DNA of 62,535 nucleotides from Candidatus Nomurabacteria bacterium (GTDB lineage Bacteria > Patescibacteriota > Saccharimonadia > Saccharimonadales > Saccharimonadaceae), in contig JAITNW010000008.1 in NCBI GenBank assembly GCA_031290255.1, positions 1 to 62,535 of the forward strand. The letters are read 5' to 3'. Below, one piece after another: positions 1 to 62,535 of the stretch. The notes beneath the pieces are model-generated. The model saw nothing but the letters and a program-made list of their open reading frames with translations, was not told where the DNA came from and did not search any database. Both the position numbers and the translations under genes were made by a program. Within the stretch, counting starts at the first letter, position 1. Each line of letters opens with the position of its first letter.

Positions 1-32
1 GCACATTTCATAAATTAAAGAATAGCTTATCT

Positions 33-114
33 GCGGGTGGTGAGGTCTAGGGGCATCCCCGCAAAAAGAATTTCTTAAATTTTTTTGTGGGGAGAAGACC
101 TCGACAGGACCCGC
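33..114. repeat. 82-bp structured repeat, copy 1
   Basis: This is an imperfect palindrome bounded by GCGGGT and ACCCGC, with inner arms GAGGTCT and AGACCTC and a central hairpin around an A/T-rich loop. It matches, in inverse orientation, two identical copies at 20947-21028 and 59880-59961. This copy differs only around the central stem, where the ends remain complementary (CCCC/GGGG). It lies downstream of the ileS stop. The rest of 1-165 shows nothing recognisable. Confidence 0.85.
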
Positions 115-165
115 GCCAACACGCTTCCATGTCTTGATGGTTCCGGAATTGTGATGCCTTCCCCG

Positions 166-3156
166 TTAAGCTTTTTCTAAGGAGATGGTGAGGAGTTTGC
201 TGTCTATTTTGATGATTTCGTCGTAGGAGTAGTTTTCGCCTATTTTTAGGGTGGTGGCTAGGGTTTCTTGCTGGATTGTTGGCTTGAAGGCTTCTGGGAT
301 GGGCTGGGAGATGGAGAGATTGATGCGGTCGTCGACGTTGAGGCCGGCTTTTTTGCGGGCGGATTGGATGAAGCGGATGAGTTCGCGGGCGAAGCCTTCG
401 TCGCGGAGTTCGGGCGTGAGGGTTTTGTTGAGCTCAATTTCGCCTGCGTGATGAGTAATTTTTTTAACGTTGACTTCTTCGGCGATAATTTGTTCGTAGA
501 AATTATCGAGTTTGTCTCCGTTGTACTTCAGTTCTGATAGGGGTTGACGGACCTTGATTTGACCGTATTCATCTTGAGTATTCATGCGAAGGGCTAGGCC
601 ATCGGTGATGATGCGGCGGCAGGTAGCCATGTTGTTCAGGGACTCTTCGTCTATTGTTCCGGCGGCTGGCCAGTCTTCAAGATGGACGGAATTTTCGCCG
701 ATCATGTTTTGCCAAAGCTCTTCAGCTAGGAATGGAACGAAAGGCGCAAGCAGTAGCGCTAAATACGAAAGTGCGTAGTGGAGAGTTTCGTAGGCTTCGA
801 CTTTATCGGCGCCTTTGTCGGATTTCCAGAAGCGGCGGCGGCTACGGCGGACGAACCAGTTGGAGAGATCGTCAATGAACGGGAGTACTCCGGCGAGGGC
901 GTCGGGGAGGTTATATTGATTCATGTTTTTGGTAATTTCGTCTCGGAGCTGGTAAATACGAGAAATAATCCAGGTGTCTAGGGGATTTTTAAGATTTTTT
1001 GGAGGCTTTAGGTCGCCATTGAATTCCCAACCGTCGACTTCGGCGTACATGGTGAAGAAATCGTAGACATTCCAGACCATGGTGAGCTTGCGGGCGACGT
1101 CGCTGACGTCTTTGTCGAGGAGAGCGAAGTCTTCGCCGGAGAGGACTGGGGAGGAAAGCATAAGGAAGCGGAGGGCGTCGGCGGAGAATTTGTCCATGAG
1201 ATCGTTGGGGTCGGTGTAGTTGCCGAGGGATTTGCTCATCTTGCGGCCGTCGTTGCCAGCTAGAGTGCCAGTGGTGATGACGTTTTTGTAGGCGCGGTCA
1301 TCAAAGAGCGCGGTATTGACGACGTGGACGTAGTAGAACCAAGCTCTGACTTGGCCGATATACTCCACGATGAAGTCGGCGGGGTAGTTTTTTTCGAAGT
1401 TTTCTTTGTTTTCGAAGGGGTAGTGGAGCTGGGCGAATGGCATGGAGCCAGATTCAAACCAGCAATCTAGGACTTTTTCGATGCGAGTGAATTTTTCGCC
1501 ATTTATTTCGAAGGTCACTTCGTCGACCCAGGGGCGATGGTAATCTTGGAGTGTTTTGCCAGATAATTTCTCTAATTCTTCGTAGCTCCCGAGAACCTTT
1601 ATGGTGCCTTTGTCGCCTTTCCAGACGGGCATTGGGGTCGCCCAGAAACGGTCGCGAGAGAGATTCCAGTCGGGGGCTTGCTCGATGTTCTTGGCAAAAC
1701 GGCCATGCTTAAGATATTCTGGGAACCAATTGATGTCTTCGTTTTTTTCAAGCATCAGCGCTTTGCTATCTTGGATATCGAAGAACCAGCTGGGGATGGC
1801 GCGGTACATAATGCGCTGTTTGCTGCGTGGGTTGAATGGGTACTCGTGACGAATATAGTCGATTTTCCAAACAACGCCGGCTTCTTGCAAACATTTTGCA
1901 ATAAACTTATTGCCCTCCCAAACCTCAATTTTGTCGGCGTGAGTCGGTTTCACGCCCAGTTTTTCCAACTCTTTTTGCATTTCGGGCAAGTAAAAACCCT
2001 CTGCGTCCAGCACGTCCACGACTGGGATATTATGTTTCAATGCTAATGCGTAATCATCCTCGCCATACGCCGGCGCGATATGCACGATGCCCGTGCCGCC
2101 CTCGTTCTCCACAAACTCCGCCGCCCAAACTTTATGAGCGTTTCCGGAGACAACTGAGCCGTCTACCTCTGGGAAAATTGGAACATACTCGATTCCAACC
2201 AGGTCTTCCCCGCTCATTTCTCGCACAATTTTATAATCAAGCGGTTGTTTTTTGTCGTCAACCAAAACTTTCTCCACTAAGTCTTTGGCAAGTATCAAAC
2301 GCAGCTTGTCATTCTCGGGCTTGACCCGAGAATCCAGTTTTTTACTAGATTCTGAATCAAGTTCAGAATGACGATTCACCTCAACTTCCACATACTGCAA
2401 TTTCGGATTGACCGCCAACGCCATATTGCCTGGCAAAGTCCACGGGGTTGTTGTCCAGGCTAAGAGATATTTTTTATGGCTGGATTCTGAATCAAGTTCA
2501 GAATGACGAACTTTGAACTTCACAAAAACACTCGGATCTGTAACGGTTTGATACGCGTCATTATCCATCGTCACCTCGTTTTTGCTGACTGGCGTGGCGA
2601 ATTTGGTGTCGTACATCAGGACTTTCTTGCCTTCGTAGATTTTGCCCTTGTCGTAGAGGGTTTTGAACGCCCACCAAACCGACTCCATAAAATCCTTGTC
2701 CATGGTTTTGTATGCGCCTTTGAAATCAACCCAGCGACCGATGCGGTCAATGACTTGCTCCCAAGTTTCGCTGTTGGCAACCATACTTTCGCGGGCTTTA
2801 GTGATGTATTCTTCTAGGCTGATTTTGGTGCCAATTTCACGACGGTCGGTAATGCTAAGTTGCTTTTCCACAAAGTTTTCTGCTGGCAAACCGTGGCAAT
2901 CCCAGCCCCAGCGACGTTCTACTCGGAAGCCATTCATGGTCCAGAAGCGTGGCACTGCGTCTTTGACTACAGATGAAAGCAATGTGCCATGATGAGGATT
3001 GCCCGTAATAAACGGTGGGCCATCATAAAATACGTAAGTTTTGTCAGCGCTACGCATTTCAATGGATTTTTCGAAGGTATTGTGCTTTTTCCAGAAATCC
3101 ACTAGTGCTTTTTCGTATTCTGAGGCTCTGCGCCTTTCTCCGTATTTGTACTTCAT
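166..3156 (-). CDS. ileS: Isoleucyl-tRNA synthetase
   Basis: This class I synthetase charges tRNA-Ile with isoleucine in the cytosol. At 996 residues it has the HIGH-type motif PHHGT at 54-58, the editing-domain signature WTTTPWTLPGN and KMSKS at 639-643. The motif context (GPPFITGNPHHGT) resembles the archaeal/eukaryotic-like IleS type. The start ATG overlaps the upstream HAD gene stop as ATGA. Two in-frame insertions at residues about 217-227 and 262-283 are translated palindromic repeats (HSELDSESS) flanking the editing-domain signature. A T-box leader upstream of the HAD gene should regulate the pair according to tRNA-Ile charging. Confidence 0.97.
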   Translation of the reverse strand: MKYKYGERRRASEYEKALVDFWKKHNTFEKSIEMRSADKTYVFYDGPPFITGNPHHGTLLSSVVKDAVPRFWTMNGFRVERRWGWDCHGLPAENFVEKQLSITDRREIGTKISLEEYITKARESMVANSETWEQVIDRIGRWVDFKGAYKTMDKDFMESVWWAFKTLYDKGKIYEGKKVLMYDTKFATPVSKNEVTMDNDAYQTVTDPSVFVKFKVRHSELDSESSHKKYLLAWTTTPWTLPGNMALAVNPKLQYVEVEVNRHSELDSESSKKLDSRVKPENDKLRLILAKDLVEKVLVDDKKQPLDYKIVREMSGEDLVGIEYVPIFPEVDGSVVSGNAHKVWAAEFVENEGGTGIVHIAPAYGEDDYALALKHNIPVVDVLDAEGFYLPEMQKELEKLGVKPTHADKIEVWEGNKFIAKCLQEAGVVWKIDYIRHEYPFNPRSKQRIMYRAIPSWFFDIQDSKALMLEKNEDINWFPEYLKHGRFAKNIEQAPDWNLSRDRFWATPMPVWKGDKGTIKVLGSYEELEKLSGKTLQDYHRPWVDEVTFEINGEKFTRIEKVLDCWFESGSMPFAQLHYPFENKENFEKNYPADFIVEYIGQVRAWFYYVHVVNTALFDDRAYKNVITTGTLAGNDGRKMSKSLGNYTDPNDLMDKFSADALRFLMLSSPVLSGEDFALLDKDVSDVARKLTMVWNVYDFFTMYAEVDGWEFNGDLKPPKNLKNPLDTWIISRIYQLRDEITKNMNQYNLPDALAGVLPFIDDLSNWFVRRSRRRFWKSDKGADKVEAYETLHYALSYLALLLAPFVPFLAEELWQNMIGENSVHLEDWPAAGTIDEESLNNMATCRRIITDGLALRMNTQDEYGQIKVRQPLSELKYNGDKLDNFYEQIIAEEVNVKKITHHAGEIELNKTLTPELRDEGFARELIRFIQSARKKAGLNVDDRINLSISQPIPEAFKPTIQQETLATTLKIGENYSYDEIIKIDSKLLTISLEKA
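2308..2372. repeat. REP-like palindromic pair inside ileS
   Basis: Two palindromic units lie in inverted orientation about 10 bases apart. The left unit pairs ATTCTCGGG with CCCGAGAAT and the right unit pairs ATTCTGAA with TTCAGAAT. In the ileS frame it encodes about 22 residues, including HSELDSESS and LDSRVKPEND. The layout resembles a REPIN or MITE-type double repeat. Confidence 0.8.
2480..2507. repeat. Single REP-like palindrome inside ileS
   Basis: This is a single unit sharing 25 identical bases with the right half of the 2308-2372 element. It is also in frame in ileS and encodes RHSELDSESS just before the editing-domain signature. Confidence 0.8.
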
Positions 3157-3767
3157 AATTGCTCCTTAATTAGAATTTCGGTGACTTCGCGCCAGGTTTT
3201 GGCGCGGGGGATGCGGGGGTCGTTGAAGTTGCGATTGCTAGGATAGTCGCCGAAGATGATGGTAGAAATTTCGTGATCTGCGGTAGCTAGGCAGTGTTTG
3301 GGTTCATCGTCGATGAAGAAATTGATGCTTAAATCTTTGCATATTTTCCCTTTAGTTGCTTTGTGGGACTCTATGCCTTGCTGGAAATCGTCATAAATTC
3401 CAGAGAAGTGGACTTCATCGATAAGGCCTGGCAAATTGTCATTTAGCCATGCGTGCGTGGCGTCATTTGTAGCGCGACTTCTTGAAGTAATTGCGATAAT
3501 ATCAAAGTGCGATTTTAATTTGGTTAGACCAGCTTGAGCGCCTGAGACAATTGGAAGATGATAATAAATCTGACTTTTTTCGGAGAAGAGTTCCGTAGCG
3601 CGACGTTGCCATTCGGCTTGATCTATATTGAAGAGCCGACTCCAATCTTCAGTGCAATCTTCTATGACAAGATTGCTACCCCAATTCTTATTGGCATACT
3701 CAATGAAAGCTTCATTAAAATCAGCTAATACGTTATCGATATCTACGGCTAATAATTGTTTTTTCAT
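3153..3767 (-). CDS. HAD-family 5'(3')-deoxyribonucleotidase-like protein
   Basis: The 204-residue protein has the HAD phosphatase pattern: DIDNVLADF at 9-17 (nucleophile D9, acid D11), ITSRS at 93-97 with the motif II Ser/Thr, a lysine near 139-141 and FIDDEP at 151-156. The N-terminal form resembles NT5C-type nucleotidases that dephosphorylate deoxynucleoside monophosphates; the substrate is inferred. The gene sits between a T-box leader and ileS and overlaps the ileS start as ATGA, so isoleucine-tRNA charging should control it. A nucleotidase in an aminoacyl-tRNA synthetase operon is unusual. Confidence 0.8.
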   Translation of the reverse strand: MKKQLLAVDIDNVLADFNEAFIEYANKNWGSNLVIEDCTEDWSRLFNIDQAEWQRRATELFSEKSQIYYHLPIVSGAQAGLTKLKSHFDIIAITSRSRATNDATHAWLNDNLPGLIDEVHFSGIYDDFQQGIESHKATKGKICKDLSINFFIDDEPKHCLATADHEISTIIFGDYPSNRNFNDPRIPRAKTWREVTEILIKEQL

Positions 3768-3790
3768 AGACCACTCCTTAATTTTAATAG

Positions 3791-3816
3791 AAAAGCTCCA
3801 ATTTGCATTGGAACTC
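3791..3816 (-). terminator. T-box intrinsic terminator
   Basis: On the minus strand, GTTCCAAT and ATTGGAGC form a hairpin followed by CTTTTC. The 5' arm can instead pair with the T-box sequence just upstream, giving the terminator/antiterminator switch expected of transcriptional T-boxes. Confidence 0.8.
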
Positions 3817-3970
3817 TTGGGTTTAGAGCGGTACCATCCAATTTCCTCAAGCTTTGAATGAGCTTAAGGCGCTTTCTTGATCTTTTACGCAGATTTACGA
3901 GCGATTCTACTAGGGACAAGTCCGGTTCTTTCGCTGGCATCGCGGTTGATGGCCGCTGATAACGCTTTTC
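3817..3970 (-). promoter_or_regulatory. T-box leader (isoleucine type) of the HAD-ileS operon
   Basis: The minus strand carries the T-box core GGATGGTACCGCT (complement of 3828-3840). About 80 bases upstream is GAAAGAACCGGACTTGTCCC followed by CTAGTAGA, resembling the distal stem I and linker of actinobacterial ileS T-boxes as I recall them. A candidate AUC isoleucine specifier followed by A lies at 3948-3950. A terminator follows immediately. The leader should read uncharged tRNA-Ile and allow transcription into the HAD gene and ileS. Confidence 0.85.
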
Positions 3971-3976
3971 AACCTT

Positions 3977-4005
3977 ATTGTATCATATCGAAATAGAAAC
4001 GCCAA
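3977..4005 (-). promoter_or_regulatory. Promoter of the T-box transcript
   Basis: On the minus strand, TTGGCG and TACAAT are separated by 17 bases. The predicted start near 3970 is just 5' of the T-box stem I. Confidence 0.65.
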
Positions 4006-4008
4006 AAG

Positions 4009-4269
4009 CTAATTATAGAAGCTTACTTCATCTATTAGTGGCATGGGTGTGCCGACCCAACGTTTTTGCTCGATGCCGGTGGGCTCAGTGATTGCAATAA
4101 CGGTAGGATACTGAACTATATCATAGGCTTTGGCGAAAGTTTCGCCAGGAATGGTGTCTGGATCAAGGCTTTCTAGGGTTCTTCCGGTTCGTTGTTCGAA
4201 CTCACGTAGCCAACTTATGACTTCCCTAGAATAATCCGTATAATCCTTCCAAACGACCACCACTCTCAT
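4009..4269 (-). CDS. Small thioredoxin-like protein without CXXC
   Basis: This 86-residue protein starts with a beta-strand-like MRVVVVWKDYTDYSREV and later has IVQYPTVIAI, where the YPT resembles the cis-proline loop of thioredoxin folds. No cysteine is present, so it cannot be a redox-active thioredoxin. It lies 12 bases downstream of nrdR and likely shares its transcript. The function is unknown; the fold assignment is by resemblance only. Confidence 0.6.
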   Translation of the reverse strand: MRVVVVWKDYTDYSREVISWLREFEQRTGRTLESLDPDTIPGETFAKAYDIVQYPTVIAITEPTGIEQKRWVGTPMPLIDEVSFYN

Positions 4270-4281
4270 TGTTTTCTCCTT

Positions 4282-4746
4282 TTATGCTTTCTTATTTTGC
4301 GGTTTTTTCTGTTCTGCAATAATCTTTTCAAACTCTTCGAGAGAGGTAAACTCACGGAAAACGCTTGCAAAGCGGACATAGGCGACTTCATTCACCCTTG
4401 CCAGGACATCCAGAATGGATTCGCCAATAGCCCTTGAGGGGACTTCTTCTTGCTCAAGATCATAGATCATATCTTCTACTTGGCCGACAACGGCCTCTAT
4501 GTCCATATCATCTTTAAAATATTTACCTACACTATTTCTGACAGCGCGCATAAGTTTGTCACGGTCAAACGATTCGCGACTGCCGCTACGTTTTTTGATG
4601 ATGATATTTGGACGCTCGATACGCTCGTAGGTAGTGAAGCGGTTTTTGCCATCTAGCGAAACACGGCGACGGCGAATCATGGTGCCGTCTTGAGACTCTC
4701 TACTTTCAACCACTTTACTCTCGCCAATTTGAAATCCCTTACGCAT
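4282..4746 (-). CDS. nrdR: NrdR-like regulator lacking the zinc-ribbon cysteines
   Basis: NrdR normally represses ribonucleotide reductase genes through an N-terminal zinc ribbon and an ATP-cone. Here residues 10-41 keep the family pattern (SKVVESR, IRRRR, RFTTYE) and about 46-136 form the ATP-cone (KRSGSRESFDRDKL onward). All four zinc cysteines are replaced; there is no Cys in the first 41 residues. The length of 154 is normal for the family. GAGGTAAG precedes the ATG by a few bases. It lies downstream of ftsZ. DNA binding by the usual zinc ribbon is doubtful. Confidence 0.88.
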   Translation of the reverse strand: MRKGFQIGESKVVESRESQDGTMIRRRRVSLDGKNRFTTYERIERPNIIIKKRSGSRESFDRDKLMRAVRNSVGKYFKDDMDIEAVVGQVEDMIYDLEQEEVPSRAIGESILDVLARVNEVAYVRFASVFREFTSLEEFEKIIAEQKKPQNKKA

Positions 4747-4795
4747 CTTACCTCACTTACCAATTTATAATGCCCGTATATTTTGGCTGTATGGA

Positions 4796-6019
4796 TTATT
4801 TTTTGTTTTTCTTCCTGCGTCGCAGAATGGCTGGGATGTCGCTGTCGTCGTCGTCATTGTTGTCGGATTTGATATTGTCCCACATATTTACAGTGGTGGG
4901 CTCGACGAACTCCGAATCTTTGGCTGGCTCAGCGTCACCATCGTTAGAGTCTGCGGGGGTATCAATAATTTCGTCAACTATGGCAATCTCTGGCTCTGAG
5001 GAAACAACCTGTTCGCTAATGAGGGAGGTTTTTTCAGTGGCTCGTGGATCATCTTTGTAATAGACCGAATCAAATCCTGTAGCGACGACCGTAACGATGA
5101 TTTCGTCGTCTAGGTCTGGGCGAACGCTTGCGCCCCAGATAACGTTGGCGTCTTTACTGACACTTGCGGTGATAAGTTCGGCAGCTTCTTGCATCTCAGC
5201 CATAGTGACATCGTAGCCACCAGCGACGGAGAACAGGACGCCTTTTGCGCCATCGATAGAAACTTCGATAAGTGGAGATTCGATAGCTTGCTGTGCAGCC
5301 AAAACTGCACGATTTTCGCCAGATGCGCGGCCGATGCCCATGAGAGCCGATCCGGCGTCTTTCATAATGGCCTTAACGTCTGCGAAGTCGAGGTTAATGA
5401 GGGAATGCTCGGTAATTAGTTCGGAAATGCCTTGGACGCCTTGTCTTAGGACATCGTCAGCGATTTTGAAAGTCTCGAGAATTGGCGTGCGCTGATCGAT
5501 TGTCTGGAGAAGTCTGTCATTTGGGATAGTGATGAGTGCGTCTACGTTGCGAGCCAATTTATCGATAGCCCAATCCGCATTGGCTTTGCGTTTTGCACCT
5601 TCAAACGAGAATGGTTTTGTGGCTACGCCGACTACCAAGATGTCTTGCTTGCGAGCTTCTTCGGCGACAATATAACCACCACCCGAACCAGTACCACCAC
5701 CGGCACCGAGCGTAATAAACACCATATCGGCGCCTTCTAGTGCGTTCTTAATATCTTCGCGACTTTCGTCTGCGGCTTTTTCACCGACTGCGGGGTCTGC
5801 GCCAGCGCCTAGCCCATTGGTAGTGGCATGCCCAAGGTGGACCTTAATATCGGCTTTTGAGCCATGCAGAGACTGCGCATCGGTATTCATGGCGATAAAT
5901 TCTACGCCACTTAGACCAGCTTCTTTCATTCTGTTGATAGCTGAGCCACCAGCACCGCCCACGCCTACAACCTTAATGCTTGCTGTGCTTTCCACTTCAC
6001 TTGGCTTGATTTCGGGCAT
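4796..6019 (-). CDS. ftsZ: Cell division protein FtsZ
   Basis: FtsZ is the tubulin-like GTPase that forms the division ring. The protein has VGVGGAGG near the N-terminus, the tubulin signature GGGTGSG at about 107-113, and a C-terminal tail ending DIPAILRRRKKNKK, which matches the conserved FtsA-binding peptide. The chosen ATG at 6019 (407 aa) follows GAGAGGAG; a TTG 15 bases upstream would place that Shine-Dalgarno inside the coding region. An acidic linker of about 70 residues precedes the tail. It lies directly downstream of ftsA. Confidence 0.97.
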   Translation of the reverse strand: MPEIKPSEVESTASIKVVGVGGAGGSAINRMKEAGLSGVEFIAMNTDAQSLHGSKADIKVHLGHATTNGLGAGADPAVGEKAADESREDIKNALEGADMVFITLGAGGGTGSGGGYIVAEEARKQDILVVGVATKPFSFEGAKRKANADWAIDKLARNVDALITIPNDRLLQTIDQRTPILETFKIADDVLRQGVQGISELITEHSLINLDFADVKAIMKDAGSALMGIGRASGENRAVLAAQQAIESPLIEVSIDGAKGVLFSVAGGYDVTMAEMQEAAELITASVSKDANVIWGASVRPDLDDEIIVTVVATGFDSVYYKDDPRATEKTSLISEQVVSSEPEIAIVDEIIDTPADSNDGDAEPAKDSEFVEPTTVNMWDNIKSDNNDDDDSDIPAILRRRKKNKK

Positions 6020-6120
6020 TTTTACTCCTCTCAATTCTGTGTCAACATTATAACATTAAACTCTAATAGAGTGTGTCTAGATATAATATATACCAATAAT
6101 CTTAATCTGACTAGTTGTTT

Positions 6121-7350
6121 TTACTTGAAAAAGCCGAAAAACCTAGATAATGGGCCACCTTTTGACTTGCTAGATTTTTTTGAAGACTTCTTGGCGTTCT
6201 GACCTGGCGCAGGATTGAATTGGGCGCTAGTTAACATGAGTCCTACTGCTGTGGCATATTCTGGCTTGGCGACAGATTCGCTCACGCCTCCCAGTCCAGT
6301 AGGGGCGCTGACGCGAACAGCGAGTTCTACTTGGGATCTTGCGTAAATTTCGATGTCGCGCAACTTGGCAGCACCACCCGTAAGGACAATGCCTTCCGGA
6401 AGTCTTTTGTCGTAATTGGCGCGCTTAAGCTCTTTGCGGACACCTTCGAATATTTCCTCAAGGCGAGCTTCGACTACTTCGTCAACTTTGGCGCGTGGGA
6501 AAGTTAATTCTTCTCTGCCCTGTTTGATCACTATATCTTTTTCGTTTTCGCCGAAACGACCAGTCGCGAAGCGAATTTTGATTTCTTCGGCAACTTCAGG
6601 GATGGTTTTAAGAATAGTGGCTAAATCTTTGGTGATGTCATTACCACCGATTGGAATAACGCCTACGTACTGCAGATCGCCCTCGTCGTAGACCGCTACG
6701 CCGGTAGTGGTTGCCCCGAGATCTACTACGCCGACGCCATTTTCCATTTGTTGACTGGTCAAAACTGCTCTGGCGGAGGCCACCACTGTAGAAACAAGCC
6801 TTTCGGTCTGAACTTTTGCCATTTCGGCAGCTTTACGGAGGTTATCGCAGTATGGCAAGAGCGCAGAAATGATGCTAGCTTTGATTTCTAAACGTGAGCC
6901 GGTCATGCCAAGGGGGTCTCTTATGCCGGTCTGGCCGTCTAGGCTGTAGGAATAGGGTACGAGGTCTAAGATTTCGCGGTTTGCAGGAAACTTGCCGGTG
7001 GCGGCAACTTGATCTACTCGATCGAGGTCGGCTTCGTCGATTTCATGGTCTGTGGTACCTACTGCTATCATGCCTTCGGTTTTTGCGCTTAAGATATGGG
7101 AGCCATTGATACCAATAGTAGCGGCGTTTACTTGAATGCCACTCATATCTTCGACTGGTTTGAGGCAGACATCTATGGCGTTGGCGGGGCCGGCCAAATT
7201 GACGACTACGCCTTTACGCATACCTCCAGATGGGACTTCGCTATAACCTACTACGGAAACATTTCCGTCTCTATCTACGCTACCGATAACGGCCCTAATG
7301 TTACTGGTGCCAACATCTAATCCTACAGCGAAACGAGATTTTTCTTCCAT
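6121..7350 (-). CDS. ftsA: Cell division protein FtsA
   Basis: FtsA is the actin-like ATPase that tethers FtsZ to the membrane. The 409-residue protein begins with GLDVGTSNIRAVIG (phosphate 1 loop), contains GVGVVDLGATTTGVAVY (phosphate 2) and GIVLTGGAAKLRDI (adenosine motif), and ends with an amphipathic SRFFGFFK membrane-targeting helix. It sits between map and ftsZ in a minus-strand division cluster. Confidence 0.96.
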   Translation of the reverse strand: MEEKSRFAVGLDVGTSNIRAVIGSVDRDGNVSVVGYSEVPSGGMRKGVVVNLAGPANAIDVCLKPVEDMSGIQVNAATIGINGSHILSAKTEGMIAVGTTDHEIDEADLDRVDQVAATGKFPANREILDLVPYSYSLDGQTGIRDPLGMTGSRLEIKASIISALLPYCDNLRKAAEMAKVQTERLVSTVVASARAVLTSQQMENGVGVVDLGATTTGVAVYDEGDLQYVGVIPIGGNDITKDLATILKTIPEVAEEIKIRFATGRFGENEKDIVIKQGREELTFPRAKVDEVVEARLEEIFEGVRKELKRANYDKRLPEGIVLTGGAAKLRDIEIYARSQVELAVRVSAPTGLGGVSESVAKPEYATAVGLMLTSAQFNPAPGQNAKKSSKKSSKSKGGPLSRFFGFFK

Positions 7351-7373
7351 AAGCTTATTGTATCATAATATAT

Positions 7374-8111
7374 TTAATTTAATGTTAAGATTTCGCAGCC
7401 GTCATCTGTGACGAGGATGGTGTGCTCGAAATGTGCACCAATGGAGCCGTCTTTCAGGCAGACAGTCCAGCCATCGTCGGATATGAAAGTATCAGGCTTG
7501 CCTAGGCTGGCCATTGGTTCGATGCAGATCGTATCGCCGGCTTTGAGCTTGAGTCCGTGCCCACGTTGTCCATAATTTGGAACGTCTGGGGGCATATGAA
7601 TTTCGGAGCCAATACCGTGACCTACATAGTTGCGGATGATGCCGAGTTTGCCCTTTTCGAGGACTTTTTCTATGGCGTAGCCGACGTCACCGAGTTTTAC
7701 TCCTGCGCGGACGGTCGCAATGCCTTCCGCTAATGCCGACTCAGTGTAGCTCAAGAGATGTTTTAGGGCGCCTTTTTCGCCACCAATGACCATTGTAAAA
7801 GCAGAGTCTACGTAGTAATTGTGATATTTTATGCTGAGGTCGAAGCTGACTTTGTCGCCGTCCTGAAGGATATTGTCTTCTGGGATGCCGTGTATCAATT
7901 CATCGTTCACCGAGATGCAAATTGCGCCTGGGAAATTTGTGGTGGGTTCATAATATGCGACTTCGGCGCCGTATTTGAGAATTTTGGATTCTACCCACTT
8001 ATCGATATCTTTTTCGTTCATACCAGCTTGAACATAGCTTTTGAGTTCACTAAGAATCCGACCCAGTATTTTGCCGCCTGCGCGCATTGCTTCTATTCTC
8101 TGATTGTCCAT
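7374..8111 (-). CDS. map: Methionine aminopeptidase, type I
   Basis: This enzyme removes the initiator methionine from nascent proteins after deformylation. The five metal ligands are visible: D in SFDLSI, D in YVDSAF, H in GHGIGSEIHMPP, E in ICIEPM and E in FEHTIL. The length of 245 aa is typical of type I. ATG 8111 was chosen over a GTG at 8126 because TATAAT ends exactly 6 bases before this ATG and there is no Shine-Dalgarno, predicting a leaderless mRNA; it can also be read through from adk. Confidence 0.95.
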   Translation of the reverse strand: MDNQRIEAMRAGGKILGRILSELKSYVQAGMNEKDIDKWVESKILKYGAEVAYYEPTTNFPGAICISVNDELIHGIPEDNILQDGDKVSFDLSIKYHNYYVDSAFTMVIGGEKGALKHLLSYTESALAEGIATVRAGVKLGDVGYAIEKVLEKGKLGIIRNYVGHGIGSEIHMPPDVPNYGQRGHGLKLKAGDTICIEPMASLGKPDTFISDDGWTVCLKDGSIGAHFEHTILVTDDGCEILTLN

Positions 8112-8117
8112 TAGACT

Positions 8118-8123
8118 ATTATA
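8118..8123 (-). promoter_or_regulatory. Leaderless-type -10 box of map
   Basis: TATAAT lies six bases (AGTCTA) upstream of the map ATG, placing the predicted transcription start at the start codon. Confidence 0.6.
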
Positions 8124-8129
8124 CACTAA

Positions 8130-8717
8130 TTATTCGCCATAGCTGCGTTCGTGATCGCGATATTCGTTTATGCCGCTGATGAGACTCCAGTCTCTTAAGA
8201 CTCCCTCAATCCTGGCGGTAATTTCTGCAATTTCCCCAACGCCGTTTATTGTTGTAATTTTTACATTTTCGTTCTCTAACAGAGGTAAAATTGAATAAAT
8301 ATTTTGTTCAAATATCTCCCAACGACGTTTTAGGACGGCTTCTGTGTCGTCTGGGCGACCGCGCCCTTTGATGCGTTTCCAGAGTTCTTCTGCCGGTACA
8401 TCTAGCACAATTGCGCCAGATATTTTGTCTGCGTCGCCACGGTCTATGATCCATTGGGCTTGCCAAGCATCGCGCGGATACCCGTCCAGAATCATGTTCT
8501 TGCCCGTGGCTTCGAATTCGGCAATAGTTTTGTGTACGAGTCCAGACACAAATTCGTCGTCAAACAATTCCCCGCCCTTTAATTTTTCGTTAATTTCCGG
8601 ATCGTTTTGGTTGCGGAGAATTTGCCCAACAGAAAGCCAATGCCAGCCGTATTTTTCGGCAAGAATCTGGCCTTGGAGGCTTTTGCCACTCCCAGCTGGG
8701 CCAAAAAGTAGGATCAT
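8130..8717 (-). CDS. adk: Adenylate kinase (short-LID form)
   Basis: Adenylate kinase interconverts ATP, AMP and ADP. The P-loop GPAGSGKS lies near the N-terminus, followed by ILDGYPRD (NMP/CORE) and GRGRPDD with a reduced LID that lacks zinc cysteines. The chosen ATG shares one base with the yqeY stop (TGATG), suggesting translational coupling; a GTG immediately upstream would add one residue. The protein is about 195 aa, shorter than E. coli Adk (214). Confidence 0.92.
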   Translation of the reverse strand: MILLFGPAGSGKSLQGQILAEKYGWHWLSVGQILRNQNDPEINEKLKGGELFDDEFVSGLVHKTIAEFEATGKNMILDGYPRDAWQAQWIIDRGDADKISGAIVLDVPAEELWKRIKGRGRPDDTEAVLKRRWEIFEQNIYSILPLLENENVKITTINGVGEIAEITARIEGVLRDWSLISGINEYRDHERSYGE

Positions 8718-9169
8718 CACTTGATTTTTTCCTTGACTAGGCGTGCTACGGTTGCACCATCGGCAGAACTGCCGACCAACATTTTGACTTTGCCAATAAT
8801 AACACCAATTTGAGCTATTTCGCCTTCTTTTAGACTGCTCAAGACATCGTCAATTTTTTCTGAGATTTCGGAGTCGCTCATTTGCTTTGGCAAATAACTC
8901 TCAATGACCTTCTTCTCGAATTCCTCACTTTCTACGAGGTCGCCGCGTCCGTTGGCTTCGTAGATGTCTATAGCCTCTTTGCGTTTTTTGACCTCTTTCA
9001 TGAAAAGCTTCTCGATCTCCTCGTCCGAAAGGCCCTTGTCGCGTTTTCCTTCTGCCACTTCGACATCAAGAATAGCTGATTTTAAGCCCCGTAATACTGT
9101 GACTCGTGGCTCGTCTTTGGCAAGCATTGCCTCCTTTAGATCTTCGGTAATTTTATCTTTTAGTGACAT
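8717..9169 (-). CDS. yqeY: YqeY/GatB-like domain protein
   Basis: This 150-residue helical protein matches the YqeY family, related to the tRNA-binding tail of GatB. Recognisable segments are [32 protein letters not shown] and the C-terminal IGKVKMLVGSSADGATVARLVKE. A role in tRNA-dependent processes is suggested for the family but not established. AAGGAGAGC precedes the ATG. It begins the adk-map-ftsA-ftsZ string. Confidence 0.9.
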   Translation of the reverse strand: MSLKDKITEDLKEAMLAKDEPRVTVLRGLKSAILDVEVAEGKRDKGLSDEEIEKLFMKEVKKRKEAIDIYEANGRGDLVESEEFEKKVIESYLPKQMSDSEISEKIDDVLSSLKEGEIAQIGVIIGKVKMLVGSSADGATVARLVKEKIK

Positions 9170-9217
9170 ATTGCTCTCCTTTTCTACTTATAGTATATCA
9201 TTTGTAATTCTTGGAAT

Positions 9218-9245
9218 GAAAAATACCCCTTTCGGGGTATTTTTC
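9218..9245 (-). terminator. rpsU intrinsic terminator
   Basis: The hairpin AAAATACCCC / GGGGTATTTT is flanked by A and T runs. It lies just downstream of rpsU and could work in both directions. Confidence 0.85.
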
Positions 9246-9253
9246 TAAAATTC

Positions 9254-9472
9254 TTATTTAAGACCTAGCTTCATGCGTTCGGCTTTTTCGGCCTTGCGTT
9301 GCTCGCGCAAAATTGCTTTTGTGCGTCGCTCTCTTTTGGAGAGAGGCTTACTAAAGCGCAAACCTTCCTTTGCGGTGGCAAGCACGCCACTCTGTAAAAC
9401 CTTGCGATTGAAGCGGCGGACGATGTTTTCGTTTGCCTCTGATTGGTCTTTTCTTGTTACTTTTACTGCCAT
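9254..9472 (-). CDS. rpsU: 30S ribosomal protein bS21
   Basis: This small basic protein of the 30S subunit sits near the mRNA exit channel and anti-Shine-Dalgarno. The 72 residues follow the bS21 pattern (FNRKVLQSGVLA, RERRTKAILREQRKAEKAERM). No Shine-Dalgarno is visible; a TAAAAT box lies 9 bases before the ATG. The gene is monocistronic with its own terminator. Confidence 0.95.
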   Translation of the reverse strand: MAVKVTRKDQSEANENIVRRFNRKVLQSGVLATAKEGLRFSKPLSKRERRTKAILREQRKAEKAERMKLGLK

Positions 9473-9532
9473 ATGGTTATTATTTTATCATATCTTGTCG
9501 AGATAGACAATGATTATTTACGCTAATTGGAA

Positions 9533-9672
9533 CGAACCGAGCGCAGCCTGTCTAGAGAGGCCCTTTTGCGTGCGCGCCCGTCTTTACGGGGCGCAGGCGC
9601 TGCAGTTGGCTGGAATTAGGGGCGTGCACGCCCCTCTTCCACATCCTCTCTAGACAGGCTGCGCTCGGTTCG
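9533..9672. repeat. 140-bp element with perfect 28-bp terminal inverted repeats
   Basis: The arms 9533-9560 and 9645-9672 are exact reverse complements (beginning CGAACCGAGCGCAGCCTG). The 84-bp centre contains smaller hairpins (for example AGGGGCGTGCACGCCCCT) and no ORF. No target duplication is obvious. It fills the gap between the rpsU upstream region and the 3' end of recJ and may be MITE-like or a long RNA hairpin. Confidence 0.85.
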
Positions 9673-9692
9673 CCCAAAAGTGCGTTAGCGCT

Positions 9693-11297
9693 CTAGAAGT
9701 CTACATCTACTATTCGGCCTTCTACGGTGCGGCGATTGTTCCATTCGTTGAGAGTTAGGGTGAATTTGATGTGGATTTCGGTGTTTTCTTCGAAGTTTAG
9801 CCAGTTTTGGGGGGCGAAGAAGGCCATTAGGCGGAGGGTTTGGCCTTGGTTGTCGCAAAGATTTAGGCTGAGGTGTTTTTCTTTGAGGATTTTGGTGTTG
9901 AGGATTTTGGCGGTGGTGCTGAAGACCGGTTCGCTGTTGCCTGCGCCGTAGGGTTCTAGGAGGCTGAGTTCGTCGCAGAGAGCTTCGGTGAGGTTGGTGA
10001 AGTTATCGACATCGAGATCTGATGAGGTCTTGAGGTATTTGTCTTGGTTGGGGAGTTTGAGGGATCTATAGAGGTCGTTGGCGCTGTTTGTGAAGTTTTC
10101 GAAATTAGAATTGGCAATCGTGAGGCCACAGGCGAAATTGTGTCCTCCGCCTTTCACTAGCATATTTTGGCAATGTGTGATACAGTATGCTAAATTAAAA
10201 TCACCGAAACTGCGACCACTACCCTTTAGGAGACCGTTCTCTACCTCTGTAAATACGAAGGTGGGTTTTTTGTGGGTTTCCATCAGTCTGCCAGCAATAA
10301 TGCCGATAACGCCTTCGTGCCAGTTCCCTTTTACGGTGATGATGGGTTGGTCGGCGATACCGGAGGATTCGAGTTCGGAGATGGCGGCGTCTTGGACTTT
10401 GCGACGTTCTTTGTTGAGCCGTTCTAATTCTGAGGCGAACTTGAAGGCTGCGGGGCGGGTTTTACTTATAAGCAGATCTAGCGAGGTATAGGCGCTACCC
10501 ATGCGGCCGCTGGCGTTGAGACGGGGTCCGAGTTGGAAACCGACTGAGTGGGTGGAGAGCGATTTGGGGTCAATGTTGCTGATTTTCATGAGTTCTTGGA
10601 GACCCGGACGTCGAGTTTTGGCGAGGACGCGGAGGCCCCAATAGACTAAAGTGCGGTTTTCGCCGGTGATAGGCATGGCGTCACAGATGGTGCCGATGGC
10701 GACGAGATCAAGGAGCCATTTTTCGGAGCCGTCACATTGGCCGTTATTTTGGTGCAGATTGAGGGCGCGGGCGACCTCAAAAGTGACGCCGACACCGGCG
10801 AGATCGTGCAAGGTTTTACCTCTTTTGGGGTTGATGGTGGCGATGGCGGACTTGGGTATTTCGGGGATTTCGTGGTGATCTGTGACTATGGTATCAATGC
10901 CTTGCTCTTTTAACTTTGCTATGACATGCTCGGAGCCACTACCGCAGTCTACTGTGATGGCGAGAGTGGCTTTTGTCTTAGCTATCTCTGGGATGGCGCC
11001 TAGATTCATGCCGTAACCGTCGCCAAAACGATCCGGTAGGATAATTTTGATGTCTTGGCAGCCGACAGATACAAGTGCGTCGTGCATAAGGGTGGAGGAG
11101 CAGACACCGTCGACATCGTAATCGCCGTAAATGACGATTTTTTCGTGGTTTTTGGCGGCGGAAAGGATGCGTGCGACGCAAATATCCATATCTTGGAGTG
11201 AAAAAGGATCGCTCAATGTTGCGTAGCGGGGGCTTAGAAAATCGTCGTCAAATCTGCGAGCCTTGAGGAGGCGTTGAAATAATATGCTGTAACTCAT
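9693..11297 (-). CDS. recJ: Single-stranded-DNA-specific exonuclease RecJ
   Basis: RecJ degrades single-stranded DNA 5' to 3' in recombination and repair. The 534-residue protein shows DHH-family motifs YGDYDVDGVCSS, TVDCGSG and VTDHHEIP, a DHHA1 region with GGGHNFACGLTI, and an OB-fold C-terminus. It lies 6 bases downstream of a winged-helix gene that carries the Shine-Dalgarno and probably the promoter. Confidence 0.95.
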   Translation of the reverse strand: MSYSILFQRLLKARRFDDDFLSPRYATLSDPFSLQDMDICVARILSAAKNHEKIVIYGDYDVDGVCSSTLMHDALVSVGCQDIKIILPDRFGDGYGMNLGAIPEIAKTKATLAITVDCGSGSEHVIAKLKEQGIDTIVTDHHEIPEIPKSAIATINPKRGKTLHDLAGVGVTFEVARALNLHQNNGQCDGSEKWLLDLVAIGTICDAMPITGENRTLVYWGLRVLAKTRRPGLQELMKISNIDPKSLSTHSVGFQLGPRLNASGRMGSAYTSLDLLISKTRPAAFKFASELERLNKERRKVQDAAISELESSGIADQPIITVKGNWHEGVIGIIAGRLMETHKKPTFVFTEVENGLLKGSGRSFGDFNLAYCITHCQNMLVKGGGHNFACGLTIANSNFENFTNSANDLYRSLKLPNQDKYLKTSSDLDVDNFTNLTEALCDELSLLEPYGAGNSEPVFSTTAKILNTKILKEKHLSLNLCDNQGQTLRLMAFFAPQNWLNFEENTEIHIKFTLTLNEWNNRRTVEGRIVDVDF

Positions 11298-11303
11298 TTG
11301 TTA

Positions 11304-11603
11304 TTATCCAATGGTTTTGTTCTGGGATTTGTTGCCACTCATCTGTTGACTCTTGATGACCATACTTTGGAGTTCTTTTAGAATGGGAAATTGTTTGTTG
11401 GTCTGATAAATATTGGAATTGCCTTTTTTGCTGACAATCAGGAAGCCGCCTTTGGATAATCTCTTGAGTTCTCGCTGGATGTTGCCGGGGTCTTCTTTGA
11501 TGAGTTTGGAGAGGCCTCGGACGTGGGTCTTGAAATCTGGGTATTTGGCGAATACGACAAGAATTTTGCGCCGTACACGGCTAGTGACAAAAACGTCTAA
11601 CAC
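11304..11603 (-). CDS. Small winged-helix DNA-binding protein
   Basis: This 99-residue protein resembles ArsR/MarR-like winged-helix regulators: an N-terminal RRKILVVFAKYPDF helix pair, a recognition region LIKEDPGNIQRELKRLSKGGFL and a wing KKGNSNIYQTNKQFP. It starts with GTG after AAGGAGGT. It precedes recJ in one transcript and may regulate that unit; the ligand is unknown. Confidence 0.75.
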   Translation of the reverse strand: MLDVFVTSRVRRKILVVFAKYPDFKTHVRGLSKLIKEDPGNIQRELKRLSKGGFLIVSKKGNSNIYQTNKQFPILKELQSMVIKSQQMSGNKSQNKTIG

Positions 11604-11685
11604 TTTTACCTCCTTATTAATGTCTATTTTACTGCAGGTTAGTCATTTTTACAACAAGAATAGAGCGTAAAAGTGTAAGCACGGG

Positions 11686-11691
11686 TATAAT
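11686..11691 (+). promoter_or_regulatory. Leaderless-type -10 box of priA
   Basis: TATAAT is followed by six bases (AAAGAT) and the priA ATG; no Shine-Dalgarno is present. Confidence 0.7.
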
Positions 11692-11697
11692 AAAGAT

Positions 11698-13617
11698 ATG
11701 AGATATTATGAGGTGATTCCGAATCGGATTTTTCGGGTTGGGAGCGGGGTGCTGACTTATGGTTCGGAAAAAGTTTTGGCTGTTGGGACGGTAGTTTTGG
11801 TGGGGGTGGGAAAACGGAATTGTGTGGGGATTGTAATTCGAGAAGTGAAAAAGCCAGATTTTGAGACTAGGGGACTCGAGGTGGTTGATGATGCAGTGTT
11901 GCCGACACATCTAGTGCAGGCGATTTTGTGGATGGCGGAATATTATGCGGTGACGCTCCCGGTGGTGGCGCAGAGTGTTTTGCCGAGGGGGGTGGAGAAA
12001 AGAAGGCGCGAGAGTAAGGTGACTAGGGTTGAGGCTGGCGAGAAGAAAGTTGATATTTTACTTAATTCTGCGCAGCAACGTGTTGTCCGGGAAATTTGGG
12101 AAGCCAAACCTAACACAGTGCTCTTGCATGGGATTACGGGGAGCGGGAAAACTAATGTTTACCTTAGTTTGGCCGAGAAAACCCTGAGCGAGGGAAAATC
12201 GGTGATTTTGTTGGTGCCGGAAATTGCTTTGACTTCGCAGTTGATTAGCAATTTTCAGGAGTATTTTGATAATGTCGCCTTGATGCACTCTGGTCAGACG
12301 GAAGCGGAGAGGCATTTGGTGTGGGAGAAGGTATTATTGGCAGAGGAGCCTCTGGTAGTGATTGGGCCGAGGTCGGCACTGTTTGCACCGGTGAGAAAAC
12401 TGGGGTTGGTTATTATAGATGAGGCGCACGAGCCGGCGTATATTCAGGATCAGTCACCGAAATATTCGGCGTTGCGGCTGGCGTCGACGATGGCGAAAAC
12501 TGTGCTGGGAACGGCGACGCCGACGGTGGCGGATTATTATTTGTGCGAACAACGCAACGCAGTGGTGGAGCTGAAAGAATTGGCAGTGAAATCTAATAAA
12601 AGTGCGGAGACTAGCGTGGTGGATCTGAAGGATCGGGTGAATTTTAAGAGACATCGGTTGATTTCGGATAAGTTGCTCGCTAGTATAGATAAATCGCTAA
12701 AAATGGGGACGCAGACACTGATTTTTCATAATCGGAGGGGGAATGCACCGCTGACGATGTGTGACAACTGCGGCTGGCAGGCGCTGTGCCCGGATTGCTT
12801 CTTGCCTTTGACGCTGCATACGGATAAGTTTGCCCTGCTCTGTCATACTTGTGGACAAAAATTACCGGTGCCGACGGGCTGCCCGGAATGTCGGAATGCA
12901 AATATTATTCATAAGGGGTTTGGGACGAAGCTGATTGAGACGGAGCTGGCGAAATTATTTCCGGAAGCGCGGTTGGCGCGATTTGATGCGGATACTTTGC
13001 CTGAGAAGCAAATGAAAAATGTTTATGCAGAGGTGAAGGCTGGTAGATATGACATTTTAATTGGTACTCAGAGTATTGCTAAGGGGTTTGATTTCCCGAA
13101 TTTAACGACTCTGGGGGTGATTCAGGCGGATGCACAGCTAGGCTTGCCGGATTTTAGTAGCGAGGAGCGGACTTATCAGCTTCTGGCGCAGGTGATGGGG
13201 CGGGCGAGGCGGGGACATCAAAATACGGAGATTGTGATTCAGAGTTATCAGCCGGAGCATCCGGTGATTCGGGCGGCGGTGGCTGGGGATTATCGGGGGG
13301 TTTATGATTATGTTCTGGGGGTGCGGAGGAAGTCGGGGTTGCCGCCATATCGGTTTTTGTTGAAGTTGTCTCTGGTTTATAAAACTGAAGTGGCGGTTTT
13401 GAAAAATATTGGCAAACTCCGAGATGAGGTGAAAAAAATTTCTGGTAAGGTAGAAATTAGTGTGCCAATGCCGGCTTTCCATGAGCGGACTCCGAGGGGG
13501 TTCAGTTGGCAGATTGTGGTGAAGTCTAAGTCTAGGGCTGAATTATTAAAAGTCCTTAATGGTTTGGGGGCTAATCCGCATTTGCATAGTTATTTGGATC
13601 CGGGGAGTTTGATTTAG
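11698..13617 (+). CDS. priA: Primosomal replication restart helicase PriA
   Basis: PriA recognises stalled forks and reloads the replicative helicase. The 639-residue protein has Walker A GITGSGKT near 145-152, the DEAH box at 241-244, a zinc-binding block of paired cysteines between about 355 and 400 (CDNCGW, CPDCF, CHTCG, CPEC), and motifs QSIAKGFDFPN and QVMGRARR in the second helicase lobe. It is preceded by a TATAAT exactly 6 bases before ATG and no Shine-Dalgarno. Confidence 0.96.
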   Translation: MRYYEVIPNRIFRVGSGVLTYGSEKVLAVGTVVLVGVGKRNCVGIVIREVKKPDFETRGLEVVDDAVLPTHLVQAILWMAEYYAVTLPVVAQSVLPRGVEKRRRESKVTRVEAGEKKVDILLNSAQQRVVREIWEAKPNTVLLHGITGSGKTNVYLSLAEKTLSEGKSVILLVPEIALTSQLISNFQEYFDNVALMHSGQTEAERHLVWEKVLLAEEPLVVIGPRSALFAPVRKLGLVIIDEAHEPAYIQDQSPKYSALRLASTMAKTVLGTATPTVADYYLCEQRNAVVELKELAVKSNKSAETSVVDLKDRVNFKRHRLISDKLLASIDKSLKMGTQTLIFHNRRGNAPLTMCDNCGWQALCPDCFLPLTLHTDKFALLCHTCGQKLPVPTGCPECRNANIIHKGFGTKLIETELAKLFPEARLARFDADTLPEKQMKNVYAEVKAGRYDILIGTQSIAKGFDFPNLTTLGVIQADAQLGLPDFSSEERTYQLLAQVMGRARRGHQNTEIVIQSYQPEHPVIRAAVAGDYRGVYDYVLGVRRKSGLPPYRFLLKLSLVYKTEVAVLKNIGKLRDEVKKISGKVEISVPMPAFHERTPRGFSWQIVVKSKSRAELLKVLNGLGANPHLHSYLDPGSLI

Positions 13618-13620
13618 TGA

Positions 13621-13734
13621 GAGAGCTCACTTTTCGCTCATATCCTTACATTATATTATTGAAAATAATGTAATGGTGCGGATATTCGGAAAAGTGAGAG
13701 AGCTCTCCCTTTTCGCTCATATCCTTACATTATA
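13621..13734. repeat. Intergenic inverted plus direct repeat
   Basis: AGAGCTCACTTTTC (13622 onward) pairs with GAAAAGTGAGAGAGCTCT ending near 13706, giving a long hairpin. The 26-base string starting CTTTTCGCTCATATCCTTAC occurs at 13630-13655 and again at 13709-13734. It fills the priA-def gap and may act as a terminator or be a small element with a partial duplication. Confidence 0.7.
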
Positions 13735-13763
13735 GCACAGTTTACAAAATAAGTCAAGTATGA

Positions 13764-13769
13764 TAAGAT
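13764..13769 (+). promoter_or_regulatory. Leaderless-type -10 box of def
   Basis: TAAGAT is followed by TGGGGT and the def ATG. The same six-base spacer TGGGGT occurs before the ROK gene at 21227. Confidence 0.6.
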
Positions 13770-13775
13770 TGGGGT

Positions 13776-14354
13776 ATGAAATCGAAGATTATTGTGACGC
13801 CGGACCCGAGGCTGAGGCAGAAGTCTGCTAAGGTGCAGGAGATTACGCCGGAGATTCAGGAGATTATTGCGAAGATGATCCGGGCTTCTGTGGAGTGGGA
13901 GAAGGAGCATGAGTTTGAGCTGTCGGCGGCTTTGGCGGCGCCTCAGATGGGGTTTAGTAAGAGGATTATTGTGGTGCGGGAAGATATGGGTAATAAGGCA
14001 AATGCGAGTTTTATTGCTTTGATTAATCCGGAGATTATTAAAAATGAGGGGAAGGTTGTGAAGGATTATGAGGGGTGTCTCTCGGTGCCGAAGGTTTATG
14101 GGCTGGTGCCGAGATACGGTAAGACTAGGCTGAAGGCGATGCTGGAGGACGGGACAGAGGTGAGGCTGAAAGCGACGGACTTTTTGGCTCGGACCTTGCA
14201 GCATGAGATTGATCATCTGGATGGGGTGTTGTTTATTGACCATATCAAGGATGAGAAGAATGCTTTTTTTGAGCTGGATGGCAAGGGGGATTTGCGACCA
14301 CTGGACTATGATAAGCATATAAAAAATAATAAGACGCTATTCCCCGATGAGTAG
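13776..14354 (+). CDS. def: Peptide deformylase
   Basis: Deformylase removes the formyl group from N-terminal methionine. The three family motifs are present: ALAAPQMG at about 50-57, EGCLS at 99-103 and QHEIDH with H143, E144 and H147, giving the Cys-His-His metal site. Length is 192 aa. It overlaps fmt by 8 bases, so the enzymes that add and remove the formyl group are co-expressed. The upstream signal predicts a leaderless mRNA. Confidence 0.96.
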   Translation: MKSKIIVTPDPRLRQKSAKVQEITPEIQEIIAKMIRASVEWEKEHEFELSAALAAPQMGFSKRIIVVREDMGNKANASFIALINPEIIKNEGKVVKDYEGCLSVPKVYGLVPRYGKTRLKAMLEDGTEVRLKATDFLARTLQHEIDHLDGVLFIDHIKDEKNAFFELDGKGDLRPLDYDKHIKNNKTLFPDE

Positions 14355-15231
14355 GCCGGTGGTGTTTTTCTTTGGGAATGAGCAGCTGGCGCAGGGGTTG
14401 ATGCGGGTGGTGACGCCGAGTTTTGATGCTTTGGTGAGAGAGGGGTATAAGATTGGGGCTTTAGTGTTGCCATCTGAAAATACCAAGAAGCCTTTGAAGA
14501 TTGCTGAGGTGGCGTATGGGTATGGTGTGCCGGTGTTTTATACGCGAAATTCTGGGGAGATTTTGGAGCTGGTGAGGGAGAAAAAGCCAGATATTGGGGT
14601 TCTGGCGTCTTTTGGGAAGATTATTCCGCAGGCGGTAATTGAGGCTTTTCCGATGGGAATTTTGAACATTCATCCTTCTCTGTTGCCAAAATATCGTGGG
14701 ACTACGCCTATCGAGAGCGCGATTCTTAATGGGGATAAGGAGACGGGGGTGTCGGTGATGGGGCTAGTGAAGGAGATGGATGCTGGGCCGGTGTTTGCTC
14801 AGGAAAAGGTGACGCTGAGGGGAAATGAGACGAAACAGGAACTTTATGAGAGGTTGGCTAGGCTGGGCTGGGCGCTACTGATCCGTGTGTTGGGAGATGT
14901 TGTAAGAAATAATGTAACAGGTGTGGAACAGAATAATTCTCAAGCTACTTTTACTAAAAAACTGGAGAAAAAAGACGGAAATATTGCCCCAAATGAATTT
15001 AGCGCGGTAGAAATTGAGCGACAGATAAGGGCTTATGCGGGTTTCCCGAAATCAAAATATGAGTTTTTTGGTGTGCCCTGCACTGTTATTCAGGGTCACA
15101 TTGAGGAGAATGTGGGGAGTGGACTGGAAATTGAGTGCAAGGATGGAAGATATTTGAGCGTTGATAGATTGGTGCCGGCGGGTCGCAAAGAGATGAGCGC
15201 GACAGAGTTCTTGAGGGGTTACGCTAAATAG
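14347..15231 (+). CDS. fmt: Methionyl-tRNA formyltransferase
   Basis: This enzyme formylates initiator Met-tRNA using 10-formyl-tetrahydrofolate. The catalytic region NIHPSLLPKYRG (N107, H109) and MDAGPV with the catalytic Asp are present, followed by a shorter C-terminal tRNA-binding domain. At 294 aa it is slightly below the usual 310-315. It overlaps def upstream and the convergent 15224 gene at its 3' end by 8 bases. Confidence 0.95.
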   Translation: MSRPVVFFFGNEQLAQGLMRVVTPSFDALVREGYKIGALVLPSENTKKPLKIAEVAYGYGVPVFYTRNSGEILELVREKKPDIGVLASFGKIIPQAVIEAFPMGILNIHPSLLPKYRGTTPIESAILNGDKETGVSVMGLVKEMDAGPVFAQEKVTLRGNETKQELYERLARLGWALLIRVLGDVVRNNVTGVEQNNSQATFTKKLEKKDGNIAPNEFSAVEIERQIRAYAGFPKSKYEFFGVPCTVIQGHIEENVGSGLEIECKDGRYLSVDRLVPAGRKEMSATEFLRGYAK

Positions 15232-15628
15232 AATCTTTGCTTGAGGTGACTTCGGCTTTGAGCTCTGAGGTAACCTCAGTGGCGATTTCTTTGTAGTTGG
15301 GACAATTCTGGTCTAGCCATTTGAGGCTGACATATTCACCGAGAAGCTCTGGAGAATCGTCGGTGGCGCCAATCTGGAGGAATTTTTGATAAGTAGGGTC
15401 GTTTTTGTAGTCACCGAGGCCGTCCAAGAATGCTTTTATTGTATCCTGATCGCCATCGATGATTTTCTCGAATTCCTCGATCTGTTCTTCAGAGAGATTT
15501 TCACTGATGCGCGCACCAACACGCTCTTCTAACTCCTCTTGAAGGTGCTCAAGCAGTGCGAGCTTTTCTGCTTCGGGCATATCGCCTTTACCAATTTCAT
15601 TGAGGAACTCATCGTCCAACCTAAACAT
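15224..15628 (-). CDS. DUF5663-like acidic protein
   Basis: This 134-residue acidic protein has a helical N-terminus (FLNEIGKGDMPEAEKLALLEHLQEELE split by short turns) that I recognise as similar to DUF5663 proteins common in Patescibacteria. No catalytic motif is visible. It lies between convergent fmt and upstream infB and overlaps the fmt end. The function is unknown. Confidence 0.7.
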   Translation of the reverse strand: MFRLDDEFLNEIGKGDMPEAEKLALLEHLQEELEERVGARISENLSEEQIEEFEKIIDGDQDTIKAFLDGLGDYKNDPTYQKFLQIGATDDSPELLGEYVSLKWLDQNCPNYKEIATEVTSELKAEVTSSKDSI

Positions 15629-15676
15629 ATCTTTATTCTCCTATTTCCCCCATTGTAGCATAAAAAAGCGTGAACG

Positions 15677-17452
15677 TTATGCTAACTTTTTCTTTTTGAC
15701 TTCGCGGGTGAAGAATTTGATGCGATCGCCAATTTCGAGGGTAATTTTCTTGGTGGTTTTGAAGGAGATACCGCCAATTTCGCCTTGTGCTAAGGCGGGG
15801 ATGTCGACTTTGCCGGCTTGGACGCTGGCAACTTCAACTTCTCCTAAGAGTTCTTTTTTGCGGTAAGCGCGGCCGAGTTCTCCTGGAGAGACGCGACCAG
15901 ATAGCACTTCGCCGCCGGCGATGATTTCGGTCTTTTCGGTGCGGAAAACGCCTTTTACGCTGAGTTCGCCGGTTGCGGTCTCGATGACTTCGGCGTCTAG
16001 CATATTTTCCATTTCAGTCTTGGCGTCATCTAATAATTCATAAATAACTCGGAAAGAGCGAATGGGGACGTTGTCGCGTTCGGCCATTTTGGCGATGGTA
16101 TTTGGGACGTCGACATTGAAGGCATAAATAACGGTGTTTTCGCCAACGGCAAGGTAAATGTCGTTTTCGGTGACTGGGCCAACGCCTGTGGCGACGATAT
16201 TGAGGGTGACTTCCCCGCTGGTGTCGATAAGCCTGAGAGAATCTACTACAGAGGTGACGCTGCCAAGCACATCGCCTTTGATGACGACGTTGAAGACTTT
16301 GGTGTTGTCTGCGGCGTTCATCATGCGGAGGAGGTCGGCGCTGGTGACGTTGGAGGAGGCGATTTCGCCGGTTTCAACCTGTGCGTTGAGCAAAGCAGCT
16401 TTGCGAGCTAGCTTCTCATCTGGAAATTCTTCGAATTTGTCGCCAAACTTTGGCAGTTCTTTGAAACCAGTGACGATGACTGGTGTAGATGGGCCGGCTT
16501 TACCTTTAGGACGATTGCGCCAATCTAGCATGGTGCGGACTTTGCCCCAAGCTTTGCCAGCGACTAGGAATTCGCCAACTTTGAGTTCGCCACCAGTGAC
16601 GAGTAGATTAACGGTGGCGCCTTTGCCGGTTTCCATGTGACTTTCGATCACGAGGCCTTCGGCTGGGATTTTTTCGTCGGCTTTTAACTCGTCCACGTCT
16701 GCGGTAAGGAGGATCATGTCTAGCAATTTGTTGAGGTTTTCGCCAGTTTTCGCAGAGACTGGAACCATGACGGTGTCACCGCCCCATTCTTCGGGGTTGA
16801 GGTTGAACTCGGTGGCGAGCTGGGTCTTGGTGCGGTCAATATTGGCACCCTCTTTGTCGATTTTGTTGAGCGCAATGATGATTTTGGCGTTGGCGGCTTC
16901 GGCGAATTTGATCGCTTCGGCAGTTTGGGGCTTGACGCCGTCATCTGTGGCAACGACTATGATGACAATATCTGTAAGCATGGCGCCGTGCTGGCGAATG
17001 GCAGCGAAAGCTTCGTGGCCGGGGGTGTCAAGGAGGGTAATCTTGCGACCTTCGTAATCTAGCTGGTAGGCAGAAATATGTTGGGTAATGCCACCGGCTT
17101 CGCCCTCAGCGGTCTTTTTGCCGAGGATGGTGTCTAGCAAGGTGGTCTTGCCGTGGTCAACATGGCCCATAATAGCTACTACAGGTGGCCTAACAACGGC
17201 GTCTTTGCTGAGTTCTCTCTTGATGCCGGGAAGTTTGGCAGAATTTTCTTTTCTGGCAAGACGGACGTTTTTGAAGCCGAGTTCGTCAATCATGATCTGG
17301 GCAGTCTCATAGTCGAGGCGCTGGTTGATGGTGGCCATGATGCCGTTTTTGAACAATTCCCCGATTAGCTGAGTAACAGATATGCCAAGAGATTTTGCTA
17401 GCTCATCTACGGTAATCGAGCCAGAGATTTGTATCACCTTATCTTCTTCCAT
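15677..17452 (-). CDS. infB: Translation initiation factor IF-2
   Basis: IF-2 is the GTPase that brings fMet-tRNA to the 30S subunit and promotes subunit joining. GHVDHGKT lies at about 96-103, with DTPGHEAF and NKID downstream, then domains II to IV. ATG 17452 (591 aa) follows AAAGGAG at good spacing; an upstream in-frame extension is unlikely. The N-terminus is very short compared with E. coli IF-2 (890 aa), retaining a single IF2_N helix domain ([12 protein letters not shown]). Confidence 0.96.
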
Positions 17453-17648
17453 CGCAGGCTCCTTTCTTAATAGACTAGTAGCACTAGCCCCCAATAAAAC
17501 TTCTTTTAAGTTTACATTAAATTTGTGGTTTGGTCAAGGTGGAGGGGTTCTGAAGTGAAAAAGACCTCTGCCCTTTGAGAGGTAGCGATAAGGAAGTATC
17601 ATTAAAAAATTTAATGAAAGCAGTCGGGATACGGTATTTGTAGGTTAA

Positions 17649-17765
17649 GAACGCATTTTTGTACGAGATAGATACCACACCCGCGAAAGGTGGGAACGGA
17701 TGATGGAGCAAACCATGAAAGTGGAGGGCGTAACGGAGCAACTTAAAATATATGCAGGATATTAG
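17649..17765 (+). pseudogene. Remnant of a TnpV-like transposon protein
   Basis: The frame reads RERWERMMEQTMKVEGVT followed by EQLK before degenerating to a stop. This resembles the C-terminal helix of TnpV proteins (family consensus close to MMEQTMKAEGVTEQLK, from memory) carried by Firmicutes integrative elements. Upstream the frame is closed by a stop, so only a fragment remains. Confidence 0.45.
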
Positions 17766-17939
17766 ATCTGGTGTTGTTCTACCTGCACATAAGCTAATAT
17801 CAAATGGTATTTCATTAAAATGAATTGAATTGCGTAGATTGCGAGTAAAATCTCTTGACTTCATACCTTTCAGAAAGCTTTCAAACAGCGATTTAAGTTT
17901 TGCACAATCTCTATTTTTTGAAAACCTTAAAATACAGTC

Positions 17940-17968
17940 TTGAGAAATCGGCTGTGATAATCTAAAAT
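17940..17968 (+). promoter_or_regulatory. Promoter of the 17998-19093 gene pair
   Basis: TTGAGA and TAAAAT are separated by 17 bases. The predicted start near 17975 leaves a short leader with the Shine-Dalgarno AAAGGAGAGG. Confidence 0.55.
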
Positions 17969-17997
17969 TCTTACTGAAAGGAGAGGAAGAAAATAAT

Positions 17998-18705
17998 ATG
18001 GGTAATAAAAAGAAAATGTCGCGTGGCGCGCTGCTGGAATTGCTGGTAGTCATCCTGCTGGGCGTCACGGCGTTGCTGACCGCGTGGGCAAGCTGGGTTG
18101 GTTCCCTGCACGGCGGGAATCAGGCGACCAATTACACGCGCAGCAACAATATTGCGTCCGAGGGCAACTCGGAGTACAACGCTGCTGTGCAGAGCCTCAC
18201 GCAGGACATGATGCTCTACAATGAGGTTAACGTCCTGATGATTGACCAAGCCTTTGCGGAGAATCGGGGCGACAAGGATGAATTGGGGAAAATTTCATGG
18301 AAAATCGACGAGTTAATCAGCGCTAACATGAGCGAAGAGCTGTCCGTCGCCTTTGACTGGGCGATGGAGCAGACAGAAGCCAGAGGCGAATCGGTTTCGC
18401 CTTTTGAGAAAGAAGGCTTCGTCGAGAGCTATTTTGAGACGGCGAACGCGTTGCTCGCCGAATCGGAGGAGATACTTGAGCAGGGCAAGCAAGACAACAA
18501 GAACGGTGACACCTTTGGCTTGGTTACCGTCATCTATTCGATGGTGCTGTTTTTACTGGGTATCACCGGCACGTTCAAGAACGAAAAGAACAAAATCGCC
18601 GTATTGTGCATTTCGGGCGCGGCGTTCCTCATCGCCACAATCTTTATGATGACGATCCCAATGCCCACAGGGTTCAGTCTGTCGAGCTTCTTCGGGGGCA
18701 ATTAA
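17998..18705 (+). CDS. Predicted membrane protein, likely horizontally acquired
   Basis: This 235-residue protein has one N-terminal membrane helix (about 11-31), a long soluble acidic middle and two C-terminal helices (about 178-200 and 204-226). The layout is reminiscent of DUF4337-type proteins, but I do not recognise it firmly. Codon choice (frequent CTG, GGC, GCG) and a strong Shine-Dalgarno differ from adjacent genes, and a TnpV-like fragment lies upstream, so a Firmicutes origin is plausible. It forms a pair with the 18725 gene. Confidence 0.75.
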   Translation: MGNKKKMSRGALLELLVVILLGVTALLTAWASWVGSLHGGNQATNYTRSNNIASEGNSEYNAAVQSLTQDMMLYNEVNVLMIDQAFAENRGDKDELGKISWKIDELISANMSEELSVAFDWAMEQTEARGESVSPFEKEGFVESYFETANALLAESEEILEQGKQDNKNGDTFGLVTVIYSMVLFLLGITGTFKNEKNKIAVLCISGAAFLIATIFMMTIPMPTGFSLSSFFGGN

Positions 18706-18724
18706 TATTTAAGGAGACACGAAA

Positions 18725-19093
18725 ATGAAAGTAAAAGGCTCGGGTTCAGCCCGCTATATCGAGATAACAGCAAAGAATAACTACACGCAGGAGGAGTTGC
18801 TCGAGCTGCTCCAAACACAGGGGAATTTCCCGGTCGGCGCGCCCGTTATGAGCAAACTACTGGGCGTACAGTTAATAGACTTTCCTGGAGAAGACGGCTA
18901 CACCAATTCGGTGACCGCTAAGAAGAACAAAATAACCATAAGTCAGAGTAAGAGATCTGCCAAGGGGATAGGTAAATCATTGTTTCTGGACACGCTGACA
19001 AGCGGCTGGAGCAGGCTGCTGAACGCGGAAGGCAAGAAAAACGAAGCCGTTATGGACGCCATAGGACAAGAGATCGAACGCCTGGTTGGTTAA
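18725..19093 (+). CDS. Hypothetical protein of the foreign gene pair
   Basis: The 122-residue protein has no motif I recognise. It contains a basic KKNKITISQSKRSAKGIGKS stretch and predicted mixed alpha/beta structure without membrane segments. AAGGAGACACGAAAATG is a strong initiation site. It begins 19 bases after the 17998 gene, so the two are co-transcribed. The function is unknown. Confidence 0.7.
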   Translation: MKVKGSGSARYIEITAKNNYTQEELLELLQTQGNFPVGAPVMSKLLGVQLIDFPGEDGYTNSVTAKKNKITISQSKRSAKGIGKSLFLDTLTSGWSRLLNAEGKKNEAVMDAIGQEIERLVG

Positions 19094-19237
19094 CAAATTT
19101 GAAAAGAACAGTTGGGCAGAAATCCGAGCAAGCGCAACAGCAAGTCAAGACGGCGTAATGCTGTCATTTAGCGGCAAAAGTCGCAAGCGGAGCAACCATG
19201 AAAGGTTGCCCCGCCTACGTACTTCTTTATCGCCCGC

Positions 19238-19262
19238 CCTCTTTCTTGGAAGAGGTCTTTTT
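19238..19262 (+). terminator. Terminator of the foreign gene pair
   Basis: CCTCTT and AAGAGG form a hairpin followed by TCTTTTT. Just upstream another stem (GCAACC/GGTTGC near 19195) lacks a T run. Confidence 0.6.
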
Positions 19263-19278
19263 GGTTGGTTTTTGTGGG

Positions 19279-20352
19279 TTATTTTTTCTTGTTGGCGAAG
19301 CTGAGGGAGATCTTGCGACCTTCTTTGTCGATGTCGAGGACCTTGAACTCTTTGCGTTCGTTCAGAGTGAAGATCTTCTCTGGGTCGACGTCGCTGCCTT
19401 CACCTAATTCACTGACGTGAACGAGGGCTTCGACGGCTGGGGAGATTTGGACGAAGGCGCCAAATGGCGTGATGCGCGTGACGGTTCCCTCTACTTTGTC
19501 GCCTTTTTTGAAGGTGGCGATTTCGGTGGCCCATGGGTCTTCTTTGAGTTGCTTCATGGAAAGAGAGAGGCGATCTTTGTCGATGGCGATGATTTTGGCC
19601 TCGATCGGTGCGCCTACTTTGACGTAGTCAGCTGGGCTACTGACCCGTTCCCAAGAGATTTCGGAGATATGAATCAAGCCTTCGATGCCGTCGACGTTGA
19701 CGAATACGCCAAAATCTACGACGCCGGTGACTACGCCCTTGACGATGTCACCGACTTTGAGCTCGGCGAACCTTTCAGCTAGACCGTCTTTGATAGCTTC
19801 TTTTTCGGAGAAAATGAGCTTGTTGGTCTTTTTGTCGGCGTCGAGGATGCGAACGCGGATATTTTGGCCGACTAAAGCGTTTAAGCGCTGCAAGATTTCG
19901 TCTTTGTCTGAGTTGCCGACGCGAGGATAATGCTCGGCGGAAAGCTGAGAGACGGGCAAGAAGCCACGAATGCCTTCATACTCGACGAGGAGGCCGCCAC
20001 GGTTGGCGTCGAATGGTTGGATCTCGACGATTTCTCCAGCATCAAGCTTGACGATGATTTCGTCCCAGCCCTTGTCTTTGACTGCTTTGCGGAGAGATAG
20101 GAGGATTAAGCCATCATCCATCTCAGTATCTACTACGCTGGCGGATACGACATCGCCTTCGTTTAGTTGTCGGCCGAAGGTGACTTCGCGACGTGGCACC
20201 ATGCCGACGCCTCGTGCACCGAGGTCGAGTAGAATTTCGTGCTTCTTGACAGTTAGCACTGTCCCCTCAATGGTATCCCCTAGAATTACGGGCTTGGCCG
20301 ATTCGCTGGCTGCGAGTAACTCATCCATAGTTAATGTGTCTTTTGTTGACAT
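19279..20352 (-). CDS. rpsA: Ribosomal protein bS1-like, four S1 domains
   Basis: S1 binds mRNA and helps its recruitment to the 30S subunit. The 357 residues hold four S1 OB-fold repeats at roughly 22-92, 105-175, 195-262 and 280-350, the last two best conserved (GVVDFGVFVNVDGIEGLIH and ITPFGAFVQISPAVEALVH). E. coli S1 has six repeats; four is common in Gram-positive lineages. A GAAAGGA Shine-Dalgarno precedes the ATG. Confidence 0.93.
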   Translation of the reverse strand: MSTKDTLTMDELLAASESAKPVILGDTIEGTVLTVKKHEILLDLGARGVGMVPRREVTFGRQLNEGDVVSASVVDTEMDDGLILLSLRKAVKDKGWDEIIVKLDAGEIVEIQPFDANRGGLLVEYEGIRGFLPVSQLSAEHYPRVGNSDKDEILQRLNALVGQNIRVRILDADKKTNKLIFSEKEAIKDGLAERFAELKVGDIVKGVVTGVVDFGVFVNVDGIEGLIHISEISWERVSSPADYVKVGAPIEAKIIAIDKDRLSLSMKQLKEDPWATEIATFKKGDKVEGTVTRITPFGAFVQISPAVEALVHVSELGEGSDVDPEKIFTLNERKEFKVLDIDKEGRKISLSFANKKK

Positions 20353-20476
20353 TTAGTTTTCCTTTCATTGGGACAGCTCAAGGAGTCTTGAAGGTTTCAA
20401 GAAGCCGTGAGCGTGCCCCAAAGTCTCTGGTATTTTATCAGGTTGGGTGGAAAAATGCAAATTTTTTGAGAAGATT

Positions 20477-20845
20477 TTAGTTGCGACGGTGATTGCGGTG
20501 GATAGTGGTGGCGGTGAGAGCTAGAATGTAGGTGGAGAGGCCGGCTAGGAGAGCTGGGAGGATGATGTCTTCTGGGCCGGTTTTGGGGAGGTTTTCTGGG
20601 GATTCGGTGATGGTGGGGAGTTCGGGGGTGACCTCGGCTACTAAGGGTTTATCTTCTTCTGAGGTGGCTGGCTCTTCTGTGGTGGTGTCTTGTTCGCTGG
20701 TTTCTTCTGGGTTGGCTATTTCATCTGATGGTTTTGGGCCGGATAGAGAGATGGCGATGATCAAACCGGCGATGACTATGATGGCGACTAGGCCTACTAT
20801 TGCCCACCAGCCCCATTTCTTGATGTTGGTTGTCGGTTGTTCCAT
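20477..20845 (-). CDS. LPXTG-anchored surface protein with N-terminal membrane helix
   Basis: The 122-residue protein has a hydrophobic segment at 12-36, a Pro/Glu/Thr-rich stalk at 37-85, LPKTG at 86-90, a second hydrophobic segment at about 94-114 and a basic tail (HRNHRRN). This is a full sortase sorting signal. The sortase would cleave between T and G and attach the protein to the cell surface. The short stalk leaves little room for a functional domain. AAGGAG precedes the ATG. Confidence 0.85.
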   Translation of the reverse strand: MEQPTTNIKKWGWWAIVGLVAIIVIAGLIIAISLSGPKPSDEIANPEETSEQDTTTEEPATSEEDKPLVAEVTPELPTITESPENLPKTGPEDIILPALLAGLSTYILALTATTIHRNHRRN

Positions 20846-20946
20846 TTTTTGACTCCTTGAAAAATAATAAATACTCTGTTTAGGTTATACCATTTTGGTG
20901 GTGATAATGCAATCACTTTATCCATCTGTTTGCTAGGGGGCGACCG

Positions 20947-21028
20947 GCGGGTCCTGTCGAGGTCTTCTCCCCAGAAAAAAATTTAAGAAATTTTCTTTCT
21001 GGGGATGCCCCTAGACCTCGCCACCCGC
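20947..21028. repeat. 82-bp structured repeat, copy 2
   Basis: This copy is identical to 59880-59961 and the inverse of 33-114. Nested arms are GCGGGT/ACCCGC, GAGGTCT/AGACCTC and CCCCAGAAA/TTTCTGGGG. It sits between divergent genes, so it is not simply a terminator of one of them. Confidence 0.9.
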
Positions 21029-21214
21029 ACGTGTCGCGCCTTGGTTGGGAGGAGATTCAAATTTAGGCTCTCTGAGGAGGACGGGAGAGGGTGTGGGTTA
21101 CGCTTCTATTTTCCTAGTCGTGTAGTGCCTAAGACCCTTGTGAAGACGGGCGGGCGCATGTGGGGCTTATTTGGAGAGGCTGGGCTTGCGTTATTTCTTC
21201 GGACAATCCTGTGG

Positions 21215-21220
21215 TACAAT
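21215..21220 (+). promoter_or_regulatory. Leaderless-type -10 box of the ROK gene
   Basis: TACAAT is followed by TGGGGT and the ATG at 21227. Confidence 0.6.
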
Positions 21221-21226
21221 TGGGGT

Positions 21227-22027
21227 ATGTATTTGTGTGTGGATATTGGAGGTACTAAGACGTTGGTGGCGCTTGTGAATGAGGCGGGTAAGATTGTGCG
21301 GTTTTCGAAATTTGCGACGGCTTTTGATCAGAAGCGGTTTTTTGCGATGTTGGTGGAGGAGATTCGGATTGGTTTTTGTATGGACAATGTGCGGGCTATA
21401 TCGGTGGCGATGCCGGGGCCGACGGAAAAAAATCAGGCTCTGTGGCTGGGAAATTTACCTTGGGCGAATTTTGATATTGCTGGGGATTTGAATGCGGAGT
21501 TTGGGTTGCCGGTGTTTGTGGAGAATGATGCGAATTTGGCAGGGTTGGCGGAGGCGGCTAGCTTTAGGGGTTTATCGGTATATTTGACGTTTTCTACGGG
21601 TGTGGGTGGGGGCGTGGTGAGGAATGGAGAGATGGAGGCTTCGACGCGGATTTATGAGCCGGGTCATGATAAGTATGAGTGGGATGGCAATGTGATGGAG
21701 TGGGAGGACTTTGCTTCAGCTAAAGCGGTGGCGGATTATTTCGGGAAGTTGACTAGTGAGATTAGCTCACCAGATGATTGGCATGAGGTGGCAATGCGAA
21801 TTGCGACGGGACTGCACTCGGTGGTTTCTTCGATTCGGCCGAATCATATTATTTTTGGGGGGCCGTTAGGGCTAGAGCTGAAGAAGTATCAGAGGTATTT
21901 GAAGAAAGAACTTGAGGAGCAATTGTCTCCTGGAGCGAAAATGCCCAAGCTGACGGTGGCAAAGCTTGGGGATAAATCGGTAATTTATGGTTGCTACATC
22001 TATGCTAGAGATCAACTCGTTAATTGA
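21227..22027 (+). CDS. ROK-family sugar kinase
   Basis: The protein (266 aa) begins CVDIGGTKTLVALV, the ROK phosphate loop, with VAMPGPTEKN, VENDANLAGLAEA (catalytic Asp in ENDAN) and STGVGGGVV following. The zinc-finger cysteines of many ROK kinases are missing. It likely phosphorylates a hexose such as glucose; specificity cannot be read from sequence. ATG 21227 was chosen because it follows a -10 box by 6 bases; an upstream extension would run through the 82-bp repeat. It overlaps the next gene by 41 bases. Confidence 0.88.
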   Translation: MYLCVDIGGTKTLVALVNEAGKIVRFSKFATAFDQKRFFAMLVEEIRIGFCMDNVRAISVAMPGPTEKNQALWLGNLPWANFDIAGDLNAEFGLPVFVENDANLAGLAEAASFRGLSVYLTFSTGVGGGVVRNGEMEASTRIYEPGHDKYEWDGNVMEWEDFASAKAVADYFGKLTSEISSPDDWHEVAMRIATGLHSVVSSIRPNHIIFGGPLGLELKKYQRYLKKELEEQLSPGAKMPKLTVAKLGDKSVIYGCYIYARDQLVN

Positions 22028-22439
22028 GAGGCTGAGGAGGGATTTTGCTGGGCTGGTTTTTGAGGAGGGGGAGGTTTTTATGTTCCGACCGCCTTGCGAG
22101 ATTTATTATAATGTCAATTATCTAGGTCTACCTTGCGATAAAATTGCCCTTCTGACGCTACATGAGGCCGCACACGCGGTTTTGAAGCATAAGGACTATG
22201 ATTATGACATTGAGCTTGTAAGGATGGAGGCGGAGGCTTGGGAGAGGTCTAAGGGGCTTTGTAAAGAATACGATGTGGAGTGGGATGAGGATTTTGTGCA
22301 GGATCGGCTAGATTCTTATAGGGACTGGATACATGAGAGGTCACTCTGCCCTGTTTGTGGGGTTGCTGGATGGCAGGATGAGGAGGGGTTTCGGTATCGT
22401 TGCCCGATGTGCGAGAGGGTTTTTGGGGCTGGACAATAA
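21987..22439 (+). CDS. Small HExxH protein with C-terminal zinc ribbon
   Basis: The 150-residue protein has LTLHEAAHAVLKH with H59, E60 and H63, a zincin-type site like that of ImmA/IrrE or SprT-like proteins, and ends with a four-cysteine ribbon (CPVCG and CPMCE, about 121-143). It overlaps the ROK gene end by 41 bases (26 if the ATG at 22002 is used). Peptidase activity is inferred; the substrate is unknown. Confidence 0.75.
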   Translation: MVATSMLEINSLIERLRRDFAGLVFEEGEVFMFRPPCEIYYNVNYLGLPCDKIALLTLHEAAHAVLKHKDYDYDIELVRMEAEAWERSKGLCKEYDVEWDEDFVQDRLDSYRDWIHERSLCPVCGVAGWQDEEGFRYRCPMCERVFGAGQ

Positions 22440-22468
22440 AAATAAGCCTCTGATGAGGCTTATTTTTT
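22438..22468. terminator. Bidirectional terminator
   Basis: AAATAAGCCTC and GAGGCTTATTT form a stem with A and T runs on both sides, between convergent genes. Confidence 0.85.
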
Positions 22469-22487
22469 AAGAGGTTGCCTGATTAGG

Positions 22488-22688
22488 CTATGCTCTTTTA
22501 GCTTTACCGCGTTTAGAAACGCGACCGCCCTTAGCACCAGCAATCTTAGCAAGTGCAGGATTTGCGGCAAATCCGCCAGTGTGACCATTTTTACCACCTT
22601 TTCGGCCTATTTCGGCGTAAAATTCACGACCGTATTTAGCCTTATTGGTTGCGGCGGCTTTCTTGCCACCAGCCTTGGTTCCAGCCAT
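22488..22688 (-). CDS. KGG-repeat stress-type protein
   Basis: The 66-residue, very basic protein has IGRKGGKNGHTGGF and IAGAKGGRVSKRG, matching the KGG motif of small stress-induced proteins (GsiB/con-10 type). ATG 22688 with GGAG eight bases upstream is a better start than the one 24 bases further up. It probably is a disordered nucleic-acid-binding or hydration-type protein; the role is not established. Confidence 0.8.
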   Translation of the reverse strand: MAGTKAGGKKAAATNKAKYGREFYAEIGRKGGKNGHTGGFAANPALAKIAGAKGGRVSKRGKAKRA

Positions 22689-22864
22689 CTGAAACTCCGT
22701 TCTGCCCACCAATATATTTAATTATTCTCCACGAGATAATAGCAAACAAGCCGCCTTATCAGGTGTTCATGAGCATTATAGCATACCGCTTACATTTTGT
22801 CAATATGTTTTTGGTTAGAATTATTTTATAATAGCCGAACACACCTTTGTGCAAAACTGGGTTA

Positions 22865-22911
22865 TTTTCCACAATGCAAGCATTGACATTATCCGTTTGG
22901 TGAGATATTAT
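22865..22911 (+). promoter_or_regulatory. Promoter of candidate sRNA 1
   Basis: TTGACA (22883-22888) and TATTAT (22906-22911) are 17 bases apart. TTTTCCACA lies just upstream at 22865-22873. The 14 bases TATTATAGGGGTAG are shared with the promoter at 39916-39944. Confidence 0.75.
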
Positions 22912-22917
22912 AGGGGT

Positions 22918-23066
22918 AGTTTGAGGGAAATGCGAGATCTCTCAATCTTTAATGAGGCGCCCGAAGAAAAGGCGCCTCGTTTGCTAGGAACTGTTATATT
23001 GATGGTTGGTCGGAATTGTCGCTGTCTTTTTGAATTCAAAGAACCTCCGATGGAGGTTCTTTTCTT
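22918..23066 (+). ncRNA. Candidate small RNA 1
   Basis: A near-consensus promoter and an intrinsic terminator (AAAGAACCTCC/GGAGGTTCTTTT, 23038-23063) bound about 150 bases. An internal strong hairpin is GAGGCGCC/GGCGCCTC (22962-22986). A 53-codon frame starting at 22931 reads through the terminator stem with a poorly placed GAGGG, so I favour RNA. It matches no RNA family I know. Confidence 0.55.
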
Positions 23067-23115
23067 TTGCGATATTGGTGGAGTGCGCTAGGCGTAAGCC
23101 TAACGACACCCCTCG

Positions 23116-23192
23116 TGGTGGGGATATGTGGATTTGAACCACAGACCTCGTCATTATCAGTGACGCGCTCTAACCAGCTGAGCTATATCCCC
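23116..23192 (-). tRNA. tRNA-Ile (GAU)
   Basis: A full cloverleaf with 7-bp acceptor GGGGATA/TATCCCC and anticodon loop CTGATAA gives GAT. The CCA end is encoded. It reads the AUC/AUU codons of the T-box-controlled ileS system. Confidence 0.95.
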
Positions 23193-23257
23193 AACTTAGG
23201 TCATTTTACTAAAGTTCCCTGTTTTTCGCAAGCGCTATGTGTTAGAATAAGCTTATT

Positions 23258-23494
23258 ATGGATATTTCTTGGGAATTTTCGGTTGGTTGGTTTGTTTTGG
23301 GGCTTCTGATATTGATTGCGGGTGGGCTAGTGGTGATATTTTATAGGCAAATATCTGAGAATTTGGCGAGTGGTGTGTCGAGTTATGATAGAGTGAAACT
23401 TTTTGGTTTGATTGGTTGCGGTGTTGGACTGCTGATTATGATGAACTTACACACCTTGTTATTGAGGTTTTTCGTCAGCCTGATAATCCGATAA
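23258..23494 (+). CDS. Small two-helix membrane protein
   Basis: The 78-residue protein has hydrophobic segments at about 9-29 and 48-70 separated by a polar loop with a basic residue pair. TGTTAGAAT, an extended -10, lies 9 bases before the ATG and there is no Shine-Dalgarno. Its 3' end overlaps the convergent GNAT gene by 36 bases. The function is unknown. Confidence 0.6.
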   Translation: MDISWEFSVGWFVLGLLILIAGGLVVIFYRQISENLASGVSSYDRVKLFGLIGCGVGLLIMMNLHTLLLRFFVSLIIR

Positions 23495-23935
23495 TTCTAC
23501 TCTGAAGAAATTCGTGTCATAAATGGAGGCATTTTTCTTGAGGTAGAAGCTGACAGCACCGGTTTTTTTGTCTTTGCCGGAGGCGGTGAATTCTAATCGG
23601 TTGCAGCCTTTGTGACGGCCCCATGCGATGATCTTATCCCATAATTGGGTGCCGATTCCCTGTCCGCGACAATTTTCGTCGACTACGTAATCTTCTAAAT
23701 ACGCGTTGCGGCCGATTTTGGCGCCTAAGACGACGGATGTGGTGGCCATGCCGATTAGCTTGCCATCTTCGTCGAAGGCGAGGATTTGATCATGGTGTGG
23801 TGACTCAATAACGTCCTCAATCCATTCACGGCTGACGGCCGAACCGTCCCATTTGGTACTGAGCTGGGTCAGTAGTGTACCCATTTGTTCTGCTACGTCT
23901 GGGTCATATTCAGACATTATGCCAATTTCTATCAT
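23459..23935 (-). CDS. GNAT-family N-acetyltransferase
   Basis: The 158-residue protein contains the acetyl-CoA-binding motif A as VVDENCRGQGIGTQLW (about 85-100), preceded by YLEDYVV. It probably acetylates an amine of a small molecule or protein; the substrate cannot be inferred. It overlaps glmM by 4 bases and follows it in the same transcript. Confidence 0.9.
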   Translation of the reverse strand: MIEIGIMSEYDPDVAEQMGTLLTQLSTKWDGSAVSREWIEDVIESPHHDQILAFDEDGKLIGMATTSVVLGAKIGRNAYLEDYVVDENCRGQGIGTQLWDKIIAWGRHKGCNRLEFTASGKDKKTGAVSFYLKKNASIYDTNFFRVELSDYQADEKPQ

Positions 23936-25269
23936 TGCCCTATCTCCTTTTCTATTATGCTACTTAAGATGTCACCGACTTGATTCATTTTGGTGGCATC
24001 GGTGGCGTCGACTAGAATTCTGAGTTTTTTCTCAGTGCCCGAATAGCGGACGAAGATGCGGCCGTCTGTGCCTAGAAAATCTGTTTGACGATCCAACTCA
24101 GCTTGCCAGCCAGGGACTTCGCTAAGCGGAAGCTTTTCGCGTACGTTAATGCCCCATTGCTTTGAGGGTAGATTCTCGTAAGCCGGCCAGAGTTCGGAGA
24201 GTTTTTTGCCAGTTCTTTTCACGATTAAGAGGGTAAAGAAAGCAATCATGATGCCATCACTGCTCGATAGCCAGGTGGTGAATATGATATGGCCCGAGAA
24301 TTCGCCACCAAGCACGGCGCCCACCTCTTGGCATTTGCGTGCAACTGCTTTGTCTCCGTTTTCTACTTTTTCGACCCGGATTCCATTTTGCTCAAGGTAT
24401 TGGATGGCGCCGAGATTACTGTATTCGGTCAAGACTACGGTATTGTTGGGTAAATTTTCTTGAGATTTTAGGTAAGTCGCAATCATCGCGACGATATGGT
24501 CGCCATCCCAAATGCGCCCCAAATCGTCAACTAGAACGATGCGGTCGCCATCGCCGTCAAAGGCTACGCCTAGATCAACTGGGTTTTGGCGCATGATTTC
24601 TGAGAGTTTTTCTGGGTAGAGGGCGCCACAATTTGTATTGATATTTTCTCCGGTAGGATTGGGGCCAATTTCGTCGAACTGCACGCCAAAACTGCTAGAT
24701 ACTTTGTTGATGAAGTCGTATGTAGACCCGGCTGCGCTGTCGACGTAAGCTTGATATTCTGACAAATCTTCATTTCCTAGAAATTTGCGAAGTTCTGAGG
24801 AATAGCGGAAGGTCACGTCTTCTAGAGGGGCTACGGGCTCTGATATTGCGGCATCCGCTGGGGGCCAGTCAGAAAAGAATATATTTTCGATCTCTAATTC
24901 TTCGCTGTCCATCAATTTATCGCCACCAGAATGGAACACCTTTATGCCGTTATCTGTAGCAGGATTATGGGAGGCGGTGATCATAATGCCACCATTTGCC
25001 GACTCATCCGTCTTGACCAATAGAGCAACGACTGGAGTGGGGACGGTGCCGGCTTCAAGAATGGTAGCGCCGGCTTCGGACATTCCTTTTTCTAGTTCTT
25101 GGCTAATCCATTCGCCACTTTCACGAGTGTCGCGGCCTATGATGATTTTGCCGTTATTAAAAAACTTGCTGATTGCCCCGCCTAGGCGTTGAACGGTTTT
25201 TGGTACTAGTGGCTCCTCGCCAACTTTTGCTCGAATGCCGTCCGTTTTTTCAAAAATTCGTTTTTCCAT
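23932..25269 (-). CDS. glmM: Phosphoglucosamine mutase-like phosphohexomutase
   Basis: The 445-residue protein begins FEKTDGIRAKVGEEPL, as in GlmM, and has the catalytic serine in TASHNP (S100), metal loop DGDGDR (about 237-242), sugar loop GEFSGH and phosphate loop RYSGTEKKLR. It converts glucosamine-6-P to glucosamine-1-P for peptidoglycan precursors; phosphomannomutase activity cannot be excluded. TAAAAT lies 6 bases before the ATG with no Shine-Dalgarno. Confidence 0.9.
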   Translation of the reverse strand: MEKRIFEKTDGIRAKVGEEPLVPKTVQRLGGAISKFFNNGKIIIGRDTRESGEWISQELEKGMSEAGATILEAGTVPTPVVALLVKTDESANGGIMITASHNPATDNGIKVFHSGGDKLMDSEELEIENIFFSDWPPADAAISEPVAPLEDVTFRYSSELRKFLGNEDLSEYQAYVDSAAGSTYDFINKVSSSFGVQFDEIGPNPTGENINTNCGALYPEKLSEIMRQNPVDLGVAFDGDGDRIVLVDDLGRIWDGDHIVAMIATYLKSQENLPNNTVVLTEYSNLGAIQYLEQNGIRVEKVENGDKAVARKCQEVGAVLGGEFSGHIIFTTWLSSSDGIMIAFFTLLIVKRTGKKLSELWPAYENLPSKQWGINVREKLPLSEVPGWQAELDRQTDFLGTDGRIFVRYSGTEKKLRILVDATDATKMNQVGDILSSIIEKEIGQ

Positions 25270-25275
25270 ACAGGT

Positions 25276-25281
25276 ATTTTA
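25276..25281 (-). promoter_or_regulatory. Leaderless-type -10 box of glmM
   Basis: TAAAAT is followed by ACCTGT and the glmM ATG. Confidence 0.6.
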
Positions 25282-25363
25282 GCATATTCTGGAAGGCCCT
25301 TGCAGGAATGCGGCAAGGATAGTTTGAACAAGCTAAGTAACTACATTTTTAATGCAGTTCGAG

Positions 25364-25446
25364 TTTTCCACATTTTTACCTCTGTAGACTTTGTATAAAA
25401 ATTTTATGCAAAACTTCTTGACATTCAAATCGAAAACACTTATAGT
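25364..25446 (+). promoter_or_regulatory. Promoter region of candidate sRNA 2
   Basis: TTGACA (25418-25423) and TATAGT (25441-25446) are 17 bases apart. TTTTCCACA is at 25364-25372. Confidence 0.7.
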
Positions 25447-25452
25447 TAAATT

Positions 25453-25605
25453 AGCTTTTGTGATATTTCGCAAATCACGAAAGCCGCACCCTTTTACGTA
25501 AAACAAACATATTACAAAAAAACAAACAACAAAAGCCCCAACTTTGGGCGTGGTAATAGTAATCTCTCAAGACCACAGCATATTCAAAGTTAGGGGCTTT
25601 TTTGC
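25453..25605 (+). ncRNA. Candidate small RNA 2
   Basis: The transcript would have a 5' hairpin (GCTTTTGTGAT/ATCACGAAAGC, with one mismatch), an A-rich single-stranded linker of about 50 bases, and a long 3' stem (AAAAGCCCCAACTTTG 25531-25546 with 25585-25601) capped by an inner GTGGT/ACCAC stem and ending in T residues. No ORF fits. This organisation is typical of a regulatory RNA, but I recognise no family. Confidence 0.65.
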
Positions 25606-25680
25606 GGTCTGGATTATGGCATTATTGCCGTTTCCAAAAGTCTGATTTCGTTAATTTTTTAGAATTCTGTATGATTTCGA

Positions 25681-26046
25681 CTATAAATGCGTAATGCCTT
25701 CAATTCTTAACAACGCCCGCTTGACGACGGGGCCATTATAGCCGTAGCCGCCAATTCCATTTGAACCGACTACGCGATGACATGGGATGACAATTGGGAA
25801 TTTATTGGCGCCGCAGGCAGAGCCGACGGCACGTGCAGCGAATGGCTTGCCTATGGCCTGCGCAATTTCACCATATGTGCGAACTTCACCATATGGGATT
25901 TCTAGCGTCTCGTTCCAGACCGCTTTTTGGAAATCTGTACCTGTTAATGTAATTTTTACATCAAATTTTTTGCGTTGACCGCTCAAATATTCTTGAATTT
26001 GCGGGTACCATTCTGCTGGCAATTCTTCAATAAAATCTAAGTCCAT
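25681..26046 (-). CDS. Methylated-DNA-protein cysteine methyltransferase
   Basis: The 121-residue protein repairs O6-alkylguanine by transferring the alkyl group to its own cysteine. The active site VIPCHRVV (C89, H90) and the helix-turn-helix region YGEVRTYGEIAQAIGKP (about 52-68) are clear. It lacks the N-terminal regulatory domain of Ada and part of the Ogt N-terminus. It starts 5 bases after the zincin gene on the same strand. Confidence 0.94.
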   Translation of the reverse strand: MDLDFIEELPAEWYPQIQEYLSGQRKKFDVKITLTGTDFQKAVWNETLEIPYGEVRTYGEIAQAIGKPFAARAVGSACGANKFPIVIPCHRVVGSNGIGGYGYNGPVVKRALLRIEGITHL

Positions 26047-26051
26047 ATATA

Positions 26052-27380
26052 TTAGGTTAAACGCGTGGGGTCATGTGCAGCAATCTTACCTAGCTCCTTC
26101 CCTGCTTTAACTCTCCTGACGATCTTTGGCCACTGTGTAAGGTTTTGATATGTTAGCATCGTAAGGGCTCGATCCCAATTCCCCTCAATCTGATGGAGCT
26201 CTTTCAGAGCCTTATCTGCGCGATCAATGACAGACATTACGTGATCAGATATAGCTCCCCTATCTACCTCGTCAATACTGTATGCTTGGAAATATCTATC
26301 GAGGTATCTTTCTATCTCTCGAGGAGCGATACTCCTGCCTTGACCTACCAGGAATGCGATAACTTCGTCCTTTAATTTATAAAGGATCGTCTTAGTCTTA
26401 GACTCGTTGATCTTGCGCTTGATGTGCCGCCAGTATTCTTCTGGCAGATCATCTAGACTCCCGTATTTGTCTTCTTCGTCCTCGAGCTGATTGATGGCGG
26501 ATAGGAGCCCGTCTTTGTTTTTTTTGATTAAGAACTCTGGCGCCCCTAGCTCTGATAGCTTTCTCAAGCGAAGCTTCTTGGTCATAATTAACTCTTCTGG
26601 GCTATTGTGTGTTTCATGAGACTCGTCAGATATCACTTCTTGGGCGAAATAATCAATCTGATGCTGGTTTTCGTGAGCTACGACCTTATGGATATCGACA
26701 TCCGTCGAGGCAGATGTCCTGAGCATAATGCCAATCGCTTTTTCAAGCTTGTGTGGCTCTCTGGTTCGTGTTCTATCTGTAAATATGATCGAGTATGGCC
26801 TTGCGGCAGAAGAAACCGTCATGCCTCTAACAGAAGACCCTTCACTAAACTCTTCATTTACGATGCCTAGCCTACGCATATCTTTGGAGTCTATGAATAT
26901 ATTGTAGTTGACTGGTCCCATCTCGACTCTAGATCTGTCAGCAACTTCACTTAATATACTCTCGTCAATATTGAGTATCGCAAAATTCTCCTTGTCGCTA
27001 GCATATCTATTATTTTCTACAACGTCTTGAAGAATTCTTTTATCGCCCACTGTGCTTCTATAACGCTTTAGGTAGCTTCTTCTGTCCATATATTTGCTGA
27101 TGCCATCATAAAATAATTCTTGGGTATTAGTATCGAGACCATCCGAATATTGTTTGACGATACCTACGAGCTCTTTGCGAGAAACTTGAGTGTCGAAAGT
27201 AGCCAGAGCGGCTAATTCATTGAACGCATCTGCCATTCTCTCTTGTAACGCGGCTAGGTTTTGCTTAAGTTCTGCGATTTTGGCTTTGGCGCCTACGCGA
27301 TCCGTGTTTTTCATATCCCAAATTTCAGACATAGCATCTTTGGAATTAAATTCACCGTTGCCTTTGGTTGCTTCGTTCAT
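26052..27380 (-). CDS. Putative zincin metalloprotease (HENQH)
   Basis: The 442-residue protein is mostly helical and charged. It has VVAHENQHQIDYF with H236, E237 and H240, an HExxH zinc site, and acidic candidates for a third ligand in HETHNSPEEL about 18-26 residues later. Neither a signal peptide nor membrane helix is seen, so it should be cytosolic. I recognise no family. GGAGAGG precedes the ATG. It lies between the 16S rRNA terminator and the MGMT gene. Confidence 0.7.
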   Translation of the reverse strand: MNEATKGNGEFNSKDAMSEIWDMKNTDRVGAKAKIAELKQNLAALQERMADAFNELAALATFDTQVSRKELVGIVKQYSDGLDTNTQELFYDGISKYMDRRSYLKRYRSTVGDKRILQDVVENNRYASDKENFAILNIDESILSEVADRSRVEMGPVNYNIFIDSKDMRRLGIVNEEFSEGSSVRGMTVSSAARPYSIIFTDRTRTREPHKLEKAIGIMLRTSASTDVDIHKVVAHENQHQIDYFAQEVISDESHETHNSPEELIMTKKLRLRKLSELGAPEFLIKKNKDGLLSAINQLEDEEDKYGSLDDLPEEYWRHIKRKINESKTKTILYKLKDEVIAFLVGQGRSIAPREIERYLDRYFQAYSIDEVDRGAISDHVMSVIDRADKALKELHQIEGNWDRALTMLTYQNLTQWPKIVRRVKAGKELGKIAAHDPTRLT

Positions 27381-27436
27381 AGACCTCTCCGTACTTAATA
27401 CTTACCATTATAACCTATCAAATCCGCGTATAGCAG

Positions 27437-27460
27437 AGAAAAAACAGCCTTACGGCTGCT
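27437..27460 (-). terminator. Terminator of the 16S rRNA unit
   Basis: On the minus strand AGCAGCC and GGCTGT form a stem followed by TTTTTTCT, about 180 bases past the 16S 3' end. Confidence 0.8.
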
Positions 27461-27466
27461 TCCTAT

Positions 27467-27488
27467 TTAACAAATCAGTTGTGCAATT
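27467..27488. other. 3' strand of the 16S processing stem
   Basis: This stretch is complementary, with two or three mismatches, to 29284-29305 upstream of the 16S gene (core AATTGCACAACT). Together they can form the long duplex that RNase III-type enzymes cut to release pre-16S. Confidence 0.7.
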
Positions 27489-27636
27489 AATTATCAACGT
27501 GGTATCTTCGTAAATTTTAGCTTGAAGTCATATCTGTTAAAAACAGAAAAGTGTTATTAACTAAGCTTATATCAATAACTATGACCGACCTAGCTACTAT
27601 GATCATTGCTGATCAATAGCGCATCGTTCTCCCTAG

Positions 27637-29112
<1,476 letters not shown>

Positions 29113-29283
29113 AATGTTGAATTCGAAAACTCAAAGTTAGATAATCCTTCGTCGGTTCGAAAAAGAAAATAATTTTTCTTTTCGCTCACCTTCTAGAATT
29201 ACCAAAGTGTGTATGTCCAATAAATTGGACAACTATAAAAGACTGACGATGATATCTGCTATCAAAAATAGCAGATTAATTTT

Positions 29284-29305
29284 AATTGCACAACTAAATT
29301 GTTAA
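29284..29305. other. 5' strand of the 16S processing stem
   Basis: This is the partner of 27467-27488; see that entry. The transcript from the 29365-29393 promoter includes it. Confidence 0.7.
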
Positions 29306-29364
29306 GGTTATAAAATCTAGCAAAGAAATATCTAAATAAGATACCTCGCAGCTAGACTTTCTTT

Positions 29365-29393
29365 ATCTTATCTGATTGTAAATTAGATGTCAA
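29365..29393 (-). promoter_or_regulatory. 16S rRNA promoter
   Basis: On the minus strand TTGACA and TAAGAT are 17 bases apart, predicting a start near 29358 and a 5' leader of about 245 bases. Confidence 0.75.
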
Positions 29394-29411
29394 GAGGTTT
29401 TTTGTTGATTT

Positions 29412-29852
29412 TTACTTAAAAATAATAAAGCAGGCTAATCCGGCTGCAATTCCTACAATTCCACCTATAATAACCTGAAGAATAGTGTGACCTTCTACTA
29501 CTCTCAGAGATTTACCTTTTCGCGAATCTGCAGAGACAATAGAATTGAGGACTTTTCCCTGCTCACCGACGGCATAACGAACATTGATGGCATCATAGAT
29601 AAATATGAGAGTCGTACAGATGGCAAGAGCGAATATTGGGGAAGCGAAACCAAGCGACATGCCAAAATAGGTGTCTAGGGCTACAAAACTTGCAGTATGC
29701 CCGCTCGGCATACCACCACTTTTGCTTAGGGCGCTTAGTATGTCTCTGGGCTTTAGGTGTTTGCCCTTTTGATTTATCACGCCCAAACATTTGCCAAGTT
29801 GCGCCAATAGCCAACCGAGCGTAAATGCAATTATTCCAATTATTCCTTCCAC
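29412..29852 (-). CDS. Divergent PAP2-family membrane protein (DUF212 type)
   Basis: The 146-residue protein shows the DUF212 pattern SGGMPSGHTASFVALD (about 45-60), YDAINVRYAVGEQGKVLN and VEGHTILQVIIGGIVGI, spread over four to five membrane helices. The family is related to PAP2 phosphatases; the substrate is unknown. It starts with GTG. TATACT ends exactly 6 bases before this GTG with no Shine-Dalgarno. Confidence 0.88.
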   Translation of the reverse strand: MEGIIGIIAFTLGWLLAQLGKCLGVINQKGKHLKPRDILSALSKSGGMPSGHTASFVALDTYFGMSLGFASPIFALAICTTLIFIYDAINVRYAVGEQGKVLNSIVSADSRKGKSLRVVEGHTILQVIIGGIVGIAAGLACFIIFK

Positions 29853-29858
29853 ACTCTC

Positions 29859-29864
29859 AGTATA
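29859..29864 (-). promoter_or_regulatory. Leaderless-type -10 box of the PAP2-like gene
   Basis: TATACT is followed by GAGAGT and a GTG start. Confidence 0.55.
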
Positions 29865-29872
29865 TCATAACT

Positions 29873-30799
29873 CTAATAGGCTGATTGCTGTTCCCTGGCG
29901 GCGATGGCTCTACGAATGGCTCTGTAGAGGACTCCGCAGACTAACAATAGTACTAGCAAGAAAATAGGCAGGAGCGCCCACCAAGAATAATTTTTTACTT
30001 CGTCCGTATGCGTAGTTGCGAAATCTTCAAGTATAGAGGGAGAATTCGCTGGAGGTAGAGGATCATCAGAGATGTCGCTGATTAGGGCACTAGAAATTGC
30101 ACTATTTGTATCTGTATTAGTATTTTTGACATTTTGGTTCTTTGAGTTTTGTGGCTCGTTATTTTGCGATGTGCTGGTACTGTTGCCTGCCCCGTTGCCT
30201 GTAGTTGTGACGCTGCCAATATTATTTAGGCTAGAATCCTCTTCGGAATCTGGCACGAGCTCTACGCCATCAATATAAGCCTTAAAGATGGTTTCACCGC
30301 CACGCATAGATATGCGACATTCTAGATCCGCCGATCTACCGCCAGCTTCGTCAATACAATTTTGGAAGTTAAGACGCTGGGCCTCTATGCTACCGTCCCA
30401 AAAGCTGAGGACATAATACAGAATATTACTTGATTCGCTTTTTATAATAGTGACCAATGAAAGTGGCTCGCCTGTGCTTAGGGAAAGCTCTTTTATACCA
30501 AAAGTGGCTTGGACTATTGGAGACGAAATATCGGATGGCAAGGTGGGATAATTGGCTTTTATGTCTGACAAATCATAGGGCCAATCGGACACGAAGGTGG
30601 CAAATGATTTGATCTGTATTGGGCCATCGAGCTGGTTTGTAACAAAATGCACACCATTGCCCCCTGGGTAAATTATGGTCGGCAATACGGCAAGATCTGA
30701 GAATCCTTCGTCTGCGATAGTAGTAGCCCCCACGTTGGCGATGTTAGCCGTAGACGCTAAGAGCGCCAGACCCATCATGATTGACAGGATTTTCTTCAT
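29873..30799 (-). CDS. Exported protein with C-terminal membrane anchor
   Basis: The 308-residue protein has a signal peptide (about 1-25, ending NVGA), an extracellular beta-rich domain, an Asn/Ser/Thr-rich linker (about 197-235) and a C-terminal membrane helix (about 272-294) with a basic tail (RAIRRAIAAREQQ). This is a type I topology. I recognise no domain. AAGGAGAAAAACATG is a clear start. It is downstream of gyrA and may be a surface protein. Confidence 0.75.
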   Translation of the reverse strand: MKKILSIMMGLALLASTANIANVGATTIADEGFSDLAVLPTIIYPGGNGVHFVTNQLDGPIQIKSFATFVSDWPYDLSDIKANYPTLPSDISSPIVQATFGIKELSLSTGEPLSLVTIIKSESSNILYYVLSFWDGSIEAQRLNFQNCIDEAGGRSADLECRISMRGGETIFKAYIDGVELVPDSEEDSSLNNIGSVTTTGNGAGNSTSTSQNNEPQNSKNQNVKNTNTDTNSAISSALISDISDDPLPPANSPSILEDFATTHTDEVKNYSWWALLPIFLLVLLLVCGVLYRAIRRAIAAREQQSAY

Positions 30800-30873
30800 G
30801 TTTTTCTCCTTTATTGTGTTTTCTAAGGAGAAAAATACCAGTTTCTACTACTACTTCTCAAGCATGAGTGTTG

Positions 30874-33495
30874 TTATTTTTTGGAGCTAGTCTTTTTTGG
30901 CTCTTCTTCTGCGGGTTCTTCCTCTTCATGAGGGATAATGCCTACAGATGCAATGGTATCTCCGTCATTCATACGCATAACTCTGACGCCTTGTGTTGCC
31001 CTACCTAGGGTAGGAATTTCCTTGACTGCGACTCTGATTGCTTGCCCTTTTGTTGACATCATAATCAGTTCGTTTGCGTCTGGTTCGAGAGTTTTTACTT
31101 CGACGATTGGACCAGTTTTTGAGGTAACGGCTGCAACCTTAATGCCAACGCCACCACGCTTATGTGTTGGGAAATTATTTACTGCAGTGGCTTTGCCGTA
31201 TCCGTTGGCGCTGATAGCAATGAGTTTCTGGTGCTTGGGGTCACTCACTACATCCATACCGACGATTGTATCGTTTGGACGCAACCGCATACCTCTGACG
31301 CCACGGGCGGCACGTCCCATTGGTCTGACGTCCTTTTCGTTAAATCTGACGGCTTGTCCAGCAGAAGTGGAGATGATAATGTCATTGTCGCCGGCAGTTC
31401 CCTTTACCCATCTAAGTTCATCTTTGCTATCTAATTTAATAGTGATCAGGCCGTTAGTCCGAATATTCACATAATCTTTGAGCGAGGTTTTCTTGATGGT
31501 GCCCTTGGTGGTTGCCATAAACAAATAACCTTCACCCTCGGAATTATCAGCCTGCTTGATGATGGCGGTGACTTTTTCTTCTGGGTGAAGATTGAGGAGA
31601 TTTACCGCAGCAGTGCCCTTTGCGACTAGAGAGGCTTGAGGGATTTCGTATGCTTTGATTCTAAAGATGCGCCCTTGATTGGTGAAGAATAGTAAATAGT
31701 CGTGGGAATTGGTCGTGATAATAGTATTGATGACATCTTCTTCTTTGGTAGTCATGCCGCGCTTGCCTTTGCCACCTCTGTTTTGACGACGGAAATCGCT
31801 TTGCGAGACGCGCTTGACGTAGTTCTCTGCCGTCATTAGGACTACACTCTCTTCATCTGGAATCAGATCTTCGTCTGCGAATTTGCCGAGTTCGTGATTG
31901 ATGATCTTGCTGCGACGTTCGTCACCGTATTTTTGCTTCATGATGAGGAGTTCTTCTTTGATGACGCGGAAGATTTCGTTTTCGTCGGCGAGGATTGCTT
32001 CGAGTTTCTTGATGAGCTCCTGAAGTTCTTTGAGCTCACTCTCTATTTTGTCGCGTTCGAGCCCCTGAAGCCTTCTGAGCTGCATGGCGAGGATTGCGGC
32101 AGCCTGAATCTCTGACAGGCCAAATCGCTCCATCAGACGCTTATCGGCATCGTCATAACTCTCGCGAATGGTCTTGATGACCTCATCAATATGATCAAGC
32201 GCAATCTTTAGACCCTCTAAGATATGCGCGCGCTCCTTAGCTTTACGTAAATCATACTCTGTGCGGCAACGAATAACTTTTTGACGATGCTTGATAAATT
32301 CAGACAAAATCTCTTTCAGGCCCATGATTTTTGGCTGGATACCGCCGACTAGGGCGAGAACGTTATAGTGGAAAGAGGTCTGTAGACCGGTAAGCTTATA
32401 GAGCTGGTTGAGGATTTTCTTTGGGAAAGCGTCTTTCTTGAGCTCAACTACTACGCGGATCTTTCCACGGGCACTCTCGTCACGGGCATCAGTGATATGA
32501 TCCAACTTTTTTGCCAAGACAAGTTCTCTGACCTTCTCAACAAAGCCTTCTTTACTCATACCATAGGGTACTTCTGAAATAACGATACTGAAACGGCCGT
32601 TTTTGCGTTCCTCGATATTCGTGATGGCACGAATAGTAACACTACCGCGACCGGTAGCATAGGCCTGCTTCATTGGATCGCCGCCATATACCTCTGCGCC
32701 AGTTGGGAAATCCGGCCCTTTGACGTGCTTCATGAGCTCTTCTAGAGTAATATCTGGATTATCAATTTGGGCAACGGTAGCGTCTATTACTTCTGAAAGG
32801 TTATGGGGGGGGATATTTGTTGCCATACCCACGGCAATACCCATCTGGCCATTTAGTAGGATATTTGGTACGGCTGCCGGAAGGACGACTGGCTCTTTTT
32901 CGCTACCATCAAAGTTATCGCGAAAATCGACAGTCTCTTTCTCGATATCGGAAAGAAGCTCGGCGCCAACCTTGTCCATGCGGGCCTCCGTATAGCGAGA
33001 AGCGGCTGCTTCGTCACCGTCCATAGAACCAAAGTTGCCCTGTCCTTCAATTAACTTATAGCGCATTTTCCATGGCTGAGCTAGGTTAACCATTGCGTCA
33101 TAAATAGAAGAGTCGCCATGAGGATGGTATTTACCCATAACGTCACCAACAATACGAGCAGACTTTACGGTGGCGTGAGGGGCTTTCCAGCCGTTTTTTT
33201 CCATAGCGTAAAGAATACGGCGATGAACTGGCTTCAGACCATCTCTTACATCAGGCAAGGCGCGATCAATAATAACAGACATTGAATAGCGGAGGAACGA
33301 ATCTTCCATGACGTTCTCGACGGTGAGCTCTTCGATGCCCTTGGTAGGCTTTTTTTCATCTGTTTCTGTATTTTCTACAACATTTCCAAGAGTCTCATCA
33401 AGGCCATTGTCGTCAGCTGTATCTGGAACGCCTCCAACTACGCTATCATCAGACTTATCTTCATTGTTCAGTTTGTGCTTATCTATATCTGCCAT
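30874..33495 (-). CDS. gyrA: DNA gyrase subunit A
   Basis: GyrA cuts and rejoins DNA in the supercoiling reaction. The catalytic tyrosine is Y168 in [11 protein letters not shown] and the quinolone-determining region reads [12 protein letters not shown] (about 124-135), with the usual Ser and Asp. [11 protein letters not shown] is the GyrA box, supporting gyrase over topo IV. An acidic N-terminal extension of about 55 residues precedes the conserved domain. Length is 873. It follows gyrB by 9 bases, with AAGGAGG before the ATG. Confidence 0.97.
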
Positions 33496-33504
33496 AGTTC
33501 CTCC

Positions 33505-35514
<2,010 letters not shown>

Positions 35515-35583
35515 TCAACTTGAAGATTTATACTTAATTATTGTACCCCATAACAACAGATTATACAAGGGTTTTTGAGGATA

Positions 35584-38421
35584 TTATCTTAGCCGGATAA
35601 TGGTTTCGTCCTCTTGGACGGTCGGGGTTGATGCGGGAACAGCTTGTACTGGCTCTCTTGGAGCTGATGGTCGCTCACGGTGCTCTGTTCTTGGGATCTT
35701 TAGGCTGTTATTGTCTGGTGGGGTGGTAGGTTGCTGAGGAGGTGGGGGGGATTTGATTGGGGCAACTGGGCGAGCTGGGGGTGAAACTGAGACTGGGGTG
35801 GGGGCTTTGCGACCTTCTCTAATGTCTTTTTCGAGTTGGGCTTTTTTCTCAAGCCAGGAATCTAGGAAATTTTTGGGTTTGGTGGGAGCTGAGACTGGCA
35901 CGGCTACGCCATTTGCTTCTCTAGCTACGCCTTCAACTGGGGCGTTTGGAAAAACAGAACCCGCGGCCAACCTTGCGTCGATTTCTCTGTTAACTTCGGC
36001 ACGGGGTCGCCCATATTGGGTAGCCGTGTATGCACGAAGGGTCTTAAACAGCTCAGGATTGCTTTCTCCCATTGGAGGTAGGAGTTTCATAGTAAATGGC
36101 GAGCTAGGCACTCCAAACATCATTACAGTGGCGATGGCGCTATGGTTTGCAAGCTTGTGCAAGTCTTCTGCGTTAAATACTGGGCTGAAAGCTTTCTCCA
36201 TGAGCTCAGCATCGGTAACGCCAAGACGCCCCGACATGATAGTACCAACATTACCAAGAATGCCCTCGCGGATCTTGTCTGTAAGCTGAGTCATAAATTG
36301 GTTGGCGAGGACGAGGTTGAGGCGGTATTTTCTGGCTTCGCTAAGAATGCTCTCGAAGCTCTCTGTGGAGAAGTTCTGGAACTCATCTACGAAGAGGCAG
36401 AAATCTGTGCGGTCGTCTTCCGGAGTGTCTGCCCTGCTCATGGCCGCAGTTTGGAATTTCATAACAAAGATCATACCGAGTAGCTTGCTGTTGAGTTCAC
36501 CCATTTTGCCTTTTGAAAGGTTGACGAGGAGGATTTTTTTGCTGTCCATGACGTCCCGGATACCGAAACTGGATTTAAGTTGCCCTAAGATATTGCGCAT
36601 CATTTGGTTTGAGAGGAATGGTCCCCATTTACTGACAAACCAAGAGGTAACCTCACCAGCGTCATTGCTGCGTTGGCTGGCGGGAAATTCTTTGGTCCAG
36701 TAGTCGTAAACAGTCTTATCTGTGACATATTTGAGCTTGGCCTTAACGAAGTCGACATCTATAAAACAGCGGGGGATATCAATAAATGTACCTCCGGCAG
36801 GATCCGACATGAGGAGCAGTGCGGCATTCCTGAACATATGATGGGCTCTAGGACCGAAAATACCTTGGTTGCCGGGGTCGTAGAGACTTTGGAGCATATT
36901 GATTCCCTCCTGGACGATGAAATCTTTTTGATCTGGATCGGTAAACTCAAACATATTCATACCGATAGGGTTTTCGGTGTCTCCGGGGTCAAAATATATG
37001 ATATCGTCGAGGCGCTCGGGCGGGACTTTACTCATCAGAAGTTCTACCGCGTCGCCATGCGGATCGATAAAAGCGAAGCCCCTACCGTCCATCATATCTT
37101 GGTAGGCTATATTGGTAAGCAAAACCGATTTACCCATACCGGTAGCACCAATTACGTAAGTGTGGCGCCGGCGATCGTTTTCGCCAAGGCGAATTTCTTT
37201 GGTTTCGCCACGGAATTCATTCACGCCCAAGATAACCCCCTCTTCTGCAAGGCGGGCGGGTCCGTCGACTTGCTTCGTAAGCTGGCGCTCGACCTGACTG
37301 GTAGGGATAGAATTTTGGGCTGGGAGATGGAAGAGTGTGGCCATCTCTACGCTGTTTAATATCATCTTGTTATTGTCTTGCGGAAAGAATCTGAATATAT
37401 AGTCAGTGCTGAGTTTTTCGGCGCTGACAAAGGCATCGTACCTGAAGCCATTGTTGCGTGGACTGTCGAACTCCGAAAATATGGCCACTATGCCACCTAG
37501 GAGCGCTTCTGAGCGCGCTTTGGTGCTGGAACTAGCAACTACGCGCACTAAGACCTCAAAGCCGGGGTATTTGGTCTTTTCTTCGATTTTCTGAATTTCT
37601 TCTTGCTGGAGGTTAGTGAGGACTTTGTCTTCTGACTTGTATTTCTCGTGCTCATCAGGTGGCTTCCAGAGCGCTTCCACGACGTCGATGGCTAAATTGC
37701 CGGCGCCGTAGACTACGCGTCCTAGAATGTTGCTGGATTTACGAGATTTCTTCCCATCTCGTATATTTTGTACTCGTTCAAGGGATTTTTTTACCCAGCT
37801 ATCATCTGTAGGGCGAAACATAACCTGGAGGGCAAGACCATCGCCTTTTTTTGCGACAGACATAGCGTTGATGAGGGCGAGACTGGCGTCACGCTTACTT
37901 TCTTCATATGTAGCGATTGGGTACCAATAATCTTCCTTAAGGCTCAGTTCGCCACCTGCAACGCCGTCAATCTTACCATCTTTATTGAAGAAATTGGGGT
38001 CTTTCACCTCTTCTAGGCGAGCTGTCGGGTAGGCAGCGGCGATAGCCTGCTTCATGGTCTCCGTAAGGACGGCCGGTACAACGGCGTAATACTTGATAAA
38101 GCCGTCATGGGCAATAATTTCAAAGCTGATATGCCTCTGGCCATAGAGTTTACTTTTTAGGCCCTTGGTGAGTGTGGAAGAGATAATACTATACATAACT
38201 TGGGCTTCGGAAAGCTGTTCATTAGTAACGTCACGTTCGTCGCGACCGCCAACCTCAATATCGTCCGTGCTAGGGGGGAGGTGAATAAGCATGGCAATCA
38301 TTTTGAGGCCGCGTTCGTAGTTTTTGCGCTCCCGCTTAATATTCGTATAGGCCTTGAAGATGGTTACGACTGCGATTATCAATATGACTAGTATGATAAT
38401 GGGGATGATGATTTCGTTCAT
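35584..38421 (-). CDS. VirD4/TraG-like type IV secretion coupling ATPase
   Basis: The 945-residue protein has an N-terminal membrane helix (3-23), a large domain of unknown type (about 60-400), then a RecA-like ATPase with Walker A GATGMGKS at 425-432 and Walker B FVDEFQNF near 677-684, followed by SEARKYRLNLVLANQF. The C-terminus is Pro-rich and disordered. It resembles coupling proteins of type IV secretion common in Saccharibacteria, which may move DNA or protein across the envelope. It overlaps the 38418 gene as ATGA. Confidence 0.85.
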   Translation of the reverse strand: MNEIIIPIIILVILIIAVVTIFKAYTNIKRERKNYERGLKMIAMLIHLPPSTDDIEVGGRDERDVTNEQLSEAQVMYSIISSTLTKGLKSKLYGQRHISFEIIAHDGFIKYYAVVPAVLTETMKQAIAAAYPTARLEEVKDPNFFNKDGKIDGVAGGELSLKEDYWYPIATYEESKRDASLALINAMSVAKKGDGLALQVMFRPTDDSWVKKSLERVQNIRDGKKSRKSSNILGRVVYGAGNLAIDVVEALWKPPDEHEKYKSEDKVLTNLQQEEIQKIEEKTKYPGFEVLVRVVASSSTKARSEALLGGIVAIFSEFDSPRNNGFRYDAFVSAEKLSTDYIFRFFPQDNNKMILNSVEMATLFHLPAQNSIPTSQVERQLTKQVDGPARLAEEGVILGVNEFRGETKEIRLGENDRRRHTYVIGATGMGKSVLLTNIAYQDMMDGRGFAFIDPHGDAVELLMSKVPPERLDDIIYFDPGDTENPIGMNMFEFTDPDQKDFIVQEGINMLQSLYDPGNQGIFGPRAHHMFRNAALLLMSDPAGGTFIDIPRCFIDVDFVKAKLKYVTDKTVYDYWTKEFPASQRSNDAGEVTSWFVSKWGPFLSNQMMRNILGQLKSSFGIRDVMDSKKILLVNLSKGKMGELNSKLLGMIFVMKFQTAAMSRADTPEDDRTDFCLFVDEFQNFSTESFESILSEARKYRLNLVLANQFMTQLTDKIREGILGNVGTIMSGRLGVTDAELMEKAFSPVFNAEDLHKLANHSAIATVMMFGVPSSPFTMKLLPPMGESNPELFKTLRAYTATQYGRPRAEVNREIDARLAAGSVFPNAPVEGVAREANGVAVPVSAPTKPKNFLDSWLEKKAQLEKDIREGRKAPTPVSVSPPARPVAPIKSPPPPQQPTTPPDNNSLKIPRTEHRERPSAPREPVQAVPASTPTVQEDETIIRLR

Positions 38422-38801
38422 GCTGCTTCGCCTAGAGTGCGCCCAAACGCGTTAGCCAAATATTGCCTCTTGAGCTCGTCTACCTGCGCCTGTAGTTCGT
38501 GGGGATCTTTACTGTTTTTTTTGACAATCGAAATTACGTGACTGGCGTACTGCTTAGATATCTGTTCGGCATTGCGTCCTACCTCTGGAATGGTATTTTT
38601 TACAACGTCGGATTCGTTTTCGGGTTGCGGCAGCTCTGGTGGCATCGTACCGATAGCTTGTGGTTGCTCGGAAGCCCGTGGAGTCTTGATCTCTCCTAGC
38701 TCAGTGCTGACCGGAAATTGCTCGATGGCGCCAAAATTAACCTGCTCTCCCCGGATCGGCTCTACGGGTAGTGTTTCGTTGCTGCCTCCCTTGTTATCCA
38801 T
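38418..38801 (-). CDS. Small acidic protein coupled to the secretion ATPase
   Basis: The 127-residue protein has a Pro/Glu-rich disordered first half and a helical second half (QISKQYASHVISIVKKNSK to LKRQYLANAFGRTLGE). No membrane segment or known motif is seen. It overlaps the ATPase start by 4 bases and likely works with it. TATAAT lies 7 bases before the ATG without a Shine-Dalgarno. Confidence 0.7.
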   Translation of the reverse strand: MDNKGGSNETLPVEPIRGEQVNFGAIEQFPVSTELGEIKTPRASEQPQAIGTMPPELPQPENESDVVKNTIPEVGRNAEQISKQYASHVISIVKKNSKDPHELQAQVDELKRQYLANAFGRTLGEAA

Positions 38802-38836
38802 AAGTATAATTATATCACATTAGTTTATTTATTTTG

Positions 38837-39205
38837 TCAGAGGATTCTTTTCGAGACCAAGAAACATGCAACCAGAATTGCCAGAAACACTAACCCTACC
38901 TCTAGCAAGCCCACGCCACCAAAAGATTGCATGGCGAGGATAATAACTGGGGCGAAAGCAAGGACGGCTCCGTAGTAGTAGCTTTTTTTGGGTATATTGG
39001 AGTGATGTGATTTGGAGAACTGGGATTTTATGCGAAAAAAAGTCCCACAGATAGCAACAGTGGCGCCTAAGCAGATAATATAGCAGAGTGTAAAAAATAC
39101 TAAAACCCCGAAAGGGCCAACGCCCGACGGGGTAGTAAATGTCATGAGACCGACAAGAAGGATGGCGGAAACTGCGCTGGAAATGTAGAGGATTTTGTTT
39201 AGCAT
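38837..39205 (-). CDS. Four-helix membrane protein
   Basis: The 122-residue protein has hydrophobic segments at about 5-23, 30-52, 74-92 and 97-115. No domain is recognised. ATG 39205 was chosen because TACAAT ends exactly 6 bases upstream; a longer frame starting at 39256 would place this promoter inside the gene. Confidence 0.65.
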   Translation of the reverse strand: MLNKILYISSAVSAILLVGLMTFTTPSGVGPFGVLVFFTLCYIICLGATVAICGTFFRIKSQFSKSHHSNIPKKSYYYGAVLAFAPVIILAMQSFGGVGLLEVGLVFLAILVACFLVSKRIL

Positions 39206-39211
39206 AATCAA

Positions 39212-39217
39212 ATTGTA
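39212..39217 (-). promoter_or_regulatory. Leaderless-type -10 box
   Basis: TACAAT is followed by TTTGATT-type spacing of six bases (TTGATT) and the ATG at 39205. Confidence 0.6.
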
Positions 39218-39433
39218 GCATAATGCAGACGATTGGGTTCTAGGTATTGGTGACAATTGGGAATGTGAAAAGACATGGGCTTAGGACAGAGAGGCTTATC
39301 TGGCAAATTATATATTACTTATAGCCACAAGCTGATTCCCTGCCCTGAAGCACTTTGACCGCTTCTCGTATAGAGAAGCAAGTTCCTTGTAAGTTTTTTA
39401 TTGTCATTCTGTTTGGGTATCTAATGTGCTAAC

Positions 39434-39607
39434 GACAATGTTGCTTACGCGCTCTACGCTCGTTACCTCCCAGTAACTTTTGGCGGAGCTTAGGTTACTC
39501 CTAGTTGTAATTTATGGCTAGAAATAACCTGTTACTGCGCCAATAGGTTGGATTATGGATCCATTTCCCCTCCTCTTTGTTTGTGCATTTTTATTTTGTT
39601 CAGGCAC
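39434..39607 (-). ncRNA. Candidate structured RNA, about 175 nt (6S-sized)
   Basis: The 5' end AATGTGC can pair with GCAACATT near 39437-39444, closing the molecule. Inside is a long imperfect hairpin (39482-39541: AGGTTA/TAACCT and CTAG/CTAG) and GTTAC/GTAAC. The minus-strand promoter at 39614-39642 fits this start. Size and closed-rod shape resemble 6S RNA, but I cannot confirm the family. No clear terminator follows; 39257-39433 shows only a GCTTCTC/GAGAAGC hairpin at 39361-39379. Confidence 0.45.
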
Positions 39608-39613
39608 ATTGTC

Positions 39614-39642
39614 ACTATAGCAAACATAAGCATAAAAGTCAA
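39614..39642 (-). promoter_or_regulatory. Promoter of the 39.5-kb RNA
   Basis: On the minus strand TTGACT and TATAGT are 17 bases apart. Confidence 0.65.
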
Positions 39643-39711
39643 TAATTCTCGTGTTCATTCTTTGAGTTATTTTCACAACACTCTTGTATTTTACAGATAT
39701 AAACCATCATC

Positions 39712-39742
39712 GTATATCGTTGTAATTTATACAACGATATAC
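39712..39742. repeat. Perfect 13-bp inverted repeat
   Basis: GTATATCGTTGTA and TACAACGATATAC flank ATTTA. No T run follows on either strand, so it is more likely an operator or RNA hairpin than a terminator. Confidence 0.7.
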
Positions 39743-39788
39743 ATAAATGCTCTGAATCTATTTTGTTTGCCTGTGATGTTGCACGCCC

Positions 39789-39838
39789 AGGCATGATCAT
39801 CTAGGCGCCCTTTTATTCCTGCCGTAGATGATTTGCCT
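39789..39838. repeat. Imperfect 18-bp inverted repeat
   Basis: AGGCATGATCATCTAGGC pairs with GCCGTAGATGATTTGCCT with three mismatches. It lies between the two RNA promoters and may terminate or insulate. Confidence 0.55.
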
Positions 39839-39869
39839 AGTGTTTGTCTTGTATCTAATATGAGTAGCC

Positions 39870-39944
39870 TGTGGAAAACTAGGAAAAAATCCATAAAGCT
39901 GAGTACAGAAATCTATTGACACAAGCTTTTTGAAGCTATATTAT
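39870..39944 (+). promoter_or_regulatory. Promoter region of candidate sRNA 3
   Basis: TTGACA (39916-39921) and TATTAT (39939-39944) are 17 bases apart. TATTATAGGGGTAG repeats the sRNA 1 start. The inverse of TTTTCCACA occurs at 39870-39878. Confidence 0.75.
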
Positions 39945-39950
39945 AGGGGT

Positions 39951-40062
39951 AGCTTTTGAACACAATTATTATTCAAGAGTTAAAAACAAAAAGAATCCAA
40001 AATATAACTCCACACTCTACATCGAAAGACCGGTTTTCCTCGCAGTTACCGGTCTTTCACTT
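39951..40062 (+). ncRNA. Candidate small RNA 3
   Basis: The transcript would contain a TTGAA/TTCAA hairpin, an A-rich linker and a 3' stem GAAAGACCGG/CCGGTCTTTC (40024-40058) followed by a weak T run. No convincing ORF is present. Like sRNA 2 it has a hairpin-linker-hairpin layout. Confidence 0.5.
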
Positions 40063-40085
40063 TGTCATAGATTTTTCCCAACAAA

Positions 40086-40106
40086 AAAAGCCCCGAAATT
40101 GGGCAT
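40086..40106 (-). terminator. tmRNA terminator
   Basis: On the minus strand GCCC and GGGGC form a stem followed by seven T residues, directly after the tmRNA CCA end. Confidence 0.75.
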
Positions 40107-40110
40107 TTTT

Positions 40111-40478
40111 TGGTGGAGCTGCCGGATACTGCCTCCGGGTCCGAAAAATCTTCATGTATCCAACCTACAAGCGTAGTTTATTCTTTTATCTCGGCAGATT
40201 CGATAAGCTGGAATAAACAAAACTTATCAATGCCTTGACGATATTTTTCGAATGAGCTGTTCGTCGGATAGCTCACCTTATCATCATAATATAATACCTT
40301 AGTCGCTATGATGCATTACGGCAAAGGCAGACCTAGAGAATATTCTTAGGCCATAGCGTAAGCAGGCATAAATGCCACGTGCTTACTAGCAGTTTTTTCT
40401 GCAATTATGTTAGGTACTTACGGTACAAATCGACTCGCATGAATACTGTTAATGATCCGTCTAAGCTTTGTCAGCCCC
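40111..40478 (-). ncRNA. ssrA: Transfer-messenger RNA (tmRNA)
   Basis: tmRNA rescues stalled ribosomes and tags the nascent protein. The 5' GGGGCTG pairs with 3' CAGCTCC before A and CCA, forming the tRNA-like acceptor. The T arm reads TTCGGACC-type near the 3' end. The tag frame at 40402-40346 encodes AEKTASKHVAFMPAYAMA and stops with TAA. Length is 368 bases. It is a one-piece tmRNA. Confidence 0.93.
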
Positions 40479-40528
40479 AATGAACACATTTTACCATACT
40501 TACGCTTTTATTTCAATACCAAAAGCTC

Positions 40529-40534
40529 TAGACT
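40529..40534 (+). promoter_or_regulatory. Leaderless-type -10 box of comM
   Basis: TAGACT is followed by CCTGTC and the comM ATG. The box is weaker than others of this set. Confidence 0.45.
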
Positions 40535-40540
40535 CCTGTC

Positions 40541-42055
40541 ATGATCAGCAAAGTACTATCAGCTATCCCTTGCGGATACGAAGGTAAAATTATAGAGGTG
40601 GAGGGCGATACCAACCGTGGGCTTCCAGCTTTTAATATTGTGGGTATGGCGAATAGAACAATTGACGAATCGAGAGAAAGAATCCGCTCTGCCTTAGTTA
40701 ATTCACTATTTAGTTTTCCTAAGGACAAACTTATTATTAGTCTCGCCCCTGCAGAGCTCACAAAAACCGGCGCTTACTTTGATCTACCGATAGCTTTGGC
40801 GATCATGGTTACGTCTGGGCAACTGCTTCAAACTGATGTGGATGGGAGGCTTTTTGTGGGAGAGTTATCCCTGACTGGCGAACTACGCCCTATAAGAGGC
40901 GCTATAAATATCCTTGAAGCAGCAAAAAAAATCGGCGTGAAAGAAATTTATATACCTGAGTCAAACTATGCGCAAGCCTCTTTGATAGATGGAATAGGCG
41001 TGATACCGGTGAAAAACCTCAAGCAACTATTTTGCCACCTGAAAGGCTCAACTAAGATTCAACCGAATCTGGATGTTGTAAAAAATACTAAAACAGATGA
41101 TTCAAGGACTATTTTGGATCATATCAAGGGCCAGAACTACGCAAAGCGCGCTCTTATTATAGCTATTGCTGGCCATCATAATATTCTGATAACAGGCCCG
41201 CCAGGCGCAGGAAAAACTATGTTGGCAAAAGCCGCGGTAAGCCTATTGCCTCCTCTTTCTGCAGAGGAGATGTTGGCGACCACGAAGATCTACTCACTCG
41301 CCAATGCTACAGATGATATTGTGCGCGAGCGGCCGTTCCGCTGCCCGCACCACACAGCCAGCCTAACTTCTATTGTAGGAGGTGGCTCAACAGCAATGCC
41401 TGGAGAAATATCTTTAGCCCATCTTGGAGTGCTGTTTCTTGATGAGTTCCCAGAATACCCGCGGTCAATACTGGAGTCACTCAGGCAGCCACTAGAAGAC
41501 AAATGCATATCTATAACTAGGGTGAGCCAAAAAGCACATTACCCGGCGGATTTTATGCTAATTGCTACGATGAACCCCTGCCCTTGCGGATATTTAGGAT
41601 CGCCAGATCACGAATGCACCTGCATGCCTACACAACTACTGAATTATTCCAAGAAGCTATCTGGGCCCCTACTGGATAGGATCGATATGATTATAGAGGC
41701 AAGAAAGGTGGAGAATGCAGATTTGCTAAAAAACGTCGGCGATTCGCGCGTAGAGCATAATGACGCGCAGAGGTTGATAAACAATGCAATGACGAGCCAA
41801 CGGAACAGATACGGTAAAACAGACACTTATAATTCTGCGCTAAGTTCCCATCAGATAGCTAAAAATTTGAAAATTAGCAGACCGGCGACCCAACTGCTAA
41901 TTCAGGCTTCAAATAGACTTGGTCTATCGGCGCGTGCCTATTTTAAATGCATAAAGGTTGCTCAGACGATAGCCGACCTCGAAATGGCGTCAGAAATTGA
42001 CGCCAGCCACATCTCTGAAGCGTTACAATATCGTCAAAAGCCCCATAATGTTTAG
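40541..42055 (+). CDS. comM: ComM/YifB-type AAA+ ATPase
   Basis: The 504-residue protein has the N-terminal YifB domain (GLPAFNIVGMANRTIDESRE onset) and a magnesium chelatase-like AAA+ module with Walker A GPPGAGKT at 219-226 and Walker B LFLDEFPE, plus NPCPCGYLG. ComM is a branch-migration helicase that helps integrate DNA during natural transformation. Presence fits the DNA uptake ability reported for Saccharibacteria. No Shine-Dalgarno is seen. Confidence 0.93.
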   Translation: MISKVLSAIPCGYEGKIIEVEGDTNRGLPAFNIVGMANRTIDESRERIRSALVNSLFSFPKDKLIISLAPAELTKTGAYFDLPIALAIMVTSGQLLQTDVDGRLFVGELSLTGELRPIRGAINILEAAKKIGVKEIYIPESNYAQASLIDGIGVIPVKNLKQLFCHLKGSTKIQPNLDVVKNTKTDDSRTILDHIKGQNYAKRALIIAIAGHHNILITGPPGAGKTMLAKAAVSLLPPLSAEEMLATTKIYSLANATDDIVRERPFRCPHHTASLTSIVGGGSTAMPGEISLAHLGVLFLDEFPEYPRSILESLRQPLEDKCISITRVSQKAHYPADFMLIATMNPCPCGYLGSPDHECTCMPTQLLNYSKKLSGPLLDRIDMIIEARKVENADLLKNVGDSRVEHNDAQRLINNAMTSQRNRYGKTDTYNSALSSHQIAKNLKISRPATQLLIQASNRLGLSARAYFKCIKVAQTIADLEMASEIDASHISEALQYRQKPHNV

Positions 42056-42084
42056 ATTGGGGGCGAATATATATGGTTTCACCC

Positions 42085-42113
42085 TTGTGGAACTTGCGGA
42101 ATTTTGATATAAT
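42085..42113 (+). promoter_or_regulatory. infC-rpmI-rplT promoter
   Basis: TTGTGG and TATAAT are 17 bases apart, about 40 bases before the infC ATT start. Confidence 0.7.
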
Positions 42114-42151
42114 GGTGGGTATAGAACCAAGTAGAAGAAAGGGCGACCGCC

Positions 42152-42667
42152 ATTAGCAACAACAATTCGCACACTCGCACCAACGGAGAAATTCGTTATC
42201 CAGAAGTTAGAGTTATTGGCACTGATGGCGAGCAGCTGGGCATTATGTCTAGTCGCGATGCGCAACTGTTGGCTAGAGATGCTGGGGTCGATCTCGTTGA
42301 GATATCGGCTGGCGCAAATCCGCCCGTGGTAAAAGTCATTGACTGGGGCAAATTTCAGTACCAGAAGATGAAAGAGCTAAGCAAGGCGAAGAAAAAATCG
42401 AAGCCTAGCGAGCTAAAACAGATGAGGCTTGGTTTGAAGATTGGGGAGAATGACCTCAATATTAAAATCCGCAAAATTAAGGAATTCCTTGACGAAGGTC
42501 ATCGAGTAAAGATCATGATAGTATTTCGTGGTCGCGAGATGGCGCACAAAGAACTGGGCAATGAGTTAGCAGAAAGAATTATTGAGTTACTCGGCACCGA
42601 GACTCTAGTGGATGGGAAACTCCAAATGAGCGGTCGTAACTTATCCTTCTCAGTAAGGCATAAGTAG
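42152..42667 (+). CDS. infC: Translation initiation factor IF-3 (ATT start)
   Basis: IF-3 prevents premature subunit joining and checks start-codon pairing. The N-terminal IF-3 pattern GEIRYPEVRVIGTDGEQLG lies upstream of the first ATG (42245). In that frame no ATG, GTG or TTG exists before a stop at 42122; the only fitting start is ATT at 42152, 8 bases after AAAGGG. This gives 171 aa, the normal length. Rare start use is the known basis of IF-3 autoregulation in other bacteria. Confidence 0.92.
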   Translation: MSNNNSHTRTNGEIRYPEVRVIGTDGEQLGIMSSRDAQLLARDAGVDLVEISAGANPPVVKVIDWGKFQYQKMKELSKAKKKSKPSELKQMRLGLKIGENDLNIKIRKIKEFLDEGHRVKIMIVFRGREMAHKELGNELAERIIELLGTETLVDGKLQMSGRNLSFSVRHK

Positions 42668-42739
42668 CGGACGGCGTCCAACGGTTCCCTGCACCCCAAA
42701 GCGTTGTATATATATTATCTAAAGCAGGAAAGGTAAAAT

Positions 42740-42934
42740 ATGCCAAAAATGAAGACCCATAAGGGTACGGCAAAGCGAATTAAGATTACCGGCACAGGCA
42801 AGCTCGTCCGCGAGCGTGCTTTTGGTAACCATATTCTTGCCAAAAAATCGAAGTCACGCAAGCGTAATATAAAAACCGCTGCGATCGTTAAGGGGAAAAT
42901 TGCTAAAAACGTTAAAAAGGCGCTAGGAGTATAG
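42740..42934 (+). CDS. rpmI: 50S ribosomal protein bL35
   Basis: This 64-residue basic protein starts [20 protein letters not shown], the bL35 signature, and sits between infC and rplT in the conserved order. AGGAAAGG precedes the ATG. The 72-base gap after infC contains a small GGACGG/CCGTCC-type hairpin. Confidence 0.96.
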
Positions 42935-42938
42935 TGAA

Positions 42939-43280
42939 ATGAGAATCAAGAGAAGCGTGCCTGCACGAAAAAAGCACAAAAAGATACTAAAAGCCGCTAA
43001 GGGAATGCAACATTATCGCACCCGAAGCTATCGCCTTGCAAAACAAGGGGTGATTAAGGCTCTGCGCTACGCATACCGTGACCGTCGCAACCGTAAGCGC
43101 GACTTGCGTGCGCTATGGATTACGCGCATAAACAATGCTGCTCGTGAAAACGGGATGTCCTATAGTTTACTTATCAATGGGATGAAGAAAAATGGCGTTG
43201 AGCTAGATCGTAAGATATTGGCTGATCTGGCGGTAAACGATACTGCTGCGTTCAAATCTATAGTTGATAGCGTAAAATAA
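42939..43280 (+). CDS. rplT: 50S ribosomal protein bL20
   Basis: bL20 is an early assembly protein of the 50S subunit. The 113 residues follow the family pattern ([39 protein letters not shown]). It begins 4 bases after rpmI and ends before a strong terminator. Confidence 0.97.
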
Positions 43281-43283
43281 AAC

Positions 43284-43320
43284 AAAAAATACTCCCGAAA
43301 ATGTTTCGGGAGTATTTTTT
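43284..43320 (+). terminator. rplT terminator
   Basis: AATACTCCCGAAA and TTTCGGGAGTATT form a stem followed by TTTTT; the flanking A run would let it also serve rnpB on the other strand. Confidence 0.9.
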
Positions 43321-43339
43321 GCATTGCTTGATACCTGAA

Positions 43340-43687
43340 GAGCTCGTCCATAAGCCGGGTTCTGTAATTGGCCGAAGCCAACCAGCAACCATCTATCTAG
43401 CCCCGCAATTACTCACGGGGTCTAGCGGTGAGCGGCCATCCGCGAACCACGGTGTCTAGGCCTCCTTGCAGCCAGTAGGGTTTACCTCGCCGATTTGTCA
43501 CCAAACCGACCTGCGGGCTCTTACCCCGCTCATTTCACCCTTACCGTAGTAAAACCACGGCGGTATCGTTTCTGTGGCACTTTCCCTACCCTTACGGGCG
43601 GTTGTCGTTAACAACTACTGTGTTCTGTGCTGCCCGGACTTTCCTCTCGCCAATTTTTCAGGCCAGCGGTTGCTTGTACGAGCTCGC
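43340..43687 (-). ncRNA. rnpB: RNase P RNA
   Basis: This is the catalytic RNA that trims tRNA 5' ends. GAGAGGAAAGTCCGGGC near the 5' end and ACAGAACCCGGCTTATGGAC near the 3' end are universal P RNA segments; GAGCTCGT pairs with ACGAGCTC as helix P1. Length is about 348 bases. Confidence 0.96.
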
Positions 43688-43725
43688 ACTAATTATACTA
43701 TTTATTGAGGATAATCTCAAATGCA

Positions 43726-44598
43726 CTATTTAGTCTTGCGAATGTGAATATCAATGATTTTGTTAACTTCTGCGTCCGCCTTGGCATTTTGTTCTCTTGG
43801 AACATGAATTATGTTATATGAATCAAGCTGACCGAGTAGCTCTACTACGTCCGTGTGCACTTGAAACAGGTCGCTATTCTTGACCTTGTAGAGTCCATTC
43901 ATCTGGCTTACTAGCATCAAGCTATCGCTCACGAATCTAACTTTTTTGAGCCCCAGATCAAGTGCCTGTTTGACGCCTTCTTTTAGGGCATAATACTCTG
44001 CAAGCCTGCTGGTAGAAAAGCCTAGGAAACTGCCGCCGCTTTTTAAGAATGTGCCGTCTGCCGCGATTATGTAGTAACCGACACCACTTGGGCCTGGATT
44101 GCCCCTGCTGCCACCATCGACATATATAGTTGCGGCGTTGGCGGTAGCAATGTTGTCACTGGCATGCTCCGGAATACTATGGTCAATCTGTTGCTTGCTG
44201 CTCAGTATTCGTAGCACCATCAATGTGGCTTCTTCAAGCGCGACTACCCCTGTTTCTGTATTTTTTACCCATTTATACGCATTGTAGCGCTCGTTGGTGG
44301 TGCTAACTTGGCGATTTGATAACTCGACTTCATAAATAATGAATAGGTTGCCTTGCTTGGACGCGTTCTGTAGATCGGTGAAGGTAACAGCATCGGTCAG
44401 CTTAACGCTGCCGGCCTGAACCCCTAAGTATTCGTAAATGATCCTAGCCATAGCTTCATCTGGTTGCTCGCCAAAATGGATTCTTCCGGTAGGAAGCTCG
44501 TAGCTTGCCATCATCTCTGCTCTACCGCTTGCGCGCCTGAGCAACAGAATGTCGTCGTCCATTTTGCAGATTGCAGTAACTCGAATTCTCTGTTTCAT
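43726..44598 (-). CDS. Nudix-like domain fused to RNase HI
   Basis: The 290-residue protein has an N-terminal Nudix fold with a partly degenerate box (G38, E44, R52 and E56 kept; the first E of the REUxEE core is I53). A C-terminal RNase HI domain begins near 157 with YVDGGSRGNPGPSG (D161), followed by RLAEYYALKEG, VSDSLMLVSQMNG and an Asp near AKADAEVNKI, giving a complete DEDD set. ATG 44598 follows TATTAT by 8 bases; the upstream in-frame extension overlaps an RNA gene and is rejected. Confidence 0.85.
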   Translation of the reverse strand: MKQRIRVTAICKMDDDILLLRRASGRAEMMASYELPTGRIHFGEQPDEAMARIIYEYLGVQAGSVKLTDAVTFTDLQNASKQGNLFIIYEVELSNRQVSTTNERYNAYKWVKNTETGVVALEEATLMVLRILSSKQQIDHSIPEHASDNIATANAATIYVDGGSRGNPGPSGVGYYIIAADGTFLKSGGSFLGFSTSRLAEYYALKEGVKQALDLGLKKVRFVSDSLMLVSQMNGLYKVKNSDLFQVHTDVVELLGQLDSYNIIHVPREQNAKADAEVNKIIDIHIRKTK

Positions 44599-44640
44599 CT
44601 GTGTATATAATAGCATAAGTATTTTTGCGAGATAGGTACA

Positions 44641-44777
44641 AAAAAGCCCTAGACGAACGGTATTTTTCCCGTGATATATACACGGTGGGTATGTTCTTAT
44701 GCGATCATTCCGCAGAATGAAGCCACGAACCCCCAAATACATGATTATTCAGGAAAATCATGCGCCCGCCTAGGGCT
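44641..44777 (-). ncRNA. Candidate four-way-junction RNA
   Basis: The 5' end AGCCCTAGGCG pairs with CGTCTAGGGCT near the 3' end (44767-44777 with 44646-44656) and is followed by TTTTTT. Three hairpins lie inside: CATGATT/AATCATG, GTTC...GAAC enclosing TCATTC/GAATGA, and CCGTG/CACGG. A promoter places the start at the first base of the closing stem. It is upstream of the Nudix-RNase H gene but seems an independent unit. I recognise no family. Confidence 0.6.
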
Positions 44778-44783
44778 AACTTT

Positions 44784-44812
44784 AGTGTAACATTTTTAGT
44801 AAAATGTGGGAA
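44784..44812 (-). promoter_or_regulatory. Promoter of the 44.7-kb RNA
   Basis: On the minus strand TTCCCA and TACACT are 17 bases apart, with TG one base before the -10 (TGTTACACT), an extended -10. Confidence 0.6.
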
Positions 44813-44860
44813 CTACCTCCCTCGAAGAAGTGGGCTATTTCAAGCATCGAGTTACGAACT

Positions 44861-45502
44861 TCAAATATAGACCCCGACGATCCAATAGAATACTTTGAGA
44901 ATTGCATCCATCGCACCGCTCATGAAGCTAGAAAAGGCTGTGCCGAAGATCATCACGAGGACAAGTACAATCATAATGCCCCATCGCTCCATTTGCGCCA
45001 TGATGTTGCGCAAGAAATCTGGCGCAATGGCATAGAGTACTCTGCTACCATCTAGTGGCGGGATTGGAATCATATTGAAGATAGCAAATCCCATATTGAT
45101 AAACATCCAAGCCTGCACAAACGTAGACCAGAATGGTACTGGATTATAGAATAGGCCAGTAAAATGTCCTACTAGGAAACCAATGAAAGCAAGTAGAATA
45201 TTTGTGACTGGGCCAGCGATGGCGACTAGTGCGAACCCCCATTCTTTATATTTAAGATTGCGGGTGTCGATGGGGACTGGCTTAGCGCCTCCAAATACTG
45301 GGCCGCCACTGATTGCTAAGAGCAGAGGCAGTAAGACCGACATGAAGGGATCTAGGTGTTTGAGAGGGTTAAGGGTTAGGCGGCCGTTAGCCTTGGCAGT
45401 ATCGTCACCGAGCCAATATGCAACTAAGCCATGCATAAACTCATGGAGAACCATAGATGTTGTAGTTACGATAAGGACGATAAATAGATAGGTAATATCC
45501 AT
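44861..45502 (-). CDS. M50-family site-2 protease-like membrane protein
   Basis: The 213-residue protein has HEFMH at H20, E21 and H24 in the first membrane helix and NMIPIPPLDGSRV later, supplying the third zinc ligand Asp; four to six membrane helices are present. Such proteases cut membrane-bound regulators. There is no PDZ domain. TAGTAT ends 6 bases before the ATG with no Shine-Dalgarno. Confidence 0.92.
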   Translation of the reverse strand: MDITYLFIVLIVTTTSMVLHEFMHGLVAYWLGDDTAKANGRLTLNPLKHLDPFMSVLLPLLLAISGGPVFGGAKPVPIDTRNLKYKEWGFALVAIAGPVTNILLAFIGFLVGHFTGLFYNPVPFWSTFVQAWMFINMGFAIFNMIPIPPLDGSRVLYAIAPDFLRNIMAQMERWGIMIVLVLVMIFGTAFSSFMSGAMDAILKVFYWIVGVYI

Positions 45503-45508
45503 CTTTAT

Positions 45509-45514
45509 ATACTA
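45509..45514 (-). promoter_or_regulatory. Leaderless-type -10 box of the M50 gene
   Basis: TAGTAT is followed by ATAAAG and the ATG. Confidence 0.5.
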
Positions 45515-45533
45515 TCATAAATAGTACGGTATC

Positions 45534-45566
45534 AAAAAACCACAACTCATAAGGGTTGTGGTTTTT
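45534..45566. terminator. rpmB terminator
   Basis: AACCACAAC and GTTGTGGTT form a stem bounded by A and T runs, between rpmB and the M50 gene. Confidence 0.85.
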
Positions 45567-45583
45567 ATGATAAGATCAGCTTG

Positions 45584-45775
45584 CTATTTTAGGGCGCCTT
45601 TTTTGCGCAGCGTTCGCAAGGCGGATGTCGAAACGTTGACTTTGACTTTTTTACCATTTACGGTAAGGGTGCGCTTCTGGATGTTGGGTTTAAAAACTTT
45701 GCGGGTCTTGCGCTGTGAAAAGCTCACATTATGCCCATACATTTTGCCTTTTCCGGTGATTTCACATACTGCCAT
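45584..45775 (-). CDS. rpmB: 50S ribosomal protein bL28
   Basis: The 63-residue basic protein starts MAVCEITGKGKMYGHNVS and has the bL28 pattern KTRKVFKPNIQKRTL. It contains a single Cys, so it is not the zinc-binding form. The gene is monocistronic with its own terminator. Confidence 0.96.
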   Translation of the reverse strand: MAVCEITGKGKMYGHNVSFSQRKTRKVFKPNIQKRTLTVNGKKVKVNVSTSALRTLRKKGALK

Positions 45776-45843
45776 TGATTTTACTTCTCTTTAATATTTT
45801 ACAATTTAACTAATTATAGCGTAACTTACGGAATAAATCAACA

Positions 45844-46293
45844 CTAATCTAGCTTATATATCTCTGTAATTGGTGGCAAAGAAGATGCATTCTTGATTTT
45901 TAATTTTTTCTCGTGGATGATTGATGCTTTGAGCTCCGAATAATCCATACTGCCCATAGGAATGATAATCTTCGGCTCGATGACCCCTGCAACCTTAGAA
46001 TCACTAGTGCCGAGTATGTCTATTGGGCCGAGGTCGTCTAATTCTTCGATTTTGACATTGAGCCCTATTACTCCTACAGTAATACCGTAAAGCTCTACTC
46101 TGTACATAACGCTGCCACTCCCGACCGCTACGGCCGTGATCATCGCATCGCCGATCTCGAATTCGCCAGCGCCGCTAATTGCACCAACGGATAGGCCAGC
46201 GGATATAGTCGAGCGCTCTATATTAATATCAATGGACCGCTCCTTGGTCTTGATGCTGATTTCGTCTGGGTTTTTGAGTTCTATTTCAAACAT
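45844..46293 (-). CDS. MBL-fold-like protein lacking the metal motif
   Basis: The 149-residue protein has ISGAGEFEIGDAMITAVAVG and later EPKIIIPMG, resembling the C-terminal half of UlaG-like metallo-beta-lactamase proteins of Patescibacteria. The HxHxDH zinc motif is absent, and the N-terminal part is very short. ATG 46293 follows AGGAGG. It lies just downstream of an HTH protein in the rpsF-miaA string. The function is unknown. Confidence 0.65.
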   Translation of the reverse strand: MFEIELKNPDEISIKTKERSIDINIERSTISAGLSVGAISGAGEFEIGDAMITAVAVGSGSVMYRVELYGITVGVIGLNVKIEELDDLGPIDILGTSDSKVAGVIEPKIIIPMGSMDYSELKASIIHEKKLKIKNASSLPPITEIYKLD

Positions 46294-46315
46294 AATGCGT
46301 CCTCCTTGATGGGCG

Positions 46316-46915
46316 TTACAATATTTTTTCTGGATCAATGGTTTCGGTGATATCTAACATCCAGAGCTCTGACAGGAATTTATCTTTTACGCTTTTGCGA
46401 TATAGGTAATCATCACGACTAAGAATGACGTAATTTAATGGCTTGCCCTGCTTCTTCTCGACAATCTCGGCCCAGTGGGTGAGCTTCTTGATGCGGTCAT
46501 CGCCGACGATCAATAAGTCGACGCCGTCTTGGCCGGGCAAGCGGTTCGTAACAACAAGTGCCGTGAGTATATTCTTTACGGGCTTCGAGTATTCATCCCA
46601 GCTCGTGCGATGCACGTCCATGTCTTTGACTGTACTAATTTTCTTTGAGAATATCTCGGTCATTGGACGGGCGAATGGATGCTTATTGTTGGCAGAGTAA
46701 TATACCTTATTCTCATAGGTTTCTACCTTGACCAAGCCAAGTGCATTTAGGTTGGTCAATTCACGGCGGACAGAGTTAATCTGTTCCTCGATGACTCTGG
46801 TGATTTCCCTGACGTAATAAGACTTGTCTGGATTCTCGAAAAATAGCGCCAAAAGCTTGGCTCTGGTCTTAGAGCCGAACAATTTTTCTAATGGAGTAGA
46901 TTTTTCTTTGCTCAT
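46316..46915 (-). CDS. Winged-helix protein with nucleotidyltransferase-like domain
   Basis: The 199-residue protein has an N-terminal winged helix (LEKLFGSKTRAKLLALFF then YYVREITRVIEEQINSVRRE, a likely recognition helix). The C-terminal part (LLIVGDDRIKKLTHWAEIVE) resembles a minimal nucleotidyltransferase or regulator sensor fold, without a full catalytic GSxxxxD. The ATG overlaps the miaA stop as ATGA. It is likely a transcription regulator. Confidence 0.7.
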   Translation of the reverse strand: MSKEKSTPLEKLFGSKTRAKLLALFFENPDKSYYVREITRVIEEQINSVRRELTNLNALGLVKVETYENKVYYSANNKHPFARPMTEIFSKKISTVKDMDVHRTSWDEYSKPVKNILTALVVTNRLPGQDGVDLLIVGDDRIKKLTHWAEIVEKKQGKPLNYVILSRDDYLYRKSVKDKFLSELWMLDITETIDPEKIL

Positions 46916-47652
46916 TTATACAAATTATATATGTATTCTGCACATTCGTCCAGCTTTAACCATATAATATCTTTGTTCCGCCTGAACCATGTCATTTGTC
47001 GTCTGGCTAAATGCCAGTCGTCTAGTACAGATAGGCGTTTGGCTTCGGCCTCATCTATCTCGCCATTTATGTAGCTCCAGACTATTGGGTAGATATTCGA
47101 CTTCATGGCTTGGTTGTCCCAACCATACTGCTCTGCCAATAATTTTGTCTCTTCTTTGATGTTCTGAGCAAATATTTTATTCGCTCTTTTGGTCAATCTT
47201 TCCCTGAGCAATGTCTTGCCCCAGTTGATACCAATCATGATAAAATCTGAGCTTATCTCTGTTCGGTCTGAACAAGTTTTTTTCACAACGTTACTAAAAT
47301 GGTAGTCATACACGACTGAGTCGACGTACAATCCTGTGCCTCCAGCGATGATAGGGAGCTTACCGCGGGAACGAATATCAAGAATTTTGTCTTGACAATA
47401 TTTTTGGAACTCATAGACCGTAAATCTTTCGCCTGGCTTAACTAGATTGATACCATAATGGGGTATTCCCTGCATTTCTTCTGGCATAGGCTTGGCTGTG
47501 CCAATATCCATATCAATGTAAATAGCCCGCGAGTCGGCAGAGATAACTTCTCCGTCTAGCTCACGGGCTACTTCTACGGCCAGCCCTGTCTTGCCACTTC
47601 CAGTGGGCCCGACAATAACTAATGTTTTATTTTTGGCGTTCTCGGTAAGCAT
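46912..47652 (-). CDS. miaA: tRNA dimethylallyltransferase
   Basis: MiaA adds a dimethylallyl group to A37 of tRNAs reading UNN codons. The P-loop GPTGSGKT is at 15-22, followed by ISADSRAIYIDMDIGTAKP, GIPHYGINLVKPGE and GGTGLYVDSV. At 246 aa it is shorter than the E. coli enzyme (316) and lacks part of the C-terminus. ATG 47652 overlaps the efp end by 26 bases; a TTG further upstream is a weaker option. Confidence 0.93.
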   Translation of the reverse strand: MLTENAKNKTLVIVGPTGSGKTGLAVEVARELDGEVISADSRAIYIDMDIGTAKPMPEEMQGIPHYGINLVKPGERFTVYEFQKYCQDKILDIRSRGKLPIIAGGTGLYVDSVVYDYHFSNVVKKTCSDRTEISSDFIMIGINWGKTLLRERLTKRANKIFAQNIKEETKLLAEQYGWDNQAMKSNIYPIVWSYINGEIDEAEAKRLSVLDDWHLARRQMTWFRRNKDIIWLKLDECAEYIYNLYK

Positions 47653-48187
47653 AAGTCTCGGTATCAATACTTATGGTATCTCCGGTTTTGATGAAAGCTG
47701 GGACTTTTACGATAGCTCCAGTTTCTAGGGTAGCATCTTTGACGATGGAAGATGAAGTGTCCCCTTTTACAGCAGTTTCTGTATAGCCAACTTCTAGCCA
47801 AACATTTTTGGGCATAACTAAGTTAATGGGAAGTCCATTATAGAATTGGATTTCCTGGGTTTCACCTTCTTTCAAAAAATCTTTGGCATCTCCTACTAAA
47901 TCGAGCGTTAGCTCGTGCTGTTCAAATGTTTCTGGGTCCATAAAGAAGTATTTCTCGCCGTCATTATATAAATATTGAACAGTTTTATGATTTACTTCTG
48001 CGGCTTCAATCTTCTCTTGGCCTTTGAAAGTTTTGGGGAGCAAAGCGCCAGTGATAAGATTTTTCACTTTAACATTAACGATGCTACCGCCGCGCCCCAT
48101 AACTTTTTGCGAATACTCGACTACCTTGTATGGCTGGCCATCAAGAGTAATTAGGGCATTTTTCTTAAGATCGGTTGGTCCATACAT
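47627..48187 (-). CDS. efp: Elongation factor P
   Basis: EF-P relieves ribosome stalling at polyproline. The 186 residues show KOW-like domain I and two OB domains, ending GDTISIDTETYAYRERQK, the EF-P signature. The tip loop that normally carries the modified Lys34 reads MGRGGS, so Arg32 sits at the tip. ATG 48187 follows AGAGGA and gives the usual length; an upstream ATG would overlap rpsR. Confidence 0.95.
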   Translation of the reverse strand: MYGPTDLKKNALITLDGQPYKVVEYSQKVMGRGGSIVNVKVKNLITGALLPKTFKGQEKIEAAEVNHKTVQYLYNDGEKYFFMDPETFEQHELTLDLVGDAKDFLKEGETQEIQFYNGLPINLVMPKNVWLEVGYTETAVKGDTSSSIVKDATLETGAIVKVPAFIKTGDTISIDTETYAYRERQK

Positions 48188-48200
48188 CTTAAAATCCTCT

Positions 48201-48398
48201 TTAAGCGCTTGCGACAAATGGCATTAGAGCAATATGACGGGCGCGCTTGACAGCTACGGCCAACTGGCGTTGCTGTTTGGCAGAGAGCCCCGTCTTAGCG
48301 ACGGGTTCAATGCGACCATATATATCGACATAGCGCTGCAAAGTCTTCACGTCGCGATAGTCAAAGTATAGATCTGGGTCATTTTTTAGTCTTCTCAT
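48201..48398 (-). CDS. rpsR: 30S ribosomal protein bS18
   Basis: The 65-residue protein has [20 protein letters not shown] and [21 protein letters not shown], the bS18 core that binds S6 on the platform. It lies in the conserved rpsF-ssb-rpsR order. Confidence 0.96.
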
Positions 48399-48407
48399 AA
48401 TTTCTCC

Positions 48408-48884
48408 TTAAAATGGTATCTCACTTAAATCAATTGGGTCATCGGAAATATCGTCTGGGGCAACATCTTGCGTGCTTGGAGGAGTCGCATTGGTGGTGTT
48501 GCTTGAAGCAGTTGCTCGGCCACCGTTTGAATCGCCGGCTCCTAGGGCGTTGTTGCCACCGATGAAGTTGAAATCTTCCACGATAATCTCTACACGAGAG
48601 CGCTTTTGGCCTTCTTTGTCTTCCCAGCTACGCTGGTCAAGACGACCGGAAACCATGATGCCGCTGCCTTTCTTGGTGTACTGAGCGATGATTTCGCCAG
48701 CACGACCCCAAGCGGAACAATCGATAAATGATACGGCCTCTTGCTGTTGCCCAGAAGAATCCTTGAAAGTGCGATTTACGGCTACAGAAAAGCCACAAAC
48801 TTGTGCGCCGGATGGTGTGCTGCGCATCTCTGGATCGCGGGTAAGATTGCCCATAATGATTGCTTTGCTAAAACCTCGTGCCAT
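48408..48884 (-). CDS. ssb: Single-stranded DNA-binding protein
   Basis: SSB coats single-stranded DNA during replication and repair. The OB fold begins MARGFSKAIIMGNLTRDPEM and includes FSVAVNRTFKD; a Gly/Asn-rich linker follows and the acidic tip ends DLSEIPF, the hub peptide for RecJ, PriA and others. Length is 158. GGAGGAA precedes the ATG. Confidence 0.96.
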   Translation of the reverse strand: MARGFSKAIIMGNLTRDPEMRSTPSGAQVCGFSVAVNRTFKDSSGQQQEAVSFIDCSAWGRAGEIIAQYTKKGSGIMVSGRLDQRSWEDKEGQKRSRVEIIVEDFNFIGGNNALGAGDSNGGRATASSNTTNATPPSTQDVAPDDISDDPIDLSEIPF

Positions 48885-48887
48885 GTA

Positions 48888-49244
48888 CTATTCCTCCTCT
48901 TTAGATTCTATTTCTTCACGTGGCTTGCGCGCTTGGCGTCGCAAGACCATTTTGGCTTTCCGCTCGTCTTTTGCAACGAGAAGATAGCGAAGTGCGTCAT
49001 CTGTAATATTGAGCACAGACGAAATCTTCGCTGGGGCTGCGGCCGGCAACTCAAGCTCATAGTAGTAATATACTGCGAACTCTTGCTTGTTGATAGCGTA
49101 AGCGAGTTTTTTCTTGCCTTCGTTGGCCTCTTTGGTGATTTTACCACCGTTATCCTTGATCAAAGTCTTGACCTTGTCTAGGGCTGGCTGCAAATTCATC
49201 TCCAAATCTGGATGAATTAGGACAGTCAATTCATATTCTTTCAC
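48888..49244 (-). CDS. rpsF: 30S ribosomal protein bS6
   Basis: The 118 residues match bS6 (YELTVLIHPDLEMN, KKLAYAINKQEFAVYYYYELE, DDALRYLLV). A C-terminal charged tail (RKPREEIESKEEE) is added. It starts with GTG after AAAGGAG and heads the operon rpsF-ssb-rpsR-efp-miaA. Confidence 0.95.
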   Translation of the reverse strand: MKEYELTVLIHPDLEMNLQPALDKVKTLIKDNGGKITKEANEGKKKLAYAINKQEFAVYYYYELELPAAAPAKISSVLNITDDALRYLLVAKDERKAKMVLRRQARKPREEIESKEEE

Positions 49245-49332
49245 TAGAATACTCCTTTGGTTAACGCAAACGCGCTCATTTGGCCGTTTGCTGAGTTGAT
49301 AATGTCTATATATTAGCAGATTTTGCGAGAAA

Positions 49333-49370
49333 AGAAAAGGGGCGCTCCTTTTATAAGAGCGCCCGTTTTA
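49333..49370. terminator. Terminator after the 49386 gene
   Basis: GGGCGCTC and GAGCGCCC form a stem with T-rich flanks on both sides. Confidence 0.8.
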
Positions 49371-49385
49371 AAAATTATGAAGAAG

Positions 49386-50561
49386 CTATTTGATGTTGAC
49401 GTTGATATTGAGCCCGTTGATGCCAAGCGCGCCCGTAATATCGTCGGGCCGAACATAAAGGTCGTTTCCTATCTGGACAATGCTCATTTTGATGCGTTCG
49501 CCCCCATAGTAAGCGTGCGATAAAACGTAGGCCTGAGAGAGCGTGTCGATCGGGATGGATTTTCCGTCAGCCCAATTGATCTCGGTGCCATTTGGCTCAT
49601 AGTTGCCTTTGCCAAATAACAGCGTCCCGTCGTGGTCTACCCAGATTTCGCCGGAAGTGCCTTTTAGCATCTTAGCAACGTCACGAATCCAGAAGTACGC
49701 ATCTCCGTTATACATCACCACGCGCATATATACATTGGTAGTCCTGCCGCCTTTGCGGATGGGGACGTTAATGCCCTCAAAGCGCTTATTCGCGGGGATA
49801 TTTACTGCGGTAGTGGTATAAACACGATCTACGGGAAGGATTTCGCCGTTTGCGATATTCTCGTTGTAGATGTGAGAATACTTAAAGTCGTCGTTGTATT
49901 CGTCTAAGGTCAACCAGCGCCATTTTGAAATGTTGCCGCTCATAGCGCCTCTCGCAGGATCGCAATAATAGATGCGCTGATTGGCTGAGTCTATGACGGC
50001 GACACGATAGGTGTAGCGGTCAAGTGACCCTTGTGTGCCGACGATGATATATGCCGGGATGTCTTGAGCGCGGAGTAGTCCGACCATGAATCTGGCGTAG
50101 TCGCTTTCGGTCCACTCGGGTTGGCTGCGGCCTCTGTAGTTGTCCCCTACATAATAGGTTACTTGGTACAAGCATTCAGAAAAAGTATACTGCGGAAGAT
50201 AGCTTAATGTTTCGCCCTTGGGCAAGTTCTTAATCTGAACAGTCCTATTGTTGTAGGTAACTTTCTTGTCGTAGACGCCGTGGTTAAACTCTGCGTAACT
50301 CACCGTAGCGTCATAGGTAGCAGAAACAATGTCAGTGAACGAAGGGTTACGTTTGCTAGTGTCGCAAAGCCATTCAGCCCAATTTTTTTCCCAATCGTCG
50401 AAGGACACATCTACCATGTCGGTGGAATTCTGCCAGGCATGATCTAGGTTGCGATAGGTGGTGGTGTAATAGTTGCTGTTGGATGCGAAAACTGTACTCG
50501 GTGCTAACGTCGTGACGAGGATGAGCGCCAGGGCGACGCTCAAAATACGGGAAATCTTCAT
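49386..50561 (-). CDS. Exported transglutaminase-like protein, Firmicutes-like
   Basis: The 391-residue protein has a signal peptide (about 1-26, ending TVFA), a central region resembling a transglutaminase core (FSECLYQVTYYV, then ARFMVGLLRAQDIPAYIIVG and YYCDPARG) and a C-terminal stalk resembling copper-amine-oxidase N-terminal repeats (PIRKGGRTTNVYMRVVMYN; FWIRDVAKMLKGT). The usual catalytic His (HAW) is replaced by YRV, so activity is doubtful. Style and domains suggest acquisition from Firmicutes. AAAGGA precedes the ATG and it has its own terminator. Confidence 0.7.
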   Translation of the reverse strand: MKISRILSVALALILVTTLAPSTVFASNSNYYTTTYRNLDHAWQNSTDMVDVSFDDWEKNWAEWLCDTSKRNPSFTDIVSATYDATVSYAEFNHGVYDKKVTYNNRTVQIKNLPKGETLSYLPQYTFSECLYQVTYYVGDNYRGRSQPEWTESDYARFMVGLLRAQDIPAYIIVGTQGSLDRYTYRVAVIDSANQRIYYCDPARGAMSGNISKWRWLTLDEYNDDFKYSHIYNENIANGEILPVDRVYTTTAVNIPANKRFEGINVPIRKGGRTTNVYMRVVMYNGDAYFWIRDVAKMLKGTSGEIWVDHDGTLLFGKGNYEPNGTEINWADGKSIPIDTLSQAYVLSHAYYGGERIKMSIVQIGNDLYVRPDDITGALGINGLNINVNIK

Positions 50562-50684
50562 AGAATCAGTCCTTTCTTCATAAAAATTTTTAAGTTACGT
50601 GGCGCACTACAAAATCAATCCCATCGAGCGCCGCTTGCGATGTGATGATTTCATCATAGCACAGATATGGGGAAAAGTCAAGAT

Positions 50685-52634
50685 TCAGGTCCAGGTGGGG
50701 AGGTCGTCGGGTGGGAAGGGGTCGTCGGTGGCGCCGAAGTCGTCGGTATTGCCCTGCCCTAGCCCGTAAGGATCGTAACCGAGGTCGGTGAGGAAGCGAG
50801 ATGGGAAATTGTAGTTGCGACCGCCGAAAGTGAAACGAGAGGCGGCGAAGGAGAGGAGGAGCTCTTCCATGGCGCGGGTCATGCCGACGTAGGCGAGGCG
50901 GCGCTCTTCTTCGAGGTCTTCCTCTTTGGCTTCGGCACTGCGGATGTGTGGGAGGAGGCCTTCTTCGAGGCCGACGAGGAAGACTACTGGGAATTCGAGG
51001 CCTTTGGCGGCGTGTAGGGTCATGAGGGTGACGGCGTGATTGGCGCTGGATTCGTCGGCGGAGGACATGAGGGCGGCGTCGGCGAGGAATTCGGAGAGAG
51101 AGGAGTAGGCGGCGGCTTCTCCGATGAGGACGCCTAGGTTTTCGATGCGTTCTTCGGCTTTTAGTGGGTCGCTGTTATTTATGTATTCTTTATATCTGGT
51201 ACGGGCGAGGATTGCTTCGATGAGTGCGTCTGGGGTGGTTTCGGATGCGTTTTTGGCGCGGAGGTCTTTGAGAAGGTTCTGGAAACTTGTGTAGGCGCGA
51301 GAGATTTTGGGGGTGAGTGATGTGGTGTCGCCGGCGAGGATTTTGGTGAGGGAGGCTTCGCCGATGCCACGGGTGGGGATGTTGGTGATGCGTTGGAGGG
51401 CGACGGTGTCGGCTGGGTTGATGATGAGGTGGAGGTAGGCCAGAATGTCTTTGATTTCTTTGCGGTCGTAGAAGCGAACGCCGCCGATAAGCTTGTACGG
51501 GATGCGATGGAGCATGAAGGCGCGTTCGAAGGCACTGGATTGGGCGTTGGTGCGGTAGAGGATGGCGAAATCTGAGTAGTCACGCTTGGTGGCGAGGATT
51601 TTGCCAGAGACCCATTCGGCTTCGGCTTGTTCGTCGGTGAGGCGTTCGATGCTGATGGGTGCGCCTGATCCGGCCTCTGTGAATAGTGCTTTTTCGCTGC
51701 GTTTGGAGTTTTTGGTGATGATTTTTTGGGAGGCTTTGAGGATATTGCCGGTGGAGCGGTAATTTTGCTCGAGTTTGATGATTTTGGCACCGGGGAAATC
51801 TTTTTCAAAGTTCAAAATGTTGGTAAAGTCGGCACCGCGCCAGCTGTAGATGGATTGCCAATCGTCACCGACGACGCAGATGTTGCGCTCGGGGTTGACG
51901 AGGAGACGTACCATTTCGTATTGGATGTGGTTGGTGTCTTGGTACTCGTCTATGAGAATGTGTTTGAACTTTTGTTGCCATTTTGCTCGGATATCGGGGC
52001 GGTTTTTGAGTAATTTGGCGACTTCTAGGAGGATGTCGTCGAAGTCGACGGCGTTGGCTTTTTTGCGGGCGGATTCGTATTTTTTGTAGACTTCGGCGAT
52101 TTGTTTCTGGTTGGGGTAATAGGCTGTGGTGAGATATTCGTCGGGGCTGAGGCCGGCGTTTTTGGACTTGCTGATGGCGGCTTCGATGGCTTTGGGTTTG
52201 AGGGTTTTGTCGCTCATACTGAGGGTTTTCATGCTGCGCTTGATGAGCGCGAGACGATCGTCGGTGTCGTAAATCACGAAGTTCTTTGAGAGGCCGACAT
52301 TTTCGGCTTCCATGCGGAGGATTTTGACGCAAATACCGTGGAAAGTACCCATCCAGGGCATGAAGTTGAAGGGTGGCGTGGAGTTGCTGGTTTTGTCGAG
52401 GTCGTTTAGTAGAGACCAGAGGCGACTGCGCATTTCTTTGGCGGCTTTGTTGGTGAATGTAAGGGCGAGGATTTCATAAGGCATGACGGCGTGCGCTACT
52501 AAGTTGGCGATGCGATGGGTGAGGGTTTTGGTTTTGCCGCTCCCTGCTCCGGCGAGGATGAGTAGTGGGCCGGATAATGTCTCGACGGCGTCTTTTTGTG
52601 CAGGGTTTAGTTTGGCGAAAATCTTGTTTTCCAT
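50685..52634 (-). CDS. UvrD/PcrA-type DNA helicase
   Basis: This superfamily 1A helicase unwinds DNA 3' to 5' in repair and replication. Walker A GAGSGKT (about 30-36), DEYQDTN, GDDWQSIYSWRGA, QNYRST and VTLMTLHAAKGLEFPVVFL mark motifs I to V, with VGMTRAMEELLLSFA as motif VI. Length 649 is shorter than PcrA (about 720). It is the last gene of thrS-HAD-uvrD. Confidence 0.94.
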   Translation of the reverse strand: MENKIFAKLNPAQKDAVETLSGPLLILAGAGSGKTKTLTHRIANLVAHAVMPYEILALTFTNKAAKEMRSRLWSLLNDLDKTSNSTPPFNFMPWMGTFHGICVKILRMEAENVGLSKNFVIYDTDDRLALIKRSMKTLSMSDKTLKPKAIEAAISKSKNAGLSPDEYLTTAYYPNQKQIAEVYKKYESARKKANAVDFDDILLEVAKLLKNRPDIRAKWQQKFKHILIDEYQDTNHIQYEMVRLLVNPERNICVVGDDWQSIYSWRGADFTNILNFEKDFPGAKIIKLEQNYRSTGNILKASQKIITKNSKRSEKALFTEAGSGAPISIERLTDEQAEAEWVSGKILATKRDYSDFAILYRTNAQSSAFERAFMLHRIPYKLIGGVRFYDRKEIKDILAYLHLIINPADTVALQRITNIPTRGIGEASLTKILAGDTTSLTPKISRAYTSFQNLLKDLRAKNASETTPDALIEAILARTRYKEYINNSDPLKAEERIENLGVLIGEAAAYSSLSEFLADAALMSSADESSANHAVTLMTLHAAKGLEFPVVFLVGLEEGLLPHIRSAEAKEEDLEEERRLAYVGMTRAMEELLLSFAASRFTFGGRNYNFPSRFLTDLGYDPYGLGQGNTDDFGATDDPFPPDDLPTWT

Positions 52635-52638
52635 GGTG

Positions 52639-53229
52639 TTAAAATGTTACGCCGATGTTTTTTAGGGCTTTTTTGATATCCATATCCCAATCGTAAGTGA
52701 TGCCTTGCATACCACAATCTTTGGCTGATTTGACGTTTTTCTCGTCGTCGTCTATGAACACGCATTCGGAAACTTCTACGCCTAGCCTCTCGGCTGCTAG
52801 TTCAAATATTCTGGGATCTGGCTTGACTAAGCCGACTTGGTAGGACAAAACGACGTCGTCAAAATATTCCGTAGTCTCTTCTTTGGTGAAGCGTTTCCAG
52901 AAGCCGATACCGACATTACTAAGGAGACCGATTTTGTAGTGCTTGCGAAGTTCCTTGATCTCGGCTAGCAATGCGGTGTTTCCTTCTATGCCGCTTATTG
53001 CCTTTTCTAAAGCAGATTTGCCACTGATACCTACACTGTCCAGTAATTCTGCTATTCTTGTCTTTCTTTCCTCAGAAGTGATGAGACCTAAGCCGGATTT
53101 GGCGCTGAGCCGGGCTAATTCTGTCGCCCGGGCTGGATCGGCGTAAAGCTCGGGGTATTCCCTTTTGATGACCGTATACGCGTCGCTGATGAGGACGCCA
53201 AAACAGTCAAAGATGATTGCGCGAATCAT
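52639..53229 (-). CDS. HAD-superfamily hydrolase
   Basis: The 196-residue protein has IIFDCFGVLI (D8 nucleophile; the usual second Asp is Phe10), LLSNVGIGF as motif II, K around YQVGLVKPDPRIF and FIDDDEKNVKSAKDCGM as motif III/IV. It resembles the YihX/epoxide hydrolase-like subgroup with a helical cap. It overlaps thrS by one base. Confidence 0.88.
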   Translation of the reverse strand: MIRAIIFDCFGVLISDAYTVIKREYPELYADPARATELARLSAKSGLGLITSEERKTRIAELLDSVGISGKSALEKAISGIEGNTALLAEIKELRKHYKIGLLSNVGIGFWKRFTKEETTEYFDDVVLSYQVGLVKPDPRIFELAAERLGVEVSECVFIDDDEKNVKSAKDCGMQGITYDWDMDIKKALKNIGVTF

Positions 53230-54989
53230 TATTTTAGATTCTCGATAAATGATGCAAGGTCACTGAGTTTGATTTTTTGCTCGTCGTTTCGTAAACGTAC
53301 GCTGACTTCGCCAGCTTCGACGTCTTTGGGCCCAACAATTAGGATACAGGGGATCTTCATGTCAACGGCTTCGCGGATTTTTTTGCCGAGAGATTCGTTG
53401 CGATTGTCTAGAGTGTATCTGATTTCGTTATGAACAACTGGTTTGTTCAGTGCTAGGTTATCTAGAAGTGAGGTGATTTTGGCGACGTAATCAGCGGTGT
53501 TTTCGTTGATGGTGAGAATACGGATTTGTTCGGGGGCGCACCAGAATGGGAACCAACCGCCGGTATGTTCGATGAATACGCTGAGGAAGCGCTCGATGGA
53601 GCCGAGGGTGGCGTGATGAATCATCACGGGGCGTTCCTTTTTACCTGCTTCGTTGACGTATTCTAGCTCAAAGCGTTCGGGTTGGACAAAGTCTAGCTGA
53701 ATTGTGGCGAGTTGATGTTCGCGGCCGATGGCGTCTTCGGCCATAAAGTCGATTTTGGGGCCGTAGAAGGCGGCTTCGCCTTCGGCTTCAAAGTATTCTA
53801 GGTTGTTATCGATGGCGGCTTGTTTGATTTCTTTTTGGGCGAATGCCCAGAGTTTTTTGTCGCCGAGGTATTTTTCTTCTTCATTTCGGTAAGATAGGCG
53901 CGCGCGGAGATTGCTCATGCCTACGGTGTTATATAGGTCTTTGACGATGCCTACTAGACGCTTGACCTCTTCTCTGATCTGGGAGTTGCGGCAGAACACG
54001 TGGCTGTCGTCTTGGGTAAGGCTGCGGACGCGACTGAGGCCTCCGAGCTCGCCGGTTTTTTCGTCTCGGTAATCTGTGGTGGCCTCCATGTAGCGGATGG
54101 GTATTTCACGATAAGTGCGGGGGCGGGAGGCGAAAATCTGGGCGTGATGAGGGCAGTTCATGGGTTTCATGGCGAAAGTTTCGCCGTTGACTTGGCTGTT
54201 CACGATAAATAGCTCTTCGCCAAATTTGTCGTAGTGCCCGGACTTTTTGTAGAGATCCATCTTGGTGATATGGGGCGTCCAGACTTTGTGGAAACCTTTG
54301 GCACCTCTTAAAGATAGTGAGTAATCCGAGAGCTTCTCGCGGAGTACCGTGCCGCGAGGGGTAAACATAGGTAAACCTGCGCCTACTAAGTCTGAGAAGC
54401 AGAAAAGATCTAGTTCCCTGCCGAGTTTGCGGTGATCGCGTTTTTTGGCCTCTTCTAGCATATTGAGATATTTCTTTAGCTCTCCTTCTGTTTCAAATGC
54501 GACGCCGAAGATGCGGCTCATTTGTTCGCGGTGCTCGTCACCCTTCCAGTAGGCACCGCTGACGCGCATAAGCTTGAAGGGGCCAACTTCTCCTGTGCTG
54601 GCTACGTGTGGGCCACGACAGAGGTCGGTAAAGTCGCCGATAGTATAGAATGAGATTGTTTCGTCTTCTGGTAATTCGGAGATTAGCTCGGTCTTATAGG
54701 TTTGGCCTGCTTGCTCTGCCCATTTTAGAGCATCGGCTCGAGGTTTTTCGCTACGTACTATGGGCAAGTTGCGCGCGATGATGCCGCGCATCTTTTTCTC
54801 GATTTTGGGTAAATCTTCTTCGCTAATCTTGAGGTCGCCGAAGTCAATGTCGTAATAGAAGCCGTTTTCGACGGCGGGGCCGATGCCGAAGCGGATTGTT
54901 GTGGTGCCAGAATACAAATCCTTGACTGCCGCGGCCAAAATGTGGCTCAGGCTATGTCGCATTGCTTCTAGTTTGGCGGGTTCTGACAT
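53229..54989 (-). CDS. thrS: Threonyl-tRNA synthetase lacking the TGS domain
   Basis: This class II synthetase charges tRNA-Thr. The 586-residue protein starts directly in the editing domain (MRHSLSHILAAAVKDLY; later DLCRGPH), followed by the catalytic core (GLPMFTPRGTVLR, MKPMNCPHHAQIF with zinc ligands, RVRSLTQDDSHVFC) and the anticodon-binding domain. The N-terminal TGS domain (about 60 residues) is missing. AAAGGATG precedes the ATG. Confidence 0.95.
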   Translation of the reverse strand: MSEPAKLEAMRHSLSHILAAAVKDLYSGTTTIRFGIGPAVENGFYYDIDFGDLKISEEDLPKIEKKMRGIIARNLPIVRSEKPRADALKWAEQAGQTYKTELISELPEDETISFYTIGDFTDLCRGPHVASTGEVGPFKLMRVSGAYWKGDEHREQMSRIFGVAFETEGELKKYLNMLEEAKKRDHRKLGRELDLFCFSDLVGAGLPMFTPRGTVLREKLSDYSLSLRGAKGFHKVWTPHITKMDLYKKSGHYDKFGEELFIVNSQVNGETFAMKPMNCPHHAQIFASRPRTYREIPIRYMEATTDYRDEKTGELGGLSRVRSLTQDDSHVFCRNSQIREEVKRLVGIVKDLYNTVGMSNLRARLSYRNEEEKYLGDKKLWAFAQKEIKQAAIDNNLEYFEAEGEAAFYGPKIDFMAEDAIGREHQLATIQLDFVQPERFELEYVNEAGKKERPVMIHHATLGSIERFLSVFIEHTGGWFPFWCAPEQIRILTINENTADYVAKITSLLDNLALNKPVVHNEIRYTLDNRNESLGKKIREAVDMKIPCILIVGPKDVEAGEVSVRLRNDEQKIKLSDLASFIENLK

Positions 54990-55050
54990 AACATCCTTTC
55001 TTTTTATCTTACTATTCTAGCACAAATATGGTACAGTAAAGGGGTAATGT

Positions 55051-55127
55051 GGGTTGTTAGCTCAGTTGGCTAGAGCATCTCGTTTACACCGAGAGGGTCG
55101 GGGGTTCGAATCCCTCACAACCCACCA
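55051..55127 (+). tRNA. tRNA-Val (UAC)
   Basis: The cloverleaf has acceptor GGGTTGT/ACAACCC, an anticodon loop containing TAC and an encoded CCA. Confidence 0.94.
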
Positions 55128-55140
55128 TTTTACATTTTCG

Positions 55141-55216
55141 GGGGTGTTAGCTCAGTTGGTAGAGCGATTGGTTCGCAATCAATAGGTCAGGAGTTCGAAT
55201 CTCCTACACTCCACCA
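55141..55216 (+). tRNA. tRNA-Ala (CGC)
   Basis: Acceptor GGGGTGT/ACACTCC contains the G3-U70 wobble that identifies alanine tRNAs. The loop TTCGCAA gives anticodon CGC. CCA is encoded. It lies 13 bases after tRNA-Val. Confidence 0.92.
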
Positions 55217-55228
55217 TTAAGTAGACGC

Positions 55229-55260
55229 AAAAAGACCAAGTAGCGAAACTTGGTCTTTTT
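55229..55260. terminator. tRNA Val-Ala terminator
   Basis: AAAAAGACCAAG and CTTGGTCTTTTT form a stem serving the tRNA pair and probably the convergent 55269 gene. Confidence 0.88.
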
Positions 55261-55268
55261 CTTGGATA

Positions 55269-55676
55269 TTATTTTTTGATAAATTTAATTTTGTTGATGA
55301 TAGGAATTTCTTTGGCTTGTCCTTGTGCGGCATAAATAAGGCCGACAATGTCTAGGACGCCAAGTACTGTAAAGGCGAGGCCAAAGACTGCGTTCACTAG
55401 TACTAAGATGCCGAGGGAACCAGCTACGCCGCCAGCACTGAGAGTGACAGCCGAGCCGACCATAATGGCGCCGATAATGCTATTGAGCAACCAGCTGGCT
55501 GCCCAGAGAATCAAAGTGCAGATAAAGATGTTCATTCCCTGTACGGCGTGAAAGCGGATGAATTTGTTCTTTTTGTCACCAGCGAGAAATGGGATTAATG
55601 CGATAATATATGCAATAATTGCGAGACCTTTGCCTTCTTTGATTTCTTCTTTGGTGATGTTTGGGGTTGAGGCCAT
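55269..55676 (-). CDS. DUF4870/Tic20-like membrane protein
   Basis: The 135-residue protein has four hydrophobic segments (about 17-33, 48-67, 72-88, 95-117) and the family feature NKFIRFHAVQGMNIF between the first two. The role is unknown. AAGGAG precedes the ATG. Confidence 0.8.
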   Translation of the reverse strand: MASTPNITKEEIKEGKGLAIIAYIIALIPFLAGDKKNKFIRFHAVQGMNIFICTLILWAASWLLNSIIGAIMVGSAVTLSAGGVAGSLGILVLVNAVFGLAFTVLGVLDIVGLIYAAQGQAKEIPIINKIKFIKK

Positions 55677-55739
55677 CGTGAATAATCTCCTTATTTTTTA
55701 CGTTATTTTTATTTTACCATAAATGCTTGAGCTTATGGG

Positions 55740-57359
55740 TCACTTTTTGACGGCTTTATCGGTGACGTCGAATTTTTCCATATAACGACCGAGCATTAAG
55801 CGAGTTTGGGAGTAAAATGCAGCGAATGATGAGTAAACAATGGAGACGACAGGCATAAGCACCCACTGGATGAGCATTACGAATTTCTTACTCTTGCGGT
55901 AACGGGCGGGTCGTTTTGGCAACATGCTGAGGGATAAAAATATTGTGATGAATAGTCCAACTGAGGCGACAAGCTGGATGACGCTGACAATGTTTGGCAA
56001 ATGGTAGGCGAGTAAGCTTCTGGACTGGTAGTTGGTAATGAGTGGCACCCAGCCGCCAAAGGCGACAATCGGAGCGACGGCGGCAAGCGTAACGTGTCCG
56101 TCAATTAGGCGTAGGAACTTTGGGAATAGATCCCAAAACTTCATGGGGCGTTTTTTTGATAGCATGATTGTGCCGACATAGGCGACATCGCTAGCACCAT
56201 AATCCCAGCGCCGGAGCTGGATAAATTGTGCCTTCAGGGTCTTCCACATCGTATTGCTCAGCACAGCGTCCTGATAGATGGGGGCGCGAATTGGCAAGAC
56301 CTCATAGTTGCCGTCGAAGTGAAAAAGGCTGCGCCAATACTGATGGCCGTCCTCTACAATAGTACGCGTACTCCAGAAATCCATCTCTACTAGAGCATCG
56401 AGGGGCTGAGAGTGAGAGGCGAAATTGCGAAGAGCGTGCGGGCGCATGGAGCAGATGATGTTCCAGAAAGAGTTGCCGACGGCGATAATGCGCATGGGGG
56501 CAGGCGCATCCCAGATATTGCTCATAAATAATGAGACTGGCTGGTAGCTGAGGCGTTTGCGATCGTTGTGAACAATGTATTCATATGCAACTTGGTCGAA
56601 ATAGACGGCGTGGGGGCGGTTGTCGCTATCTAGGGTGGTTACGATGACGTCGCCGTAACGCATTTTTTTGTTTTCTATGTAAGCCTGGAGCGCGCGACCA
56701 GCATTGGTAATATTACCGCCTTTGCCAATGACTTCGTTTTTGATGCCGTCTGGGTGCTTGATGAGAAGGAAATCTTTGAAGGTTTTGGAGAATTTTTTCT
56801 CGAGGGCTTTGGCGGTTTTTTCGGCTTCTTCCCCGCCCCGTTCTTCGTACGCCAAGACTAAGATAATGCGTTTGTTGGGAAAAGTCGTGTCACGAATACT
56901 CTCGATGGTAGGGATGAGTACGTCAGAAGATTCGTTGTACATGGTGATAATTGCGGCATGATAGATTTCGCTAGGTTTGGGATAATATCCAGGCTCGGCG
57001 ACAGCTATCATACGGAGATTCTTGAGGTGCTGCTCAAATCCATAGCTTTCGCTGCTACTACCGGCAAGTCGGTCGTAGGCATCATGTGCATTTCCGAGAT
57101 CATTTAGACGTTTCGCCCAGTCGAGACGCATAGCGCGCTTCAATATGCGATCGCCTTGGATCGTCCGCACGGCGATGCCGACAGCTTTGACAAGAGTAGA
57201 AATAATGATAACTAATAGATAAATTGTACCTGCGACTGGGGAGATAATGGATAATACGAATAATAAAATAATCATAGTAAAACTGAGGACGCCCGGTAAA
57301 ATTTCAAAAAAACGGTACAAGCGAGAGCGCTTGCCTAGAGGTATTTCTATATTGGTCAT
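55740..57359 (-). CDS. Membrane glycosyltransferase family 2
   Basis: The 539-residue protein is a processive-type GT2: two N-terminal membrane helices, a cytosolic catalytic domain with TTLDSDNRPH (DxD), VEDGHQYW (catalytic ED) and QLRRW (QxxRW), and three or four C-terminal helices. It should extend a cell-surface polysaccharide; the sugar is unknown. It overlaps nothing and is 1 base after the 57361 gene in the same direction. Confidence 0.88.
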   Translation of the reverse strand: MTNIEIPLGKRSRLYRFFEILPGVLSFTMIILLFVLSIISPVAGTIYLLVIIISTLVKAVGIAVRTIQGDRILKRAMRLDWAKRLNDLGNAHDAYDRLAGSSSESYGFEQHLKNLRMIAVAEPGYYPKPSEIYHAAIITMYNESSDVLIPTIESIRDTTFPNKRIILVLAYEERGGEEAEKTAKALEKKFSKTFKDFLLIKHPDGIKNEVIGKGGNITNAGRALQAYIENKKMRYGDVIVTTLDSDNRPHAVYFDQVAYEYIVHNDRKRLSYQPVSLFMSNIWDAPAPMRIIAVGNSFWNIICSMRPHALRNFASHSQPLDALVEMDFWSTRTIVEDGHQYWRSLFHFDGNYEVLPIRAPIYQDAVLSNTMWKTLKAQFIQLRRWDYGASDVAYVGTIMLSKKRPMKFWDLFPKFLRLIDGHVTLAAVAPIVAFGGWVPLITNYQSRSLLAYHLPNIVSVIQLVASVGLFITIFLSLSMLPKRPARYRKSKKFVMLIQWVLMPVVSIVYSSFAAFYSQTRLMLGRYMEKFDVTDKAVKK

Positions 57360-57360
57360 C

Positions 57361-57726
57361 TTATCCTTCCCCGAGGATTTTGATTAAGAATGCACTGGCG
57401 ATAAAGACGATAGCAAGGCTAATGCCGAGAAATAGTAAAGCCGTGCTGGCTCCACGCTTGGAGTATATGCGAGCAGCGATGAGTACATGTGCGATACCGA
57501 GCGTGACGCCGAGAACGGATAAAGATAAGAGGTACCACCAGTCGCCTTCGGCATAACCTCTAGTAATATCAGAATACCTTGCCCAGATTTTGGGCGTGGC
57601 AGAGTTTAGCGTAAAAATAGGCGTAAAGACTAAAAATGCGCTAGCTAAGAATAGAAAAACCATCATAATCAGGACACGACGGTCATGATGATAGATGGAT
57701 TTAAAATCTTGGATTAGTTCTTTCAT
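57361..57726 (-). CDS. Three-helix membrane protein next to the GT2 synthase
   Basis: The 121-residue protein has hydrophobic segments at about 17-37, 66-85 and 93-116. No motif is seen. Its ATG is 9 bases after the encoded CCA of tRNA-Thr on the same strand and there is no Shine-Dalgarno, so it may be expressed from the tRNA transcript. It may partner with the GT2 enzyme. Confidence 0.7.
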   Translation of the reverse strand: MKELIQDFKSIYHHDRRVLIMMVFLFLASAFLVFTPIFTLNSATPKIWARYSDITRGYAEGDWWYLLSLSVLGVTLGIAHVLIAARIYSKRGASTALLFLGISLAIVFIASAFLIKILGEG

Positions 57727-57735
57727 AGTTGAATT

Positions 57736-57811
57736 TGGAGCCGTTGACTGGGTTTGAACCAGCGACCTGCTCGTTACGAATGAGCTGCTCTACCAGCTGA
57801 GCTACAACGGC
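57736..57811 (-). tRNA. tRNA-Thr (CGU)
   Basis: Acceptor GCCGTTG/CAACGGC, loop TTCGTAA with anticodon CGT, discriminator T and encoded CCA. One mismatch lies at the base of the anticodon stem loop (31-39). It is followed directly by a membrane-protein gene. Confidence 0.93.
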
Positions 57812-57861
57812 ATATTTTGAGGTATCTGTGTTTTGAGATACTCTTGTCATTATACAACATC

Positions 57862-57890
57862 TTGTGTTTTTCGAGAACATTCTATATACT
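57862..57890 (+). promoter_or_regulatory. tRNA Asp-Gly promoter
   Basis: TTGTGT and TATACT are 17 bases apart, 11 bases before tRNA-Asp. Confidence 0.65.
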
Positions 57891-57901
57891 TCTAGGTACG
57901 C

Positions 57902-57978
57902 GGGCCCGTGGTATAGTGGTTTAGTACGCCTCCCTGTCACGGAGGAGATCGCCGGTTCGAACCCGGTCGGGCCCGCCA
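57902..57978 (+). tRNA. tRNA-Asp (GUC)
   Basis: Acceptor GGGCCCG/CGGGCCC, loop CTGTCAC with anticodon GTC, discriminator G (usual for Asp) and encoded CCA. Confidence 0.95.
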
Positions 57979-57996
57979 AACAGGCTCATAGCCCAA

Positions 57997-58071
57997 GCGG
58001 GTGTCGTATAACGGCTATTATGTATCCTTCCCAAGGATGAGACGAGAGTTCGACTCTCTCCACCCGCACCA
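57997..58071 (+). tRNA. tRNA-Gly (CCC)
   Basis: Acceptor GCGGGTG/CACCCGC, loop TTCCCAA with anticodon CCC, encoded CCA. It is 18 bases after tRNA-Asp in one transcript. Confidence 0.94.
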
Positions 58072-58083
58072 CGTTGTATTTTT

Positions 58084-58107
58084 AGCCTCAAATTGAGGCT
58101 GTTTTTA
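58084..58107 (+). terminator. tRNA Asp-Gly terminator
   Basis: AGCCTCAA and TTGAGGCT form a stem followed by GTTTTTA. Confidence 0.85.
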
Positions 58108-58166
58108 TGTTGATAAACATCACGAAGTCGCTTCGTTAGATCCAACAGATATCTCCTCCGAAAGTA

Positions 58167-59186
58167 TTAGTAGATCTGGATATATTCTTTGATTTTACCG
58201 TCTTCGGCCAGGGATTTAATGCGTTGGTCGAATTCGGTAAATTTAACCCAGATAGAGGTGTAATTGACTTGGCCGTCGGCTCTGCTGAGTAATTTTACGA
58301 AATAGTATCCGTCGCCATTCTTGGAGATGAAGCGCTCGGAGACTTGGCCAACTTCTAGAGTGGCGGCGATGGCGGCGCGTCCGCCATCGAGGTTCATTTC
58401 GTCTACCATGCCCCCAGTTTCTTCATAGATGACGTTATCGTCCTTGATGGATTCGACGGCTGCGGCAAGGTCGGCCTTGTTATTTGTGAGGAATTCTTCG
58501 ACTTTGCCGGATAGTTCAGCGGCCCGGTCATCTATCTTGAGAGAGACCTCTTTTTTGGTGAGAGAAAGCTTCAGTAACCGTTCATAGTCACGGACAGACA
58601 GGCCAAAATTGAGGTAAATAATTTCTTGGAATGCTGCACTGCTGCGCTCGACGCCGTCTACGGTGCGATGCTCGCGTGAAACTTCTTTGATCTGCTCGTC
58701 AGTAATGACGATACCGAGGTCTTCTGCGAGCTTAAGCGCATACGTATATTGCTCGGCGCTGTCTAGGGCTTGGCGCTTGTATTGGTTTTTGATTTGATTG
58801 TCTTCTTCGGAATCAGTGAGTTTACCCTGCTGATTCTCGATAGCTTTGACACTGCTGCGATAAAGCATAAGATAGTCGCCATAGCTTACATTACGGCCGT
58901 CTATTTCTGCGACAGGCACAGGTATAACCTGAGTAAAACGGTAAATAATGTCACTCATATCTTGGAAACGATAAAGTTGAAGCCACCCAAAAATTGTGAA
59001 GGCAGAAATGGCAATAACGCCAATCATAATGGTGATAATGACCAGGCGATGCTTGGCATACTGGAAAGGGTATTTGAATTTTTTGCCCCGTGCGATAGCC
59101 TCTTCGCGGCTTTCTTCGATATTGGCATCTGTGATGCGCTGAGATTTATCCTTCTTGGAACGAAATTTATCGGTTAGTTTGCTCAT
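58167..59186 (-). CDS. Membrane-anchored SurA/PrsA-like chaperone
   Basis: The 339-residue protein has a basic cytosolic N-terminus, one membrane helix (about 48-70), then a SurA_N-like helical region (about 95-215) and a parvulin-like C-terminal part (GGMVDEMNLDGGRAAIAATL, then GDGYYFVKLLSR). It likely assists folding of exported proteins at the outer face of the membrane. Isomerase activity is uncertain because the parvulin core is short. It overlaps the PH-domain gene as ATGA. Confidence 0.8.
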   Translation of the reverse strand: MSKLTDKFRSKKDKSQRITDANIEESREEAIARGKKFKYPFQYAKHRLVIITIMIGVIAISAFTIFGWLQLYRFQDMSDIIYRFTQVIPVPVAEIDGRNVSYGDYLMLYRSSVKAIENQQGKLTDSEEDNQIKNQYKRQALDSAEQYTYALKLAEDLGIVITDEQIKEVSREHRTVDGVERSSAAFQEIIYLNFGLSVRDYERLLKLSLTKKEVSLKIDDRAAELSGKVEEFLTNNKADLAAAVESIKDDNVIYEETGGMVDEMNLDGGRAAIAATLEVGQVSERFISKNGDGYYFVKLLSRADGQVNYTSIWVKFTEFDQRIKSLAEDGKIKEYIQIY

Positions 59187-59677
59187 GATTCATGCTCACT
59201 TTCTGCTAATTTGGCGGCATTCTGTAGCTTATTATATACTTTTTCGGGTTTGCTGACGTTGCTAATCATCAAATCGCCGACTGTGGTCTGAATAAGAATT
59301 GTACCATAACCTGAGATGGAGGCAAGAAATCCGGGGATGCTATAAGATATGCTATGGATCTTGTCGAGGCCAAGATCGACTACACTTTTGCTAAATAGGC
59401 CTTTTTGGGTAATCTGGCGAAGGCGCTCATTTGTGACTACATAAAGACTGAAATACCACAGAATATAGGCGTACCCCCAGCCTAAGAGGCCGATAAGGAC
59501 GCAACCCATCCAGATAAATATCATCCAGTTGGTGTCTTGCCAGATGAGGACGGGGATAAAACCGAGGATGGAGATTATGAGGAAAAAGAAAATGCCTTTG
59601 CGAATGGTGGAAATATGGCGGCGGAAAGTAAATAATACCTTTTCGCCGGGTCGCTGTCCTTCAAAATCAAGACTCAT
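59183..59677 (-). CDS. Bacterial PH-domain membrane protein
   Basis: The 164-residue protein has two membrane helices (about 27-46 and 49-70) followed by a bPH2-type domain (YVVTNERLRQITQKGLF, DLGLDKIHSISYSIPGF, GTILIQT), like YdbS. ATG 59677 was chosen because an upstream in-frame extension would overlap the tRNA-Arg gene region. TAGAAT lies 8 bases upstream. The function is unknown. Confidence 0.82.
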   Translation of the reverse strand: MSLDFEGQRPGEKVLFTFRRHISTIRKGIFFFLIISILGFIPVLIWQDTNWMIFIWMGCVLIGLLGWGYAYILWYFSLYVVTNERLRQITQKGLFSKSVVDLGLDKIHSISYSIPGFLASISGYGTILIQTTVGDLMISNVSKPEKVYNKLQNAAKLAESEHES

Positions 59678-59700
59678 ATGCTTTAATTCTAACACAAAAT

Positions 59701-59776
59701 TGGTAGCCCGGGAGCGAGTCGAACGCACAACCTTCTCCTTAGGACGGAGCTGCTCTATCCATTGAGCTACCGGGCC
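59701..59776 (-). tRNA. tRNA-Arg (CCU)
   Basis: Acceptor GGCCCGG/CCGGGCT with a G1-U72 end pair, loop GTCCTAA with anticodon CCT, and encoded CCA. It lies just upstream of the PH-domain gene. Confidence 0.92.
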
Positions 59777-60075
59777 ACTTTTATAATTATAGCATAGTGG
59801 GCTATTCTCTGTTGGGCCTTAGGTAATTAGTTGGGGGTGGGTTTTGTGAGCAAAAACTAGAAAGGATTGGCTTGGTGGGGCGGGTCCTGTCGAGGTCTTC
59901 TCCCCAGAAAAAAATTTAAGAAATTTTCTTTCTGGGGATGCCCCTAGACCTCGCCACCCGCTCTTATGCTGTTTGTTAGTTGGCGGGATGTTGCAATATT
60001 ATGAACTGTTGAATTACCGCTATTGAATCACCGTGTTTTCCGCATGTTATGACATTTCTCGTCTTTAGGGGTGGG
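59777..60075. other. Intergenic region with repeat copy 3
   Basis: Apart from the 82-bp repeat, I see no gene or clear terminator here. Confidence 0.5.
59880..59961. repeat. 82-bp structured repeat, copy 3
   Basis: This is base-for-base identical to 20947-21028, 39 kb away, and lies downstream of ndk. The surrounding sequences share no similarity, so the boundaries of the repeat are sharp at GCGGGT and ACCCGC. Confidence 0.9.
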
Positions 60076-60618
60076 CTATCTGGTAAACTTTTCGTTTAGG
60101 GTCTCGTAGCTCTGGATTTGGTCGGGCTCGAACCAGTGGGAGACTTCCTGAGCGGCTTCTTCAATACTTCCGCTGGCGTGGATGAGGTTGGGGACTCCGG
60201 TGTGGCGGGCGTTGGCATAACCAAAGCTCATATGTGCGTAATCGCCTCTGATGGTGCCCATGTCTGCGGACATTGGCTCGGTGGAACCAACGATTTTGCG
60301 GATGAGCGCGATTGCTTCAACTCCTTCTAGAACCATGGCAATCACTGGGCCGCTGGTCATAAAGGCGAGGGTTTCGTCGAAAGCCTCTTGCCCACGTCTG
60401 GAAACCATCTTGCTAATGCCTTCATAGTGCTGATAGTAGTGCTGTGTGTCAGGATTGGCCATCTTCGTGGCGACAATCTTAAGACCAACGCGCTCAAAGC
60501 GGCTGAGGATTTCTCCGACAATACCGCGCTGGACAGCGTCGGGCTTAAACACGACCAAACTCTGCTGTACTAAGCCATCAGTCGGCTGAGCCTCTTCTTT
60601 TTTCTTTTTTTCTGCCAT
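60076..60618 (-). CDS. ndk: Nucleoside diphosphate kinase
   Basis: Ndk balances nucleoside triphosphates. VVFKPDAVQRGIVGEILSRFE starts the core near 22, and the catalytic histidine lies in NLIHASGSIEEA (about 147). At 180 aa it is longer than usual (about 140), with a charged N-terminal extension (MAEKKKKEEAQPTDG) and an insertion of about 15 residues near MSADMGTIRGDY-adjacent loops. AAAGGAG precedes the ATG. Confidence 0.95.
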   Translation of the reverse strand: MAEKKKKEEAQPTDGLVQQSLVVFKPDAVQRGIVGEILSRFERVGLKIVATKMANPDTQHYYQHYEGISKMVSRRGQEAFDETLAFMTSGPVIAMVLEGVEAIALIRKIVGSTEPMSADMGTIRGDYAHMSFGYANARHTGVPNLIHASGSIEEAAQEVSHWFEPDQIQSYETLNEKFTR

Positions 60619-60713
60619 ACAAACTCCTTTTGGTGTATTATAACATAATATTGAAGCTATTTGTATACCGAAAGAGGCCGCGTGCGACCTCTTTCTTTTG
60701 TTTTGTGCTCAGC

Positions 60714-61808
60714 CTAAAGGCCGACGGCGTCCTTGAAGCCCTGTTCGAGATACTTGGAGTAAATCTGGCTGTAAACATTTCCGAACTTGGTGAGGAATTG
60801 CTGGTCACTCTTGTCGAGATCTACGCCGACGAGGCTTTTGGTATCTTTGATATCTGGCTCGTCTTTGATGTAATCTTTGTAATCTTGGTCGATGCCACTG
60901 TAGGCTTCTGATTTTGCGTTCATTTCGTTGCGGAGGCTGGTTTTGTTTGGATCACTATATGAAGCGTCGTAGTAGGCATTGTAGGCTTTTTTGTAGGCTT
61001 GATAGGCGCTGATTTGCTTCCAGCGAATCGAAACATAACCGTCACCGTATTTCTTGAGCGCGGAATTGTTTGACTCGGTTAATGAGGAAGTAAGGTTCTT
61101 GACCTTAGTCTCGTTCATAGTGTCCCACCAATCGCTACCGCTAGTGGTTTCGTACCAGCCGGCTACAAAAGCGTGCCAGTCGGAATAGATGTCAACTAGC
61201 TGGCCGTAAGCTGGGAAGGCGCTGTCGTAGCTGGTCTTGAAGGCGTCCCATTCTTTTTTGATGTCGGCATCGCGCTGAACGCCAGAACTTCCGGAAAGAT
61301 CCTCTATGCTCTTCTTGAACTCTTCCATACTGCTTTTACACTTGGATACATACTTTTCGTAACTGCTTTTGCTTTGATAGCTACTGCTGACATAGCTGAT
61401 GACGCCGCCACAGCTGTCGGAACCCTGCATGTCGTATCGGATGTCGTTGGTAATACTGCCAAGATCGTAAGTCTTTTCGTAGTCTACTCTGAGGATAATT
61501 GGCAGAATGATTAAGGCCACAAGGCCGAGAATTAAGAGGCCGCCGCCGACAGAACAGATGATGATAATGAGCTTCTTGGTTTTGGGATCCATGGGTTTTT
61601 TGGGCACGACTGGCTGCGGCTGATATTGATTTGGCTGAGGGGTGCCGTAGCCCGACACAGTCTGTTGGGGCTGAGGTGGCATCTGGTTTACTATTGGTGG
61701 CTGATTGGCAGGATTATAATTTTGTGAATAGTCTGGCTCTGGAGACATGTTGCCGCTATTCGACTGATTCTCCGGTCCAGGATTTGGCTGTATTGGGTTA
61801 TTGTTCAT
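60714..61808 (-). CDS. Membrane-anchored extracellular helical protein
   Basis: The 364-residue protein has a Pro/Gln/Asn-rich cytosolic N-terminus (1-80), one membrane helix (about 84-107) and an external helical domain rich in Ser, Tyr and Lys with two cysteines near its start and third position (SCGG, SKCKSS) that may form a disulfide. No family is recognised. The N-terminus resembles that of the adjacent TM2 protein. GAAAGG precedes the ATG. Confidence 0.72.
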   Translation of the reverse strand: MNNNPIQPNPGPENQSNSGNMSPEPDYSQNYNPANQPPIVNQMPPQPQQTVSGYGTPQPNQYQPQPVVPKKPMDPKTKKLIIIICSVGGGLLILGLVALIILPIILRVDYEKTYDLGSITNDIRYDMQGSDSCGGVISYVSSSYQSKSSYEKYVSKCKSSMEEFKKSIEDLSGSSGVQRDADIKKEWDAFKTSYDSAFPAYGQLVDIYSDWHAFVAGWYETTSGSDWWDTMNETKVKNLTSSLTESNNSALKKYGDGYVSIRWKQISAYQAYKKAYNAYYDASYSDPNKTSLRNEMNAKSEAYSGIDQDYKDYIKDEPDIKDTKSLVGVDLDKSDQQFLTKFGNVYSQIYSKYLEQGFKDAVGL

Positions 61809-61826
61809 AAAACCTTTCTCGTTTGA

Positions 61827-62355
61827 TTAAACTAGTGGAGTGCCGTTAGCGTCATGGCCGTATTTGCCATTTTTACTAAGACACATGATACCTTCTACGA
61901 GGCCCCAGATACCGCTACCCGTCATGAGTAGCCAGCCAATACCGACGAACCGGAAGTAGCATAACAGACCAGACGGCACCCCCGTAGCTACCTGCACCTG
62001 CAAATATGAACGGCAGTATCGTACTGATAATGGTGAGTAAGAACCCGGCGCCACCTAAAGAGAGATGAACGATGGCAAGCTGTTTGTAACCTAGGTAGAA
62101 ATCGTGCGCACCGGTCCAGCCAAGAAAAATACCTAAAAGGCCGGCAGCTACGGAAGATTTGCCTCCCTGAGGGGCTGCTGGAGCACCATAATATGGCTGC
62201 TGAGGCTGCGGTTGCTGAGGGGGGCCATAATAACCTTGAGGGGGAATATTGCCATTATTTATCGGTGCACCGTTAGGGTCGGGTCCCTGCCCTGAAGCGC
62301 CAAAGCCATTGTTATTCGCATTGTTCGTGCCCGGTTGCTGATTTGGGTTTTCCAC
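61827..62355 (-). pseudogene. TM2-domain protein, frameshifted
   Basis: A Pro/Gln/Gly-rich N-terminus is followed by KSSVAAGLLGIFLGWTGAHD, the first half of a TM2 domain. The second half (FVGIGWLLMTGSGIWGLVEG) is in another frame. Removing one G from the G5 run at 61979-61983 restores a single frame to the stop at 61827. GTG 62355 after GGAG is the likely start. It could be a sequencing error, a true pseudogene or a phase-variable gene. Confidence 0.75.
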
Positions 62356-62481
62356 TTTTTTCTCCAATGTTAATTACTTAAAGTTTAACATAAGCTTAAA
62401 CAAATTTCTATAGAATTGTAGATAGCAAAACAAAACCTTACCCCCAATTGGAAAAACAAAATCTTACTCTGAGTTCTTACC

Positions 62482-62487
62482 TATACT
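62482..62487 (+). promoter_or_regulatory. Leaderless-type -10 box at the window end
   Basis: TATACT is followed by TCTTGT and an ATG at 62494. Confidence 0.5.
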
Positions 62488-62493
62488 TCTTGT

Positions 62494-62535
62494 ATGGTTG
62501 AATTAAATACCAAAGAGCAGCAGAAGTACATTGTC
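62494..62535 (+). CDS. Start of a gene cut by the window end
   Basis: Fourteen codons are visible (MVELNTKEQQKYIV). The six-base spacing from TATACT to ATG matches the leaderless pattern elsewhere in the window, supporting a real start. The product cannot be identified. Confidence 0.5.
   Translation, partial: MVELNTKEQQKYIV

Follow-up and report, generated by a model that had tools for sequence, protein, structure and literature searches.

The 82-bp hairpin that occurs three times in the window (the whole stretch of 62,535 nucleotides analysed here, from a Candidatus Nomurabacteria bacterium) is probably one of a family of mobile DNA elements that are small and non-autonomous, with a bulged palindrome as their unit. 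They behave like Rickettsia palindromic elements (RPE) and would be selfish. The element is dispersed, conserved in structure and tolerated in frame within genes, and empty sites are preserved; from its copy number, its empty sites and its patchy distribution I infer that it moves. On this reading it is not a riboswitch or an ordinary structured RNA. The suggestion of a MITE-like element, made in the first-pass annotation of this DNA, is now well supported by the dispersed copies, an empty site, relatives across the phylum and the palindromic structure.

Copies in the window and in its genome

All three copies placed in the window by the first-pass annotation were present in the sequence at those positions and on those strands (Table 1), and folding reproduced their nested stems: an outer GCGGGT/ACCCGC, a middle GAGGTCT/AGACCTC and an inner CCCC/GGGG. 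The contexts given for them (after ileS, after ndk and between a divergent gene pair) held as well, the ndk copy lying between the 3' end of that gene and tRNA-Arg. The 20947 and 59880 copies are identical over 83 bp. The 33-114 copy was said to differ from these only in the inner stem-loop, and this is true for five of the six positions that differ out of 82: the inner stem changes there from AG..CT to AC..GC, which includes a compensatory G-C to C-G pair, while the sixth difference, G to A, lies outside it, just 3' of the middle stem. Only 32 bp separate the same copy from the end of contig C9. Contig C8 starts with the first ~119 bp of C9, so that what lies to the left of the copy is a break in the assembly rather than an established neighbour.

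Table 1. Copies of the element in the window, and parts of the 20947-21028 copy
Feature	Position	Strand	Score, context or conservation
Element copy, 82-bp core	20947..21028	+	63.8 bits (model R3); between divergent genes, 20477-20845 (-) and a + gene apparently starting near 21229
Element copy, identical to the 20947-21028 copy	59880..59961	+	70.3 bits (model R3); between tRNA-Arg (59701-59776, -) and the ndk 3' end (60076-60618, -)
Element copy, AC..GC inner-stem type	33..114	-	57.1 bits (model R3); 52 bp from the ileS 3' end (166-3156, -), at contig end
Outer stem, 5' arm GCGGGT	20947..20952	+	CGGGT conserved across the phylum
Lower internal loop, conserved 5' side CCTGY	20953..20957	+	Near-invariant in alignment A4 and in distant families
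Middle stem, 5' arm GAGGTCT	20959..20965	+	Compensatory changes; AGAGTCT in other copies of the genome, highly variable in relatives
Inner stem, 3' arm GGGG, with C-rich 3' internal loop ATGCCCCT	21001..21012	+	TCCCCCTCC and similar in relatives
Middle stem, 3' arm AGACCTC	21013..21019	+	Compensatory changes
Outer stem, 3' arm ACCCGC	21023..21028	+	Compensatory changes

BLASTN against the window's own genome (697,830 bp in 16 contigs) returned 17 full copies of two types. A-type copies have GAGGTCT/AGACCTC and the ends GCGGGT..ACCCGC, B-type copies have AGAGTCT/AGACTCT and the ends GAACGGGT..ACCCGTTC, and one copy (L013) is a mixture of both. A covariance model added a 49-nt short form on contig C7 (37071-37119), in which the outer and middle stems are kept without the inner hairpin. 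In the stretches that were fetched, copies lie in spacers beside ordinary genes, namely unrelated housekeeping genes such as fpg, recO, a class II tRNA synthetase, rnc and a rarA-like gene, among others; no copy was found in frame within a long ORF in this genome, and no transposase among the flanking genes checked. Among the loci examined in this genome and its relatives, partial copies consisting of the 5' end only (GCGGGTCCTGTCGAGG..) stand directly 5' of full copies at L010, L011, L012, L039, L045, L055, L070 and L091, and may bear on how copies insert.

Other repeats were also seen in the window. Positions 9520-9560 and 9645-9685 form an inverted repeat in a spacer, with 41-nt arms that are 85% complementary and 84 nt apart, and 13619-13655 and 13698-13734 are the 37-nt units of a direct repeat (92%), their starts 79 bp apart; it lies just past the end of one gene and runs into another ORF.

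Structure and covariation

The window copies had folding z-scores of -5 to -7 relative to shuffled sequences. Among 14 copies from the genome, six pairs are changed on both sides yet still paired, and the structure scores above every slid version of itself. In the alignment of the genome's copies 99.2% of cells are paired, and 29 double-change cells were counted against 10.7 ± 2.8 in shuffles, a contrast that overstates significance because the copies are mutually related. Independent of this evidence, compensatory changes were found in 14 of 22 pairs over 62 aligned copies. Conservation is concentrated in the stem base CGGGTCCTGYCG...CGTCACCCG and in the pyrimidine-rich (C-rich) internal loops. 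The middle stem and the tip vary freely, nearly always as Watson-Crick pairs, and copies range in length from about 65 to 130 nt. The protein-binding site suggested in the first-pass annotation is conceivable, since a base and bulges conserved in this way hint at a protein that recognises the hairpin.

Copies from the sister genus g27 have two more covarying pairs outside the core (92% and 77% Watson-Crick), the first of which is G-C and C-G in nearly equal numbers; beyond these pairs stand TC at the left end and TGT at the right, and the ends of the element read TC-NN-RCGGGT...ACCCGY-NN-TGT. The sharp 82-bp ends described by the first-pass annotation hold as the ends of a conserved core but are not necessarily those of the inserted unit, one insert in the window's genome being 125 bp long. 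Outer arms AGC..GCT beyond the core in that genome, seen by eye and in alignment A1, were not significant per copy against shuffles and are not counted as a stem. For the mirror C-tracts, neither a triplex nor another pairing gave a convincing arrangement.

An unlikely alternative is that the element works as RNA, either as a structured regulator or within 3'-UTRs (riboswitch-like, an attenuator or an mRNA stabiliser), and is conserved for its function in each transcript. This would suit the very stable predicted folds, the strong covariation and the many intergenic copies that follow a stop codon at 0-15 nt and precede a -10-like box. One position is moreover a fixed G.T in 49 of the 62 copies, which favours the + strand, so that the folding strand, if any, is probably +. 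The composition of the helices argues the other way: an RNA helix under selection is expected to hold many more G.U than A.C pairs, whereas helix pairs flanked by good pairs in copies from g27 and the related genus g63 comprise 884 Watson-Crick, 8 G.T and 6 A.C, so that the helices are almost purely Watson-Crick and G.T is as rare as A.C. Copies also occur in both orientations to genes, their neighbours are unrelated, orthologous spacers lack them, no Rfam family matches the element, and many of the listed copies lie inside ORFs (see below). Nearly exclusive Watson-Crick pairing, both gene orientations and the many copies in frame in coding sequence likewise speak against the "mobile RNA element" of the first-pass annotation.

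Distribution among relatives

The BLASTN check proposed in the first-pass annotation succeeded in the window's own genome; in 60 relatives, of which 36 belong to the same genus, it gave no match, and a nucleotide search in plasmids and phages returned nothing. Relatives were recovered with a covariance model (R2) run over 393 genomes of the order: the same hairpin is present in 33 genomes of g27 and in one genome of g63, both in the same family as the window's genome. Since nucleotide searches were empty while the covariance model was positive, the family is visible only through its structure. Eight congeners searched at full model sensitivity had no copies.

A refined covariance model (R3), built from 62 copies, matched 24 of 380 genomes across the phylum, which represent at least 11 family-level groups. 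Carriers searched at full sensitivity hold 3-25 copies each, with up to 25 per genome in g27. The first-pass annotation had staked its case on further copies and on covariation, and both were found.

A pattern scan of viral contigs gave no match, and a looser viral pattern gave 83 matches, but R3 run over the 714 kb concerned gave no score above 27 bits; phage carriage is rejected on this result, which also serves as a specificity control for the model. The sole pattern match in genome contigs, from Burkholderia, had no R3 match and was put down to chance. The part of the literature on palindromic or MITE elements in Saccharibacteria and Patescibacteria that was covered held nothing relevant.

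Empty sites

The copy beside fpg marks the one locus of the window's genome that was resolved to the base, and it is empty in congeners. These read ..AATCCGATG/ATGATACAATA.. (the slash marking the junction), and the window's genome reads ..AACCCAATG (125 bp) ATGATATAATA..; the 125 bp are inserted between ATG and ATGATATAAT, and six congeners differ from this genome by 122-127 bp at the locus. The insert gives the upstream gene a new stop codon and leaves a -10 box in place. The empty site reads ATG/ATG and no target duplication is evident; at other loci the relatives are too diverged for such a reading. In g27, inserts in TopA and ArgRS are missing from most of 40 genomes, with a net insert of 90 nt at the first ArgRS site.

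The spacer between tRNA-Arg and ndk in the window exceeds that of 14 congeners by 149-247 bp, which means that it gained more than the 59880 element alone. Further gained DNA probably lies in the parts around that element (59777-59879 and 59962-60075).

Copies within genes

At least 35 of the 87 copies listed for g27 and g63 lie within ORFs of at least 200 aa that stay open through the element, and further loci examined (distant families included) added 7 more copies inside open ORFs of at least 200 aa. These copies occur in both orientations and in several reading frames; the one frame that is not used is a reverse frame with a conserved TGA (GGGTGAC), as expected if selection keeps only open frames. 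Hosts identified with Pfam include three with paired inserts, namely IleRS (two in one gene), TopA (two identical ones) and ArgRS (two), besides PriA, QueA, TGT, CysRS, TyrRS, a PBP transpeptidase, a UvrD-type helicase, RecG, IF-2, an ATP-dependent DNA ligase and others.

In several genes, species share the point of insertion but differ in the element sequence found there. Opposite orientations were seen at one position in QueA (L066:3789, L078:3012, L086:3932) and in CysS (L066:2001, L078:1020, L086:2001), which may reflect independent insertion at one spot or a hairpin inverted in place. In a same-site pair from two species (L053 and L060) the element is 97% identical and the flanks about 78%, and this could point to selection for function or to gene conversion rather than to pure selfishness.

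An AlphaFold model of one host protein, the ArgRS of G322 (662 aa, 29 sequences), is mostly confident except at residues 69-112, 269-291 and 536-574. Both element inserts fall within these low-confidence stretches, as does a third insert that is specific to the lineage, and the model suggests that the ArgRS inserts are probably loose loops, although low pLDDT is partly expected here because most of the aligned sequences lack them. The second ArgRS site, between RAKKIL and ERNL in the g27 orthologues (L134-L147), is an insert hotspot that holds unrelated peptide families (VAQNEGLKTVSREG.., RRGVRSLARRG.. and HNRRRGDYGATEARNDG..), which look like further in-frame repeat families. In-frame palindromes of a second kind are present in the ileS gene of the window, the g27 counterpart of which contains the element. 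They are REP-like with a CGTC tag (CGTCATTCTGAACTTGATTCAGAATC) and lie at 2338-2374 and 2473-2509, one of them followed by another palindrome (CTGGATTCTCGGGTCAAGCCCGAGAATGAC), and the peptides encoded are VRHSELDSESS and NRHSELDSESSKKLDSRVKPENDK.

Search for a mobilising enzyme

The transposase survey covered the Y1 family in genomes and other transposases among the flanking genes checked. The Pfam model Y1_Tnp had no match in the window's genome, and no Y1 or RAYT gene was found in 33 of the 34 other carriers; the exception, the g63 carrier G398 (L163, L164), has two Y1_Tnp (IS200-type) genes. The search for a full-length relative with a transposase, as envisaged in the first-pass annotation, found none.

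These results bear directly on whether the copies are REP-like palindromes mobilised by a RAYT/Y1 (IS200/IS605-type) transposase, which I consider quite unlikely. Such enzymes use substrates of this type, namely single-strand hairpins that are bulged and conserved at the base; no clear target duplication was seen, and G398 does have the genes. Against this stand the missing Y1_Tnp matches in the remaining carriers, units of about 65-130 bp rather than 20-40, and ends without a GTAG tag; the drafts might lack the gene, or the Pfam model might miss the enzyme, but this is unlikely to hold for 33 genomes.

An intrinsic terminator or boundary cassette that spread through insulating genes is very unlikely. 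The hairpin runs directly into a T-tract in two of the four B-type copies of the window's genome (L015 and L014), and many copies stand directly after stop codons, but A-type copies have no T-tract, both orientations occur, and many copies lie in frame within essential genes, which must be transcribed through. Integron attC-like recombination sites share a variable tip, a conserved base and bulges with the element, and same-orientation runs 0.3-2 kb apart exist in some g27 contigs, but the ends are CGGGT..ACCCG rather than the integron R-box (RYYYAAC/GTTRRRY), copies lie inside ORFs rather than between cassettes and flanking genes are housekeeping genes, which makes this reading extremely improbable. 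The apparent integron-like array of close g27 copies was itself discarded, many of them proving to lie within single ORFs.

Proposed mechanism and significance

A mobile DNA element thus remains the preferred reading, and its movement may be pictured as follows. Once extruded, in single-stranded or cruciform form, the hairpin would be recognised at its base (CGGGT-CCTGYC / YC-ACCCG) by a trans-acting enzyme, which would copy it to other sites and leave no clear target-site duplication. Selection would then purge insertions that break genes, leaving spacer copies and in-frame copies in loop regions, the latter adding about 24-42 residues as judged from the open reading frames. The element itself would be selfish with no fixed cellular role, and its perfect pairing might persist because copies are young and/or because template switching during replication repairs one arm from the other. 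A bolder version is conceivable, if doubtful: a phylum-wide mobile hairpin with an undescribed base-recognising enzyme might continually seed in-frame peptides into essential proteins of the streamlined Patescibacteria, its arms staying Watson-Crick perfect while the sequence drifts.

Selfish palindromes that sit in frame within genes have been described chiefly in Rickettsia and Wolbachia, where their mode of movement is not known. The element would represent a separate case that spans a phylum of tiny parasitic bacteria, whose genomes are among the smallest known for bacteria; many of its copies look recent, and empty sites are preserved. Covariation marks the parts that must be recognised, and the conserved base and fixed loops offer a defined substrate for an enzyme hunt. 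The inserts in IleRS, TopA, ArgRS, IF-2 and RecG can be regarded as natural experiments on where essential proteins tolerate 24-42 extra residues.

Comparison with known systems

Like the GTAG REPs associated with RAYT, the element is an imperfect palindrome dispersed in spacers, but it has no GTAG at its ends and 34 of the 35 carriers tested have no RAYT gene. It resembles MITEs (Correia/NEMIS, RUP, ERIC) in being small, non-autonomous, hairpin-forming and intergenic, sometimes intragenic, with terminal inverted repeats, and differs from them in that its symmetry extends over the whole unit. No clear target-site duplication was seen, and no parent transposon turned up in the survey of Y1 genes and of the flanking genes checked.

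CGTC-tagged REPs, which include RPE-4 and RPE-6, are palindromes that lack a dedicated transposase and are found in reduced genomes such as those of Rickettsia; they form hairpins of 20-40 bp with an unpaired CGTC at one end (PMC3733652). The element is likewise a palindrome for which no dedicated transposase was found here, whereas its CGTC is internal and partly paired, and its unit measures about 65-130 bp with two internal loops.

RPE are stem-loops of 105-146 bp that occur between genes and in frame in conserved genes, with target-site duplication listed as unknown (PMC2229807). Compared by description rather than by sequence, the element differs from RPE in its phylum, in its conserved bulged base (CGGGTCCTGYCG/CGTCACCCG) with a freely covarying middle stem and tip, and in forming one recognisable family over at least 11 family-level groups. 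It shares with RPE and with the protein-coding palindromes of Wolbachia a palindromic unit in many copies (about 100-150 bp in those systems). As with RPE, no autonomous partner is known, orthologues exist without the insert (TopA, ArgRS and one spacer copy of the window's genome), spacer copies occur besides in-frame copies in conserved genes (here in g27 and distant families), and the unit is a long palindrome that folds into a stem-loop with inverted ends.
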